A DNA stretch of 55,346 nt from Burkholderia sp. Bp8992 (GTDB lineage: Bacteria; Pseudomonadota; Gammaproteobacteria; Burkholderiales; Burkholderiaceae), in assembly GCF_003853705.1 (NCBI RefSeq), contig NZ_QTQI01000040.1:1-55346 (forward strand), read 5' to 3'. Shown piece by piece: positions 1 to 55,346 of this stretch. The notes under the pieces were generated by a model. That model had not been told where the DNA came from and ran no database searches. It worked only from the letters and a program-made list of their open reading frames with translations. Each line of letters opens with the position of its first letter. The first letter of the stretch is position 1. The position numbers and the translations under genes were made by a program.

Positions 1-135
1 CGCGATCGTCAGGTTCACGTTGTCGACGGCCGTGCTGTCGCCGAACTTCTTCACGACGTTCTCGATGCGGACGAACGCGTCCGTGCCGAAGCGTGCGCCG
101 GCCGCGGCCGGCACTGCGGGGAGTGGCTGGATCAT
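1..135 (-). CDS. potG: Putrescine ABC transporter ATP-binding protein (N-terminal part)
   Basis: Only the first 45 codons are inside the window; the rest lies to the left. The start is the ATG at 135-133, preceded on its strand by a GGGAG ribosome binding site. Residues about 21-45 (VRIENVVKKFGDSTAVDN...) are the typical first beta strand of an ABC-transporter ATPase, ahead of the Walker A motif, which is not visible here. It starts 11 bp after the stop of potF, so the two are almost certainly one operon. Known role: cytoplasmic ATPase of the PotFGHI putrescine importer. The assignment to potG rather than another polyamine ATPase rests mainly on the neighbour. Confidence 0.8.
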   Translation of the reverse strand, partial: MIQPLPAVPAAAGARFGTDAFVRIENVVKKFGDSTAVDNVNLTIA

Positions 136-146
136 CGTCGTCTCCC

Positions 147-1268
147 TCAACCGCCCGACTTCAGTTGCAGCCAGAGACGGTTCTGCATCCGCGCGATCTC
201 GGCGCTTCTGGGCATCGCGAGCGCCGTCTTCGCGATCGTCGCGTCGGACAGGTAGACGCTCGGATCCTGCACGATCGCCGGTGTCACGAACGCGCGCGCG
301 GCCTTGTTCGCGCTCGGATAGAAGATCTCGTTCGTGATCGCCGCGTTGGTCTTCGGATCCTCGATGTAGTTGATCCACTTCAGCGCGGCTTCCGGATGCG
401 GCGCATCCTTCGGAATCGCCATCACGTCGAACCACAGCAGGCCGCCTTCCTTCGGATTCACGTAGCGGATCTCGTACGAGCGCTTCGCGTCCAGCGTGCG
501 CCGCCGCGCGATGCTCACGTCGCCCGACCAGCCGAGCACGACGCACACGTCGTTGTTCGCGAGATCGTCGGAATAGCCGGCCGAACTGAACTGCGTCACG
601 TACGGGCGGATCTTCTTCAGCACGTCGTAGGCGGCCTGGTAGTCGGCCGGGTTCTTGCTGTTCGGATCCTTGCCCATGTACTGCAACGTCGCGGCGAACG
701 CGGCGTCCGGCGCGTCGAGCAGCGAGATGCCGCAGCCTTTCAGCTTCGCCGCGTTCACCGGGTCGAACAGCAGCGCCCAGCTGTCGATCGGCGCGCTGTC
801 GCCGAGCCGCTTGCGCACGGCCTCGACGTTGTAGCCGATGCCGGTCGTGCCCCATGCCCACGGCACGCCGTACTGGTTGCCCGGATCGACCTTCGCGATC
901 ATTTTCATCAGCACCGGATCCAGGTTCGCGAGGTTCGGCAGCTTCGACTTGTCGAGCTTCTGGTACACGCCGGCCTGGATCTGCTGCGCGAGATAGTTGG
1001 ACGTCGGCACGACGATGTCGTAGCCCGAGCTGCCCGCGAGCAGCTTCGTCTGCAGCGTATCGTCGCTGTCGTAGCTGTCGTAGCGCACCTTGATGCCCGA
1101 CTGCTTCTCGAACGTGGGCACCGTGTCCTTCGCGACGTACTCCGACCAGTTGTACACGTTCAGGTTGGTGTCGCCCGCGCGGGCCGACAGGCTGGCCGCG
1201 AGGGCCAGTACCGCCGACGCGACGAGCGTGGCGCGCAGGGCCGGAAGACGACGGATACGGATACGCAT
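147..1268 (-). CDS. potF: Periplasmic putrescine-binding protein PotF
   Basis: 373 aa with a signal peptide (basic MRIRIRR start, hydrophobic 11-25, cleavage near SARAG at about 28-32). The mature N terminus (LNVYNWSEYV, then F-E-K-Q-S-G-I-K-V) is the hallmark of the PotD/PotF spermidine/putrescine binding family. Further family features are YDIVVPTSNYL, GTTGIGYN and a C-terminal FIYP-like stretch (NEIFYPSANKAA). It delivers putrescine in the periplasm to the membrane transporter. It is first in an operon running left (potF-potG). A LuxR-type regulator is divergent, with 241 bp between them. Full family length; a GGAG ribosome site precedes the ATG. Confidence 0.93.
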   Translation of the reverse strand: MRIRIRRLPALRATLVASAVLALAASLSARAGDTNLNVYNWSEYVAKDTVPTFEKQSGIKVRYDSYDSDDTLQTKLLAGSSGYDIVVPTSNYLAQQIQAGVYQKLDKSKLPNLANLDPVLMKMIAKVDPGNQYGVPWAWGTTGIGYNVEAVRKRLGDSAPIDSWALLFDPVNAAKLKGCGISLLDAPDAAFAATLQYMGKDPNSKNPADYQAAYDVLKKIRPYVTQFSSAGYSDDLANNDVCVVLGWSGDVSIARRRTLDAKRSYEIRYVNPKEGGLLWFDVMAIPKDAPHPEAALKWINYIEDPKTNAAITNEIFYPSANKAARAFVTPAIVQDPSVYLSDATIAKTALAMPRSAEIARMQNRLWLQLKSGG

Positions 1269-1509
1269 GGGGATTCTCCTTGTGATGGGGATCGGCCGTT
1301 GCGCCCGGTCCGCGTCCGGACTCGCGTCAACGCCGTCGAGCGGTGTTCAGCACAAGGGGCAATGTAGAGATCGCGGCCTGCACCGTCAGTCCTGCAAACC
1401 GGGACAAACGGCGACTTCGTTTCGGGCCGCTTGGGTAGATTCCCGCGTAGGCAGTCGAAATTATTCGTGATACCTGTAGCGCCACCTGAAATCTTCGACA
1501 CCCGACGCC

Positions 1510-2343
1510 ATGAGCGCTGCGCTTCCCGCCCCCGATCTCCCGCTGAGCCACGTCGCGTTCGTCACCGAAACGCTGGGCGATATCGCGCAAGCGGTCGGGA
1601 CGCCGCAGTTCATGCGCGCCGTCTACGAGACGCTCGTGCGCTACGTCGACTTCGACGCCGTGCATCTCGACTACGAACGCGGCGCGTCGGCGGGCCGGCG
1701 CAACGTCGGCTGGATCGGCAGCTTCGGCCGCGAGCCCGAGCTGGTCGCGCAGGTGATGCGGCACTACTACCGCAGCTACGCGAGCGACGATGCGACGTAT
1801 GCGGCGATCGAAACCGAAAGCGACGTGCAACTGCTGCAGGTATCCGCGCAGCGCGTCGCGAGCGAACTCCGGCACCTGTTCTTCGACGCGGGCGACATTC
1901 ACGACGAATGCGTGATCGCGGGCGTGACGGGCGGCACGCGCTACTCGATCTCGATCGCGCGCTCGCGGCGGCTGCCGCCGTTCTCGCTGAAGGAGCTGAG
2001 CCTGCTGAAGCAGCTGTCGCAGGTCGTGCTGCCGCTGGCGTCCGCGCACAAGCGCCTGCTCGGCGCGATCTCCGCAGACGACTCGCCGCGCGACGAGCTC
2101 GATCTCGACCTCGTCGCGCAATGGCTGCCCGAATGGCAGGGGCGGCTGACCGCGCGCGAGATGCATGTGTGCGCATCGTTCATCCAGGGCATGACGTCAG
2201 CCGCGATCGCGCAGGCGATGGGGCTGAAGACGTCCACCGTCGATACGTACGCGAAACGTGCATTCGCGAAGCTCGGCGTCGAGTCGCGGCGGCAACTGAT
2301 GACGCTCGTGCTGAGGAATGCGTCGCGACGGCACGACGCGTAG
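1510..2343 (+). CDS. LuxR-family transcriptional regulator
   Basis: 277 aa. The last about 65 residues form a GerE/LuxR helix-turn-helix (LTAREMHVCASFIQGMTSAAIAQAMG, then KTSTVDTYAKRAFAKLGV), with the conserved LTxRE opening and the recognition helix around residues 235-255. The N-terminal 200 residues match no domain I can name; they lack a clear autoinducer-binding signature, and a GAF/PAS-like sensory fold is possible. It is divergent from potF, so control of putrescine uptake is a reasonable inference but not shown. Two longer overlapping frames here are shadows. Confidence 0.85.
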   Translation: MSAALPAPDLPLSHVAFVTETLGDIAQAVGTPQFMRAVYETLVRYVDFDAVHLDYERGASAGRRNVGWIGSFGREPELVAQVMRHYYRSYASDDATYAAIETESDVQLLQVSAQRVASELRHLFFDAGDIHDECVIAGVTGGTRYSISIARSRRLPPFSLKELSLLKQLSQVVLPLASAHKRLLGAISADDSPRDELDLDLVAQWLPEWQGRLTAREMHVCASFIQGMTSAAIAQAMGLKTSTVDTYAKRAFAKLGVESRRQLMTLVLRNASRRHDA

Positions 2344-2480
2344 GCTGCCAGCCCGTTGCGCGCGCATCCATCACCGCGCCGCCTCATAACGATTCGACAA
2401 TATATTGGTTCCCTTGACGATGCGCCGTCCGTATCGTTCACCGATTCGTCAGACCAATCGACCTACGGGGGAATCCAACA

Positions 2481-3653
2481 ATGAAACGCATCCGTTCATT
2501 CGCACTGCTCGCGCTGCCGGCCGCGCTGTACGCCGCCGGCGCGCACGCGCAAAGCAGCGTCACGCTGTACGGCATCGCCGACGCAGGCATCGCCTACGTG
2601 CACAACGCGCAGAACGCGAACGGCAGCAATGCGTCGAGCCTCGTCAAGTTCAGCAGCGGCAACCTGTCCGGCAGCCGCTGGGGGCTGCGCGGCATCGAGG
2701 ATCTCGGCAGCGGCCTGTCCGCGCTGTTCCAGCTCGAGAACGGCTTCAACATCGGCACCGGCGCACTCGGCCAGGGCGGGCGCGAATTCGGCCGCAAGGC
2801 CGTCGTCGGCCTCGCCAGCAGCACGTACGGTACCGTGACGCTCGGCCGCCAGTACGATCCGGTCGTCGATCTCGTGCAGGGCCTCACGCAGGACAACTAC
2901 TTCGGCGGCGTGTTCGCGACGCCCGGCGATCTCGACAACTACGACAACAGCCTGCGCGTCAGCAACTCGGTGAAGTACACGAGCCCGCTGATCTCGGGCT
3001 TCCAGTTCGCGGCCCTGTACGGCTTCGGCGGCGTCGCGGGCGCCACCGGCAACGGCCGCACGTACAGCTTCGGCGCGAGCTACGCGAACGGCCCGCTGTC
3101 GCTCGGCGCCGGCTTCTTCTACGCGAACGGCGGCACGACGGTCGCCAACGGCGTGCGCACGTGGTCGAGCAGCTCGGACACGCTGTTCAACACCGTGATC
3201 AACCAGGGCTTCTCGAGCGCGAAGTCGATCCAGATCGTGCGCGTGGCCGGCCAGTACGTGGCCGGGCCGGCGACCTTCGGCCTCGCGTATTCGAATACGC
3301 AGTACGGTGCAGACACGCTGTCGGCGTTCAGCCAGAACGCGAAGTTCAACAACGGCTCGGCGTTCTTCAACTGGCAGTTCTCGCCGGCACTGCGCGCGGG
3401 CGTCGGCTACAACTACACGTCTCTGACGGGCCCGGCTTCCGCGCACTACAACCAGGTCAACCTCGGCGCGGACTACGCGCTGTCGAAGCGCACCGACCTG
3501 TATGCGCTGTTCGGCTACCAGAAGGCGAGCGGCAACACGCTCAACGCGAGCGGCGCCACCGTGAAAGCGGCCGCATCGGTCGGCTCGTACGGCGTGAACT
3601 CGGGCACCGATACGCAGGAACTCGCGATCGTCGGCATCCGCCACAAGTTCTGA
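2481..3653 (+). CDS. Outer-membrane general porin (OmpC/Gram-negative porin family)
   Basis: 390 aa. A clean signal peptide (MKRIRSFALLALPAALYAAGAHA) is followed by QSSVTLYGIADAGIAYV, the mature start of Burkholderia/Neisseria-type trimeric porins. Family signatures include GSRWGLRGIEDLGSGLSALFQLE near residues 65-90, GRKAVVGLAS, LGRQYDP, alternating beta-strand sequence throughout, and a C-terminal phenylalanine (GIRHKF) needed for Bam-dependent assembly. It is monocistronic: a strong hairpin follows at 3678-3709. It forms a diffusion channel for small solutes; no selectivity can be read from sequence. Confidence 0.95.
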   Translation: MKRIRSFALLALPAALYAAGAHAQSSVTLYGIADAGIAYVHNAQNANGSNASSLVKFSSGNLSGSRWGLRGIEDLGSGLSALFQLENGFNIGTGALGQGGREFGRKAVVGLASSTYGTVTLGRQYDPVVDLVQGLTQDNYFGGVFATPGDLDNYDNSLRVSNSVKYTSPLISGFQFAALYGFGGVAGATGNGRTYSFGASYANGPLSLGAGFFYANGGTTVANGVRTWSSSSDTLFNTVINQGFSSAKSIQIVRVAGQYVAGPATFGLAYSNTQYGADTLSAFSQNAKFNNGSAFFNWQFSPALRAGVGYNYTSLTGPASAHYNQVNLGADYALSKRTDLYALFGYQKASGNTLNASGATVKAAASVGSYGVNSGTDTQELAIVGIRHKF

Positions 3654-3677
3654 TCGCGTCGTCGCACGACGACTGCC

Positions 3678-3709
3678 CCGCAGGCGCGCGCCACGGTGCG
3701 CGCCTGCGG
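3678..3709 (+). terminator. Hairpin terminator after the porin gene
   Basis: Perfect 12-bp inverted repeat (CCGCAGGCGCGC / GCGCGCCTGCGG) with an 8-nt loop, 25 bp after the porin stop and followed by CGTTTAC. Very GC-rich stem with a short T run, typical of high-GC intrinsic terminators. Confidence 0.75.
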
Positions 3710-3757
3710 CGTTTACACTGTCCGACTTCAGGTTCCGCACGACGCAAGGAGACCGGC

Positions 3758-4402
3758 ATGCTGACGGTATGGGGACGACGCAACGCGTTCAACGTCCAGA
3801 AGGTGATGTGGCTCGTCGACGAGCTCGCGCTCGCGCATCGGCACGTGCCGGCCGGCGGCCGGTTCGGCGTGCTCGATACGCCCGAGTTTCTCGCGATGAA
3901 CCCGCATGGACGCGTGCCCTTGATCGACGACGAAGGTACCGTCGTATGGGAATCGCACAGTATCCTGCGCTACCTCGCCGCGCGTTACGGGCGCCCCGGC
4001 TTCTGGCGCGACGACCCGGCCGAGCAGTCGCGCGCCGACCGCTGGATGGACTGGGCGCAGACGACACTGCAGCCGACGTTCCTCAACGGCGTGTTCCGCG
4101 GTTACTTCCGGACGCCGCCCGAGCAGCGCGACACCGTGCGCGTCGAGCAGAGCATCGCGCAGTGCGCGCAGTATTTCCAGCTGCTCGACGCAGTGCTGGC
4201 CGAACATCCGTTTCTCGCCGGCGACACGATCACGCTCGCCGACATCGCGGCCGGCACGCACCTGTATCGCTATTTCGAACTCGACATCGCGCGGCCGGAG
4301 CTGCCGCACGTGCAAGCGTGGTACGAGCGCCTGCAGGCGCGGCCCGCGTATCGCGCGAACGTGATGATCCCGTTCGACGACCTGCGCGGCAAGCTCGACT
4401 AG
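3758..4402 (+). CDS. Glutathione S-transferase family protein
   Basis: 214 aa. The start is the ATG at 3758, preceded by AAGGAG; the open frame extends far upstream (to 2405) only as a shadow of the porin. The thioredoxin-like N-terminal domain (1-80) opens MLTVWGRRNAFNVQKVMWLVDEL and contains the glutathione-binding NPHGRVPLIDDEG and VWESHSILRYLA motifs. The all-alpha C-terminal domain includes FLAGDTITLADIAAGTHLYRY, the N-capping box region of GSTs. Likely cytoplasmic conjugation or reduction of electrophiles; the substrate is unknown. Confidence 0.92.
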   Translation: MLTVWGRRNAFNVQKVMWLVDELALAHRHVPAGGRFGVLDTPEFLAMNPHGRVPLIDDEGTVVWESHSILRYLAARYGRPGFWRDDPAEQSRADRWMDWAQTTLQPTFLNGVFRGYFRTPPEQRDTVRVEQSIAQCAQYFQLLDAVLAEHPFLAGDTITLADIAAGTHLYRYFELDIARPELPHVQAWYERLQARPAYRANVMIPFDDLRGKLD

Positions 4403-4465
4403 GCTGGCGCCGCGCCGACGGCGGAACGACTTGCCGGAAGGTCTCGGGAACCGCTGATTGCCGGC

Positions 4466-4975
4466 CTAACGCCGCCGCATGCCTCCCGCCCCGCCCATGC
4501 CGCCGAACCGGTGCATGCCGCCAAACCCATGCCCGACTCCGACCGGGAACGCGCCATGGTGAAAGCCCGCGTCCATCGGTACACCGAAGCGGCGATGATC
4601 GATCGGGTTGAAATGGTTGAAGTGGTTGACGTGATCGAAGTGGTGGAAGCGATGGAACCGATCGACGAAGATGAAGCTCACGCCCGCGCCGATGAACACC
4701 GGCGGCCCCCAGTACCACGCGTCGTCATACGGATAGGCTGCCACCGGATACCACAGCACGCTACCGTCGGCACTTTGCACGATCTGCCAGGTGCCGTCGC
4801 TTTGAAGGCACGCGCGCCCGACGATTTGCTGCGCCGTGCCGTCGATGTCGGCTTGCGCGACGACTGCGCGGCAGTTCGTGCCGTTGTCCGAAGGATCGTC
4901 GATCATTTGCGCAAGGACGGACGTGGAAAGACCGAGACAGACGATGCCCGCCACGGATCGAAACAGGTTGCACAT
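4466..4975 (-). CDS. Secreted His/Phe-rich protein of unknown function
   Basis: 169 aa from the ATG at 4975-4973, which has a good AGGAG site; an upstream in-frame ATG at 5041 lacks one. Signal peptide MCNLFRSVAGIVCLGLSTSVLAQ. Residues about 20-75 hold a small Cys-containing domain (NCRAVVAQADIDG, then GRACLQSDGTWQIVQ) resembling the C-terminal part of glycine-zipper/17-kDa-antigen-type envelope proteins. A WYWGPPV stretch follows, then a striking low-complexity run of FHRFHHFDHVNHFNHFN type at about 113-130 and a Gly/Met/His-rich tail. The His content suggests metal binding at the cell surface, but this is inference. I do not recognise a named family. Confidence 0.7.
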   Translation of the reverse strand: MCNLFRSVAGIVCLGLSTSVLAQMIDDPSDNGTNCRAVVAQADIDGTAQQIVGRACLQSDGTWQIVQSADGSVLWYPVAAYPYDDAWYWGPPVFIGAGVSFIFVDRFHRFHHFDHVNHFNHFNPIDHRRFGVPMDAGFHHGAFPVGVGHGFGGMHRFGGMGGAGGMRRR

Positions 4976-5196
4976 GATCGGCTCCTGCGTTGTTGCCCCC
5001 GACCACCTGATCCCCGGCGTCGCTGGCGGCGCCCGGAACACCGGTTTGCTTGCGCACGATGGGGCGCGCGGCGGTCATGGCGCACCGCGTCCTCGTGCAG
5101 GGTCTCCTGACGGCTAAACGACGCGGCCAGGCGGGTTATTCCTGGGGTCTGGATGCGAAGGGCCGGTGCCGGAACCGTCGGCACGCGTTGCCGTGG

Positions 5197-5664
5197 TCAG
5201 CGCACGGCGTGGCGAGTCGCGACGCGGTAGACGGCGGCTGCCGCGCCCCCGAATACCAGATGGGCTAGCAGCGTGATCTCGCCGCGAACCGGGATGAACC
5301 ACGGGAAGATTGCGGTGAAGGCGTACAGGTTGACGCCATACAAGAGGAGTCCGAACGCGCCGCCGGCGAGCAGCGTGGCGCGGAACGACAATCCGTGGAC
5401 CAGCCGTGCCAGCACGGCCGCATAGACCAGCGAAAGCGCGGCATGCACGACCGTCGCCACGCCCATGACCAGCGGATCGAAGCCGCCGGACGAACCGAGC
5501 ACGCCGCGCCCCATCACGATGGCCGCCGTGAGGCGCGCGTCGCGAAGCAGGTTCCGGACGGCGTCATCGCCGACGATCGCCCAGAGCAGCAGCTCGATGA
5601 CGGTCGAGGCGACCGCCGCGCCGAATGCTGCCCAGAGAATCGGAGCCGGACCGGTCTGCTTCAA
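5197..5664 (-). CDS. Small integral membrane protein, unknown function
   Basis: 155 aa with four predicted membrane helices (about 9-31, 64-86, 96-114 and 125-145). No catalytic motif is visible. Proteins of this type are common in Burkholderia and carry uninformative names. No ribosome site stronger than GGAGG-like AGGTTGG is visible before the ATG. It lies between two unrelated minus-strand genes with gaps of 36 bp and 221 bp, so an operon with the upstream gene ending at 5701 is possible. Confidence 0.7.
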   Translation of the reverse strand: MKQTGPAPILWAAFGAAVASTVIELLLWAIVGDDAVRNLLRDARLTAAIVMGRGVLGSSGGFDPLVMGVATVVHAALSLVYAAVLARLVHGLSFRATLLAGGAFGLLLYGVNLYAFTAIFPWFIPVRGEITLLAHLVFGGAAAAVYRVATRHAVR

Positions 5665-5700
5665 GTGCCAACCTCCGCGATGACAGCCCGCTGCGCAGAC

Positions 5701-6372
5701 TTACAACGGCCGTTCGCAATCCGACCAGTACGCAAACGGGTCGCGATGCTTCGGATAGTGCTCGTCGAGCCATTTCAGCAACGTCGCACGCGCATTGTCC
5801 ATGTCGGCTTTCAGCGACGACGTCGTGAGTTCGTGCACTTCGATGGACTTTTCGCGGTCGATCACGAAGCAGTTCCAGTCGGGGCCGTCGAGATCCGGAT
5901 CGTCGGATGCCTTCGACGACTTGCTCCAGCCGAAGCGCTTGCGTGCGTCGATGTAGTAGCGCGGGTGCACCTTCAGATACGACATCTCGCCGCCCTGCAG
6001 GCTGCTCTCGGCGCGCAGCACGTCGCGTTCGTCGACGATCTGCGTGACTTCCGGAAGGCGGCGCGAGCGCCATCCGGCCGGCAGCGTCGCCACGGCCCGG
6101 ACGCTGTCGTACGTCCCCCATTCCAGCCCCCATGCTTCGGCCATGCGCTTCATGAACGCATCGGCGCTCGGATAGCCGCGCAGCTGGATCCGGGTCGACA
6201 GCGTGACTTCGACGCCGCCACGGCCGCCGGATGCACGGGACACCTCGTCGTCCGCCGCTTCGAACGGATTGCCGGGGCGCGGCGACGAACGCGTCGCGTC
6301 CGCAGGCGCCATGCCCGAAAACAGTTGATCCAGCGCGGCACGCGCTTTCGACGACTTGTCTGGTCTATTCAT
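5701..6372 (-). CDS. Conserved protein of unknown function
   Basis: 223 aa from the ATG at 6372-6370, preceded by AAAGGGAA; a longer frame up to 6438 has no ribosome site. It is soluble, with no signal peptide or membrane segment. The N-terminal 60 residues are polar and likely disordered (NRPDKSSKARAALDQLF...). The C-terminal two thirds look folded and contain WGLEWGTYDSVRAVATLPAGW and DWNCFVIDREKSIEVHEL. I do not recognise the family. Confidence 0.7.
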   Translation of the reverse strand: MNRPDKSSKARAALDQLFSGMAPADATRSSPRPGNPFEAADDEVSRASGGRGGVEVTLSTRIQLRGYPSADAFMKRMAEAWGLEWGTYDSVRAVATLPAGWRSRRLPEVTQIVDERDVLRAESSLQGGEMSYLKVHPRYYIDARKRFGWSKSSKASDDPDLDGPDWNCFVIDREKSIEVHELTTSSLKADMDNARATLLKWLDEHYPKHRDPFAYWSDCERPL

Positions 6373-6568
6373 CGGTTCCCTTTTCTGCAAGTTTGAACCC
6401 GTACTGCAATGGTTGGAGATTGGCTCGCCGCCGGCCAAAGGCGCGATTTTGCCTCATTGCGGCGATCTCGCCGTATTCCGCGGCTGCATTGTAACGATCT
6501 GGCGACGCCGGTCGAGCGAACAGCATGGGCATGGACACGGTCCGTCGCATCCACGGCAAGCCGCGCGC

Positions 6569-7546
6569 CTACCCCAGCGCTTTCACCATCCGCTCCATCA
6601 ACGCCAGCACTTCCGGCCGATTCTCGCCCTTCGCATGCACGAAGTGATACCTGAGCAGCGAATCGACTTCATGCCGGCTGACGCGGACGAGCGTACTGCG
6701 CTTCAGGTACGCGTCGGCCAGCGGCGTCCGCGCGAGCGCCACGCCGAGGCCCGCTTCGGCCGCCGCCAGCACGAGGTTGTAATCCTCGAACCGGCGATCC
6801 TGCGCCCGCGGCTTGAACGGAATGCCGAGCCCGTCGAACCAGGTGCGCCAGCCCGTCACGTCGGAATCGTGCAGCAGCGGCATGTCGAGCAGCGCGGCAT
6901 CGCCGGTTCGGCGGCGCGCCTTCGCCAGCTGCTCGGCGAGCCGCGGATGCGCAACCGGATACAGCCGTTCCGGCATGAACGCACGGGTCTCGAGCTGGCG
7001 CCAGTTGCCGCGCCCGTACCGGACCGACAGATCGGCTTCGCCGCCGGCGATATCGACGTTGCGCAGTTCGATGCCGAGCTCGATACGCAGCGCGGGCGCC
7101 TCGCTTTCGAGCATAGGCTGCCGCTCGAACAGCCACAACTGCGCGAACGCGGGCACCACGCTCATCCGGACCAGCCGCGGCGTACGCGGGGAGCGCCACT
7201 GATCGGCCGCGCCGTCGATGATCGCGAATGCCTGCTCGATCCGGCCGACGAAGCGCTGCCCGTCCGGCGTCAGGCGCACGCCGCGCGCATGCCGCTCGAA
7301 CAGCGCCATCCCGAGCCAGTTCTCGACGGCGGCCACCCGCCGGCTGATCGCGCCGTGCGTGACGCCGGAAACGTCGGCGGCCGCGAGAAACGAACCCTCG
7401 CGTGCCACCGTGCAGACGGTCTCCAGGCTCGCGAGCGGCGGCCGCGGGCCGGGCGCCGGCGCGGCGACCGGCAGTGCGCCCACGACCTGGCGCGCACGCG
7501 CCGGATCGTCAGCCCGCCGCGAACCCGAGCTGTGAGCCATTTTCAT
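6569..7546 (-). CDS. LysR-type regulator (GcvA-like)
   Basis: 325 aa. A non-conserved proline-rich N-terminal extension of about 37 residues precedes the winged helix-turn-helix (LASLETVCTVAREGSFLAAADVSG, THGAISRRVAAVENWLGMALFERHARGVRLT). The effector domain follows, with the GcvA-type features ADLSVRYGRGNW and GLGVALARTPLADAYL. It is divergent from an EamA exporter 57 bp away, the usual arrangement in which the LysR protein controls the exporter and itself. The long extension makes a downstream start possible, but no better ribosome site was found. Confidence 0.9.
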   Translation of the reverse strand: MKMAHSSGSRRADDPARARQVVGALPVAAPAPGPRPPLASLETVCTVAREGSFLAAADVSGVTHGAISRRVAAVENWLGMALFERHARGVRLTPDGQRFVGRIEQAFAIIDGAADQWRSPRTPRLVRMSVVPAFAQLWLFERQPMLESEAPALRIELGIELRNVDIAGGEADLSVRYGRGNWRQLETRAFMPERLYPVAHPRLAEQLAKARRRTGDAALLDMPLLHDSDVTGWRTWFDGLGIPFKPRAQDRRFEDYNLVLAAAEAGLGVALARTPLADAYLKRSTLVRVSRHEVDSLLRYHFVHAKGENRPEVLALMERMVKALG

Positions 7547-7603
7547 ATCCGGATATTGATCTGTGCGCTAGCTTAACATCTCGCCACGCCGCACCATGGC
7601 TGC

Positions 7604-8503
7604 ATGAATACCCTTTCCTCATCGACGTCGCGCGGCGCGCGACAACCGCTCGTCGCGGCAGGCGCGGTCGCGTTCACGATCGTCTCGTGGGCGTCCGCCT
7701 TCCCGTTCATCCGGATCGGCCTGCACGGCCTCGCACCGCTGCAGCTCGCGTCGGCGCGCTTCGCGACCGCGGCCCTGCTCGTGATCGCGTGGCTCGCATG
7801 GCGACGGCCGCCGCTGCCGACGAAAGGCGACGCGCTGCGCTTCGTCGCGTGCGGTTTTCTCGGCATCGCGCTTTACAACGCACTGCTCAATACCGGCGAG
7901 CAAACCGTGTCGGCCGGCGCAGCGAGTTTCATCGTGAACACGCTGCCGATCTTCACCGCGCTGCTGGCCGCCGTGTTTCTGCGCGAGCGCTTCAATCGCT
8001 GGGGATGGTTCGGCTCGCTGGTCAGCCTGGCCGGCATCGCGGTAATCGCACAAGGGCAGCCCGGCGGCCTCGTGCTCGGCTCGGGAAGCACGCTGATCCT
8101 CGGCGCGGCGCTGTGTTCGGCCAGCTATTTCGTCTTGCAGCGACGGCTGATCCCCGTGTACGGCGCACTGACCTGTACCGCGTACACGCTGCTGGCCGGC
8201 GCGGTGCTGCTCACGCCCTGGCTGCCCGGCGCGCTCGGGTCGCTCGCAGGCGGATCGCGCGATACGGCGCTGGCCGTCGTTGTGCTCGGCGTATTTCCCG
8301 CCGCGCTGGGTTACGCGACCTGGACCTTCGCGCTCGGCTACTTCGGCGCGGCGCGCGCGGCCAACTTCCTCTATCTGACGCCGGCGGTCGCGACGCTGCT
8401 GTCGATGGTGCTGACGGGCGAGCGGCCCGGCATCGCGACGGCATGCGGCGGCCTGCTGGCGATTGCCGGCGTGGTCTTCGTCGCATTGCGCGGACGTTCG
8501 TAG
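7604..8503 (+). CDS. EamA/DMT-superfamily transporter
   Basis: 299 aa with about ten hydrophobic helices in two EamA repeats (about 15-145 and 155-295). Typical motifs are TIVSWASAFPFIRIGLHGLAPLQLASARFA in the first repeat and NFLYLTPAVATLLSMVLTGERP in the last third. Probably exports an amino acid, nucleoside or drug-like metabolite through the inner membrane. Divergent from a LysR regulator at 7546. Followed by a hairpin at 8530-8557. Confidence 0.92.
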   Translation: MNTLSSSTSRGARQPLVAAGAVAFTIVSWASAFPFIRIGLHGLAPLQLASARFATAALLVIAWLAWRRPPLPTKGDALRFVACGFLGIALYNALLNTGEQTVSAGAASFIVNTLPIFTALLAAVFLRERFNRWGWFGSLVSLAGIAVIAQGQPGGLVLGSGSTLILGAALCSASYFVLQRRLIPVYGALTCTAYTLLAGAVLLTPWLPGALGSLAGGSRDTALAVVVLGVFPAALGYATWTFALGYFGAARAANFLYLTPAVATLLSMVLTGERPGIATACGGLLAIAGVVFVALRGRS

Positions 8504-9142
8504 GATCGCAACGTCACCGAAAGACAGTACCGGCCCGTCGATCCGGATGCGGGCCGGGCGAAAAGACCCCGGCACCTGCCAAGCGGAATGGGTGATCCAG
8601 GCCGTGAAGTCCGCATCCGTTCGCCGATGCTGGCGGACCTGACCGTTAGTTGCGTTATAGGGGAGGCAACCGTTGATGAAGCCAGCCGACGAAACCGGAT
8701 ACGCGCTCGCGAGTGTCCAAACTGTGCAGACAAATCGACCGAACAGTTCCCGATTGACCGTGCATCAGTGTCCATGGCTTCGTCCTGGCGACCGGCCGAA
8801 TAATGCATGTGGCCGTAAGGCCGACGACAGCGAATCGCAGCCTTGGGGCTCGCCGCAGCGCACGATTTCCGGCATCCGGGGCCTTCGACGTCCGGGCGCC
8901 GGCCCGCGCCGCACCGGCCCGCTACGCGATTCGCCGCAGCGCGCAAAACCGGCTTCAGATATATTCATACGAATTGCATGATGTCCGGCGACGATCCGCC
9001 CGCTCGCCCGGGCGGTCCGTCACACCACCGGACGCCATGCAAGTGAAGCCCGTGATGGGTATGGAGACTCGTCCGATCGCCCCGGCACCCCGGCCGGCCG
9101 GTCGAGACGTCACTAGAAAGACATTCAATTCGGAGATGGCAG
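8504..9142. other. Gene-free 639-bp interval with a hairpin at its left end
   Basis: An inverted repeat CCGGCCCG / CGGGCCGG (8530-8557, 12-nt loop) lies 27 bp after the transporter stop and may end its transcript. The remainder contains only short frames without a ribosome site or protein-like composition. The last 200 bp presumably hold the promoter of the binding-protein gene at 9143; no convincing -35/-10 pair was identified. Confidence 0.5.
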
Positions 9143-10297
9143 ATGGAACGAAGCACTGTCGGCATGCGCTGCAAACCCCTGATCACCGTTGCACTGGCTG
9201 CCGCCGCGTTCGCGGCCGCGTCGACGGCAATGGCCGACCAGGTCGTCAAGATCGGCAGCGTCGAACCGACGACGGGCGGTATCTCGCACCTCGGCAAGGA
9301 CAACGAGAACGGCGCGCGCCTCGCGGTCGAGGAAATCAACGCCAAGGGCCTGACGATCGGCGGCAAGAAGGTCACGCTGCAGCTCGACGCGCAGGATGAC
9401 GCGGCCGACCCGCGCCAGGCCACGCAGGTGGCGCAGAAGCTCGTCGACGACAAGGTCGTCGCCGTCATCGGCCACCTGAACTCGGGCACGTCGATCCCCG
9501 CATCGAAGATCTACAGCGACGCGGGCATCGTGCAGATCTCGCCGTCGGCCACGAACCCGACCTACACGCAGCAAGGCTTCAAGACGACCTACCGCGTCGT
9601 CGCGACCGATGCGCAGCAGGGCCCGGCGCTCGCGAGCTACGCGCAGTCGAAGGGCGTGAAGAGCGTCGCGGTGATCGACGATTCGACCGCGTACGGCCAG
9701 GGCCTCGCGAACGAGTTCGAGAAGAAGGCGAAGGCGCTCGGCCTGAAGGTGCTGTCGCACGACGCGACCAACGACAAGGCCGTCGACTTCCGCGCGATCC
9801 TGACCAAGGTCAAGGGCGAGAACCCCGACGCGATCATGTACGGCGGCATGGACGCCACCGGCGGCCCGCTCGCGAAGCAGGCGAAGCAGCTCGGCCTGCG
9901 CGCGAAGATCCTGTCCGGCGACGGCGTGTGCACCGACTCGCTGGCCGAACTGGCCGGCCCGGCGGCCGACAACGTGCTGTGCTCGCAGGCAGGCGCTGCG
10001 CTCGAGAAGATGCCGGGCGGCGCGGACTTCCTCGCGAAGTATCAGAAGCGTTTCAACCAGGGCATCAAGTTCGACGCACCGTTCGCGTATGACGCGGTCT
10101 ACATCGCGGTCGACGCGATGAAGCGCGCGAATTCGACCGACCCGGCGAAGATCCTCGCGGCGATGCCGTCGACGAAGTACGACGGCGTGATCGGCACGAC
10201 GACGTTCGATTCGAAGGGCGACCTGACGCACGGGATCATCTCGATCTACGGCTACAAGACCGGCAAGAAGACCTTCCTCGACCAGGTGAAGATGTAA
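9143..10297 (+). CDS. Branched-chain amino acid-type ABC transporter substrate-binding protein
   Basis: 384 aa. Signal peptide with hydrophobic core 12-28 and AMA cleavage near 29-31. Mature start DQVVKIGSVEPTTGGISHLGKDNENGARLAVEEINAKGL is the LivJ/LivK (periplasmic-binding-protein type I) signature. Further motifs are ATQVAQKLVDDKVVAVIGHLNSG, YRVVATDAQQGPALASYA and GVIGTTTFDSKGDLTHGI. It captures leucine/isoleucine/valine or related compounds in the periplasm. No permease or ATPase gene is adjacent, so it is an orphan that would have to use a transporter encoded elsewhere. GGAG ribosome site 7 bp before the ATG. Confidence 0.93.
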   Translation: MERSTVGMRCKPLITVALAAAAFAAASTAMADQVVKIGSVEPTTGGISHLGKDNENGARLAVEEINAKGLTIGGKKVTLQLDAQDDAADPRQATQVAQKLVDDKVVAVIGHLNSGTSIPASKIYSDAGIVQISPSATNPTYTQQGFKTTYRVVATDAQQGPALASYAQSKGVKSVAVIDDSTAYGQGLANEFEKKAKALGLKVLSHDATNDKAVDFRAILTKVKGENPDAIMYGGMDATGGPLAKQAKQLGLRAKILSGDGVCTDSLAELAGPAADNVLCSQAGAALEKMPGGADFLAKYQKRFNQGIKFDAPFAYDAVYIAVDAMKRANSTDPAKILAAMPSTKYDGVIGTTTFDSKGDLTHGIISIYGYKTGKKTFLDQVKM

Positions 10298-10305
10298 TCC
10301 GCCGC

Positions 10306-10347
10306 GGCGCCGGCACGACGGGAACGCCACCTGTCGGCGCCGGCGCC
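10306..10347 (+). terminator. Possible hairpin after the binding-protein gene
   Basis: Arms GGCGCCGGC and GCCGGCGCC (9 bp) with a 24-nt loop, 9 bp after the stop. No T run follows, so transcription termination is only a possibility. Confidence 0.35.
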
Positions 10348-10384
10348 ACGCGGACCGATTTCTGATTCGCGGAGACGAAGCATC

Positions 10385-10687
10385 ATGTGTGCAATGGCGT
10401 ATGCGGAATTTCAACAGGAGTTGAAGAAGGCTCAGCTGACGGCGCGCGAGTTCGCCCGCCTGATCCGGATGAACGAAAGTTCGATCACGAACTATTCGAG
10501 CAAGGGCACCGTCCCGTCCCACCTCGCGGTCATCGCGAAACTGATCGGCACGCTGGCCGCGCACGAGATCGACTTCCGGCGCGTGATCCGGCAAATGCGG
10601 ATCGAGCCGAAACGGCCGCGCGGCGTCGGCGTGTTTCCCGCGGCGGAAAAGCCGCGCACGCGGAAAGCCGCGAAAGCCGACGCCTGA
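10385..10687 (+). CDS. Small helix-turn-helix protein
   Basis: 100 aa with a GGAG ribosome site before the ATG at 10385 (a second ATG three codons later is an alternative). Residues about 5-65 form a compact helical DNA-binding-like domain (FQQELKKAQLTAREFARLIRMNESSITNYSSKGTVPSHLAVIAKLIG) with the pattern of an XRE/lambda-repressor HTH. The C-terminal 30 residues are basic (KPRTRKAAKADA). It lies 88 bp after the orphan binding protein on the same strand. Regulatory role inferred; target unknown. Confidence 0.75.
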   Translation: MCAMAYAEFQQELKKAQLTAREFARLIRMNESSITNYSSKGTVPSHLAVIAKLIGTLAAHEIDFRRVIRQMRIEPKRPRGVGVFPAAEKPRTRKAAKADA

Positions 10688-10779
10688 ACGGCGGCATGCG
10701 TCGAACGCGGCAAGGAGATGGACGCTCGACGCTCGATCGATGCGCCCTCACGGGCCGTGCGACACGCGCCGCCCGATCG

Positions 10780-13700
10780 TCACCCCGCCGCCCGCACGTG
10801 ATCGAGCAGCGCCTGCAGCGGATGGCGCACCTGCTTCGACGACATGCGCTTCACCTGGCTGCGACAGGAATACCCGGTCGCCAGCGCCTCGCCTTCGTCC
10901 TCCGGGCCGTCGACGTGCGCCGCCCACGACTGCGCATAGATCGTCTTCGACGTCGCGAGATTGCGCGTCTCATGCCCGTAGGTACCCGACATCCCGCAGC
11001 ATCCGGTCGACTCGACCTTCAACCGCAGCCCGCGCCGCGCGAACACCTGCATCCATTGCTTGCCGCTGTCGGGCGCATTGGTCTTCTCGGTACAGTGCGG
11101 CAGCAACCGGTACGAACCGGTCGCACCGCCCGCACCGGCTTCCGGCAGTGCCTGCAGCAGCCACTCCTGCGGGAGTGCAACTTTCGGTACCTCGGTAAGC
11201 CCCGTCACCTTCAGGTATTCCTGCCGGTACGTGAGCGTCATCGCCGGATCGAGACCGACCAGCGCGACGCCCGAACGCGCCAGCGCGGCCAGTTGCGTCG
11301 CATTGCGGATCGCGGCCTTCTCGAACGCCTGCAGAAAGCCCTGGACGTGCAGCGCCTTGCCGTTCGGTGCGAGCGGCGCGAGCCAGACCTGGAAGCCCGT
11401 ACGCGCCGCCAGCTCGATCAGCGTCGCCAGTTGCCCGGTATCGAAATAGCGCGTGAACGTGTCCTGCACGATGACGACGCTGCGCTCGCGCTGCGCATCG
11501 CTCAGTGCGGCGAGCGCATGCGGGTCGGCCGGCTTCACGTTCCATTGCCGGATCACGGCCGCGAGATCGAAGCGGCTCAGCAGCGGGCTGTCGACCATCC
11601 CGACCTGCCGCTCGAGCAGCGTGCGCATCCACCTCGCACGCATCAATCCGTTGTACAGCGCAGGCACGCGTGCCATCCACGGCATCGTGAATTCGAGCGA
11701 GCCGATCAGGTAGTCGCGCAGCGGCCGCAGGTAGCGCTGGTGATACAGCTCGAGAAAGCGTGACCGGAACTCGGGCACATTGACCTTCACCGGGCACTGT
11801 CCCGCGCACGACTTGCATGCGAGGCAACCGGCCATCGCGTCGTACACCTCGTGCGAAAAATCGGCGTCGCCGCTGCGCGCCGCGCGGCTGTTGCGCCAGC
11901 GCTCGGCCAGGCCGCGCAGAAGCGGCTGCCGCGCACGCGCCGCCGCGACGACGTCGATGCCGGCCTGTCCTTGCAGGCGCAACCATTCGCGCATCAGCGA
12001 CGCGCGCCCCTTCGGCGATTGCACGCGTTCGCGCGTCGCCTTCCACGACGGGCACATCGCGTCGTCCGGATCGAAGTTGTAGCACGCGCCGTTGCCGTTG
12101 CAGTGCATCGCCGTGCCGTAGCTCTGCCACACGCGCTCGTCGATCTGCCGGTCGTGGTCGCCGCGCGTCGGCACCTCGTCGATCTTCAGCAGCCGCATCG
12201 TGTTGTCCGGCGGCGTCGCGATCTTGCCCGGGTTGAACTGGTTGTGCGGATCGAACGCGGCCTTCAGCTGCTGCAGCGACGGATACAGCTCGCCGAAAAA
12301 CGCCGGTGCATATTCGGAGCGCACGCCCTTGCCGTGCTCGCCCCACAGCAGGCCACCATGCCGCTGCGTGAGTTCGGCCACCGCGTCCGACACGGGCCGC
12401 ACCAGCGCGGCCTGCTTCGGGTCCTTCATGTCGAGCGCCGGGCGCACGTGCAGCACGCCCGCGTCGACGTGGCCGAACATCCCGTACTGCAGCCCGTGGC
12501 CGTCGAGCAGCGCACGGAATTCGGCGATGTACGCGGCGAGGTTCTCGGGCGGCACCGCGGTGTCCTCGACGAACGGCTGCGGGCGCGCCTCGCCCTGCAC
12601 GTTGCCGAGCAGGCCGACGGCGCGCTTGCGCATCGCATACACGCGCTTCACCGCATCGTCGCCGGCCGCGAGCGTATGGCCGAGGCGCTCCACGCTCGTA
12701 TCGGTGCGCAGATGCTCGACGAACGCACGCACGCGCGCATCGACGTCGTCCGCGTCGTCGCCGCTGAACTCGATCAGGTTGATGCCGAGCGTCGGCCGCT
12801 GGTCGTCCTGCGGGAAATACTCGGCCACGCTGCTCCACACGAAATCCTTCATCGCGAGCATCAGCACCTTCGAGTCGACCGTCTCGATCGACAGCGGCTT
12901 GAGTTCGAGCAGCGCGCGCGCATCGCGCAGCGCGTCCATGAAGCCCGCATAGCGCACGTTGACGAGCACCGAAACCTTCGGGATCGGCAGCACGTTGAGT
13001 TTCGCCTCGACGACGAAGCCGAGCGAGCCCTCCGCGCCGCACAGCACGCTGTTCAGGTTGAAACGGCCGTCGGGTTCGCGCAGGTGCGCGAGGTCATAGC
13101 CGGTCAGGCAGCGGTTGAGCTTCGGAAATTTCGCGTCGATCAGCGCCGCCTTGTCGTCGCTGATGCGGCGCGCGGTGCGATACACCTTGCCGATACGATC
13201 CTGCCGCGCGCACCGGCGCTCCAGTTCGTCGTCATCGAGCGCGCCGCTGTGCAATTGCTCGCCGCCCATCAGCACGAAATCGAGTTCGAGCACGTGGTCG
13301 CGCGTCTTGCCGTACGTGCAGCTGCCCTGCCCGCTCGCATCGGTGTTGATCATCCCGCCGACGGTCGCGCGATTCGACGTCGACAGCTCCGGCGCAAAAA
13401 ACAGCCCGTGCGGCTTCAGCGCCGCATTGAGCTGATCCTTGACGACGCCCGCCTGCACGCGCACCCAGCGCTGCTCGACATCGATTTCGAGGATCCGGTT
13501 CATGTTGCGCGACAGGTCGACGACGACGCCGTCGGTCAGCGACTGCCCGTTCGTGCCCGTGCCGCCGCCGCGCGCGGCCACGGCAACGTCGCGGTGCGCG
13601 GGCTCGGCCAGCAGTCGTGCCACCAGCCGGACGTCATCGGCATGCGCGGGGTAGATCACCGCCTGCGGCAGGCGCTGGTAGATCGAGTTGTCGGTGGCCT

Positions 13701-13827
13701 GCACCGTCCGGTTCGCGTGATCGGCACGGATCTCCCCGGCGAATCCGGCGGCCCGCAGCGCGGCGAGAAAGTCGCGGTACGCGTTGGCAGGCGGGCTGGC
13801 GGGACGGGGCAACGGGGCGATCGACAT
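10780..13827 (-). CDS. FAD- and Fe-S-containing dehydrogenase (YdiJ/D-2-hydroxyacid dehydrogenase type)
   Basis: 1015 aa from the ATG at 13827, close to the usual length of the YdiJ family; the frame continues upstream to 13956 but the extra 43 residues are not family-like. The N-terminal half is a PCMH-type FAD domain (YPAHADDVRLVARLLAE, ARGGGTGTNGQSLTDGVVVDLSRNMN, TVGGMINTDASGQGS) with an FAD-linked oxidase C-terminal domain (VDAGVLHVRPALDM, GEHGKGVRSEY, FDPHNQFNPGKI). The second half holds a ferredoxin-like Cys cluster (CLACKSCAGQCPVKVNVPEFRS) and C-terminal cysteine-rich CCG-type sequence (STGCCGMSGTYGHE). It would oxidise a D-2-hydroxy acid (D-lactate or D-2-hydroxyglutarate) and pass electrons to the quinone pool. 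Divergent LysR at 13980. Confidence 0.88.
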   Translation of the reverse strand: MSIAPLPRPASPPANAYRDFLAALRAAGFAGEIRADHANRTVQATDNSIYQRLPQAVIYPAHADDVRLVARLLAEPAHRDVAVAARGGGTGTNGQSLTDGVVVDLSRNMNRILEIDVEQRWVRVQAGVVKDQLNAALKPHGLFFAPELSTSNRATVGGMINTDASGQGSCTYGKTRDHVLELDFVLMGGEQLHSGALDDDELERRCARQDRIGKVYRTARRISDDKAALIDAKFPKLNRCLTGYDLAHLREPDGRFNLNSVLCGAEGSLGFVVEAKLNVLPIPKVSVLVNVRYAGFMDALRDARALLELKPLSIETVDSKVLMLAMKDFVWSSVAEYFPQDDQRPTLGINLIEFSGDDADDVDARVRAFVEHLRTDTSVERLGHTLAAGDDAVKRVYAMRKRAVGLLGNVQGEARPQPFVEDTAVPPENLAAYIAEFRALLDGHGLQYGMFGHVDAGVLHVRPALDMKDPKQAALVRPVSDAVAELTQRHGGLLWGEHGKGVRSEYAPAFFGELYPSLQQLKAAFDPHNQFNPGKIATPPDNTMRLLKIDEVPTRGDHDRQIDERVWQSYGTAMHCNGNGACYNFDPDDAMCPSWKATRERVQSPKGRASLMREWLRLQGQAGIDVVAAARARQPLLRGLAERWRNSRAARSGDADFSHEVYDAMAGCLACKSCAGQCPVKVNVPEFRSRFLELYHQRYLRPLRDYLIGSLEFTMPWMARVPALYNGLMRARWMRTLLERQVGMVDSPLLSRFDLAAVIRQWNVKPADPHALAALSDAQRERSVVIVQDTFTRYFDTGQLATLIELAARTGFQVWLAPLAPNGKALHVQGFLQAFEKAAIRNATQLAALARSGVALVGLDPAMTLTYRQEYLKVTGLTEVPKVALPQEWLLQALPEAGAGGATGSYRLLPHCTEKTNAPDSGKQWMQVFARRGLRLKVESTGCCGMSGTYGHETRNLATSKTIYAQSWAAHVDGPEDEGEALATGYSCRSQVKRMSSKQVRHPLQALLDHVRAAG

Positions 13828-13979
13828 GGGTAAAAGCGCAGTGTGGGTGGAGCCGGCCGGCATGCGCGCGCCAAAACATGAATTTTCGGCAAGTTTCCAC
13901 GCGACCGGGAATTCCAGTATCTTCGGAGATTCCATGAGAAACAAACGAATTCTCATCCGTCGAATATTGCATAAAACTC

Positions 13980-14870
13980 ATGAATTACCGTCGCCTGACC
14001 CCGTCGATGTCATTGCTGCTCGTGTTCGAGGCCGCCGCCCGGCATGAAAGCTACACGCGCGCGGCCGAGGAACTGTCGCTGAGCCAGAGCGCGATCAGCC
14101 GGCAGGTCCAGACGCTCGAGGATCAGCTCGGCGTGCCGCTGTTCCGGCGCGAGGGGCGCTCGGTCAAGCTGACCGAAGTCGGCCGCCGCTACTTTGCCGA
14201 ACTGAGCGGCGCGCTCGGGCGCATCCGTGGCGCGACGCTGCAGGCGATGTCGCATCAGGCGGGCGCCGGCACGCTGCGGCTCGCCACCTTGCCGACGTTC
14301 GGTTCGAAATGGCTGCTGCCGCACCTGCACGACTTCTACGCCGCGCATCCGGGCGTGACCGTGCATCTTCATTCGCGGATCGGCGCGATCGATTTCCTGC
14401 ACGACGACCTCGACGCGGCCATCACCGTCGGCGCGGGCGACTGGCCCGGCCTGCACGCGCACCGGCTGTACAACGAGTTCCTGATCGCGATCGCGCCGCC
14501 CGACCCGGGCCGTGGCCGCAAGGCCGACGCGCGCACGCCGGCGTGGGCCGCCAAGCAGACGCTGCTGGGCGTGACGAGCAACCAGCAGGCGTGGGCCGAA
14601 TGGTTCTCGCACTATCGGCTCGATCATCGCCAGATGCGGATCGGCCCGAGCTTCGAGCTGACGTCGCACCTGATCCAGGCCGTGCGCGCCGGGATGGGAA
14701 TCGGGCTGGTGCCGAAGGTGCTGGTGGAGGATGAACTGAGCCGCGGCGAACTCGTGTCGATCGGCGACGCGATTACCAGCCAGCGCAGCTACTACCTCGT
14801 CTATCCGCCGGGCAACGAGACGCTGCCGTCGCTCGTCGCGTTCCGCGAATGGCTGATGACGTCGTGCTGA
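13980..14870 (+). CDS. LysR-type regulator (GcvA-like) divergent from the FAD/Fe-S dehydrogenase
   Basis: 296 aa. N-terminal HTH (SMSLLLVFEAAARHESYTRAAEELSLSQSAISRQVQTLEDQLGVPLFRR) and a type-2 periplasmic-binding-protein-like effector domain with LHSRIGAIDFLHDDLDAAITVGAGDWPG and VRAGMGIGLVPKVLVEDELSRGELV. It is transcribed away from the 1015-aa dehydrogenase with 152 bp between the starts, so it probably regulates that gene in response to its substrate. Convergent at its 3' end with another LysR gene, 22 bp apart. Confidence 0.92.
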   Translation: MNYRRLTPSMSLLLVFEAAARHESYTRAAEELSLSQSAISRQVQTLEDQLGVPLFRREGRSVKLTEVGRRYFAELSGALGRIRGATLQAMSHQAGAGTLRLATLPTFGSKWLLPHLHDFYAAHPGVTVHLHSRIGAIDFLHDDLDAAITVGAGDWPGLHAHRLYNEFLIAIAPPDPGRGRKADARTPAWAAKQTLLGVTSNQQAWAEWFSHYRLDHRQMRIGPSFELTSHLIQAVRAGMGIGLVPKVLVEDELSRGELVSIGDAITSQRSYYLVYPPGNETLPSLVAFREWLMTSC

Positions 14871-14892
14871 CGCGCGGCCGGCCGCGGGCCGC

Positions 14893-15744
14893 TCAGGTGC
14901 GCCATTCGCCGAGAATCTGCTCGGCCAGGTAGTCGCACGGCGGGCGCGCGGACTGCGCGCTGCGCGCGAGCACGACTTCGATCTCGCCCAGCGGCGGCAG
15001 CCCGTGGCTTTCCGACAACTGCATCAGGTGATCCGGGATGCAGCAGCGCGCCAGCGGCGCGACCGCGAGCCCGGCCTCCACCATGCTCAGCAGCCCGAGG
15101 TGACTCGGGCTTTCGTACGACATCCGGTACGGGATCTTCTGCCGGTTCAGCGCCTTGACCGCCCGATCGCGCGCCATGCTGCCGCCGTACGTGAAAAACG
15201 CCACCGGCAGCGGCCGCTCCTCCCACACGTCGCGCTTCGGCGACCCGGCCCAGACGAGCGGCTCCATCCGGATCAGCTCGCCGGTCACGCCCTTGATCCG
15301 CGTGAGGCACGCGAGGTCGACCGTGTTGTCCTTCAGCATCGGCACGAGCGCGCTGCTCGGCTGGCCGATCACGCGCACTTCGACACGCGGGTGCATCGCG
15401 GCGAATTTGCCGAGCACCTGCGGCAGCAGCGACGAAATGTAGTCGTCCGGCACACCGATCGTCACGCGGCCGCGGATCTCCGGACGCACCACCGACGCCC
15501 ATGCCTCGTCGCGCAGCGCCAGCATCCGGCGGCCATACTCGGCGAGCATCGTGCCGCCGTCGGTCGCCGTCACGTTGCGCGTGTCGCGGACGAACAGCGG
15601 CTTGCCGAGCGCGTCTTCCAGCGCCTTGATCTGCATGCTCACCGCCGACGGCGACCGGTGCACGGCCTGCGCGCCCTGCGCGAACGATCCGGTTTCGGCG
15701 ACGGCCACCACCATCGCGAGCACATCGAGGTCGAGCTTTTTCAT
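14893..15744 (-). CDS. LysR-type regulator divergent from a LysE-family exporter
   Basis: 283 aa. HTH in 1-60 (LDLDVLAMVVAVAETGSFAQGAQAVHRSPSAVSMQIKALEDALGKPLFVRDTR), effector domain from about 90 (RGRVTIGVPDDYISSLLPQVLGKFAAMHPRVEV). The 111-bp divergent gap to a RhtB/LysE exporter is the classic LysG/ArgP-LysE layout, so it probably senses an amino acid and induces its export. Confidence 0.92.
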   Translation of the reverse strand: MKKLDLDVLAMVVAVAETGSFAQGAQAVHRSPSAVSMQIKALEDALGKPLFVRDTRNVTATDGGTMLAEYGRRMLALRDEAWASVVRPEIRGRVTIGVPDDYISSLLPQVLGKFAAMHPRVEVRVIGQPSSALVPMLKDNTVDLACLTRIKGVTGELIRMEPLVWAGSPKRDVWEERPLPVAFFTYGGSMARDRAVKALNRQKIPYRMSYESPSHLGLLSMVEAGLAVAPLARCCIPDHLMQLSESHGLPPLGEIEVVLARSAQSARPPCDYLAEQILGEWRT

Positions 15745-15854
15745 GTCGATTCAGGAAATCTGATCAATCGATTCAGTTTATCCCGTTTTACTGTTCGCCT
15801 CCACGGCCGGACAATGAACTCCGTCAGCACTCACTCGATGCAGGAAGCGGAAAC

Positions 15855-16502
15855 ATGCAACCCTCCGGATCGCTCTACGGATTTCTCGCCATCGGCGGCA
15901 TGCTCGCGGTCACGCCCGGGCCGAACATGGTCTACGTGATGTCGCGCTCGATCGCGCAAGGCCGCACGGCCGGGCTCATTTCGCTGGCCGGCGTGATGAT
16001 CGGCTACCTGTTCTACATGTTCGGCGCGGCGTTCGGCATCACGACGCTGTTCATGAGCGTGCCCTATGCGGGCAGCGCGCTGGGCGCGGTCGGGGCGGTC
16101 TACCTGCTGTACCTCGCGTGGCAGGCCGTGCGGCCGGGCGGACGTTCGCCGTTCGAGGTGCAGGCACTGCCGAACGAGCAGCCGATGCGCCTGCTCGCGA
16201 TGGGCGCGACGACCAGCGTGCTGAACCCGAAGCTCGCGATGCTGTTCGTGTCGCTGCTGCCGCAGTTCATCGACTACCGGCAGGGCAGCGTGTTCGGCCA
16301 GTCGCTGTTTCTCGGGTCGCTGCTGATCGCCGCGTTCGCGTCGGCCAACGGGCTGGTGGCGATCTGCTCGAGCAGCATCGCGAAGCTCCTGCACGGGCGC
16401 CCGACGCTGCTGCTCGCGCAGCGCTGGGCGATGGGTGCGGTGCTCGGCGGGCTGGGCGTGCAGATGGTGGTCGAAGCGTCGAGAATGGCGGGCGCGGCGT
16501 AA
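15855..16502 (+). CDS. LysE/RhtB-family amino-acid exporter
   Basis: 215 aa with six hydrophobic segments. Hallmark N terminus YGFLAIGGMLAVTPGPNMVYVMSRSIAQGR, with the conserved TPGPN, and TTSVLNPKLAMLFVSLLPQFID in the middle. Exports an amino acid or homoserine-lactone-like compound by proton exchange in the inner membrane. Controlled, by position, by the LysR gene at 15744. It is convergent with an APC permease (32 bp between stops). Confidence 0.93.
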   Translation: MQPSGSLYGFLAIGGMLAVTPGPNMVYVMSRSIAQGRTAGLISLAGVMIGYLFYMFGAAFGITTLFMSVPYAGSALGAVGAVYLLYLAWQAVRPGGRSPFEVQALPNEQPMRLLAMGATTSVLNPKLAMLFVSLLPQFIDYRQGSVFGQSLFLGSLLIAAFASANGLVAICSSSIAKLLHGRPTLLLAQRWAMGAVLGGLGVQMVVEASRMAGAA

Positions 16503-16534
16503 CGGCGGCGACGCATATCGCGACGCACGTCGGC

Positions 16535-17983
16535 TCACTGCGTCGGCAGTTCGGCTTCCAGCTCGCGCAACCGTTCCGGAAACCGCACGCGCAGCACCAC
16601 GAACCACGCGACCCCGACCGCCAGCAGCACGACGAACACATAAGGCAGCCATGCGTAGACGCCGTCCGGCACCGGGTACACGCTGCCGGCGAGCGGAATC
16701 GCAAGCAGCACGACCGCGACGGCGCTGATCGCGACGTGCCGCGCGCGCAGCCTGCGTTGCCGGCGCAGATAGAGCGGTGCACCGACCGCGACCAGCACGT
16801 ATGCGAGCAGCCAGCCATAGGTGGCAATCGAGCTGAGATAGCCGTACGAATCGAGCAGCGTCGTGCCGTGTGCGGTCGACACCAGCGCCGTCGCCAGCGC
16901 GAGCACCGCGATCAGCGCGACGGCGACGTGCGGCGTCGCATTCGTGTCGTGCGCGCGCCCGGTCGACGCATGCAGCACGCCCTGCCGCCCGAACGTATAG
17001 ACGATGCGCGCCGCCGCGTTGATCGACGAGAAGAATGCCGCGAAGAAACTGAGCGCCACCCCTGCGTCGATCAACACGCCGATCCACCCGGCGCCGAGCC
17101 GATGCGCGAGCACCGCGAGCGGCCCGTCGACGCGATCGAGCGGCGGCGTCTGCCCGTGGAACGCGCTCACCATCCCGTAAGCGCCGACCACGAACAGCAG
17201 CGCCGGACCGACGACGCTGATCAGTACCGCGCGCGGAATCGCGCGGAACGGGTCGCGCGCCTCGGCGCCGAGCACGGTCGCGCTCTCGAACCCGGTGAAA
17301 CTGAAGAACGCGAGCACCATCCCGAGCTGCAGTTGCGTCGGCTTCACGCCTTCGAGCGTCAGCTGCGCGCGATCGACGGGATGACCGCCGAATGCGATCG
17401 CCCCGATCACGACGGCGGCGATCAGCAGCAGCGTCGCGAGTTCGACGAACAGCGTGAAGCGCGTGGACAGCCGGATGTCGCGAAACGCGATGTACCACGC
17501 GGCAAACGCGGTGACGACGGTCAGGCCGAGCACTGCGCCGACCGGCGTCGCGCCGCCAAGCAAGCCGGTTTCGCGGCCGAACACGAGGAACGTATTGATC
17601 GTGCCCTGCAGGATGCCCGCCGCCGCAAACGCATACGCGATCAGCAGCGACCAGCCGCAGATGGCGCCCCACGTCGGCCCGATGCCGACGGACACGTACG
17701 CATAGAGCGCGCCCGGCGATGCCGAATCGCGCGCGAACACGGCAATGCTCCACGACGAGAACAGCAGCGCGACGATCGCGAACAGGTACGCGAGCCACGT
17801 GCCGTTGCCCGCCGTCGCGAATACGGCGGGAATCAGCACGCCGATCCCGCCCGACACGCCGACGAGGCCGATCGACTGCGCGATCAGCTCGGGCAGGCTC
17901 AGGTAGTTGCGCCGCAGGCCGCTGGCGTGCGGCGCGAGGCCCGGGGCGGGTAGCGCTTGCGCGGATGTAGCCGGATGATTCAT
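16535..17983 (-). CDS. APC-superfamily amino-acid permease
   Basis: 482 aa with about twelve hydrophobic helices. The N terminus has SLPELIAQSIGLVGVSGGIGVLIPAVFA (helix 1 with the GxG unwinding of APC transporters), and FFSFTGFESATVLGAEARDPFRAIPRA is the conserved signature of helix 6 and the following loop. It starts 42 bp after the stop of sfnB on the same strand, so it may be the last gene of the sulfur operon and import an organosulfur amino acid. That substrate is inference from context. Confidence 0.9.
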   Translation of the reverse strand: MNHPATSAQALPAPGLAPHASGLRRNYLSLPELIAQSIGLVGVSGGIGVLIPAVFATAGNGTWLAYLFAIVALLFSSWSIAVFARDSASPGALYAYVSVGIGPTWGAICGWSLLIAYAFAAAGILQGTINTFLVFGRETGLLGGATPVGAVLGLTVVTAFAAWYIAFRDIRLSTRFTLFVELATLLLIAAVVIGAIAFGGHPVDRAQLTLEGVKPTQLQLGMVLAFFSFTGFESATVLGAEARDPFRAIPRAVLISVVGPALLFVVGAYGMVSAFHGQTPPLDRVDGPLAVLAHRLGAGWIGVLIDAGVALSFFAAFFSSINAAARIVYTFGRQGVLHASTGRAHDTNATPHVAVALIAVLALATALVSTAHGTTLLDSYGYLSSIATYGWLLAYVLVAVGAPLYLRRQRRLRARHVAISAVAVVLLAIPLAGSVYPVPDGVYAWLPYVFVVLLAVGVAWFVVLRVRFPERLRELEAELPTQ

Positions 17984-18025
17984 CGATTCACCTCGTCATG
18001 ATTGAAGCGGTGCGGTGCGTGCCGG

Positions 18026-19261
18026 TCAGTTCCACGAATGGCGCGCGGGCTTCACGCCGTTGAGGTAGTAGTTGCCGATCGCGTGGTATTTCCAGCGCAC
18101 GGGATCGTGCAGCGTATGCACGCGCGCGTTGCGCCAGTGGCGGTCGAAGTTGTATTTCGCCAGCGTCGACTTGCTGCCGCCGAGTTCGAACAGCTTGCTT
18201 GCGGCGAGCAGCGACACTTCGGTCGTCGCGATCTTCGCCTCGCCCACCGCGATCGCGGCCTGCGCGACCGTCTGTTCGTTCGGCTCGCGCTTCGCGGCGT
18301 CGACGAAGCGCCCCGAGCGCTCGAGCAGCGCCTCGGCCGCATGCACGCGATAGGCGATGTCGCCGATCTGTGCGATCGTCAGTGGATCCTCGCTCGCGCG
18401 CTCGACGCCGCTGTCGATCCACGGACGCGCATGCTGCCGCACGAAGTCGATCGTGTCCTGCAGCGCGGCGCGTGCGATGCCGAGATCGATCGCGGCCGTC
18501 GTGATCTGCGCGAACGGCCCCGCGAAAGTCGGACGATCGTAAGAACGCTGCGTGTGGAACATCTCGAACGGGCTCACGCGCACGTTCTCGGCGATCACGG
18601 TGCCGCTCGCGGTGGTACGCTGACCGAAGCCGCTCCAGTCGTCCACCACGGTCAGCCCCGGCGCACCCTGCGGCACGAATGCGAGTACGGCCTGGTCCGA
18701 CTCGTCGAGCGCGAGCACCGGAATCCAGTGCGCGAACAGCGTGCCGGTCGAATAGAACTTGCGGCCGTTCAGCACGAAGCCGTCGCCGTCACGGCGCACG
18801 CGCGTACGGATGTCGAGCACGTTCTTGCCGCCCGCTTCGGAAAACGCATTGCCGTAGCGCGTGCCCTTCAGCACGAGATCGAAAAAGAAGCGCTTCTGCG
18901 CATCGCTGCCTTCGAGACGAATGTCTTCGACCAGGCAGTAGTGATTCTGCGGAATCTGGCCGATCGACGGGTCGGCCTGCGACACGATCGCGATCACTTC
19001 CGCGAGCGTGACGTTCGATACTTCCGCACCGCCGTATTCACGCGGCACGGTAATGCCCCACAGGCCGCTCGACGAGAACAGCTCGATCTCGTCGAACGGC
19101 AGCTGACGTTCGCGATCGCGCAGCGCGGCATGCTCAGCCAGTCGCGCCGCGATACGGTGCGCGACCTCGATGGCCTCGGCATCCGAGCCGATGACCGGAA
19201 CGAGCGCCGCATCCGCTTGCGGTTGCGGTTGCGTGGTTTCTTCGATGATTTCCGTGGACAT
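18026..19261 (-). CDS. sfnB: SfnB-family acyl-CoA dehydrogenase-like oxidoreductase for sulfur acquisition
   Basis: 411 aa from the ATG at 19261; an ATG 7 codons upstream (19282) is also possible and neither has a strong ribosome site. Acyl-CoA-dehydrogenase fold: helical N-terminal domain (AHRIAARLAEHAALRDRERQLPFDEIELFSSSGLWGITVPREYGGAEVS), beta barrel (GNAFSEAGGKN, FVLNGRKFYSTGTLFAHWIPVLA), then C-terminal helical domain ending HDPVRWKYHAIGNYYLNG. This subfamily (SfnB, related to DszC) is flavin-dependent and expressed with SfnG during growth on sulfones; its exact substrate is not settled. Third gene of the msuE-sfnG-sfnB cluster, 175 bp after sfnG. Confidence 0.85.
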   Translation of the reverse strand: MSTEIIEETTQPQPQADAALVPVIGSDAEAIEVAHRIAARLAEHAALRDRERQLPFDEIELFSSSGLWGITVPREYGGAEVSNVTLAEVIAIVSQADPSIGQIPQNHYCLVEDIRLEGSDAQKRFFFDLVLKGTRYGNAFSEAGGKNVLDIRTRVRRDGDGFVLNGRKFYSTGTLFAHWIPVLALDESDQAVLAFVPQGAPGLTVVDDWSGFGQRTTASGTVIAENVRVSPFEMFHTQRSYDRPTFAGPFAQITTAAIDLGIARAALQDTIDFVRQHARPWIDSGVERASEDPLTIAQIGDIAYRVHAAEALLERSGRFVDAAKREPNEQTVAQAAIAVGEAKIATTEVSLLAASKLFELGGSKSTLAKYNFDRHWRNARVHTLHDPVRWKYHAIGNYYLNGVKPARHSWN

Positions 19262-19436
19262 GAAATTTCCGGCAAATGACATGAATCGATCGACGGTGCC
19301 GTTCCGCCCGCCGTCGATCGCCTGTTCGGGAATGCGGGGACGTCCGACCGGGTTCGTCCGCGACGGTCGCTGCGCGAGCCGATCAGGCGCCCCGCTCGCC
19401 GCTTGCGTCAGCGCGGTCTCGCGTCGGTGTCGCGCA

Positions 19437-20540
19437 TCACGCGGGCACTGCCTGCCGCTGCGCTTCGAGTTCGCGCACGAGCGGCAGCACGCGCTTGCCG
19501 AAGTACTCGACTTCCTCGATGAAGTGCAGGAACCCGGCCAGCACGAGATCGACGCCGATCGCCTTCAGCGCGACGATCCGCTCGGCGATCTGCTGCGGCG
19601 TGCCGATCAGGTTCGTGCGGAAGCCGTCGTTGTACTGCACGAGATCCTCGAACGTCGATTTCGCCCAGTTGCCCTCGCCTTCGGGCGACGCCTTGCCGGC
19701 CTCCTTCACCGCATCGCCGAACGCGTGCACGGCCTCGACGTGCGCGTGCCGGATGATGTCGTCGAGCACGGCCTTCGCCTCCTCCTCGGTATCGCGTGCG
19801 ATCACGAACGCGTTGACGCCGATCCGCACGCGATGGTTGTTCGCGGCCGCCTTCGCGCGGATGTCGTCGATCTGCGCCTTCAGGTTCTCCGGCGTATTGC
19901 CGTTCGTGAAATACCAGTCCGACACGCTCGCCGCGTTGTCGCGCGCCGCACGCGAACTGCCGCCCTGGAAGATCTCCGGATGCGGCTTCTGCACCGGCTT
20001 CGGGCTCAGCGTGTAGTCGTTGAAGCGGTAGAAATCGCCCTTGAACGTGAAGTTGTCCTGCGTCCAGATGCCCTTCAGCGCCTGGATGAATTCCTTCGAG
20101 CGCCGATAGCGTTCGTCGTGTTCGAGCCACGGCTCGCCGATTGCGGTGAATTCGCCCTTGAACCAGCCGCTGACGACGTTAATCGCGATGCGCCCGTTCG
20201 AGATGTGGTCGATCGTCGCGAGCTGCTTCGCGACCACGGCCGGATGCCATGGCCCCGGCAGGATCGCGGCGAGCACCTTGAGCTTCGTCGTCGCATGCAG
20301 CAGCGCCTGGCTGAACGACACCGACTCGTGCTGGTATTCGGCGCCGTAGCCGGCCGTGAAGCGGATCTGGCTCAGCGCGTAGTCGAAGCCGGCCGCCTCG
20401 GCCGTGCGCGCGAGCTGCTGGTTGTATTCGAGGCTCCAGTCGGTACGTTGCTCGATCGTGCTGACGACGAGGCCGCCGCTGACGTTCGGCACCCAGTATG
20501 CGAATTTGACGCCGTCGGCGGAAGGGTCGGGAAGGCTCAT
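19437..20540 (-). CDS. sfnG: FMNH2-dependent dimethylsulfone monooxygenase
   Basis: 367 aa, bacterial luciferase-like (TIM-barrel) flavin monooxygenase. The N terminus VKFAYWVPNVSGGLVVSTIEQRTDW, SQIRFTAGYGAEYQHESVSFSQALLHATTKLKVLAAILPGPWHPAVVAKQLATIDH and INVVSGWFKGEF are close to SfnG/SsuD-type enzymes. It cleaves dimethylsulfone to methanesulfinate using reduced FMN supplied by a reductase. The neighbouring msuE-like reductase starts 5' of it (36 bp between them) and sfnB follows, matching the known sfn arrangement of Pseudomonas. Sulfate-starvation control through sigma-54 is supported by the promoter at 21194-21208. Confidence 0.92.
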   Translation of the reverse strand: MSLPDPSADGVKFAYWVPNVSGGLVVSTIEQRTDWSLEYNQQLARTAEAAGFDYALSQIRFTAGYGAEYQHESVSFSQALLHATTKLKVLAAILPGPWHPAVVAKQLATIDHISNGRIAINVVSGWFKGEFTAIGEPWLEHDERYRRSKEFIQALKGIWTQDNFTFKGDFYRFNDYTLSPKPVQKPHPEIFQGGSSRAARDNAASVSDWYFTNGNTPENLKAQIDDIRAKAAANNHRVRIGVNAFVIARDTEEEAKAVLDDIIRHAHVEAVHAFGDAVKEAGKASPEGEGNWAKSTFEDLVQYNDGFRTNLIGTPQQIAERIVALKAIGVDLVLAGFLHFIEEVEYFGKRVLPLVRELEAQRQAVPA

Positions 20541-20576
20541 GAAGGTGTCCTGTCGAAGGGGAAACGAAAAAGCGGC

Positions 20577-21137
20577 TTACGCGGCCGCGGCGGAAAGCGC
20601 GGGCACGCGCAGTTGCGGCACGGCGCGCTCGACAGCGAGTGCGATGCGCTCGCGCAGCGCCGGGTTCGCGATCCGGTATTGGTCGAAATCGCTTTCGGAT
20701 GCATACACGCCGATCGGCAGCGTGCGCGCCTGGAAGAAACTGAACAGCGGTCGCAGTTGATGATCGATCACGAGCGCATGACGCTCGCTGCCGCCGGTGG
20801 CCGCGAGCAGCACGGGCACGTCGACGAGCGCATCGTGGCGCACGAGGTCGAACAGGTGCTTGAACAGGCCCGTATAGGACGCCCGATAGACCGGGCTCGC
20901 GACGACCAGTACGTCAGCCGTCTCGATCACGCGGATCAGTGCGTCGAGGTCGGCCGGCACCTGCGCGCGCGTCAGTGCGCCGGCCAGCCGGCTGCCGATT
21001 TCTCCGAGTTCGATCAGCCGCGTGTCGATCGGCAGCGCGGCGCCGAGTGTCGCGACGATCTCGTGGATCAGCGCCAGCGTGCGCGACGGCCGCTGCAGGC
21101 TGCCCGATATCGCGACCACGTTGAGGGGATTGCTCAT
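20577..21137 (-). CDS. msuE: NADH:FMN reductase MsuE
   Basis: 186 aa from the ATG at 21137 with an AGGAA site; the upstream extension of the frame is not family-like. NADPH-dependent FMN reductase fold: LNVVAISGSLQRPSRTLALIHEI (flavin phosphate loop), DVLVVASPVYRASYTGLFKHLFDLV (flavin ring loop), LLAATGGSERHALVIDHQLRPLFSFF. It supplies FMNH2 to SfnG and other two-component sulfonate/sulfone monooxygenases. First gene of the cluster; its leader carries a perfect sigma-54 -24/-12 element. Confidence 0.88.
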   Translation of the reverse strand: MSNPLNVVAISGSLQRPSRTLALIHEIVATLGAALPIDTRLIELGEIGSRLAGALTRAQVPADLDALIRVIETADVLVVASPVYRASYTGLFKHLFDLVRHDALVDVPVLLAATGGSERHALVIDHQLRPLFSFFQARTLPIGVYASESDFDQYRIANPALRERIALAVERAVPQLRVPALSAAAA

Positions 21138-21193
21138 GCGATGCGTTCCTGTTGTCGAGCCGCATGTCGATGCGGCGATACCGCTTCGAGTCA

Positions 21194-21208
21194 GCAAGGA
21201 GCGTGCCA
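21194..21208 (-). promoter_or_regulatory. Sigma-54 promoter of the msuE-sfnG-sfnB operon
   Basis: On the minus strand the sequence reads TGGCACGCTCCTTGC, a perfect match to the -24/-12 consensus TGGCACG-N4-TTGC. It lies 57 bp upstream of the msuE start, giving a leader of about 45 nt. The divergent gene encodes a sigma-54 activator (SfnR-like), which fits. Confidence 0.85.
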
Positions 21209-21270
21209 TTGGCGCAGGCCGTGTCACTGCGTGATCGTCTGCATCGCGAAGTTCCGTGTGGTCGCCCGCC

Positions 21271-21285
21271 TGGCACAGCGTTCGC
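21271..21285 (+). promoter_or_regulatory. Near-consensus sigma-54 promoter facing sfnR
   Basis: TGGCACAGCGTTCGC: the GG and GC dinucleotides are exactly 10 bp apart and only the -12 element deviates (TCGC for TTGC). It points toward sfnR, so the activator may be sigma-54-dependent itself. The long distance (about 330 bp) to the chosen sfnR start is a caveat. Confidence 0.5.
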
Positions 21286-21614
21286 TCAAATGCGCGAGCG
21301 CGGCAAGCTTTCCGATGCTTGCGTCACATCGTTAGTCCACGGCGCGATGAACCGGGCGAAGCGGTCGTGCTCGAGCGCTGCTGCTCAGGAAGCAGCGCAT
21401 CGCACGCCGCGACATCGAATTCGACGCTTCGACGTCGCATCGATCGCGCTCACCCGCACCATTGCTGGTTCCGCAGCAATCGCGCTTTGGTTATCAGAAA
21501 TCGATGCTTTTCGCGCGCGGAGAAACGTTGAACACTCTGCTGACCACGCAGCAGCCGGACCGCCGCGCCCGCCGACACGGGCCTGCGTCGCCGGCCATCC
21601 AACGGTTCATCGCC

Positions 21615-22769
<1,155 letters not shown>

Positions 22770-22994
22770 CCGTCCCGACGGCGCGATCGCGCCGCAATCC
22801 GTGCAGGGATGTCCGAACCTGATGTATCGTGGCGCGAAGCATGTGCTTCGTTGCCGCTCCTGCATCCGGTTGCCCGTCACGCGACCGTCCGCACCCGGTG
22901 ACCGGGCACCCGCACGATTCTCCGCAATACGAAAGCCGGCCGGCGCCCGTGCGGGCCCGGCCGTGCCCCGTTCACCCGTCCGGAATCCGTCGCC

Positions 22995-24695
22995 ATGAAA
23001 AAGCTTGTGAACCGCCCGTCCGATGTCGTGCGAGAAATGCTGGAAGGCATCGCGCGGCAATCGCCGCATCTCGCGATCCTCGGCGACGAGCACGTGCTCG
23101 TCCGCCAGCCGTTGCCCGAACCGTCCCAGCGCCCTGTCGCGATCCTGTCCGGCGGCGGCAGCGGCCACGAGCCCGCACACGGCGGCTACGTCGGTGAAGG
23201 GATGCTGAGCGCGGCCGTGTGCGGCGAAGTGTTCACGTCGCCGTCCACCGACGCCGTGCTCGCCGCGATCCGCGCAAGCGCCGGCCCCAACGGCGCGCTG
23301 CTGATCGTGAAGAACTACACGGGCGACCGGCTCAATTTCGGGCTCGCCGCCGAACTTGCGCGCGCCGAAGGCATTCCGGTCGAAACGGTCATCGTCGCCG
23401 ACGACGTATCGCTGCGCGGCCGTGTCGATCGTGGCCAGCGGCGCGGCATCGCCGGCACCGTGCTGATCCACAAGCTCGCCGGCGCGGCCGCCGCGCGCGG
23501 GCTGCCGCTCGCGCGTGTCGCGGCCATCGCGCGCGACGCGGCGGCCGAGCTCGGCACGATGGGTGTCGCGCTCGACGGCTGCACGATCCCCGGCGCCGAC
23601 AAATCGGGCTTCAGCCTCGGCGACAACGAGATCGAGCTCGGTCTCGGCATCCACGGCGAGAAAGGCGTCGAGCGCCGCGCACCGCTGGCGGCCGATGCAC
23701 TTGCCGATACGCTGCTGTCGAGCATCGTCGCCGATCTCGTGCTCGACCGCGACGAACGCGTCGCGCTGTTCGTCAACGGACTCGGTGCGACGCCGGACAT
23801 GGAACTCGCGATCGTGCTGCGCGCCGCGTACGACAACCTGACCCGGCGCGGCATCGTCGTCGCGCGCGCGTGGGCCGGCACGTTCCTGTCCGCGCTGAAC
23901 ATGCCCGGCTGCTCGATCTCGGTGCTGCGGCTGAACGACGAACGCGCGTCGCTGCTCGACGCGCCGACGCAGGCGCGTGCGTGGCCGGGCGGCGGCGCCG
24001 TGAATGCGCAGATCCGCGTCGCCGCGGCCGCGTCGCAGGATGCCCCGTTGCCGCCGCTCGATGCGGCCGGTCGCGCATGGGCCGCGCGCCTGCAGCCGGC
24101 GCTGCAGGCGGTCGCACAGACGCTGGTCGACCACGAGCAGACGCTGACGGACCTCGATGCGGCGGCCGGCGACGGCGACCTCGGCGCGAGCATGCTGCGC
24201 GCCGCGCAAGCGATCCTCGCGTTGCCCGACACCGCGTACGCCACACCGGCCGGCGCGCTCGCGGCGCTCGGCGCGGCATTGCGCCGCGCGATCGCCGGCA
24301 GCTCGGGACCGTTCTACGCGACCGCGCTGCTGCGCGCGTCGCGCCGGCTGGCCGATATCGCCGACCCGTCGGCACGCGACTGGGCCGCGGCGTTCCGCGC
24401 GGCCGTGGATTCGATCAGCGAACTGGGCGGTGCGCATGCCGGCGACCGGACGATGCTCGATGCGCTGGTGCCGGCCGTCGACGCATTCAGCCGCGCACTC
24501 GACAACGATCGCGATACCGCAAGCGCATGGACGGCGGCCGTCGAAGCAGCCGTGGAAGGTGCAGAGGCAACTGCTCAGATGACGCCGCGCGCGGGGCGCG
24601 CGAGCTATCTCGGCGAGCGCGCGATCGGCACGCCGGATGGCGGCGCGGTAGCCGTGTCGTACTGGTTGCGTGCATTGCAGCCGCACGTGCGCTGA
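22995..24695 (+). CDS. dhaK: Single-chain dihydroxyacetone kinase (DhaK-DhaL fusion)
   Basis: 566 aa. DhaK domain 1-340 with KKLVNRP, LSGGGSGHEPAHGGYVGEGML and GLGIHGEKG, in which His220 is the residue that forms the hemiaminal with dihydroxyacetone. DhaL domain about 355-566 with the Mg/ATP-binding LDAAAGDGDLGASM and SSGPFYATALLRA. Fusion of both domains marks the ATP-dependent type rather than the PTS-dependent three-subunit type, and no dhaM is nearby. Makes DHA-phosphate for glycolysis. Same strand as sfnR but 225 bp away; probably its own unit. Confidence 0.93.
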   Translation: MKKLVNRPSDVVREMLEGIARQSPHLAILGDEHVLVRQPLPEPSQRPVAILSGGGSGHEPAHGGYVGEGMLSAAVCGEVFTSPSTDAVLAAIRASAGPNGALLIVKNYTGDRLNFGLAAELARAEGIPVETVIVADDVSLRGRVDRGQRRGIAGTVLIHKLAGAAAARGLPLARVAAIARDAAAELGTMGVALDGCTIPGADKSGFSLGDNEIELGLGIHGEKGVERRAPLAADALADTLLSSIVADLVLDRDERVALFVNGLGATPDMELAIVLRAAYDNLTRRGIVVARAWAGTFLSALNMPGCSISVLRLNDERASLLDAPTQARAWPGGGAVNAQIRVAAAASQDAPLPPLDAAGRAWAARLQPALQAVAQTLVDHEQTLTDLDAAAGDGDLGASMLRAAQAILALPDTAYATPAGALAALGAALRRAIAGSSGPFYATALLRASRRLADIADPSARDWAAAFRAAVDSISELGGAHAGDRTMLDALVPAVDAFSRALDNDRDTASAWTAAVEAAVEGAEATAQMTPRAGRASYLGERAIGTPDGGAVAVSYWLRALQPHVR

Positions 24696-24895
24696 ACGGC
24701 GACGAACACGCCCATCCAGCCCGTCAGCAGCACCTGCCAGCCGTCGGCCCACGGGTGCGGGTCCGGCGCGCCGACGCGGAACGGCGCGGTGAACATCGCG
24801 ACGAGATAGAACAGCATGCTGAACGCGAGCAGCACGGTGGCCGGGCGGCCCATCGGCGGACGGATGGGCGCGGAGGAAGGCGTCGTCGAGTTCAT
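24605..24895 (-). pseudogene. Probable remnant of a small membrane-protein gene
   Basis: 96-codon frame overlapping the last 91 bp of dhaK antisense. The first 66 residues look real, with two hydrophobic segments (PATVLLAFSMLFYLVAMFT; GWQVLLTGWMGVFVAV) like the N terminus of longer multi-helix proteins. After about residue 68 it runs into antisense of dhaK and becomes low-complexity. No ribosome site is visible. Best read as a gene that lost its 3' part next to dhaK; a functional short protein is the alternative. Confidence 0.45.
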
Positions 24896-24946
24896 GGTTG
24901 CGTCAGGCGCAGTGTCGCGTCGAAGCGAATGCCTGACGCATCACGC

Positions 24947-25234
24947 TCAAACGCCTTCAACCAGCACCGCGCGATAGCGCGCGCCCTTGAAACGGTGCTG
25001 GACGACAGTCTGGTATTCGGGACCGTGGTACCACGCGTGCGCCGCTTCCTTGGACGGAAACTCGACGATCACGACACCCTCCGGCCCTTCGCCCTCCAGA
25101 ATTTCCTGAGCGCCGTAAGCGGCCAGCACCTTCACGGGATGACCGGCAAGCGTCGCGCCGACCTTGCTCCCGTAGATGTCGAGTTCGTGCTGGTCCTGTG
25201 TGCTTTCCCTTGTGAACACGATGTAGGTTGCCAA
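24947..25234 (-). CDS. DUF1330 protein
   Basis: 95 aa from a TTG start at 25234 preceded by AAGGGG at good spacing; this gives the usual length of the family, whereas the in-frame ATG at 25297 adds 21 unrelated residues. Ferredoxin-like (dimeric alpha/beta barrel) pattern: TYIVFTRESTQDQHELDIYGSKVGATLAGHPVKVLAAYG, VVIVEFPSKEAAHAWYHGPEYQTVVQHRFKGARYRAVLVEGV. Function of the family is unknown. Confidence 0.85.
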   Translation of the reverse strand: MATYIVFTRESTQDQHELDIYGSKVGATLAGHPVKVLAAYGAQEILEGEGPEGVVIVEFPSKEAAHAWYHGPEYQTVVQHRFKGARYRAVLVEGV

Positions 25235-25493
25235 GATACGTACCCCTTGTGCGATGGATGGGAGAAATCGCGCGCGCCACCGGGCCGGCGGCAGCACGCA
25301 CCGAGCCGGGACGCCGGCCGGATGGGCGGATTATAGATGTTTGCCGGGAAGCGGTACGCGCGGTCCACGCCCTCGCGTTCGCCGGGGGTTGGCACCGCGC
25401 AGCTGTCTTCGGCCGATCCACGCGCCTGAGCGCGCCGGCACCGGGCCAGGGACGGGTCTTGCAACCCGTCGCCGCCGAAAGCACCGACGTGCA

Positions 25494-26354
25494 TCAGGCC
25501 AACGTCGCAGTCGCCTGCATCGCCAGCCAGCCATCGCGATCCTTCGCCCACAGTTCGATCGTGCTGCCGTCGTCCGACGGCTTGCCGCACAGCGTGAACG
25601 GCTCGCCGTCGAAGATCGGGCGCACCGCGCGGAACGCGAAGCTCGCGAGCGTCGCGCCCGGCCGTTCGCGATGCACGAGATCGACGAGCAGCGTCGCAAT
25701 CAGCGGGCCGTGCACGACGAGCCCCGGATAGCCTTCTTCCTGCGTCACGTAGTTGCGGTCGTAGTGGATGCGGTGGCCGTTGAAGGTCAGCGCCGAGTAA
25801 CGGAACAGCATCACGGCGTCGGCCGCGACGGTGCGCGCCCACGTTTCGCCCGCGGGTGCCGCGACCGGCTTCTGCACCGGCGCGCCCGGCTGCGGCGCGT
25901 CGCGATAGACGATGTCGTGCTCCTCCTCGACGCACAGCGCACCATCGGATTCGATCCGGTGCTGCACCGTCACGAACACGAGCCGCCCGCTGCGGCCTGT
26001 CTTGTCCTCGATGTTCGCGATCGTCGATTCGCGCGTCGCACGCCGCCCCGCGCGCAGCGGCGCATGAAACGTCAGCCGGCCGCCGGCCCACATGCGGCGC
26101 GGCAGCGGTACAGGCGGCAGGAAGCCGCCGCGCTTCGGGTGGCCGTCAGGACCGACCTCGGCCAGCGGCGCGACGGGCAGGAAGTACAGCCAGTGCCATA
26201 TCGGCGGCACGACGTCGCCGGGCGACGGACGGTCGAGCGTGGCGGCCAGCGCGTTCAGCGGGAACGCGGTGATGTCGTCGCCGAGCGTTTCGGTCTTGCC
26301 GAGCCACGCGTCGAGTGACGCGGGGGCGGCGGGCTGCAAGGATGAGTTCGACAC
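25494..26354 (-). CDS. HTD2/MaoC-type hydratase (mesaconyl-C4-CoA hydratase-like)
   Basis: 286 aa from a GTG at 26354 with GGAG 10 bp upstream; an ATG at 26405 has no such site. Double hot-dog fold: N-terminal half contains VVPPIWHWLYFLPVAPLAEVGPDGHPKRGGFLPPVPLPRRMWAGGRL, the C-terminal half RYSALTFNGHRIHYDRNYVTQEEGYPGLVVHGPLIATLL, the hydratase-2-type signature. The family hydrates or dehydrates CoA thioesters (mesaconyl, itaconyl or 3-hydroxyacyl). No CoA-transferase or lyase gene is next to it, so the pathway is unclear. Confidence 0.85.
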   Translation of the reverse strand: MSNSSLQPAAPASLDAWLGKTETLGDDITAFPLNALAATLDRPSPGDVVPPIWHWLYFLPVAPLAEVGPDGHPKRGGFLPPVPLPRRMWAGGRLTFHAPLRAGRRATRESTIANIEDKTGRSGRLVFVTVQHRIESDGALCVEEEHDIVYRDAPQPGAPVQKPVAAPAGETWARTVAADAVMLFRYSALTFNGHRIHYDRNYVTQEEGYPGLVVHGPLIATLLVDLVHRERPGATLASFAFRAVRPIFDGEPFTLCGKPSDDGSTIELWAKDRDGWLAMQATATLA

Positions 26355-26634
26355 TGATGGAGTCTCCGGTACGCTGGCAATGTTCCTAATATGCACGCCG
26401 CACACCGTTTCGCGAAGTCGGCATTGCCGAACCGAGGCTTCGAATTTGCTTGACGCATGCGGCCTTGCGCGTCCTGCCCGACGATTTTCGTCTGACCATT
26501 CAATATAGCCGCCACGCGCGATTCCTGCGATTTTCGGCCCCCCCTTACAGCTTGACCACCGCCGGCACGCCGCCTAAATTGCTTCTGACGGACCGGCCGC
26601 GCCACGAGCGACATGTCATCCGGGTGACAGGAAA

Positions 26635-26670
26635 CGATAGTTTGCTATCGAATGTTTTTACCCCTATCAT
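26635..26670 (+). promoter_or_regulatory. marR promoter and overlapping operator
   Basis: Perfect inverted repeat CGATAG-TTTG-CTATCG (26635-26650) overlaps a -35 TTGCTA (26642-26647), followed at 17 bp by -10 TATCAT (26665-26670). The -10 ends 7 bp before the ATG of marR, so the transcript would start at or next to the start codon. A MarR dimer on the palindrome would block the -35 box. Confidence 0.65.
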
Positions 26671-26677
26671 CTCGGCC

Positions 26678-27157
26678 ATGACCAATCTGCACGACCTCCG
26701 CCTCGCCGTCAGCAGCCTGCTCGTGCTGTCCGCGCGCAAGTGGCGCCGCACCAGCGACGGCGTGCTGAACGCATACAACGTGTCCGAAGCCTGCGCGACG
26801 CCGCTCCTGATCGCCGGCCGGCTCGGCGAGGGCGTGCGGCAGGGCACGCTCGCCGAACACGTCGGCATTGAAGGGCCGTCGCTCGTGCGCCTGCTCGACC
26901 AGCTGTGCGCGGCCGGCCTCGCGCGTCGCGACGAGGATCCGCACGACCGTCGCGCGAAGACGATCTCGCTGACGGCCGCCGGCCGCGCGGTCACCGCGAA
27001 GATGGAAGAAGACCTGCGCGTGCTGCGCGCCCGGGTGCTCAAGGGCGTGTCGCGCGCCGATCTTGAAACGACGCTGCGCGTGCTCGAGGCGTTCAACGCG
27101 TCCGAGTCGCACGCGCCCGGCACGCGTCTCCCCCACGCCGACGACACTGCGTCATGA
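26678..27157 (+). CDS. MarR-family regulator of the efflux operon
   Basis: 159 aa. Winged-HTH of MarR type: SEACATPLLIAGRLGEGVRQGTLAEHVGIEGPSLVRLLDQLCAAGLARRDEDPHDRRAKTISLTAAGR, with the conserved wing sequence DPHDRRAKTI. No Shine-Dalgarno precedes the ATG at 26678; the promoter position suggests leaderless translation. It overlaps the FUSC gene by 4 bp (ATGA), so regulator and pump are one operon, presumably derepressed by an aromatic acid or fusaric-acid-like ligand. Confidence 0.92.
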   Translation: MTNLHDLRLAVSSLLVLSARKWRRTSDGVLNAYNVSEACATPLLIAGRLGEGVRQGTLAEHVGIEGPSLVRLLDQLCAAGLARRDEDPHDRRAKTISLTAAGRAVTAKMEEDLRVLRARVLKGVSRADLETTLRVLEAFNASESHAPGTRLPHADDTAS

Positions 27158-29277
27158 CCTATCCGAGCCTTCGCGACTGGCTGTTCTCGGGCAAGACGTT
27201 CGCCGCGTCGATGCTGGCGCTGTACCTCGGCCTGTATTTCCAGCTGCCGCGCCCGTACTGGGCGATGGCGAGCGTCTACATCGTGTCGAACCCGTTCGTC
27301 GGCGCGACGCGCTCGAAGGCGCTGTACCGCGCGCTCGGCACCGCGCTCGGCGCGGCCGCCGCGATCTTCTTCGTGCCGCCGTTCGTCGAGACGCCGCTCC
27401 TGTTCAGCATCATCGTCGCGACCTGGTGCGGCACGCTGCTCTACCTCGCGATCTCCGACCGCACCGCGCGCAGCTACGTGTTCATGCTCGCCGGCTACAC
27501 GATGCCGCTGATCGCGCTGCCGACCGTGACCGATCCGTCCACCATATTCGACGTCGCGATCGCGCGGACCGAGGAAATCGTGCTCGGCATCGTGTGCGCG
27601 AGCGTGGTCGGCAGCGCCGTGTTCCCGAACCGGCTCGCGCCGACGCTGATCGAACGCACCGACGCGTGGTTCAAGGACGCCGCGTTCTACGGCCGCGAGA
27701 CGCTGTCCGGGCATATCGCCGGCAAGGCACTGTCGGCCTGCCGGCAACGGCTCGCGGCGACGATCACCGGCCTCGAATTCCTGCTGAGCCAGCTGAGCTA
27801 CGACCATGCGCACCCGCGCATCCTGGCGCGCGCGCAGGCGCTCGCGGGCCGCATGCAGTTGTTCCTGCCGCTGATGTCGTCGCTCGCCGATCCCTTGATC
27901 GCGTTGATGCGCGACCTGCATGTGCGCCCGCCCGCCCTCGACGCACTGCTGGCCGACGCCGCGAAATGGTTCGACGCACCGCTGCCGGCCGTGAAAGCCG
28001 GCACCGACGGCGACATGGCCCATGATCCGGTCGCGGACAACCTGCGCGAGCGCATCGCCGCGCTGCAGCCCGCCGACAGCGCGCTGGCGAGCTGGGATGG
28101 CGCACTGTTGTCGAACGCGTTGTGGCGGCTGCGCCAGGTCATCGACATCTGGCAGGACTGCCGCTCGCTGCGCGCGCTGATCGCGAACGAATCGGGCGTG
28201 TGGCAGCCGCGCTACCGGCACTGGCGGCTCGGCGGCACCGAGCGCTTCTTCGATCGCGGGATGATGCTGTTCTCGACGCTGACCGTCGTGCTCGCGATCG
28301 TGTTCGCATGCTGGCTGTGGATCTCGTCCGGCTGGCACGACGGTGCGGCGGCCGTCACGCTCGTGGCCGTGTCGTGCAGCTTCTTCGCCGCGCTCGACGA
28401 ACCCGCGCCGCTGGTGTTCAAGTTCTTCCTGTCGACCGCCGCGAGCGTCGTGTTCGCAGGCCTGTACCTGTTCGTCGTGCTGCCGCACGTGCATGACTTC
28501 GCCATGCTCGTGCTGATGTTCGCGGGCCCGTTCATCCTGATCGGCACGCTGCTGCCGCGCCCGCAGTTCAACATGGTGACGATGCTCGTCGCGGTGAACA
28601 CGGCCACCTTCATCAGCATCCAGAGCGCGTACGATGCCGATTTCTTCGTGTTCCTGAACAGCAACCTCGCGGGTGTCGCCGGGCTGCTGTTCGCATACGT
28701 ATGGACGCGGGCGACACGGCCGTTCGGCGCGGAACTCGCGGTGCGGCGCCTGCTGCGCGCGGGCTGGGAAGACGTCGCGCGCTCCGCGTCGACGCAGCCG
28801 CTCGACGACCAGCGCAATCACGCATCGCGGATGCTCGACCGCGTCACGCAGTTGCTGCCGCGCCTCGGCGCGTCCGACGACCACCGCCACCCGTCGATCG
28901 AAAGCTTCCGCGACCTGCGCATCGCGCTGAACGCGCTCGACCTGCGACGCTCGCGCCGCCGCCTGTCCGGCGACGTGCCCGACGCGATCGATCGCGTGCT
29001 CGCCGGCGTCACCGATCACTACGCACACTGCGCGGCAGCGAACGCGCGCCAGCCGGTGCCGCCCGCGCTGCTCGCGACGATCGACGACGCGCTGCACCGC
29101 GTGGCCGGCCGCAACCTGCCGGGCACGGCACCGGCCGACGGCGGCACCGCGCCTGCGGCCCCGGCCACGCACCGCCGGCTGCGCGACACGCTGCACGCGC
29201 TCGTCGGGCTGCGCCTGTCGCTGTATCCGGCCGCCGCCGGCCAGGCGCCACAGGCACCGGACGGAGCACGCGCATGA
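27154..29277 (+). CDS. FUSC-family inner-membrane efflux protein
   Basis: 707 aa with two sets of hydrophobic helices (about 15-180 and 370-530) separated and followed by cytoplasmic helical regions, as in the fusaric-acid-resistance/AaeB family. Diagnostic PYWAMASVYIVSNPFVGATRSKALYRALGTALGAAAAIFFVPPF near residues 32-75. Together with the downstream DUF1656, HlyD and NodT genes it forms a tripartite pump for aromatic acids or fusaric-acid-like toxins. Confidence 0.93.
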   Translation: MTYPSLRDWLFSGKTFAASMLALYLGLYFQLPRPYWAMASVYIVSNPFVGATRSKALYRALGTALGAAAAIFFVPPFVETPLLFSIIVATWCGTLLYLAISDRTARSYVFMLAGYTMPLIALPTVTDPSTIFDVAIARTEEIVLGIVCASVVGSAVFPNRLAPTLIERTDAWFKDAAFYGRETLSGHIAGKALSACRQRLAATITGLEFLLSQLSYDHAHPRILARAQALAGRMQLFLPLMSSLADPLIALMRDLHVRPPALDALLADAAKWFDAPLPAVKAGTDGDMAHDPVADNLRERIAALQPADSALASWDGALLSNALWRLRQVIDIWQDCRSLRALIANESGVWQPRYRHWRLGGTERFFDRGMMLFSTLTVVLAIVFACWLWISSGWHDGAAAVTLVAVSCSFFAALDEPAPLVFKFFLSTAASVVFAGLYLFVVLPHVHDFAMLVLMFAGPFILIGTLLPRPQFNMVTMLVAVNTATFISIQSAYDADFFVFLNSNLAGVAGLLFAYVWTRATRPFGAELAVRRLLRAGWEDVARSASTQPLDDQRNHASRMLDRVTQLLPRLGASDDHRHPSIESFRDLRIALNALDLRRSRRRLSGDVPDAIDRVLAGVTDHYAHCAAANARQPVPPALLATIDDALHRVAGRNLPGTAPADGGTAPAAPATHRRLRDTLHALVGLRLSLYPAAAGQAPQAPDGARA

Positions 29278-29311
29278 CCCGACTTTCCAACCTGCCCTTC
29301 CGACCGCGACC

Positions 29312-29524
29312 ATGATCGGCGAAATCGACATCTTCGGCGTATTCGTGCCGGCTCCGCTCGTGCTGATGCTGATCGCCTACCTGATCAACATCGTCGTGCG
29401 CGCCGTGCTCGAGCGCGTCGGCTTCTACCGCCTCGTCTGGCACCGTTCGATCTTCGACCTCGGCATCTACGTGTTCGTGCTTGCCGCCGTCGTCATCGCT
29501 TCCCACCGTCTCGTGGCTACCTAA
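29312..29524 (+). CDS. DUF1656 small membrane protein of the FUSC pump
   Basis: 70 aa with two hydrophobic helices and the family pattern EIDIFGVFVPAPLVLMLIAYLINIVVRAVLERVGFYRLVWHRSIFDLGIYVFVL. AaeX/DUF1656 proteins always accompany FUSC pumps; their precise role is unknown. Located 34 bp after the FUSC stop and 1 bp before the adaptor start. Confidence 0.93.
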   Translation: MIGEIDIFGVFVPAPLVLMLIAYLINIVVRAVLERVGFYRLVWHRSIFDLGIYVFVLAAVVIASHRLVAT

Positions 29525-29525
29525 C

Positions 29526-30506
29526 GTGAAAAAATCCTGGCTCTCGGCAGGGCAAATCCTGCTCACCCTGATCGTTGTCGTCGTGGCCGGCCTCGTGCTG
29601 TGGCGGATCATCAATTACTACATGTTCTCGCCGTGGACGCGAGACGGGCACGTGCGCGCCGACGTGATCCAGGTCGCGCCGGACGTGTCGGGCCTCATCA
29701 CCTCGGTTCAGGTCGCCGACAACCAGGAGGTCAGGCGCGGCCAGGTGCTGTTCGTGATCGACCAGGCGCGCTACACGCTTGCGGAACGGCTCGCCGAAGC
29801 GACGCTCGCGCAGCGCCGCGCGACACTGGCCCAGGCGAAGCGCGAATACGCGCGCAACCTGCAGCTCGGCAACCTGGTCGCGAGCGAACAGGTCGAGGAA
29901 AGCCGCACGCGCGTCGAGCAAGGCGAGGCCAGCGTCGCCGACGCGCAGGTATCGCTCGACACGGCGAAGCTGAACCTGCAGCGCACGACGATCGTGAGTC
30001 CCGTAGACGGCTACCTGAACGACCGGGCGCCGCGCGTCGGCGAATACGTGCCGGCCGGCCGCGCGGTGCTGTCGGTCGTCGACCGCAATTCGTTCCGCGT
30101 CGACGGCTACTTCGAGGAAACCAAGCTGCGCGGCATCCATATCGGCCAGCCGGTCGACATCATCGTGATGGGCGAGCCGCATGCGCTGCGCGGCCACGTG
30201 CAGAGCATCGTCGCCGCGATCGAGGATCGCGACCGCACGCAGGGCGCGAACCTGCTGCCGAACGTGAACCCGGCGTTCAGCTGGGTGCGGCTCGCGCAGC
30301 GCGTGCCGGTACGCGTCGTGCTCGACGAAGTGCCCGACGACTTCCGGATGATCGCGGGCCGCACCGCGACCGTGTCGATGCGCGACGCCGACACGCGCCG
30401 GAACGGCACCGCAAAACCGGCTGTCGGTGCCAGCGCGGCCTCGGCTGCGGCGCCGGCGTCTGCGGCAGCCGCGGCAGCCGCCAGCGCGGCGGGAGCATCG
30501 CAATGA
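29526..30506 (+). CDS. HlyD-family periplasmic adaptor of the FUSC pump
   Basis: 326 aa from a GTG start immediately after the DUF1656 stop; upstream codons overlap that gene. Single N-terminal membrane anchor (ILLTLIVVVVAGLVLWRIINYY). Biotinyl-lipoyl-like half (VRADVIQVAPDVSGLITSVQVADNQEVRRGQVLFVID), alpha hairpin (about 85-150) and second lipoyl half (TTIVSPVDGYLNDRAPRVGEYV). Ala-rich C-terminal tail of low complexity. Links the inner-membrane pump to the outer-membrane channel. Confidence 0.93.
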   Translation: MKKSWLSAGQILLTLIVVVVAGLVLWRIINYYMFSPWTRDGHVRADVIQVAPDVSGLITSVQVADNQEVRRGQVLFVIDQARYTLAERLAEATLAQRRATLAQAKREYARNLQLGNLVASEQVEESRTRVEQGEASVADAQVSLDTAKLNLQRTTIVSPVDGYLNDRAPRVGEYVPAGRAVLSVVDRNSFRVDGYFEETKLRGIHIGQPVDIIVMGEPHALRGHVQSIVAAIEDRDRTQGANLLPNVNPAFSWVRLAQRVPVRVVLDEVPDDFRMIAGRTATVSMRDADTRRNGTAKPAVGASAASAAAPASAAAAAAASAAGASQ

Positions 30507-32002
30507 ACCGGCACGGTCTGCGCCTCGCGGCCGCATTCGCGCCGCTTGCGCTCGCACTCGGCGCGTGCAAATCCGTCGGCCCCGACTACACGCTGCCGCA
30601 GCAGGCGTACGTGAACGCGCCGCTCGCGAACCATGCGCTCGACGACGCGAACGGTACGCTCGTGTCGCGCGACGCGCTGCCCGGCAACTGGTGGCAGCTG
30701 TATGACGATCCCGTGCTCGACGCGCTCGTGCGCGATGCGCTGAAGTCGAACACCGACCTGCGCGTCGCCGCGGCCAACCTCGCGCGTTCGCGTGCGGCGC
30801 TGGAAGTCGCGAGCCAGCAGGGCGGGTTCTCGGGCGGTGCCGAAGCCGCCGTGCAGCGCGCGCAGGAATCGGCCGAGCAATACCTGCTCGAGAACAAGCT
30901 GCCGGTCGTCAACGAAGGCGCGGTCGGCATCAACGTGTCGTACGAGATCGACCTGTTCGGCAAGCTCCGGCGCGGTGTCGAAGCCGCACGCGCAGACAGC
31001 GACGCCGTGAAGGCGGCCGGCGACCTGGCGCGCATCACGGTCGTCGCCGACGTCGTGCGCGCATACGTCGAATCGTGCTCGGCCGGTGACGAGCTGGCGA
31101 TCGCGAAGCAGTCGCTTGCGCTGCAGAAGCAGCGCGTCGCGCTGTCACAGCGGCTGCGCGATGCCGGGCGCGGCAACCAGACCGACGTGACGCGCGGCGT
31201 GACGCAGGTGCGCACGCTGGCCGCCGACATCCCGCGCTTCGAAGGCCGCCGCAAGGTCGCGCAATACCAGCTCGCCGCGCTGCTCGCGCGCGCGCCGGCC
31301 GACCTGCCGAGGGCCGTCGCCGAATGCGAACGGCTGCCGAAGCTGCGCCAGCCGATTCCGATCGGCGACGGTGCCGCGCTGCTGCGCCGCCGCCCCGACG
31401 TACGCGAAGCCGAGCGGCAGCTCGCCGCCGCGACCGCGCGGATCGGCGTGGCGACCGCCGCGCTGTATCCGTCGATCAGCATCGGTGCGTCGGCCGGCTC
31501 GGTCGGCGTCGCCGCCGACCTGTTCTCGTCCAACACGAATCGCTGGTCGTTCGGTCCGCTGATCAGTTGGTCGTTCCCCGTCAACGGCCAGCGCGCACGC
31601 GTGCGCGAAGCCGAGGCCGCGACGGGCGGCGCGCTCGCGCATTTCGATGGCGTCGTGCTGAATGCGCTGCGTGAAACGCAGTCGAGCCTCGCGACCTATG
31701 CGGCCGACGTGCAGCGCACCGATGCGCTGCGCACGGCGTACGAATCGGCGCGCAATTCCGCCGACGAAACGCATCGTCTCTATGCCGCCGGCCGCGAGTC
31801 GTTCATCTCCGATCTCGATGCGACGCGCACGCTGACGAGCGTGCAGGCGCAGGTCGCGGCGGCCGAAGGCCAGGTCGCGGCCGATCAGGTGCGGCTCTTC
31901 CTTGCGCTGGGCGGTGGGTGGGAAGGCGACGGCGCAGCGGTTGCCCGGGATGCCCGCCCCGCCAACGCGCGTGCCGCCGCGACGCCTGCCGGCAACGAAT
32001 GA
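30503..32002 (+). CDS. Outer-membrane efflux lipoprotein (NodT/OprM type)
   Basis: 499 aa; start overlaps the adaptor stop (ATGA). Lipoprotein signal ending LALALGAC with Cys22, followed by KSVGPDYTLP, the standard NodT opening. Two TolC-like repeats; GNWWQLYDDPVLDALVRDALKSNTDLRVAAANL and LLRRRPDVREAERQLAAATARIGVATAALYPSISI are signature stretches. Last gene of the marR-FUSC-DUF1656-HlyD-NodT operon, forming the exit duct. Confidence 0.94.
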   Translation: MNRHGLRLAAAFAPLALALGACKSVGPDYTLPQQAYVNAPLANHALDDANGTLVSRDALPGNWWQLYDDPVLDALVRDALKSNTDLRVAAANLARSRAALEVASQQGGFSGGAEAAVQRAQESAEQYLLENKLPVVNEGAVGINVSYEIDLFGKLRRGVEAARADSDAVKAAGDLARITVVADVVRAYVESCSAGDELAIAKQSLALQKQRVALSQRLRDAGRGNQTDVTRGVTQVRTLAADIPRFEGRRKVAQYQLAALLARAPADLPRAVAECERLPKLRQPIPIGDGAALLRRRPDVREAERQLAAATARIGVATAALYPSISIGASAGSVGVAADLFSSNTNRWSFGPLISWSFPVNGQRARVREAEAATGGALAHFDGVVLNALRETQSSLATYAADVQRTDALRTAYESARNSADETHRLYAAGRESFISDLDATRTLTSVQAQVAAAEGQVAADQVRLFLALGGGWEGDGAAVARDARPANARAAATPAGNE

Positions 32003-32189
32003 TCGCCTCACCGGTATCACTTCACCACATGACGACTGTGCGGCGAAACGCCCTGTGCTTGCGGGTATCCCTGATTCGCGCCATAGCATCCGGAGGACGA
32101 CAGTCACCCGCGTTGACGGTAAGCTGATCGACGCATTTTCATTCACCTGCCGTTGCCGCTCCGGCAGCGGCATCACTCGGAGATCCATC

Positions 32190-32615
32190 ATGCGAACCAG
32201 CGCCCGCAACCATTTCGCCGGCCAGGTCGGCGCCGTCAAGCCCGGTGCCGTCAACGACGAAATCACGCTCCGCACGCAGGACGGCCTCGACATCGTCGCC
32301 GTAATCACCCACGGCAGCGCGGCTACGCTGGGCCTCGCGGCCGGCACGAAGGCGTTCGCACTCGTCAAGGCGTCGTCGGTCATCGTGATGGTCGACGTCG
32401 ACAGCAGCAAGGTATCGGCGCGCAACTGCGTCGCAGGCACCGTCGCGTCGGTCACGAAGGGCGCGGTCAATGCGGAGGTCGTGATCAAGGCCGCGGGCGG
32501 TGCCGAGATCGTCGCGATCGTCACCAACGACAGCGTCGATCGTCTCGGCCTCGCGAGCGGCTCGGCTGCGTCCGCGATCTTCAAGGCATCGAGCGTGATC
32601 GTCGGCGTCGAGTGA
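32190..32615 (+). CDS. Molybdenum-pterin-binding (molbindin) protein with two TOBE/Mop domains
   Basis: 141 aa; GGAG 8 bp before the ATG. Two tandem copies of a Mop domain (about 4-69 and 74-140) that align closely: SARNHFAGQVGAVKPGAVNDEI... and SARNCVAGTVASVTKGAVNAEV..., each ending with KASSVIV. This is the ModG-type di-domain arrangement, which binds and stores molybdate or tungstate in the cytoplasm. Lies 43 bp before the NifQ-like gene, suggesting linked molybdenum handling. Confidence 0.9.
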   Translation: MRTSARNHFAGQVGAVKPGAVNDEITLRTQDGLDIVAVITHGSAATLGLAAGTKAFALVKASSVIVMVDVDSSKVSARNCVAGTVASVTKGAVNAEVVIKAAGGAEIVAIVTNDSVDRLGLASGSAASAIFKASSVIVGVE

Positions 32616-32658
32616 TCGCGAACCGATCCGCGCCGCGTATTCGCGCGGCGCAGTTGTC

Positions 32659-33264
32659 ATGCGGATACACACGATGACCGCCTCGTTCGATCGCGCGCAT
32701 GAACAGGCGCTGCAATCGCTGCAATCTGCGGCAGCCCGTGCCGGCACACCCGACGCACAGCTGTTCGGTACGCTCATCGCAGCACGCGCGTGCCGCAACG
32801 AACTCTCGCTGCTGGGCCTGACTCCCGGACAGTTCGCCGGCCTGCTTGCCCGGCAGTTTCCGCACCTGACGCCTGCCGCGATCGCCGCACTCATGCCGAC
32901 GGTCACGCTAGCACGACTGCCAGCGGCCCACGCCGAGTTCGTCGCGACGCTTCACGCGCGGCTGATGGACGACGCGAATCCCGCCGTCACCCACGACGAT
33001 GCCGACTGCGTCGCATCGATCGTCGCGCATGCGTGCCTGCGCCCCGATCACCTGTGGCGCGATCTCGGGCTCGACGGGCGCGACGCGGTATCCGCAATGC
33101 TCGATCGCTATTTCCCTGCGCTCGCCGCGCGCAACGTCACCCACCTGCGCTGGAAGAAATTCCTCGCACAGGAAGTGGCGGCCTCGCTTGGTGCGCCTCC
33201 GGGTCCCGCACCGGGATGCCCAGGCTGCGAGGATTTCGGCTTCTGTTTTCCGCACGCGCGATAG
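32659..33264 (+). CDS. NifQ-like molybdenum-trafficking protein
   Basis: 201 aa (a second ATG at 32674 is possible). The C-terminal block THLRWKKFLAQEVAASLG followed by C187-x2-C190-x5-C196 (CPGCEDFGFC) is characteristic of NifQ, which carries a Mo-Fe-S cluster and donates Mo to FeMo-cofactor synthesis. The family motif is C-x4-C-x2-C-x5-C; here the first Cys position (182) is Gly, codon GGT at 33202-33204, one base from TGT. No other nif gene is visible. Paired with a molbindin, so a role in molybdenum storage or delivery for other enzymes is plausible. Confidence 0.85.
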   Translation: MRIHTMTASFDRAHEQALQSLQSAAARAGTPDAQLFGTLIAARACRNELSLLGLTPGQFAGLLARQFPHLTPAAIAALMPTVTLARLPAAHAEFVATLHARLMDDANPAVTHDDADCVASIVAHACLRPDHLWRDLGLDGRDAVSAMLDRYFPALAARNVTHLRWKKFLAQEVAASLGAPPGPAPGCPGCEDFGFCFPHAR

Positions 33265-33377
33265 CGTCACGGTGGCCCGGGCCGTCCACTTGCGTCATCG
33301 TCATCGTGGACAGGTGCGACACGCATCCCATAGACGGTCACCTTGCGGCGCGCGCTGCCTGCCGTCCACGATTGCGC

Positions 33378-34439
33378 TCAATGCCGATGCCGGTGATGAA
33401 TGTCGGGAAAGTGCGCGTGGCTGTGCGTGATCGGCAGATGTACGTGCGGATGCGAGTGCGGCTCGTCGCCGTCGTACGCAAAGTCATGCGTATGCTGGTG
33501 ATGTTCGTCGTGCCGATGCCGGTGCGTGTGCTCGAGCCGCTCGTGCTCGTGCGTGTGCTCATGCCGTTCGCGCACATGCAGCCAGATGCCGAGCGCCATC
33601 AACGCCGCGGCGACCCAGAAAGTTGCCGGCGGCAGCGCGGGCCAGATCAGCAACGACAGCACGACGCCGAACAGCGGCGCGATCGAGAAATATGCACCGG
33701 TGCGCGCACTGCCGAGATGGCGTAGCGCGACGACGAACAGCACGAGGCTGATCCCGTAGCCGCCGAGCCCCGTCAGCATCGCCGCGGCCGCCACCGGTAC
33801 GGGGGGCAGCATCGCGCCGGTCGCCAGCGCGATGCCGATGTTCACGGGCCCGGCGATCAGCCCCTTCAAGCACGCGATGACCATTGCGTCGTTCGCGGCG
33901 ACCTTGCGGGTCAGGTTGTTGTCGAACGCCCAGCACAGGCATGCGCCGACGATCAACAGCGCGCCAACCGGCACGCCGGCCCGGCCTGGCGTCCACGACA
34001 GCAGCGTGCCGCCGGCGACGATTGCGACCATGCCGAGAAACACCTGCGTATCCACGTTCTCGCGAAACACGACCCACGCGATGACGGCCGTCAGTACGCC
34101 TTCGAGATTGAGCAGCAGCGCACTCGTCGCCGCCGGCGTGCTCGACAGCCCGAGCATCAGCAACGCCGGGCCGGCCACGCCGCCCGCGACAATCGCGCCG
34201 GCCAGCCACGGCAGGTCGGCGCGCTGCAGCGGTGCGGCGTCCGCCGCCGGTGCGCGACGGTTGTGCAGCCTGCGCAGCAGGATCCCGATGCCGAGCCCGA
34301 CGCCGCTGCCGAGATAGAACAGGCCGGCGACCATGAACGGCGACATCGCGCCGACCAGCGCCTTGGCGAGCGGTGTCGCGGCGCCGAACAACGCGGCGGC
34401 GGTGAGTGCGACAAGAATCGCGGAATGTCTCGGGTTCAT
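33378..34439 (-). CDS. EamA/DMT transporter with long His-rich C-terminal tail
   Basis: 353 aa from the ATG at 34439; the frame continues upstream without family-like sequence. Ten hydrophobic helices in two EamA repeats (about 5-140 and 150-285; SAILVALTAAALFGAATPLAKALVGAMSPFMVAGLFYLGSG). After about residue 290 comes a tail of about 60 residues extremely rich in His, with Glu/Asp (for example HEHTHEHERLEHTHRHRHDEHH), unlike ordinary EamA proteins. This suggests a metal (Ni, Co, Zn) buffering or sensing role coupled to transport. Convergent with the NifQ-like gene. Confidence 0.88.
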   Translation of the reverse strand: MNPRHSAILVALTAAALFGAATPLAKALVGAMSPFMVAGLFYLGSGVGLGIGILLRRLHNRRAPAADAAPLQRADLPWLAGAIVAGGVAGPALLMLGLSSTPAATSALLLNLEGVLTAVIAWVVFRENVDTQVFLGMVAIVAGGTLLSWTPGRAGVPVGALLIVGACLCWAFDNNLTRKVAANDAMVIACLKGLIAGPVNIGIALATGAMLPPVPVAAAAMLTGLGGYGISLVLFVVALRHLGSARTGAYFSIAPLFGVVLSLLIWPALPPATFWVAAALMALGIWLHVRERHEHTHEHERLEHTHRHRHDEHHQHTHDFAYDGDEPHSHPHVHLPITHSHAHFPDIHHRHRH

Positions 34440-34899
34440 GATCCGGTTTGAATTGACATCGAAAATTGGCCGACGTGACTTCGGATCGTGTCGGCGCACG
34501 CTTGCCGCACCTTTCGAAATGCAAGCTGCATCGTGCGGCCCGACGATCCAGTCGGGATTATCGCGCGTCATGATGTCGCGATGACCTCAACCGGATCGTT
34601 CGCATCGTGCTCCGATATTCCGACATTTTTTAGGGAAACGAATTATCTGGAAAATCGATCTGTTCATTCAGGTATGCAAATCATCTACCTGAAAATGGCA
34701 AGCGCATGCCGTACCATCTGACGAGCGCGCTTCGTCGGGATGCGTTGCCTGTCTGACGCGGGATAGGTGTGTGCTGGCCGGCAAGCGCCGGGAAGGCAGT
34801 CCTGACCTGCCTCTGTCGAGGCAGGTCAGTCTGTCGTGTCATGCGCCACATGCGATGTGCATGCGGGTGCGCGCCGTGCCGTAGACGGCGGCGGCGGTG
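34440..34899. other. Intergenic 460 bp with two strong inverted repeats
   Basis: No gene seen. An 8-bp inverted repeat TTCAGGTA / TACCTGAA with an 11-nt spacer lies at 34667-34693 in an AT-richer patch. A perfect terminator-like hairpin is at 34802-34829 (listed separately). The left end should contain the promoter of the His-tailed transporter. Confidence 0.5.
34802..34829 (-). terminator. Perfect 12-bp hairpin downstream of the ProQ-like gene
   Basis: CTGACCTGCCTC / GAGGCAGGTCAG around a 4-nt loop, 70 bp after the stop of the ProQ-domain gene. No long T run on either side. Its perfect arms also make it a candidate 3' end of a structured transcript. Confidence 0.65.
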
Positions 34900-35583
34900 T
34901 TACTCGTTGCCGGCGACCTGCTGCTCGACCTGCGGTGCTGCATCGGTCTGAACTTCTGCTGCATCCACCGCTTGCGGTGCGGCAGCGGCCTCGGCCTGCT
35001 GTTCGGCCTTCGGCGGCGGCTGCGCGCCCTTGGTCGCCTGCGCGGCGCCCTTGTTGCCGGGACGGCGCGCCTTCAGCCGGCGTGCCCGTGCCGCGTCGTC
35101 ATGCGTGACGCGCCCTGCTTCGTTGCCCTGCAGGTCGACGCGCACCGCGTCTTCGACGAGGCACGACCAGTAGCGGTTGCCGCGGCACCACGTCGACATG
35201 GCTTCGCGCAGTTCGGCTTCGGTGAGGCCGACGGCCTGTGCTTCGCGCGCCAGGTCGTCCCAGATGCCGACCTTGAGCGGCACTTTGGGGGCCGGATTCT
35301 TCGGGAACGCGCTTGGAAACTTCCGCTGCAGTTTGCCGATCGCAACGATGACCGGATCGACCGGCGCCGACGGCTTGGCCGAAGCAGGCTTTGCGCGATG
35401 CGGCGCCTTCGCACCGGCACCCGCCTTGGCGCCAGCGCCCGGCTTCGCACCGCGGGACGGCTGGTCGCCGGACTTCGGCTTGGCGCCGGCGTCCGTCGGC
35501 GCTGCCGGCCGCTTTGCGTTGCGCTCCTGCTTGGCCTTCGCTGCGAGCTGCGCCCGCAATTCGGCAAGTTGTTCAAAACCCAT
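34900..35583 (-). CDS. ProQ/FinO-domain RNA-binding protein
   Basis: 227 aa from the ATG at 35583; the frame extends to 35709 without family-like residues. N-terminal coiled-coil-like start (MGFEQLAELRAQLAAKAKQERNAKR), basic Ala/Lys/Pro-rich linker, then a ProQ/FinO domain at about 74-165 (DPVIVAIGKLQRKFPSAFPKNPAPKVPLKVGIWDDLAREA, LREAMSTWCRGNRYWSCLVEDAVRVDLQGN) and an Ala/Gln/Pro-rich acidic tail. These proteins bind structured small RNAs and mRNA 3' ends as chaperones. It lies about 5 kb from the parS cluster. Confidence 0.9.
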   Translation of the reverse strand: MGFEQLAELRAQLAAKAKQERNAKRPAAPTDAGAKPKSGDQPSRGAKPGAGAKAGAGAKAPHRAKPASAKPSAPVDPVIVAIGKLQRKFPSAFPKNPAPKVPLKVGIWDDLAREAQAVGLTEAELREAMSTWCRGNRYWSCLVEDAVRVDLQGNEAGRVTHDDAARARRLKARRPGNKGAAQATKGAQPPPKAEQQAEAAAAPQAVDAAEVQTDAAPQVEQQVAGNE

Positions 35584-36204
35584 AAATTCAATCCACCAGG
35601 AATATAAGGTGTGGTTCGTGCGGCCATGCCGCGCGGCTCGAAAGCTTCGCCGCCGTGCGGGCGGCCTGTCTGCCGCCGATGCGGAACATGACGGGGCCGC
35701 ATCGCGCACGCCACTCTGTTTTCAGGCACCCGGCCACGATGCCGGACAAGGCAGGAGTGGAAGTATACCGGTACGCGCGGTGGCCGGTTGACTCGCCGGT
35801 CTGCATTTGCCCGACCCCGGAGGCCGGAAAGGCGTCCGCGCGGTCATGTTGCGCATTATATGGATACGCTTCCGGATGTCACGCCATTCGAGGACGTCGC
35901 GGAAATCGGGCCAGGCCCGGCTTCGGCACCGGCCCGCATCCGGCGTGCTGCATTCCGTGCGACGGACGTCGAACCCCGGCGCGCGACAGGTCACCTGTAC
36001 GCCCCCTCGGTGGTACCGCACGCACCCTCGACTCGTTGTGTCCGCATCGATCGCGCCGCGTACATGGATGCCGGAAAATGCGTAGTATGGCCGGATCGAT
36101 GTCGTCGGCAGCGCACTTCGACCCGTTTCGCTGCACGCCCGGTCAGCCGGCGACATTCGCCTTTGCCTGCGAAAAGAACCGGTTGTACGAAACGGAGCGG
36201 ATCC
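35584..36204. other. Gene-free 621-bp divergent interval
   Basis: Lies between divergent ProQ-domain and DUF2889 genes and must hold both promoters. Frames here are shadow-like. I saw no repeat or motif worth naming. Confidence 0.4.
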
Positions 36205-36789
36205 ATGGTTCCCCGACACGACATCGCGCACGACGGCATCACGCGCGAGGAAATTCACCATCGGCACATCGACATGCGCGGCTATCGTCGCAGCGACGGC
36301 CTGTTCGAAGTGACAGCTTGCCTCGCGGACCGCAAGACCAGCGATTTCACGCCGCCGGGCGGCACGCGAACGGTCGCCGCGCTGTCGCCGATCCACGACC
36401 TCGGCGTGACGCTCGTCTTCGACGCCGACATGGTCGTTCGAGCGGTGTCGACGTTCATTCGCTCGCATCCGTATGCGCAGTGTCCGGGCGGCGGCGATTC
36501 GCTGCAGGCGCTCGTCGGGCTGACCATCGGTGCCGGCTGGAACAGCGAGGTTCGCAAGCGTCTGCCGTCCTGCGATACGTGCACGCACCTGAAGGAATTG
36601 CTCGGCCCGATCGCCACCACGGCCTATCAGACGATGGTCGGCATGCGGCGATCGTCGCTCGACTATCGCGACAGCGAAGGAAAGCCGCTCAAGATCGACA
36701 GTTGCCACGCGTATGGCGCATCGCGCGATCTCGTGAAACGTCTTTGGCCTGAATATCACCAGCCTTCGCCGGCGGCAAAGGGCAACTAG
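36205..36789 (+). CDS. DUF2889 protein
   Basis: 194 aa; the start at 36205 has ACGGAG 8 bp upstream. The pattern IHHRHIDMRGYRRSDGLFEVTACLADRKTSDF, then CxxC-like PSCDTCTHLKELLGPIATTAYQTM, is typical of DUF2889, a family of unknown function with a conserved cysteine pair near residues 123-126. Cytoplasmic, no membrane segment. Stands alone, convergent with the next gene. Confidence 0.85.
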   Translation: MVPRHDIAHDGITREEIHHRHIDMRGYRRSDGLFEVTACLADRKTSDFTPPGGTRTVAALSPIHDLGVTLVFDADMVVRAVSTFIRSHPYAQCPGGGDSLQALVGLTIGAGWNSEVRKRLPSCDTCTHLKELLGPIATTAYQTMVGMRRSSLDYRDSEGKPLKIDSCHAYGASRDLVKRLWPEYHQPSPAAKGN

Positions 36790-36858
36790 GGTTCGGTATT
36801 GGGCCGGTTGCGCGTCCGCTCGAACCGCGCCGGCAAGTCGTCACAACCGCAACCGTCA

Positions 36859-37350
36859 TCAGAACACGCCCAGCGCGAGCCCCGCGGCGAGACCTGCACC
36901 CAGTTCAGCGCAGCGCGCGAGATCCTCGCCGTCGATGGTCTTTGCCGCGAGGATGCGCTCCGGCGTTTGTGCGTGAGTACAGACGATCAGGCCGCGTGCG
37001 ACGTTCTTCAACCGCCATCCGGTGGCGATCCGGTCGATCTGGCGCAACGCGTTCTGTCCGTCGCTTCCCGCGCAAATCATTGCCGCATACGGGCGACCGT
37101 TTACGCGATCGAGCGCCGCGTAGTAGCAGCGATCGAAGAAGTCCTTCATCAGCCCGGACATCGCCGCGAGATTCTCCGGCGTCGCAAACAGGTAAGCGTC
37201 GGCGGCCAGCACGTCGTCTGCGCTCGTCGCGTTCGCGCGCTGCAGCCTGACGTCGATGCCGGGTTGCTCGCGCGCCGCGGCGGCAGCCGCTTCGGCCATC
37301 TGCCTCGTGCCCCCGGTCATCGTGTGATAGACGATCAACAGCGTCTTCAT
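36859..37350 (-). CDS. Flavodoxin/NADPH-dependent FMN reductase-like protein
   Basis: 163 aa. Flavodoxin fold: KTLLIVYHTMTGGTRQMAEAAAAAA (phosphate loop), DVLAADAYLFATPENLAAMSGLMKDFFDRCYYA (flavin ring loop), GRPYAAMICAGSDGQNALRQIDRIATGWRL. Likely FMN-binding oxidoreductase, WrbA-like in outline but shorter. A short gap (111 bp) separates it from the upstream tetR gene on the same strand. Confidence 0.85.
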   Translation of the reverse strand: MKTLLIVYHTMTGGTRQMAEAAAAAAREQPGIDVRLQRANATSADDVLAADAYLFATPENLAAMSGLMKDFFDRCYYAALDRVNGRPYAAMICAGSDGQNALRQIDRIATGWRLKNVARGLIVCTHAQTPERILAAKTIDGEDLARCAELGAGLAAGLALGVF

Positions 37351-37461
37351 GCGTAATCGCTCGTGTTCGGCTTCAGGTGCGACGGCTCATCGGTGCTGCG
37401 CGCGTCGCTCGTACACAGCGCGCCGGCTGCGCTTCGCGCAGGGCATGCCGACGCCTGATGG

Positions 37462-38115
37462 TCAGTCCTGCGTGGCGCGGATTGCATCGCCGCCGTCCGG
37501 GCGCGCGTAATACGCGAGAAACATGTCGGCCGCGGATTCCGCGACTTTCCGTTGCTCTTGCTCCGTGAGCGGCGGCTGGCCCATCGTGATCTGCGGCCAG
37601 AACGCAAATGCCTTCACGATGCCGTGCAACTGATGCGCGGCAAATACCGGATCGGTGACCGACAGGCGGCCGGCCGCTGCGGCCGCACGCACCCAGACCG
37701 TCATGTCCTCCTCTCGCTCGCCGAGACGCTCGACCATGTCGCGCGCACGCTCCGGGGAATGGATCGCGGCGCCGATCGCCACGCGCGCGAGTGCGAGAAA
37801 CGCCTCGTCGTTCAGCAGGCGCAATTTGCGGTCCAGTAACGCGAGCAGTTGCTCGCGCAGCGGCACGTCGGCGCGATAGGTCGGCGAGCCGCCGGTCTGC
37901 GTCGCATCCCACAGCTTGTGCAGGATCGCGGCGAACAACGTTTCCTTACCGGGGAAGTGGTTATAGACCGTGCGCTTCGACACGTCCGCGCGCGCAGCGA
38001 TACGATCCATGCTGGTCGCATCGTAGCCCGTCGCGAGAAATTCCTCGATCGCCGCATCGACGATGGCCGCGCGCTTTCGATCGGTCAGGCGCAGAGGGGG
38101 AGTGCTGGTATCCAT
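37462..38115 (-). CDS. TetR-family repressor
   Basis: 217 aa. N-terminal HTH (RKRAAIVDAAIEEFLATGYDATSMDRIAARADVSKRTVYNHFPGKETLFAAIL, residues about 13-63) with the TetR signature KRTVYNHFPGKE. The ligand domain is variable (AefR-like C terminus: FAAHQLHGIVKAFAFWPQ). It is divergent from the metallo-beta-lactamase-fold gene with 83 bp between starts, and that gap contains two palindromes, so it probably represses itself and the neighbour. No Shine-Dalgarno; probably leaderless (see the promoter entry). Confidence 0.92.
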   Translation of the reverse strand: MDTSTPPLRLTDRKRAAIVDAAIEEFLATGYDATSMDRIAARADVSKRTVYNHFPGKETLFAAILHKLWDATQTGGSPTYRADVPLREQLLALLDRKLRLLNDEAFLALARVAIGAAIHSPERARDMVERLGEREEDMTVWVRAAAAAGRLSVTDPVFAAHQLHGIVKAFAFWPQITMGQPPLTEQEQRKVAESAADMFLAYYARPDGGDAIRATQD

Positions 38116-38121
38116 ACGAAA

Positions 38122-38175
38122 ATTTTACACCGGATAGTTTACTTATCCCAAAAATAAACTACACTGTTTAGTGTA
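38122..38175 (-). promoter_or_regulatory. tetR promoter with two palindromic operator candidates
   Basis: On the minus strand, TTGGGA (38151-38146), 18 bp, TAAAAT (38127-38122), whose end is 6 bp from the tetR ATG, implying a leaderless transcript. Palindromes: GGATA-N7-TATCC (38132-38148), inside this promoter, and TACACT-GTTT-AGTGTA (38160-38175), nearer the divergent gene. Confidence 0.6.
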
Positions 38176-38198
38176 CTTTATTCTCCGGACGAACCGAC

Positions 38199-39323
38199 AT
38201 GGCATCGCCTCTTGTTTTGATTCACCGCATTCTGGGTTTCGCAGCCGCCCGGCGCGGTCGTGCGCTGTCCGGCGGTTCGCCGCAGCACAACGGCGAGCGC
38301 TTCACCAATGTCGCACCGCGCCCCGTCGAAGGATTCGGCAAGACGCTCGGGATCGCGTGGAACATGCTGGTCAACAAGCCGCGCAACACCGTGCCGACCG
38401 GCGCGTTGCCCATCGATTCGCTGACCCGCGCAGCGCTCGACGCGGCTCCCGATCGCAGCCTGTATCGGTTAGGCCATTCGACGATGCTGTTCAAACTGCG
38501 CGGCGAATTCTGGCTGACCGACCCCGTATTCGCCGAGCGCGCATCGCCGTTCCGGCGCATCGGACCCAAGCGCTTCCATGCGCCGCCGATCGCGCTTGAA
38601 GATCTCCCGCCGCTGCGCGGGGTGATCCTGTCGCATGACCACTACGATCACCTCGATCGCGAGACGGTACTGGCGCTTGCCGCAACCACCGATGTGTTCG
38701 TAACCACGCTGGGCGTCGGCGATCGCCTGATCGAATGGGGTATCGACGCAAAGAAGGTTCGTCAGCTCGACTGGTGGGAGAGTGTCGACGTGGCCGGCCT
38801 GACACTGACGGCGACACCCGCGCAGCACTTTTCCGGCCGCAGCCTGTTCGACGGCAACAGCACGCTGTGGGCATCGTGGGTCATCGTCGACGACAACCTG
38901 CGTGTGTTCTTCAGCGGCGACACCGGCTACTTCGACGGGTTCCGGACGATCGGCGAGCGTCTCGGGCCGTTCGACGTGACGCTGATCGAAACAGGCGCCT
39001 ATGATGCGCAATGGCCCTATGTGCACATGCAGCCGGAAGAAACCGTGCAGGCGCACATCGACTTGCGCGGACGCTGGCTGGTCCCGATCCATAACGGCAC
39101 GTTCGATCTCGCCATGCATCGCTGGCAGGAACCGTTCGAGCGTGTCACGGCGCTGGCTCTCGTGCGCGGCATCGAGTTGTCGACACCCAGGATCGGTGAG
39201 CGCCTCGATCTCGACGCACCGCATCGCGGCGAGCGGTGGTGGCGCACGGTTGACGAGCGCGCGACGGCGCCGGTAACGAAATCGCGCCGCTGGCAGCTTT
39301 GCGCGTCGCAGGCGACGAAGTAG
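38199..39323 (+). CDS. Metallo-beta-lactamase-fold hydrolase (NAPE-PLD/RomA-like)
   Basis: 374 aa. Zinc ligand motif SHDHYDHLD with H146, H148, D150 and H151; LGHSTMLFKLRGEFWLTDPVFAERASPF upstream; HFSGRSLFDGNSTLWASWVIVDDNLRVFFSGDTGYFDGF downstream, which supplies further ligands; PIHNGTFDLAMH near the end. This combination marks the UlaG/NAPE-PLD/RomA branch. Substrate unknown; possibly a phosphodiester, lactone or N-acyl lipid. Presumed to be under the divergent TetR repressor. Confidence 0.88.
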   Translation: MASPLVLIHRILGFAAARRGRALSGGSPQHNGERFTNVAPRPVEGFGKTLGIAWNMLVNKPRNTVPTGALPIDSLTRAALDAAPDRSLYRLGHSTMLFKLRGEFWLTDPVFAERASPFRRIGPKRFHAPPIALEDLPPLRGVILSHDHYDHLDRETVLALAATTDVFVTTLGVGDRLIEWGIDAKKVRQLDWWESVDVAGLTLTATPAQHFSGRSLFDGNSTLWASWVIVDDNLRVFFSGDTGYFDGFRTIGERLGPFDVTLIETGAYDAQWPYVHMQPEETVQAHIDLRGRWLVPIHNGTFDLAMHRWQEPFERVTALALVRGIELSTPRIGERLDLDAPHRGERWWRTVDERATAPVTKSRRWQLCASQATK

Positions 39324-39453
39324 GTCCGTCGGTCGTTGCGCCGTCCATCCGGGAGCGTGGCCATGCCGCGACTCCCGACGAAAGGCGCATGCGTTGCCGG
39401 CAGCCGCACACCGACGACCTGCCTGACCACCCGATTACCTGAATAGAGATGTC

Positions 39454-40470
39454 ATGCCCCCGGCACCCGTCCGATACCCATCCGGCCAACGAGACGACGA
39501 CGTCGCCATCGCTGCATTCAATCAGGCAGACCAACAGCCGATCAATCGCAGCCGCATGTGCGAACTACGGCAAACGCTCGCAACGCGCGTCGCGAGATGG
39601 ACCGAAGGCGCCGATCACGTCACCACGACCATTCCGAACCTGAGTTTTCATCGCAGGGAAGCGCCGACGCAGCCGATGGAGTGCATGGTCGAGCCGAGCT
39701 TCGCTCTTGTCGTTCAGGGTACGAAACGGGTCATACAAAGCGGCGACGCCTATATTTACGATGCCAACCGTTTTCTGATCACGTCACTCGATTTGCCTGG
39801 TTCGACACAGGTCATCGAGGCCAGCCACGAGATGCCGTTTCTCGGGATCGGGCTCAAGCTCGATTTTCACGTTCTGGCGGAACTGATGATGCAGGTCGCT
39901 CCGGATGGCGACGATGCCCCCGTGGGCCGCGGCCTCGTCGTCGGCGACATGACCGAACCGCTATACGACGCACTGAACCGGTTGCTGGCGTTGCTGGACG
40001 ACCCTAGCGCCATTCCTGTTCTCGCCCCATACGTCGAGCGGGAAATCTACTATCGGTTGCTGACGAGCGACCAGGGCGCTCGCCTGCGTCAGATCGCGTC
40101 CGCCGGTAGCCAGGGCAACCGTGTGTCGCGCGCGATCCAGTGGTTGCGTGCCCACTATGACGAGTCGTTGCGGGTCGACGATCTCGCGGCGCAAGTCCAG
40201 ATGAGCAGCTCGACCTTCCATCACCACTTCCGCCAACTCACGGGCATGAGTCCGCTGCAGTACCAGAAATGGATACGGCTTAACGAGGCACGTCGGCTGA
40301 TGCTGTCCGAGCGACTCGACGCCGCATCGGCATCGTTCAGGGTCGGGTATGCGAGCCCGACCCAGTTCAATCGGGAATACAGCCGGTTGTTCGGCAACTC
40401 ACCGCGGCGAGATATCGATAGCTTGCGCGGCGGGACGGATGTCGTTCTGTCGATCGCAGCAAGTCATTGA
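39454..40470 (+). CDS. AraC-family regulator (AraC_N type)
   Basis: 338 aa from the ATG at 39454 (ATG at residue 35 is an alternative). N-terminal cupin-like AraC_N domain (IPNLSFHRREAPTQPMECMVEPSFALVVQGTKRVIQSGDAYIYDANRFLITSLDLPGSTQV). C-terminal double HTH (VDDLAAQVQMSSSTFHHHFRQLTGMSPLQYQKWIRLNEARRLM, then FRVGYASPTQFNREYSRLFG). Closely similar in layout to the AraC gene at 52203. Last gene before the parS region. Confidence 0.92.
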   Translation: MPPAPVRYPSGQRDDDVAIAAFNQADQQPINRSRMCELRQTLATRVARWTEGADHVTTTIPNLSFHRREAPTQPMECMVEPSFALVVQGTKRVIQSGDAYIYDANRFLITSLDLPGSTQVIEASHEMPFLGIGLKLDFHVLAELMMQVAPDGDDAPVGRGLVVGDMTEPLYDALNRLLALLDDPSAIPVLAPYVEREIYYRLLTSDQGARLRQIASAGSQGNRVSRAIQWLRAHYDESLRVDDLAAQVQMSSSTFHHHFRQLTGMSPLQYQKWIRLNEARRLMLSERLDAASASFRVGYASPTQFNREYSRLFGNSPRRDIDSLRGGTDVVLSIAASH

Positions 40471-40866
40471 TCGCAGGTAACAGCCTCTGAGATGCGGGTG
40501 CCCTGCTTTGGCGGAACCCGCGGAACGACTGGATCGGTTTCACGCGTGTGTGATCGAGTCAGTTGATTCGAGCGGGGCGCAATGGAACGCGCGTGTCATG
40601 CCCGCTCAGGAATACCGGCTCAGGACCAATTGCCCGACATCGGTCCGGGGAATTTCATTTGAAGGTCTTGGGTGCGTTGATGACCGCATTCAAGGGGCCA
40701 CGCACCCAAGCCCAGATGCCGGTCTGTTGCAGACAGCCATCACCCATCCCTGCCGACAATCGCAGCACCTGCCCCAGCGTTCAGGTTCTCGGGCGCAGAT
40801 TTCTTATCACTCGACTTGTCCCGAGACACCGTGTTTCGACGGATCGGGTGATTGATGTGATGATGC

Positions 40867-40882
40867 GTTGTCACGTGACAAC
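40867..40882 (+). other. parS: parS site 1 (perfect)
   Basis: GTTGTCACGTGACAAC, a perfect 16-bp palindrome; the farthest from parA (1.4 kb) and 725 bp from the next site. Confidence 0.9.
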
Positions 40883-41606
40883 TCGTGTTGAGTGTCACGA
40901 CTACGCGTCGAGTCTGGGCAGCGACATGGTTCCATGTGGACCCCAGGCAGTAGCAAATTTGCCTTTCGTAGACCTAGGTTGCTGTAAATCGTATCGATAA
41001 CCACTAAATACGTATTAAAAAATACATATCATGGGGTTTGCGGGTTCGACGCTGGCAACAGCGGGCGAAAATATCATGCGCCCCTATTTCCGCGAGCGGT
41101 TTTGTTCAATTAGCGTGAAACAACATGAAGAAAGTGGCGCAAACCATTGCCAGACAAGGATTTCCGAGAATGCCCCATTTCTCGAAAATGTTTCACGATA
41201 CGCCCGGTAGCGTTGTTGCAAATCCTTCGACACGTAGTTTCGCGCCGATTTGACCCGCTCGCGTACGCCGCGGCCGTAGATCGACGTCGGGATACTTTGG
41301 CGGCAACGCCGGCGCACAACAAAGCAGCGCCTCTCCCCTACCGGCAGCGTGACGAGATGAGACGATGGTACCCTTTGCATAAATGGGGACATATCAACAG
41401 CGACACATCCACACTACAACGGTTGCTCTGTCCGGGTGACCACGTGGCTCATGCTTGAACAAACGCGCGCTCGAGTGAGTAGTCGGTGGTGCAGCTGAAT
41501 ACAGGGCGATAGATCGCTCGCAAACTCGCCACCCTCAAGCACGTGCCCGCGACGACTGGGTGCGCCCTATCGATTAGCCGATCAAGAGGCCACGCCCGCA
41601 GTTTCG

Positions 41607-41622
41607 GTTGTCACGTGACAAC
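41607..41622 (+). other. parS: parS site 2 (perfect)
   Basis: GTTGTCACGTGACAAC, identical to site 1. Confidence 0.9.
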
Positions 41623-41780
41623 TCATCAACGAATCGGGCGAGGGAAACCACATTCAGTGGCAAATCACCGACTGTGAAGCCTCTCGCCAATAGAAGGCTG
41701 CGCTTCTGCTCCATAGGCTGTTCAATCTCACTATCTTCGGAAGATGCTGTGTCGCTAACCCTGGCCGACACCACGAGCCG

Positions 41781-41796
41781 TTTGTCACGTGACAAC
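41781..41796 (+). other. parS: parS site 3 (one mismatch)
   Basis: TTTGTCACGTGACAAC: only the first base differs from the palindrome. Confidence 0.88.
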
Positions 41797-41934
41797 TCGC
41801 TTCGGCGGCGGGTAGCCGTACACAACTCAAAAACCGTATTTCGGATGTAGAACCAGAGTTGTCTGCACCGACGCCACGACCGGATTTGAAATTTTCTGGC
41901 GATGTACACATCGACACGAATCGATTACTAGCGT

Positions 41935-41950
41935 CTTGTCACGTGACAAC
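41935..41950 (+). other. parS: parS site 4 (one mismatch)
   Basis: CTTGTCACGTGACAAC: only the first base differs. Confidence 0.88.
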
Positions 41951-42150
41951 TACAAACCTCATCGACGTTCGAGATTCCTGCTAATCAGAACCGCAGTGTG
42001 CTGAGAACGAAATAGAAAAATGTCACGACAGTCGTCTTTCATGTTTCATCTTCGTCGTCGACATTAGAACAAGTGACTTTTTCGAATCTCTAGGGATGTA
42101 TTGGTAGAGCGATCAAAAATTTATTTTTACTTGAACAATCATCTCTGATG

Positions 42151-42176
42151 ACAAGTAGGCCATTTGGCCCACTTGT
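42151..42176. promoter_or_regulatory. Inverted repeat fused to parS site 5
   Basis: ACAAGTAGGCCA / TGGCCCACTTGT, 12-bp arms with one mismatch and a 2-bp centre. Its last 5 bp are shared with the parS at 42172. It lies 105-131 bp upstream of parA, a plausible operator or hairpin in parAB autoregulation. Confidence 0.55.
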
Positions 42177-42187
42177 CACGTGACAAC
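42172..42187 (+). other. parS: parS site 5 (one mismatch), next to parA
   Basis: CTTGTCACGTGACAAC, 94 bp upstream of the parA start; ParB bound here could influence the parA promoter. Confidence 0.88.
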
Positions 42188-42227
42188 CACATGATCATCA
42201 AGATTCGCATTGCATTGAATACTTCTC

Positions 42228-42276
42228 TGGACATTTTTTCAGTAACTGCATATATTACGCAAAACTCCTTGGAGGA
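42228..42276 (+). promoter_or_regulatory. parA promoter and ribosome binding site
   Basis: -35 TGGACA (42228-42233), 17-bp spacer, -10 TATATT (42251-42256), then a strong GGAGGA ribosome site (42271-42276) 5 bp before the ATG at 42282. Confidence 0.65.
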
Positions 42277-42281
42277 ATTTA

Positions 42282-42977
42282 ATGGCTTTCAAGATCGCCG
42301 TCAGTAATCAAAAAGGTGGGACTGGGAAGACGACCATCTCCGTCAACATCGCGGCTGCGTTCGAAGCCGGCGGCAACAAGGTGGCCCTGATCGATGCCGA
42401 CCCTCAAGGCACTTCTGTCCGCTGGGTCACGAGCGGCGAGAACACGCTGCCGATGACGGTCCTTTCGCTGGCCCCTGCTGGCCGCGGCATCGGTGGCGAG
42501 ATCAAGAAGCAGGACGCGAACTTCGACGTGATCGTCGTCGACTGTCCCGGCAACCTCGAAGATCCGCGCATCGCATCCGTCCTTGAAGTCGCCGACTTTT
42601 GCCTGGTGCCGCTGTCACCGTCGCCGGCCGACCTGTACAGCACCGTCGCGATGATCCGCATGATCGAGTCCATGCGTTCCGTTCGAAACCCTAATCTTTC
42701 TTCCGCATTGATGCTAAATAGTGTCAATGGAAAAACTAAAATGCGTGAAGAAATTTTAAAAATTCTAAGAGCGGAAGAAATAGGGGAGCATCTGCTCGAC
42801 AGCCAGATCGCTCAACGCGAGGTCTACCGTCAGACATTCGCGCTCGGCACCACGATCCACCATCACAATCGATATCTGAAGGGCCTGAAAGAAGCCCGTG
42901 CGGAAATCGAAAAGCTGGTCACGGAAATGGCCCAATACATCGCGTCGACGCGCGCTACCGGAGCCGCCCATGGCTAA
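42282..42977 (+). CDS. parA: Chromosome/plasmid partition ATPase ParA
   Basis: 231 aa. Deviant Walker A QKGGTGKTT with Lys11 and Lys16, switch I IDADPQGTSVRW, Walker B FDVIVVDCPGN. It lacks an N-terminal HTH, so it is the short type (Ib or chromosomal-like) that does not itself bind an operator as in P1. It moves ParB-parS complexes along the nucleoid. It overlaps parB by 8 bp. The stretch 42681-42780 is only 33% GC (my count) with codons such as TTA, CTA, AGA and ATA, sharply unlike the rest of the gene. Confidence 0.95.
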   Translation: MAFKIAVSNQKGGTGKTTISVNIAAAFEAGGNKVALIDADPQGTSVRWVTSGENTLPMTVLSLAPAGRGIGGEIKKQDANFDVIVVDCPGNLEDPRIASVLEVADFCLVPLSPSPADLYSTVAMIRMIESMRSVRNPNLSSALMLNSVNGKTKMREEILKILRAEEIGEHLLDSQIAQREVYRQTFALGTTIHHHNRYLKGLKEARAEIEKLVTEMAQYIASTRATGAAHG

Positions 42978-44001
42978 GGACACTTCGAAAGACAAGAAGC
43001 CGACTGGCAACCTGCACCTCGCCGCCGGCCTGCTGCGCGGACTCGCGCAGGAAAATGCGGCACTCGAGACGAGGCTGCCCGAACCGGCGGCCGTTGCAAA
43101 TGTCGCCGTCGAGACAGCGCCTGCGGGCGCCCCGGCCGCAGTCACGCCCGCCGACACGCCGGATCTTGGCGCGCCGCAGAAGGTGCTGGTCAAGGACTGC
43201 ATCCCGAACCCGTTCAACCCGCGCGTGTTCTACTCGGAATCGAGCCTGCACGAGCTCGCGCTCACGTTGAAACGGGAAGGGCAGATCGAGCCGATCAAGG
43301 TCACGCGGCTCCCGGAATTTCCCGGCAAGCTCGTCGTGATCGACGGGCAACGCCGGCTGCGCGCGACGAGCATCAATGGCGACGAGACCATCAACGCCAC
43401 GTTCCGCACGGATCACACGCCCGAGCAGCTCTACACGATCGCGTATCGCGCGAACCACGACCACGAACGCCAGACGATCTTCGACGATGCGGTTGCATGG
43501 AAGCGCCTCCTCGACGAAAAGGTATTTTCCGACCAGAACACGCTCGCGGAAAAGATCGGCAAGGACAAGGCATCGATCAGCAAGACGCTGTCGCTCAATG
43601 CGCTGCCCAACACGCTGCTGGAGCGGATGGCCAGTGCGAATGACGTGGTCGGCCTGCAGGCGGCGTACTTCCTGAAGCTGATCTTCGAGCGCCTGGGCGA
43701 GCCGACGGCCGACCGGCTGCTGACGGCCGTGATCGACCGGAAGAAATCGGTTCGCGATCTCGAGAATTTCCTGCGGGCGCAGAGCGACGGCAACAAGAAA
43801 ACGGGGCGCACGCGTTACAGCGTTCGTCACGACTTCGCGCTCGAGTCGCGCGCGATCGGCCAGTTGAAGACCTACCCCGACGGCCGTCTGGATCTGCAGC
43901 TCAAGGGCGTTGACGCGTCCCATCAGGAAGCGCTTGCCGACCAGCTCAAGACCGTCATCGATGCCTACGTCGCCGAGCTGGCGACGGCCGCGCAAAAGTA
44001 A
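42970..44001 (+). CDS. parB: Centromere-binding protein ParB
   Basis: 343 aa; ATG at 42970 within the end of parA. The N-terminal segment MAKDTSKDKKPTGNLHLAAGLLRGLA is a likely ParA-contact region, followed by a flexible Ala/Pro linker. ParB/Srx CTPase domain: PNPFNPRVFYSESSLHELALTLKREGQIEPIKVTRLP and IDGQRRLRATS (ParB box, GQRRLRA). HTH: NTLAEKIGKDKASISKTLSLNALP at about 195-220. C-terminal dimerisation domain. It should bind the parS sites at 40867-42187. Confidence 0.95.
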   Translation: MAKDTSKDKKPTGNLHLAAGLLRGLAQENAALETRLPEPAAVANVAVETAPAGAPAAVTPADTPDLGAPQKVLVKDCIPNPFNPRVFYSESSLHELALTLKREGQIEPIKVTRLPEFPGKLVVIDGQRRLRATSINGDETINATFRTDHTPEQLYTIAYRANHDHERQTIFDDAVAWKRLLDEKVFSDQNTLAEKIGKDKASISKTLSLNALPNTLLERMASANDVVGLQAAYFLKLIFERLGEPTADRLLTAVIDRKKSVRDLENFLRAQSDGNKKTGRTRYSVRHDFALESRAIGQLKTYPDGRLDLQLKGVDASHQEALADQLKTVIDAYVAELATAAQK

Positions 44002-44015
44002 CGCGCCAAAAGCAG

Positions 44016-44096
44016 AAGGCCTCGCATCCGCCTTGCATCGCGAAGCCGGACGACCACAAAGTCCGGCGCACGACGCGCCCGCGGCCGCGAGGCCTT
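44016..44096. terminator. Nested inverted repeats between convergent parB and repA
   Basis: Outer perfect 10-bp arms AAGGCCTCGC (44016-44025) / GCGAGGCCTT (44087-44096); inside them a second hairpin GCCGGAC-N9-GTCCGGC (44045-44067). Occupies almost the whole 97-bp gap, so it may end transcription from both sides. Confidence 0.6.
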
Positions 44097-44098
44097 GA

Positions 44099-45415
44099 TC
44101 AGTTGCCTGCGAGACTGCTTTTGAGCAGGAATTCCAGCAGGTCGTCCGAGGTCGGTTCGCCCCAGGTATCCAGTGCCAGCCATCGGAAGAAGCTGGTCTG
44201 CGCGAGCTTGCTCGCCTTCTTCTTCGGCGACAGCGTCAGGTCTTTCGAGCCCACTACCGTCTCGTTATAGCGTTCGAGCAGCTTGGTCTGGTCGTCGATC
44301 TCCAGCTCGCGGAAATACGCGCCGGCTTCCTCGACCTTCGCCGCCAGATATTTGTCGCGAATCTGCTCCTGCTTGCTCTGCGCGGATTCCTTCGCCGGTG
44401 CGGCCGTCTCGGTTCCCTGCCCGTCCGCCAGCGTATAGCCGTGCGTCAGTGCCTTGCGGAAATACGCGGCCACGTTGTCGACCGGCGCCGCATTCTTCTT
44501 CGTAGTCCGATTGAGCGTATAGGCGATCGCCGCCTTGATGCGCTGCGCGCCGTATTGCGTGATCAGCCGGCGCGCCTCCGAACGTGGAATGCCGAACTTG
44601 GCGACTTCCTCGACCAGCGCTTCGTTCTTGACGTCGCCGTCCTCCACCGTATCGGCGCTCTGCTTGCGCGTCACCTTGAATTGCACGGCTTCCACGCTGC
44701 GGCCGGACTTGTGTTCGATCAACTCGAGCGTGTGATCCGATACTTCGTTCACCTCCTGAATGCACGGCACCAGGACCTTGCTCTTGAACAGCTTGTACTC
44801 CTTGTACGACTGCGATGCCTTGTCCTGGCCGAGAATGAGGTCCCGGAATTTCGGCAGCGGGATCTTCGCGGTGATGCCAATCCCTTCGTAGCGCACCGTG
44901 TTTTCCCACAGCGCCAGCGAGTGCGACCGCCGGAATTCGCGAGCGATCCGCATATCGATCAGCGCGTAGATTTCGGGGTTCAGCAGTTCGCTGCGAATCT
45001 GGTCGGAGAAGCTGTACTTCAGCACCGATTGCTCGAGCTCCGCGCCGGCGAGCAGGCCCGACGCTTTCCAGACCGTCGAACGGTCGGCGGCCAGGTAGTC
45101 CCAGTTGACGACGGTACTGATCAGCGAGTTGACCGTGTCCTTCACGTACTTCGTGTTGTTGCTGTTCAGCCCGCTCTCGTGCGAAAGCGACGCGATCGAG
45201 ATCGAGAAGCTCGTCCGGCCAGGCTCGAACGCCTCCTGCCGAAGTGCATTCTTGATCAGCGAACTGAACATCTTGCGCTGCTGCAGCCCGATCTTCCCCG
45301 ACTTGGGCGCGATATGAATCGCCTGGACCGCCTTGCGCAGCAAGTCGGGAGGCTCGGGTGTCTGAAACAGCGAAACCTGTTTGTCGGAGCCTTTGCTTGC
45401 GGGCTTGCGCGGCAT
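44099..45415 (-). CDS. repA: Replication initiator protein, Rep_3-like
   Basis: 438 aa. Two winged-helix-like regions typical of iteron-binding initiators: RKMFSSLIKNALRQEAFEPGRTSFSISIASLSHESGLNSNNTKYVKDTVNSLISTVVNWDYL (about 48-105), then ALWENTVRYEGIGITAKIPLPKFRDLILG (about 168-195) and YKEYKLFKSKVLVPCIQEVNE, which is the Rep_3 signature. It should bind the iterons at 45.57-46.58 kb and open the origin. Convergent with parAB. Upstream are a perfect -10 TATAAT (minus, 45523-45518) and a small palindrome near the start codon. Ribosome site weak (CCGGACATCACG before ATG). Confidence 0.92.
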   Translation of the reverse strand: MPRKPASKGSDKQVSLFQTPEPPDLLRKAVQAIHIAPKSGKIGLQQRKMFSSLIKNALRQEAFEPGRTSFSISIASLSHESGLNSNNTKYVKDTVNSLISTVVNWDYLAADRSTVWKASGLLAGAELEQSVLKYSFSDQIRSELLNPEIYALIDMRIAREFRRSHSLALWENTVRYEGIGITAKIPLPKFRDLILGQDKASQSYKEYKLFKSKVLVPCIQEVNEVSDHTLELIEHKSGRSVEAVQFKVTRKQSADTVEDGDVKNEALVEEVAKFGIPRSEARRLITQYGAQRIKAAIAYTLNRTTKKNAAPVDNVAAYFRKALTHGYTLADGQGTETAAPAKESAQSKQEQIRDKYLAAKVEEAGAYFRELEIDDQTKLLERYNETVVGSKDLTLSPKKKASKLAQTSFFRWLALDTWGEPTSDDLLEFLLKSSLAGN

Positions 45416-45429
45416 CGTGATGTCCGGAT

Positions 45430-45440
45430 AAGGTGACCTT
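45430..45440. promoter_or_regulatory. Palindrome in repA leader resembling the iteron core
   Basis: AAGGTGACCTT, 15 bp upstream of the repA ATG. It resembles the AGGTnACCTT core found in several iterons (for example at 45864 and 45960). Rep_3 initiators often repress their own gene through such operators. Confidence 0.5.
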
Positions 45441-45517
45441 GGTGATAGCGGACTTTATACCTTTTCTCGCTGCGGGGCAACGCCATTTCTCCAGCATCAC
45501 TTTCACTATCGCTCATA

Positions 45518-45523
45518 ATTATA
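45518..45523 (-). promoter_or_regulatory. -10 box of the repA promoter
   Basis: TATAAT on the minus strand, 103 bp upstream of the repA start, in an AT-rich patch. The -35 is weak, as expected for a controlled promoter. Confidence 0.5.
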
Positions 45524-45566
45524 TGATCCTAAAGGGAAATAAATGATTTTCAGGCCTGCAGGGAAC

Positions 45567-46579
45567 CCCATATCCATCTACCTTTGGAAAAAAATACCTC
45601 CCAAAAGCCGCTACCTTTGATGTCCGGGCATCGAAACCCGGCACGAGATTTGCCCTGCGGAAGGTAACCATTCATGGGAGACAAACGTCCGGAATCGAGA
45701 TCGCCGGCCGGATTCGTGGTGCCCTGCAGCACAGCCGTGTTTTCTCCCATAACTTGCTACCTTCATCGTTTCCCATAGGAGGGAACCTGTCAGCTTCGTC
45801 GATGGGGTTGTTTTCGATCAGGACGATGAAAATCGCTCCCATAAATGGTAACCATTGGTTTTCCCCATAGCAGGTAACCTATCTGCGCCAACGATCCAGT
45901 CCATACGAAAGCTTTCCGGAGCACCGACGAGAAATGCAGCCAATCCCGCTGAACTTTCTCCCATAAAAAGGTACCTTTGAGACTCCCCATAACCGGCTAC
46001 CCGAAGAAAATCCCTGTGCGTCAAAGCATTAGAGGATCAAGAAAACTGCCCCATAAAAGGCTACCTTCGTACGTTCCCATAGATGACTACCCTGGGCGAA
46101 TCATGATCGCTTTCCCATAACCGGGTACGCTTGCCCCATATCCACAACCCTGATTCCCCACAACGCGGTACCCCATTCCCCAAATCCACAGACCTGAAAC
46201 CCCAGACCTTTCCACCTGTGCTCCCATAAATGGGTACCGAACCCCCCTCAAACCCTTGTGGCACAAGGCTGTGAGCCGGCTAAAAGTAGTTAAAGAAGTA
46301 AACGTGGTTTACAAAAGATGTAAACACACGTGCGCTGCCACAGAAAGACGAACCCCATAAACCGCTACCAATGGGAGCCGTCTGTGGTACGGAAGGCGTG
46401 TCGACCCTTCGATCCAGGCCTGCGAACACGAGGTTGGTGACTTGTTTCACCGGGATTTCAGGCCTGACAAGGCTCCCGGCAGAGGTGAGTGCCTACTCAC
46501 AAACGCCGAAACGTAGAAACCTATGGGAGGAAATCGCGAAAAAGTCCTCCGATTTGGCATACAGGTTCCCGTTTATGGG
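45567..46579. repeat. Iteron field of the replication origin
   Basis: About 18 copies of a 20-bp repeat, consensus near CCCATAAnnGGnTACCnTTG. Plus-strand copies start at 45567, 45600, 45746, 45772, 45838, 45864, 45960, 45986, 46050, 46076, 46114, 46135, 46157, 46223 and 46354. Minus-strand copies occupy 45659-45678, 46508-46527 and 46560-46579. Four pairs (45746/45772, 45838/45864, 45960/45986, 46050/46076) are exactly 26 bp apart; 46114/46135/46157 are 21-22 bp apart. Copies at 45567, 45600, 46135 and 46157 are the most degenerate. Two DnaA-box-like sequences with mismatches (ATATCCACA at 46138, AAATCCACA at 46182) lie inside. Confidence 0.9.
46283..46325. other. AT-rich element with GTAAAC/GTTTAC hexamers (candidate unwinding region)
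   Basis: Within the iteron field. GTAAAC (46298-46303), GTTTAC (46307-46312) and GTAAAC (46320-46325); the last two form the inverted repeat GTTTACA-N5-TGTAAAC (46307-46325). The surrounding sequence is AT-rich for this genome, fitting a DNA unwinding element or a regulator site. Confidence 0.5.
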
Positions 46580-47919
46580 ACCCACGAATCCACTTCATGA
46601 TCGCCTGCGCACCATGGATTAGCCGGCAGAGGAGGTTCGCGACCGAGGCGGCGGACATCTACGGATCCGCGCAAGCTACAGTTCGAAATCATCCCGGACT
46701 GCATGCGTGTGGTTTTTTGTCCTCACGCATGCGTGTCCGTGGACAAGTTTTTACCGATCGCCCGCCGGCGCTTTTCGACAAATTTAGCCTGTGGACTGTG
46801 CGCAGGGGAAACCATTTCCGGCTGCTTCGTCATGCAGCAGCGGTCCAATTTTCTACCTTTGCCCCAACCGACGCGTCGCGCTGTGTCCCTGGCAAGCTAC
46901 GAGGGGCCCGCACAACCGACCAGGAATGAGCGTCATGCCTACTCGCCATTCGCACAGGTTGCCGGCTCCTGGACCGATCCGGAGATCGTTATGCGCCGAC
47001 GTGAAGATACGGTCGACGAAGAAGCTCACCGTAGTCGAACCGCGGATGGCTCCCGAACATGCTCACCTTCCGGAATTTCGAGATCCCGTAAAAGCTCACC
47101 GATCAGGCATCGCCGCAGGTATCGGCAAGCTGTGAAAATTGCAGTGCCGTCCAGCTGACGCACCATCGAACCAGTCAAATGAAAAACCTGTGGCAAAGGC
47201 AAACTGTCCGTGGTGTATCCACCGACACAGCATCACGAATCAACAAGCCTTGTCTCGACTTCAGCGCCGGAGCAACCTCTGCCAGACGGGCACCATGCCT
47301 TCGCACGGTCCCTCGACGCATGCGTGAAGCGATGCGGGTCAACGTCTTCACCGCACGCACAGTGTTCGGCTTTTCGTCATACGTGCCTGTCGGTGACGAC
47401 CTGCACCGCGACAGGTAACCAAAGCCATAGGTAACCACCCACATCACAGCGTGGCGACGCAATGCGATCGTTTCGATTGTCGGACAAACCGAATCGTGGT
47501 CGTTTATGGGAGGAACCGTCGCTCGAGCCGCGTCGAACGACAACGTAATGCACACGTCGACCGCTGCTGCGGTGATCATGGATGCGCGAGGCGGCTCACG
47601 TCACGCATGAGCGTGTCGACATCACCACCGGTGAAACAGCCGTCGATGTCGCGCATCGAACTGTGCGTGCATATTCGTTGCAGTCACCGGAGCGTGCGAT
47701 ACGGCGTCCCTGTCTCTATCACGCGACGGCCGTGCAGGGTTCCCGTCATCTCCCATACGCGTATCCCGATTCCGTCATCAACATCACGTTCGCGCCACAT
47801 TTTTCACGACACGGTTATGATGCACAGGTCCTGATCGCGACATGACGACTGATCAGGGCAGGGGCGGTATCTCGATGGTTTTTCAATCCGTGATAGTCAT
47901 CAAAAAAGAGAGTTCAGCG
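46580..47919. other. 1.3-kb gene-free interval right of the iterons
   Basis: No gene supported. Contains the inverted repeat GCATGCGTG / CACGCATGC with a T-rich 14-nt loop (46701-46732) and the palindrome ACGCATGCGT at 46726-46735 and again at 47316-47325. A single iteron-like half (TTTATGGGAGGAACC) lies near 47503-47517. Confidence 0.6.
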
Positions 47920-48234
47920 ATGCAAATCCAGATCAGAAAATTTGCGCTGGCTGCTACTGCAGCCGCTTTCCTGTTCGGCTCGGCCGTTCCTGCGTTTGCG
48001 CAGACCGACGCCGCCAGCGCACCTGCTGCACAGGATGCCAAGGCAGCGAAGAGCGAGGCACGCAAGGCGGCCAGGGCCAAACGCAAGGCCGAGCACAAGG
48101 CCGCCCGTGCGAAGAACACCGCCGAGCTGAAGAAACTCGAAGATGCCGGTTACAAGCCGGCGGCCAATGATCCGAACTATCCGCAGAACCTGCAGAACGC
48201 GGAGAAGAAAGCCGGCGCTGCAGCAAGCCAGTAA
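47920..48234 (+). CDS. Small secreted DUF4148-type protein
   Basis: 104 aa from the ATG at 47920 with an AGAGAG site; the frame starts earlier (47842) but the signal peptide begins here (MQIQIRKFALAATAAAFLFGSAVPAFAQ). Mature part very Lys/Ala-rich (KSEARKAARAKRKAEHKAARAKN) and ends with ELKKLEDAGYKPAANDPNYPQNLQNAEKKAG, the DUF4148 pattern common in Burkholderia. Function unknown; periplasmic. Confidence 0.88.
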   Translation: MQIQIRKFALAATAAAFLFGSAVPAFAQTDAASAPAAQDAKAAKSEARKAARAKRKAEHKAARAKNTAELKKLEDAGYKPAANDPNYPQNLQNAEKKAGAAASQ

Positions 48235-48385
48235 GCGTCGTTGGCGGCAAGCCGCGGCTCGCACCGCGGGTTGCCGCATGCATCGCGATCACGCGACGCA
48301 CACTGAAAATCACGTTCCGTGAATTTTCGTCATTTGATTTGGAATCCTTCTTTTATCGCCACGCACGACCGGCATCTCGAAGCGG

Positions 48386-49291
48386 TCAGTGTCGCGCGTC
48401 CGGCGCGGTCGCGTTCCCCGTCGTTTTCAGCCAGTCCTTGAATGCACGCACGGCATCGTCGTTCGCGCGTGCGGCTGCCACGTACGTGAAGTAGCGCCAG
48501 GGCGGCAGTGCCGGTTCGCTGAACGGCTGCACGAGCCGGCCTTCGGCGATGTCGTCGGCGACGAGCGCGATCGGCCCCATTGCGACCCCGAGCCCGTCGA
48601 GCGCGCCTTGCAGTGTCAGGTAGAAATGCTCGAGCGTGAGCGAGTGCCGCGGCACGAGATTCGGATGCCCGGCCGCCGCGAGCCACTCGGGCCACATGCC
48701 GGGATAGGTTGCCGCGTGCAGCAGCGTAAAGCCTGCGAGATCGGCGGGCGTGTCCAGCGGCCGACCCTCCAGCAACTTCGGCGCACACACCGGCAGCCGC
48801 ACTTCGGACAGGAATTCCTCGGCGACGTAACCGTCGACGGCCTGCGGGCCACCGCGAACGATCAGGTCGACCTTGTCGCGCAATTTATCGATCGGCTCGT
48901 TTGACGTCGACAACCGCACCTCGATGGCCGGATGGGCGACCTGGAACGACGACAGCTTCGGCACGAGCCAGCGCAGCGAAAACGTGGCGGGCGCGCTGAC
49001 GCGCAGCACGCGCTGCTGCGCGTGGCCGAAGTGCTGCGCGGTGGCGAGCGCGATCCGGTCGAACGATGCGCCGACTTCGGCGAGATAGGCCCGGCCGGCG
49101 TCGGTCAGCTCGACGCGCCGGTTGTGGCGTTCGAACAACGGCCGCCCGAGCCACGCCTCCAGTTGCTGCACGTGCCGGCTGATTGCGCCGTGCGTCACGC
49201 ACAGCTCGTCGGCGGCCAGCGTGAAGCTGCCGAGTCGTGCGGCGGCTTCGAACGCGCGCAGTGAATTCAACGGAGGGAGTCGTCGGGCCAT
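48386..49291 (-). CDS. LysR-type regulator (GcvA-like) divergent from purA
   Basis: 301 aa. HTH LPPLNSLRAFEAAARLGSFTLAADELCVTHGAISRHVQQLEAWLGRPLFERHNRRVELT in 5-62; effector domain with VDLIVRGGPQ and GVAMGPIALVADDIAEGRLVQPF, typical of the GcvA group. It is divergent from purA (140 bp between starts), an unusual partner for a LysR protein. Confidence 0.92.
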   Translation of the reverse strand: MARRLPPLNSLRAFEAAARLGSFTLAADELCVTHGAISRHVQQLEAWLGRPLFERHNRRVELTDAGRAYLAEVGASFDRIALATAQHFGHAQQRVLRVSAPATFSLRWLVPKLSSFQVAHPAIEVRLSTSNEPIDKLRDKVDLIVRGGPQAVDGYVAEEFLSEVRLPVCAPKLLEGRPLDTPADLAGFTLLHAATYPGMWPEWLAAAGHPNLVPRHSLTLEHFYLTLQGALDGLGVAMGPIALVADDIAEGRLVQPFSEPALPPWRYFTYVAAARANDDAVRAFKDWLKTTGNATAPDARH

Positions 49292-49431
49292 TACTTTGTT
49301 TCGTGTGATATTTCTTCACGCGAAGGTTCAGGTTTAATCGTTTGATCGGGCGATACAGCTCCGCCAATATGGCACACAAACGGCCGGCTCGGCCGAGCGA
49401 GTGTCTGAATTTCTCACATGGAGTGCGGAGC

Positions 49432-50730
49432 ATGCCGAACGTGGTGGTAGTGGGTGCCCAATGGGGCGACGAGGGTAAAGGGCGCGTCGTGGACTGGCTG
49501 GCGGCCCAGGCCGATGTCGTCGCGCGCTACAACGGCGGCCACAACGCGGGCCATACGCTGGTCGTCGGCGGCAAGACGTACAAACTCGCGCTCCTGCCGA
49601 GCGGCGTCGTGCGCGGCAAGCGCGGCGCGATCGGCAACGGCGTGGCGCTCGATCCGGAAGCGCTGCTCGCGGAAATCGGGCGGATGGCCGAGCTCGGGCT
49701 GTCGGTGACGCCTGACAATCTGTCGATCGCCGAGAACGCGACGCTGGTGCTGCCGATTCACCGGGCAATCGACCAGGCGCAGGAGCGTCTGCGCCGGGAA
49801 CCGATCGGCACCACGCTGCGCGGGATCGGGCCGGCCTACGAGGACAAGGTCGGGCGCCGCGGGCTGCGCGTCGGCGATCTCGCGGAGTCCGGCCGGCTTG
49901 CCGCCAAGCTTGACGTGCTCGTCGACCATCACAACGCGTGGTTCCGCGGCCTGGGGCTCGACGAATATGACCGCGACGCGATGTTGGCGACGCTGGTCGA
50001 TCTCGCGCCGAAGATCCTGCCGTTCGTCCGTCCTGTCTGGGCCGACCTCAACGACGCGACCGATCGCGGCGAGCGCATCCTGTTCGAGGGTTCGCAGGCG
50101 GTGATGCTGGATATCGACTGGGGCACGTACCCGTTCGTGACGTCGTCGGGCACCGTGGCGTCGGCCGCGGCGGCCGGCACCGGGCTGGGAGCATCGAAGC
50201 TCGGCCATGTGCTGGGTGTGACCAAGGCGTATGCGACGCGTGTCGGCGGCGGCCCGTTCCTCACGGAGCTGGACGACGTCACTGGCGAAACGCTGCGCGC
50301 GCGCGGGCAGGAATTCGGCGTCAATACCGGCCGGCCGCGACGCTGCGGCTGGCTCGATGCGGCACAACTGCGCCAGGCCGTCAGGATCTCGGGCATCGAT
50401 TCGCTCGCGCTCACGAAGCTCGACGTGCTCGACGGCTTCGAGTCGATCGAGCTGTGCATCGGTTACGAACTCGACGGTGCGCGTGTCGACCATCTTCCCG
50501 CAAGCCTCGATGCGCAGTCGCGCGCGAAGCCTGTGTACGAACGATTCGACGGCTGGCACGGCACCGTGAAGGGCGTGCGCGAGCGTGCGGCGCTGCCGCG
50601 CGCCGCGCAGGATTTCATCGCGCGCATCGAAGCGGTCGCGGGCGCGCCGGTGTCGATGATCACGACCGGTGCGGAACGCGACGACACGATCGTGTTGCGC
50701 AATCCTTTCGATGCGGCGGCGGCTGCGTAA
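49432..50730 (+). CDS. purA: Adenylosuccinate synthetase
   Basis: 432 aa from the ATG at 49432 with TGCGGAG upstream; a 30-codon upstream extension is not conserved. The GTP-binding P-loop [15 protein letters not shown] with catalytic Asp13 and His41 ([10 protein letters not shown]) is present. Further family motifs are [47 protein letters not shown] and [12 protein letters not shown]. The usual GKGK is GKGR here. Joins IMP and aspartate with GTP for AMP synthesis. Burkholderia normally has a housekeeping purA on chromosome 1, so this looks like a second copy beside a secondary origin. Confidence 0.94.
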
Positions 50731-50985
50731 CGGGCGAGACAGGAAGGACGTAAATTGCGCTGCGGCGTCGCGGCAGGCGGGTCGTTTTTGCCGGCCCGGA
50801 TGCACGCGACGAGCGGTTTCGCGGCACGATTCGGCATCCGGATCACGCCGCGTACGGCGAACTGGACACGCCTGCAGCGCTGCTGTACTGTTCCGCACAA
50901 TTCGCGCCAGACCGGCCTGTGCCGGAGCCGCCGGCACCCAGGCCGCACGGCGGCGCGACGTGATCTCAATCCCGGGGACAGGTCG

Positions 50986-51936
50986 ATGGACACGTTACAG
51001 ATGATGCGCATTTTTGTCCGGGTCGCGGAGGAGGGCAGTTTCACGAGCGCGGCCCATCGCCTGGACATCACGACGGCCTACGCATCGCGTTCGGTCGCAC
51101 AGCTCGAAACGCATCTGCGCACGCGCCTGCTCAATCGCAGCACGCGCCGCATTGCGCTGACCGATGCGGGGCAGCGCTATCTCGACCGCTGCCAGCGCAT
51201 CCTCGGCTATATCGACGAAGCGGAAGCCGAGGCGGCCGACGCACAGGCGAAACCGTCAGGACGGCTGCACGTTCACGCGACGACGAGTTTCGGCCAGTCC
51301 TACGTGGTGCCCGCGGTCGTGCGCTACCGCGAACGCTATCCGTCGGTCGCGGTTGAACTGACGCTGTCGCAGCACGTGCCCGACATCATCGACGAAGGCT
51401 ACGACGTATCTCTGCAGTTGAGCACGACCGAGCTGCCCGATTCCGGGCTCGTGTCGCAGCGGCTCGGCGACGTGGGCAGCGTGCTGTGCGCGTCACCCGC
51501 GTACCTGCAGGCGCGCGGCACGCCGCGCACGGTGAGCGACCTCGAAGGGCATGCGTGCCTGCAGATCGTCACGCCGCTCTTTCCGCGCGATCGCTGGCAT
51601 CTCGACGGCCCCAACGGACGCGAAACGTTCGAACTGCCGTTGCCGGATTTCCAGGTCAACATCGCCGATGCGCTCGGTGCCGCGCTGCGTGCCGGCCTCG
51701 GGATCGGCTCGCTGCCGATGTCGGCCGCGCTGCCCGGGCTCGCGAGCGGCGCGCTGGTGCGTGTGCTGCCCGAATACCGGCTGCAGAAGCTGACGGTCTA
51801 TACGCTGTATGCGTCGCGCCAGTATCTCGACGCGAAGATCCGCACATTCGTCGATTTCCTGCGCGAATGCGTGCCCGAGTTGCTGGCTGCCGACGAGGCT
51901 GCGCTGACCGCGTCGTGCGCGTCACGTCATTCCTGA
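50986..51936 (+). CDS. LysR-type regulator (CrgA-like)
   Basis: 316 aa; ATG at 50986 (frame open further upstream without HTH sequence). HTH DTLQMMRIFVRVAEEGSFTSAAHRLDITTAYASRSVAQLETHLRTRLLNRSTRRIALTDAG; effector domain SGRLHVHATTSFGQSYVVPAVVRYRERYPSVAVELTLSQHVPDIIDEGYDVSLQL, as in the CrgA/AaeR group. Stands alone downstream of purA; target unknown. Confidence 0.9.
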   Translation: MDTLQMMRIFVRVAEEGSFTSAAHRLDITTAYASRSVAQLETHLRTRLLNRSTRRIALTDAGQRYLDRCQRILGYIDEAEAEAADAQAKPSGRLHVHATTSFGQSYVVPAVVRYRERYPSVAVELTLSQHVPDIIDEGYDVSLQLSTTELPDSGLVSQRLGDVGSVLCASPAYLQARGTPRTVSDLEGHACLQIVTPLFPRDRWHLDGPNGRETFELPLPDFQVNIADALGAALRAGLGIGSLPMSAALPGLASGALVRVLPEYRLQKLTVYTLYASRQYLDAKIRTFVDFLRECVPELLAADEAALTASCASRHS

Positions 51937-52202
51937 TTCAGCGATGGCTGCTGCGCGAGGGCCGCGCGTTTCTTGACCGGTTAAATAATATGCAGTCCTG
52001 TATTTTATGTGGATGTCGGCCGCGACTGCACGCCCGGTCCGGGAAACGTTGCCCGTGCAACCGGCTCGCCCTTATGAAAACGCTCGCTTTCGATATCGAA
52101 CATTGTTGGTTCGATGCGTGGCACCGCCTGCGCTCGCGTGACGGCGTGGCCTGGCTCTGCGATCGAGCGCATGACAAGCAGCCTCGCCGTGTGCGATCCC
52201 AT

Positions 52203-53183
52203 TCAGGGCGCGACGCGCGACAGCGGCACCGCTTCGCCGCGCAGCCTCGCGACGTCGCGACCCGGCGCATCGCCGAACAGCCGCGCGTATTCGCGGCTGA
52301 ATTGCGATGCGCTCACGTAGCCTACGCTGCGGCACGCCTGCCGCGCATCCATCGCCGACAGGCACATCAGGCGGCGCGCCTCCTGCAGCCGCAGCACCTT
52401 CTGGCATTGCAACGGACTCATCGACGTGACCGCACGGAAGTGATGATGGAAGGTCGACGGGCTCATGTCGACCTGTCGCGCGAGTGAGTCGACCGTCATC
52501 GGATCGAGGTAATGGTCGCGAATCCACGCGACCGCGCGCGAGATGCGCTGCGTCGTGGAACCGGCCTCGCCGACCTGTGCGACGCGCGCGCCCGACGGGC
52601 CGCGCAGCAGCCGGATCAGGATTTCGTCGACGATCAGCGGTGCGATCAGGTCGAGATCGTCGGGTTGCGCGATCAGTTGCATCAGCCGCGCGACGGCGTC
52701 GACGATTTCGGGCGTAGCGTCGAGCGTATCGAGCGCGCCGTAGTCGACGGCCTTCGGCAGTCCGCGCGGAAAGACAACCGGCGTGAGCGCGGCGATGCGC
52801 ACCGGATCGAGTTCGAGCTGCGCATAGAGGAACGGCTCGGCCGGGCCCGCACGCGTCACGCGGCCGGTGACGGGCACGTCGGCCGTCGTGACCAGCATCC
52901 GCGCTTCGTCGATCGCGTAGGTGTCGTCGCCGATCCGCATCGATTTCGCACCTTGCCCGACGATGCTCAGGCACGCGTGGTGCACGCCGTGGTTCCACTG
53001 CGGCGGCGCGACTGACGCACGCGAGATGCGCATGCCGCGCACCGGGAGGTCGAACGAACCGTCGTGCGGCGCGTACGCGGCGATCAGCGCCGCGAGCCGG
53101 GCCGCATGCGGCCGTGCCGGCGACCGAGGGTCGTGATCGGGCGAGGTGCGCGGTTGCGGTGGCGTTCGGGCGTCGATTTCCAT
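52203..53183 (-). CDS. AraC-family regulator (AraC_N type)
   Basis: 326 aa. AraC_N cupin-like domain (PPQWNHGVHHACLSIVGQGAKSMRIGDDTYAIDEARMLVTTADVPVTGRVTRAG) and C-terminal double HTH (VDSLARQVDMSPSTFHHHFRAVTSMSPLQCQKVLRLQEARRLM, YVSASQFSREYARLFGDAPGRD). Convergent with the LysR gene on its left (266 bp of empty sequence between). Its layout mirrors the AraC gene at 39454 on the other side of the origin. Confidence 0.92.
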   Translation of the reverse strand: MEIDARTPPQPRTSPDHDPRSPARPHAARLAALIAAYAPHDGSFDLPVRGMRISRASVAPPQWNHGVHHACLSIVGQGAKSMRIGDDTYAIDEARMLVTTADVPVTGRVTRAGPAEPFLYAQLELDPVRIAALTPVVFPRGLPKAVDYGALDTLDATPEIVDAVARLMQLIAQPDDLDLIAPLIVDEILIRLLRGPSGARVAQVGEAGSTTQRISRAVAWIRDHYLDPMTVDSLARQVDMSPSTFHHHFRAVTSMSPLQCQKVLRLQEARRLMCLSAMDARQACRSVGYVSASQFSREYARLFGDAPGRDVARLRGEAVPLSRVAP

Positions 53184-53789
53184 GTTGCGTGAGCGGGGGC
53201 TGAGTGAGCTAGGCGAGGTGCGCGGCTGCGGTTCGCCGTCGTGGTGAAGGCAGGGGCGCCGGCTCGGCGGTCACATCGTACGGCCAGTTGCGCGCTCGGG
53301 ATTGCCTAAACCTGTCGGAAATTAGCCCGATCATCCGGACCTGCACGGTCGGCGGTCGCATCGCCCGTCATCGCATGGTGTGCAGCGCACAAATTCGGAA
53401 ATTAAGGCAAAACAATCGCAGGATCGGGCAAGCCATTGTCCGGTGGTTTTCATACCATTGCAGCTGCTGAAAGAAATGTGTTCCAGCGCGTTCGGGCGAC
53501 GCGGGCAAGACCGTCGCATGTTGCGCGGCCGCCGGCGGCGCCGCTGCGCGTGTCGCCGCCGCGAACCGCTGGAAAAGACTCAGGACTGCTATCGAATGAT
53601 CGTGCATCGGGCCAGCCGAGGCCGGCTTGCGTCCGTTGCATGCCGGCGCGCGCCCGTCGCGAGCGTACCGACCGACCTGGCGTGGCCGGCGTCGGCGCCG
53701 CCGCATTGGCCGGGCCGGTGCAGATCGACCGTGACGCGACGGCGCGCGCCGGTGGAACGGCAGCCGTCCGCGCAGGGGAATCCGGACAA
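53184..53789. other. Gene-free 606-bp divergent interval
   Basis: Between the AraC gene (minus) and a LysR gene (plus). Several frames run through it, but none has a ribosome site or family-like sequence. The part around 53.39-53.48 kb is less GC-rich and may hold promoters. Confidence 0.4.
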
Positions 53790-54671
53790 ATGGACCAACT
53801 TCAATCGATTCGGGCATTCGTGACGGTGGCAAGGGAAGGCGGATTTCGCCGGGCGGCGACGCGGCTGCGTGTGTCGACAGCGATGGCGAGCAGGCTGGTC
53901 GATGCGCTCGAGACACGTCTCGGTGCGCGCCTGCTTCAACGCAGCACGAGCCACCAGTCGCTGACGGAAATCGGCGAGCTGTATCTCGCGCGTGTCGAGC
54001 GGATTCTCGGTGCGATCGACGAGATCGACGGCCGTTTCGTCGCAATGGGCGACAAGCCGGAAGGCGCGTTGCGCGTGGCCGCACCGGTCGCGTTCGGGCT
54101 CAGCCAGTTGAGTGCGTTGCTCGATCGCTTCGTGCACCTGTTTCCGGACGTGCGGCCGACCGTGACGCTGACCGATGCGCATGTCGACCTGACCGCCGAA
54201 GACATCGACGTCGCGTTCCTGACCGACGGCATGCCGGTGTCCGGTGCGCACGCGCTGCATACGCTGGCGGCGTACGAATCCGTGCGCGTCGCGGCACCGG
54301 GTTACGTCGCCGCACATGGCGGCGCGGCGGCATCGGGCGACTGGCCGGACCTCGCGACCGTCCGGCTCGAGCTGCCGGCGGCCGACGACGATCCTGCGGC
54401 CGCGATTCGATCAGGCACGGTGGCCGGCAATGCGGGCGTCGGCCATCTCGAGATGGCACGACGGCTGGCCGTGGCCGGCATGGGCGCGGCCGTGCTGCCC
54501 GCGTATCTCGTCGACGCCGATCTGGCGGTCGGCACGCTGGTGCGTATCGCGCCTGTCCGCCCGCTCGCGCCCGTCACGCTGAGGCTCGCGCATACACGTG
54601 CCGCGCACTTGCCGGCTGCTGCGCGCGCGTTCATCGAATTCGCCGGCGCCGCGTTCCGGCCCGCGAGCTAG
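53790..54671 (+). CDS. LysR-type regulator (CrgA-like) ahead of an RND efflux gene
   Basis: 293 aa; ATG at 53790 with AGGGGAA upstream. HTH DQLQSIRAFVTVAREGGFRRAATRLRVSTAMASRLVDALETRLGARLLQRSTSHQSLTEIG; effector domain PEGALRVAAPVAFGLSQLSALLDRFVHLFPDVRPTVTLTDAHVDLTAEDIDVAFL. The next gene on the same strand, 226 bp downstream, is an RND adaptor, so it may control the pump. Confidence 0.9.
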   Translation: MDQLQSIRAFVTVAREGGFRRAATRLRVSTAMASRLVDALETRLGARLLQRSTSHQSLTEIGELYLARVERILGAIDEIDGRFVAMGDKPEGALRVAAPVAFGLSQLSALLDRFVHLFPDVRPTVTLTDAHVDLTAEDIDVAFLTDGMPVSGAHALHTLAAYESVRVAAPGYVAAHGGAAASGDWPDLATVRLELPAADDDPAAAIRSGTVAGNAGVGHLEMARRLAVAGMGAAVLPAYLVDADLAVGTLVRIAPVRPLAPVTLRLAHTRAAHLPAAARAFIEFAGAAFRPAS

Positions 54672-54897
54672 CGGCCGGTCGACTCCACGGCAACGCGTGC
54701 TCACCGGGCCGCGCACTCGCCGTTCTTTTTTCGGAAGCAGTTCGGCAAACGGACGCTCCGCAGGGTGCAACGTACACCCGAAGCAAGCGCCCGCATGGAT
54801 GGCGGACCGGAAGCGACAGTATTCCGTCCGCGCATGCAGGCCGTGAGGAGATCTGGTGATTCCCATTGAAGGTCGTCTATTTGTGAGAGGTCGCTCC

Positions 54898-55346
54898 ATG
54901 CGCGTCGAACGGGTTCCATACCGCTTAATCACTGCCGCAACGGCTGCCGTTTTCCTGGCCGCGTGCGGGAAGAAAGAATCGGCACCGCCGCCGCAAACGC
55001 CGGAAGTCGGCGTCGTCACCGTTCAGCCGCAAGCCGTGCCGGCCGTGACCGAACTGCCGGGCCGCACCAGTGCATTCCTCGTCGCGCAGGTCCGCGCACG
55101 GGTCGACGGCATCGTGCTGCGCCGTGAATTCATCGAAGGCACCGACGTCAAGGCCGGCCAGCGTCTGTACAAGATCGACCCGGCACCCTACGTCGCCGCG
55201 CTGAACAGCGCGAAGGCGACGCTTGCACGGGCGCAGGCGAACCTCGTCACGCAGAACGCGCTGGTCGCACGCTACAAGGTGCTGGTCGCCGCGAACGCGG
55301 TCAGCAAGCAGGACTACGACAACGCGGTGGCCACGCAAGGCCAGGC
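54898..55346 (+). CDS. RND efflux pump periplasmic adaptor (5' part)
   Basis: First 149 codons; continues beyond the window. Lipoprotein signal ending VFLAAC with Cys23. Mature protein follows the AcrA/MexA pattern: VGVVTVQPQAVPAVTELPGRTSAFLVAQVRARVDGIVLRREFIEGTDVKAGQRLYKIDPAPYVAALNSAKATLARAQANL (lipoyl half, then the start of the alpha hairpin). The pump and outer-membrane genes should follow. AGAGG ribosome site before the ATG at 54898. Confidence 0.92.
   Translation, partial: MRVERVPYRLITAATAAVFLAACGKKESAPPPQTPEVGVVTVQPQAVPAVTELPGRTSAFLVAQVRARVDGIVLRREFIEGTDVKAGQRLYKIDPAPYVAALNSAKATLARAQANLVTQNALVARYKVLVAANAVSKQDYDNAVATQGQ

Follow-up and report, generated by a model that had tools for sequence, protein, structure and literature searches.

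An 84-bp element with everted half-sites of the main-chromosome parS in the pC3 origin-partition region of a Burkholderia cepacia-complex bacterium

The pC3 origin and partition region

Positions 40867-46579 (5.7 kb) of the window, by which we mean the whole stretch of 55,346 nucleotides that was analyzed, contain parS sites, parA, parB, repA, and iterons (Table 1), and the first-pass annotation, which had described this set, was confirmed. Its sequence marks this stretch as the origin-partition region of pC3/c3 from a member of the B. cepacia complex, an already known system.

Exactly five sites within three mismatches of GTTGTCACGTGACAAC were found, as had been claimed; 0.15 are expected by chance, and none of 100 shuffled sequences reached five. 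At up to two mismatches, 30 of 33 genomes carry five sites and three carry four. Across 31 loci, the identity of the parS sites is 0.93-0.996 versus 0.36-0.66 in the flanking 50 bp. The palindrome had been equated with the parS of the third replicon, and we likewise take GTTGTCACGTGACAAC to be the published parSc3. The substitutions named in the portions of PMC5450999 available to us are compatible with this assignment, and G1T or G1C in one arm leaves ParBc3 binding high according to the same portions.

The parA-parB pair is present on the forward strand, with a ParA-type ATPase followed by a ParB_N/HTH_ParB protein. The proposal that the pair has its own promoter is supported in part: the -10 stretch of the promoter-like site is among the few conserved blocks upstream of parA other than parS; however, the region has a single promoter-like match, fewer than its shuffles (mean 2.9). 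In each of 31 loci, the gap between parB and the convergent repA, which encodes a Rep3 initiator facing parB as described before, forms a better fold than its base-shuffled copies do. The two-tier hairpin located there is strong (-50/-59 kcal/mol, z -3.9/-3.3), but its reading as a nested terminator is at most putative, as there is no T-run behind it and it was not flagged by the terminator scan.

The iteron core CCCATAANNGGNTACC has 18 matches at up to four mismatches in the array (14 on the forward and four on the reverse strand), in line with the earlier count of about 18. Sixteen remain at up to three mismatches, versus a mean of 0.34 and at most three in 300 Markov sequences; the copies at 46373 and 46512 may be due to chance, because they have four mismatches, a level common elsewhere in the window. 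Iteron identity is 0.90 versus 0.66 in the spacers (31 loci). The iterons agree with the B. cenocepacia c3 iteron consensus, tCCCATAAacggntACCtnt, given in the portions of PMC4948915 consulted. Three iteron-like sites lie outside the array, with identities of 0.82-0.93 versus 0.46-0.67 in their flanks; these sites, like the element described below, were absent from the first-pass annotation. One DnaA box with one mismatch (ATATCCACA) is retained in nine of nine sequences inspected, and the cumulative GC skew minimum of the window is at 48,922, about 2.3 kb beyond the iteron array, a position consistent with a replication start in this region. Two Rfam matches, isrK at 45589-45658 (29 bits, gathering score 50) and WT1-AS_4 at 46593-46731 (23, gathering score 60), were taken as chance.

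The published c3 iteron consensus, ParB similarity, and gene order all agree with pC3/c3. The palindromes GTTGTCACGTGACAAC, iterons of consensus tCCCATAAacggntACCtnt beside a Rep gene, and the cognate ParB and Rep were all found. ParB shares 85-99% identity with its counterparts at 32 Burkholderia loci (L001-L032), including two from records that bear the title chromosome 3; at L033 and L034, both contig ends of one assembly, the identity is 87% and 71%. In seven Burkholderia plasmid records, the identity is 87.5-94.5% for ParB and 95.7-99.1% for Rep. While the third-replicon identity thus stands, calling the module compact and self-contained goes beyond the evidence. Its proposed end is passed by further conserved iteron-like sites, in Paraburkholderia sp. 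D15 the rep-iteron half is paired with another palindrome and with a ParB that has diverged, and a conserved element composed of half-sites from the centromere of another replicon sits inside the module, which suggests reliance on host factors.

Table 1. Features of the region, in order of their position in the window.
Feature	Position	Strand	Remarks
parS1	40867..40882		perfect GTTGTCACGTGACAAC; identity 0.996 versus 0.42 in both flanks (31 loci)
Everted half-parSc1 element	41114..41197		84 bp, between parS1 and parS2; CGTGAAACA-66 bp-TGTTTCACG
Left arm	41114..41122		CGTGAAACA; one half-site of the main-chromosome parS, extended by a single base past its center; invariant in 33/33 rows of alignment A2 (rows picked by arm regex)
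IHF-like core	41140..41149		YAANNNNTTR (CAAACCATTG); element position 27
Right arm	41189..41197		TGTTTCACG; one variant among the 33 A2 rows (L011, TGTTCCACG)
parS2	41607..41622		perfect
parS3	41781..41796		G1T
parS4	41935..41950		G1C
parS5	42172..42187		G1C
Promoter-like site of parAB	42228..42256	+	TGGACA-17-TATATT
parA	42282..42977	+	231 aa, ParA-type ATPase
parB	42970..44001	+	343 aa, ParB_N and HTH_ParB
Two-tier hairpin	44019..44097		between convergent parB and repA
repA	44099..45415	-	438 aa, Rep3 initiator (Rep3_N/Rep3_C)
Probable repA promoter block	45448..45466	-	conserved run with TATAAA, from which the promoter reading derives
Iteron array	45567..46579		16 clear copies, 2 weak; 26-bp spacing in four doublets
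Outlying iteron-like sites	47085, 47495, 47752 (47085..47767)	+, -, +	3 mismatches each

A conserved element of everted half-sites

Each arm of the element corresponds to nine of the 16 bp of the main-chromosome parS, TGTTTCACGTGAAACA, as printed in the consulted part of PMC5450999. Only the split halves occur: the full main-chromosome parS has no match in the window at up to three mismatches. None of 100 shuffled sequences contained a match to the everted element.

The pC3 ParB is present in 53 of 65 genomes, and the element accompanies it in all 53. Fifty-one of these elements are exact and lie 1.5-2.1 kb from parB, with lengths of 84 (40), 85 (10), and 86 bp (1); two have one arm base changed. 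The element was also found at all 65 chromosome-2 (c2) origins, which were located by DNA homology and thus independently of the arms. There it is 85 bp long, and its 8-bp arms are invariant while the interior diverges. Whole-genome scans of 20 genomes with exact 8-bp arms and spacers of 62-92 bp gave 37 places, 20 in c2, 17 at pC3, and none elsewhere (reversed-pattern control, 0); the three genomes with the c2 element only all lack the pC3 ParB. Spacers of 28-58 and 91-121 bp gave no match in the 65 genomes.

Within the family, 145 of 299 genomes carry the element. In 45 other contexts, one of which (L039), from c2 of a Burkholderia, is already among the 65, its length is 83-85 (31), 95-97 (12), or 99-100 bp (2); arm invariance in these contexts is by construction, since they were found with exact arms. 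With the pC3 copies included, the lengths listed form two clusters, 83-86 and 95-100 bp. The loci of Paraburkholderia D15 and a Cupriavidus pinatubonensis plasmid contained no element at up to two arm mismatches in the 12.8-13.3 kb searched for each. Pseudomonas-type arms occurred in four of 369 genomes of the class, a set that may include few Pseudomonas, with lengths of 82, 88, 102, and 108 bp and no clustering, a pattern that offers no support. The 84-bp element inside the pC3 centromere region is apparently undescribed: judged by titles and the beginnings of abstracts, it does not appear among the listed matches in the open-access literature, to which the search was confined.

An IHF-like core begins at position 27 in 30 of 33 pC3 and 59 of 65 c2 elements; in the variant L038, it begins at position 34. 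We take the IHF consensus to be WATCAANNNNTTR with an upstream A-tract. The pC3 and c2 cores fit the 10-bp IHF core and usually miss two to three of the 13 consensus bases. Among the 45 other contexts, 11 contain the consensus exactly and 17 with one base off (controls 0.3 and 3.9). The match starts at 46 in 12 of 16 elements of 84 bp and at 47 in 12 of 14 elements of 85 bp, and the 27 elements with the best fit have an A-tract 9-14 bp upstream of it. Only four of 12 elements of 95-97 bp have a match within one mismatch, with starts at 47-51.

A ParB_N protein is encoded near the element in 40 of the 45 other contexts, in 39 within 4.3 kb and in one at 6.2 kb (raw counts); in the remaining five, none lies within the fetched stretch. 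Two of these neighboring ParBs, compared with the pC3 ParB, are 32% and 25% identical to it. Repeated palindromes of three kinds were found in five of nine loci examined and none in the other four. Since the neighboring ParBs are diverged and the local palindromes differ, the ligand of the arms is probably a shared host factor. The local ParB was rejected as this ligand because the repeated palindromes, wherever seen, are unlike the arms, and KfrA was rejected as a general ligand because the KfrA cluster occurs in only 15 of 45 contexts. A MITE was also rejected: interiors vary among replicons, yet arms and length are constant.

Possible ligands and function of the element

ParB(c3) would load on the five parS sites and RepA would initiate at the iterons, as in the known type of system. 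From the sequences themselves we know that the element exists and is conserved, and we know its spacing, its position, its count in 20 genomes, its neighbors, and its IHF-like consensus; its binding by IHF, its binding by ParBc1, and its function in coupling we infer. IHF most likely binds and bends the middle of the 84-bp element, and the bend would join the two main-chromosome half-parS arms in a fixed helical phase. ParBc1 would then bind the joined half-sites, and as there is no full parS, it would not take over partition. A secondary replicon usually has a single such element, close to its own par genes, and through it the main-chromosome Par system would be able to act on the replication or origin handling of that replicon. 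We consider it probable that such an IHF-bent element with ParBc1 at its half-sites couples secondary origins to the main-chromosome Par system.

The arm variants bear on this reading. Only three were found in loci not selected by exact arms, and all are T5C/A12G; in the portions of PMC5450999 consulted, no other symmetrical change inside the site leaves ParBc1 binding intact in vitro. Tolerance is not confined to T5C in all settings, as the single-arm changes T3C, T3A, and T5A also keep binding high, and a half-parSc1 gives only intermediate ParBc1 binding in vitro (PMC5450999, same portions). Deletion of parAc1 alters c2 and c3 replication, a published phenotype that could act via DnaA instead of the half-parSc1 element.

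Alternatively, the arms could be sites for another conserved host protein, a nucleoid or replication regulator that binds the half-parS-like GTGAAACA, with an IHF bend as in datA/DARS-like elements. The arms are common to replicons with diverged ParBs and different palindromes, which any host factor would fit, and the IHF-centered layout resembles IHF-dependent replication control elements. However, the arms are parSc1 halves, the T5C/A12G variants fit ParBc1 specificity, and we know of no host factor of this kind; we regard this alternative as rather unlikely. An accessory site for a tyrosine recombinase, in site-specific recombination or dimer resolution, is improbable. In 15 of 45 contexts, namely the c2-like group, genes of a Phage_integrase cluster and of a KfrA cluster (representatives were profiled) adjoin the element, and IHF plus arm sites are reminiscent of phage att sites; but this integrase cluster, the only integrase family searched for there, is missing in the other 30, and everted arms 66 bp apart cannot form a recombinase core.

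Also improbable is an ordinary pC3 module in which an ancestral chromosomal parS has left the element behind as a neutral relic. The module does match the published c3 origin; however, a relic would not keep both arms and its length in c2 (65 of 65) and pC3 despite divergence of the interior, nor would it recur near different par systems. A structured RNA gene with the 9-bp inverted repeat as terminal stem, perfect in 32 of 33 sequences, was rejected as very improbable, as none of nine pairs shows a compensatory change over the 33 sequences, the arms are invariant in 65 c2 copies although the interior diverges, and Rfam gave no match at the element with E up to 1.

Returning to ParBc1 at IHF-bent half-sites, the element, present at 65 of 65 c2 origins and with 53 of 53 pC3 ParB genes, is a concrete, directly testable candidate for main-chromosome coordination of extra replicons. 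More broadly, and with somewhat less than even confidence, secondary chromosomes and megaplasmids of Burkholderiaceae may carry a class of cross-replicon control elements: IHF-bent, helically phased half-sites for the main-chromosome ParB, gained or retained by different replicon lineages, which would license or time replication or origin handling and be a recurrent requirement in turning a plasmid into a stable secondary chromosome. The element may also mark secondary replicons by sequence and bears on the transition from plasmid to chromosome.

Comparison with known systems

The parS of plasmid P1 has an IHF-bent center with ParB boxes on both sides and binds the plasmid's own ParB. The element resembles it in layout, known here from sequence, in that half-parS arms flank an IHF-like core; the arms, in contrast, are those of a centromere that belongs to another replicon, namely the main chromosome. 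The region as a whole is the same system as pC3 of J2315 in another B. cepacia-complex strain, with GTTGTCACGTGACAAC taken as the parS of both. Chromosome 3 (pC3) of B. cenocepacia J2315, of the Bsr3 family, has the same Rep-iteron origin, iteron consensus, and plasmid-like layout, and the consulted portions of the two sources make no mention of a half-parSc1 element on c2 or c3 (PMC4948915, PMC5450999).

The chromosomal ParB of P. aeruginosa binds the heptamer half-sites GTTTCAC/GTTCCAC, and in the model proposed, one dimer bridges two half-sites (PMC7022226, PMC10419367, in part). Those half-parS sites number in the hundreds and are scattered, whereas here they form a pair of fixed length that encloses an IHF-like site and is located at the secondary replicon. 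As far as the consulted portions go, V. cholerae ParB2 and crtS likewise involve a segregation protein or a cross-replicon site in the control of secondary-chromosome replication (PMC3688505, PMC11711613). ParB2, which binds a central 39-mer, works on its own chromosome (PMC3688505), and crtS, on Chr1, binds the Chr2 initiator (PMC11711613), whereas here a Chr1-type site is located on the secondary replicon. Centromere clustering in Agrobacterium also ties the main-chromosome ParB to secondary centromeres (PMC9239152, in part); there, the contacts are among centromeric proteins, whereas the link proposed here is a DNA site to which the main-chromosome ParB would bind.

The pC3 replication and partition module

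The complete pC3-like replication and partition module proposed in the first-pass annotation was confirmed, as a module that is already known. All five parS, parA and parB were found in the window, as was the convergent repA, a Rep3-type gene opposed to parB. The approximately 18 iterons claimed correspond to 16 clear and two weak copies. The nested terminator held in part: the region of the strong parB-repA hairpin folds better than its shuffled copies in 31/31 loci, and no T-run was found at this hairpin. Seven Burkholderia plasmid records (550 kb to 1.26 Mb) match the window, and in the ParB comparison two of the 34 matching loci are in records titled chromosome 3. The c3 iteron consensus tCCCATAAacggntACCtnt appears in a supporting-information legend of PMC4948915, parts of which also ascribe plasmid-like origins with rep genes and iterons to chromosome 2 and the third replicon (c2 and c3); parSc3 and its cognate ParB are treated in sections of PMC5450999. 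From the plasmid and ParB matches and these published features, we conclude that the module is the known pC3/c3 origin and centromere in another strain. Near the origin, the window contains an ORF resembling adenylosuccinate synthase (purA); the annotation of B. pyrrocinia BX1 has a purA-type gene in the corresponding position.

Coordinates of the features discussed in the text
Feature	Sequence	Coordinates	Description
Everted element	window	41114-41197	CGTGAAACA, 66 bp, TGTTTCACG; other strongly conserved block among parS
Four iteron doublets	window	45746-46091	kept in most relatives
Iteron-like sites	window	47085, 47495, 47752	conserved
purA-like ORF	window	49342-50730
Iteron-like and parS-like site	L035 (B. 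pyrrocinia)	37094 and 37423	~12-16 kb from pC3 module
Palindrome	L036 (Paraburkholderia sp. D15 plasmid)	9395-11151	repeated; five copies of TTTCCACGTGGAAA, four of them in the longer form GTTTCCACGTGGAAAC
parSc3-like sites	L037 (Cupriavidus pinatubonensis plasmid)	4002-4948	11 sites; T at position 6 in nine

Conservation was calculated from an alignment of 31 loci (L021, L031, L033, L034, and L035 excluded). Identity was 0.93-0.996 in parS versus 0.36-0.66 in the flanks, and 0.90 in the iterons versus 0.66 in the spacers. With up to two mismatches allowed, five parS were present in 30/33 genomes and four in 3/33. Of 162 sites, 65 were perfect; the changes fell at positions 1 (82), 11 (19), 6 (6), 16 (6), and 8 (1). 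The relevant passages of PMC5450999 state that ParBc3 tolerates changes at positions 1-16 and 6-11, and that one-arm G1T or G1C retains high binding; in the window, each of the three imperfect parS has G1T or G1C in a single arm.

The iterons form doublets 26 bp apart from start to start (this spacing occurs 136 times across the 35 iteron-bearing sequences). Doublets one and two are separated by 66 or 76 bp in most sequences, two values that differ by approximately one helical turn. Three further iteron-like sites lie outside the annotated end of the module, up to ~1.2 kb past the array. In L021 (B. arboris), the iterons are ~1.3 kb farther from parB than in relatives, which suggests an insertion between parB and the iteron array. 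L014, L033, and L034 are three contigs of one assembly (B. cenocepacia NCTC13227) each with the pC3 par region close to a contig end; this triplication is probably an assembly artefact.

Distribution of the everted half-parSc1 element

The arms of the everted element are the halves of the main-chromosome parS (parSc1, TGTTTCACGTGAAACA) facing outward, each extended one base past the centre. The pattern was absent from every shuffle of the window, and parSc1 itself had no match in the window at up to three mismatches. The element is new content inside the module; there is good support for its existence and distribution, and its function is a hypothesis.

The exact pattern with 60-90 bp spacing occurs in 52/65 genus genomes, and the pC3 ParB in 53/65. 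In 51 ParB-positive genomes the element lies on the contig of parB, 1,537-2,111 bp from it; G009 and G031 carry it with one base changed in one arm, so the element is present in 53/53 genomes with pC3 ParB. The pattern also occurs in one of the 12 genomes lacking pC3 ParB, G041; this copy, on a 2.8-Mb contig, is the chromosome-2 version.

Four c2 origin regions, picked with what we take to be the c2 parS, each contain an 85-bp copy whose single mismatch is in the outermost base of an arm. Homology searching at the DNA level, with no selection for the arms, located the c2 region in 65/65 genomes; its element is 85 bp in all of them, with left arm CGTGAAACA and right arm TGTTTCAC with A (64) or G (1) as the next base. 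Assignment to c2 is based on the presumed parS in the four regions, contig sizes reaching 3.9 Mb, and occurrence in all genomes. In G005, which carries a locus titled chromosome 3 (L024), the c2 and pC3 regions lie on two different contigs (3.0 and 1.18 Mb). A scan of 20 genomes for exact 8-bp arms with spacers of 62-92 returned 37 places, 20 in c2 and 17 in pC3, and no place outside these two; the three one-place genomes all lack pC3 ParB, and the reversed-pattern control gave 0. At the base composition of the window, ~0.0007 exact 9-bp-arm matches are expected per genome by chance. In the c2 loci (L121-L185), more conserved blocks flank the element, e.g., ATCATAACGAAA ~115 bp away.

Among 299 evenly drawn family genomes, the exact pattern was present in 145, in up to six copies; the control for this search gave 0. 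We compared 45 contexts, six from the 65-genome genus search and 39 from the family listing outside pC3; one of the 45, L039, is the c2 copy of G041. Element lengths were 83 (1), 84 (16), 85 (14), 95 (2), 96 (7), 97 (3), 99 (1), and 100 bp (1). A single protein cluster, with ParB_N in 40/40 members, was near the element in 40/45 contexts, with its gene at a distance of 0.9-4.3 kb in 39 of these and 6.2 kb in the other. ParA-type clusters, which fall into two size classes, were also present in 40/45 (23 large, 17 small; representatives tested). ParB was not found in five of the fetched contexts (L043, L083, L095, L105, and L113); L113 is cut by the contig end, with KfrA and integrase neighbours present. 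c2-like contexts with KfrA and integrase clusters make up 15/45.

Candidate ligands of the element

The two local ParBs compared with the pC3 ParB are 32% (L039, c2) and 25% (L080) identical to it. Repeated palindromes were present near the element in 5/9 loci examined (GTCCGAATTCGGAC in three, TCTCCACGTGGAGA, and TTGATACGTATCAA); these differ from one another and from those of pC3 and c2. Given this divergence, the shared arms are unlikely to be where the local ParBs bind.

The IHF consensus WATCAANNNNTTR is matched exactly in 11/45 elements and with one mismatch in 17/45, compared with 0.3 and 3.9 elements when the interiors are Markov-shuffled. The IHF-like site starts at 46 in 12/16 of the 84-bp elements and at 47 in 12/14 of the 85-bp elements. 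An A-rich stretch upstream is the usual IHF layout, and A is enriched 9-14 bp upstream in the 27 elements that fit within two mismatches at the usual place. The 10-bp core is at mirrored position 27 in 59/65 c2 and 30/33 pC3 copies, which are usually two to three off the 13-bp consensus. Longer elements fit less well, with 4/12 of those of 95-97 bp within one mismatch.

Each arm corresponds to one half of the main-chromosome parS. Outside the exact-arm selection, the only 8-bp arm changes were T5C/A12G, in L011, L031, and L038. L011 and L031 share genomes with L045 and L046, respectively; L038 is the B. vietnamiensis plasmid pBVIE02, with its IHF-like core at 34, not 27. According to passages of PMC5450999, among both-arm changes, the distal position aside, only the 5-12 transition keeps binding of the main-chromosome ParB (ParBc1), one-arm T3C, T3A, and T5A are also tolerated, and a half-parSc1 is bound at an intermediate level. 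Half-parS binding is discussed in part of PMC7022226, with a model in which a single ParB dimer holds two half-sites, and parAc1 deletion alters the replication profiles of all three chromosomes through a mechanism that PMC4948915, where it describes them, calls open. From the arm match, the T5C/A12G variants, half-site binding, and the parAc1 phenotype, we infer that ParBc1, together with IHF, may act at the element. The weaker binding of half-sites counts against ParBc1 acting here, as do a published statement that the positioning role of each Par system is confined to its own replicon and the negative outcome with Pseudomonas-type arms (4/369 genomes).

Modules in other Burkholderiaceae plasmids

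The parSc3-like sites of the C. pinatubonensis plasmid are located upstream of a ParB with 56% identity. The locus of Paraburkholderia sp. D15 showed no half-parSc1 element. The D15 Rep is 74% identical, and the iterons are of the same kind as in the window, mostly in 26-bp doublets, whereas ParB and ParA are 38% identical and the palindrome is another one. Thus the replication half was retained and the centromere changed; judged from sequence, the D15 rep-iteron half with its other palindrome is a switch in centromere specificity.
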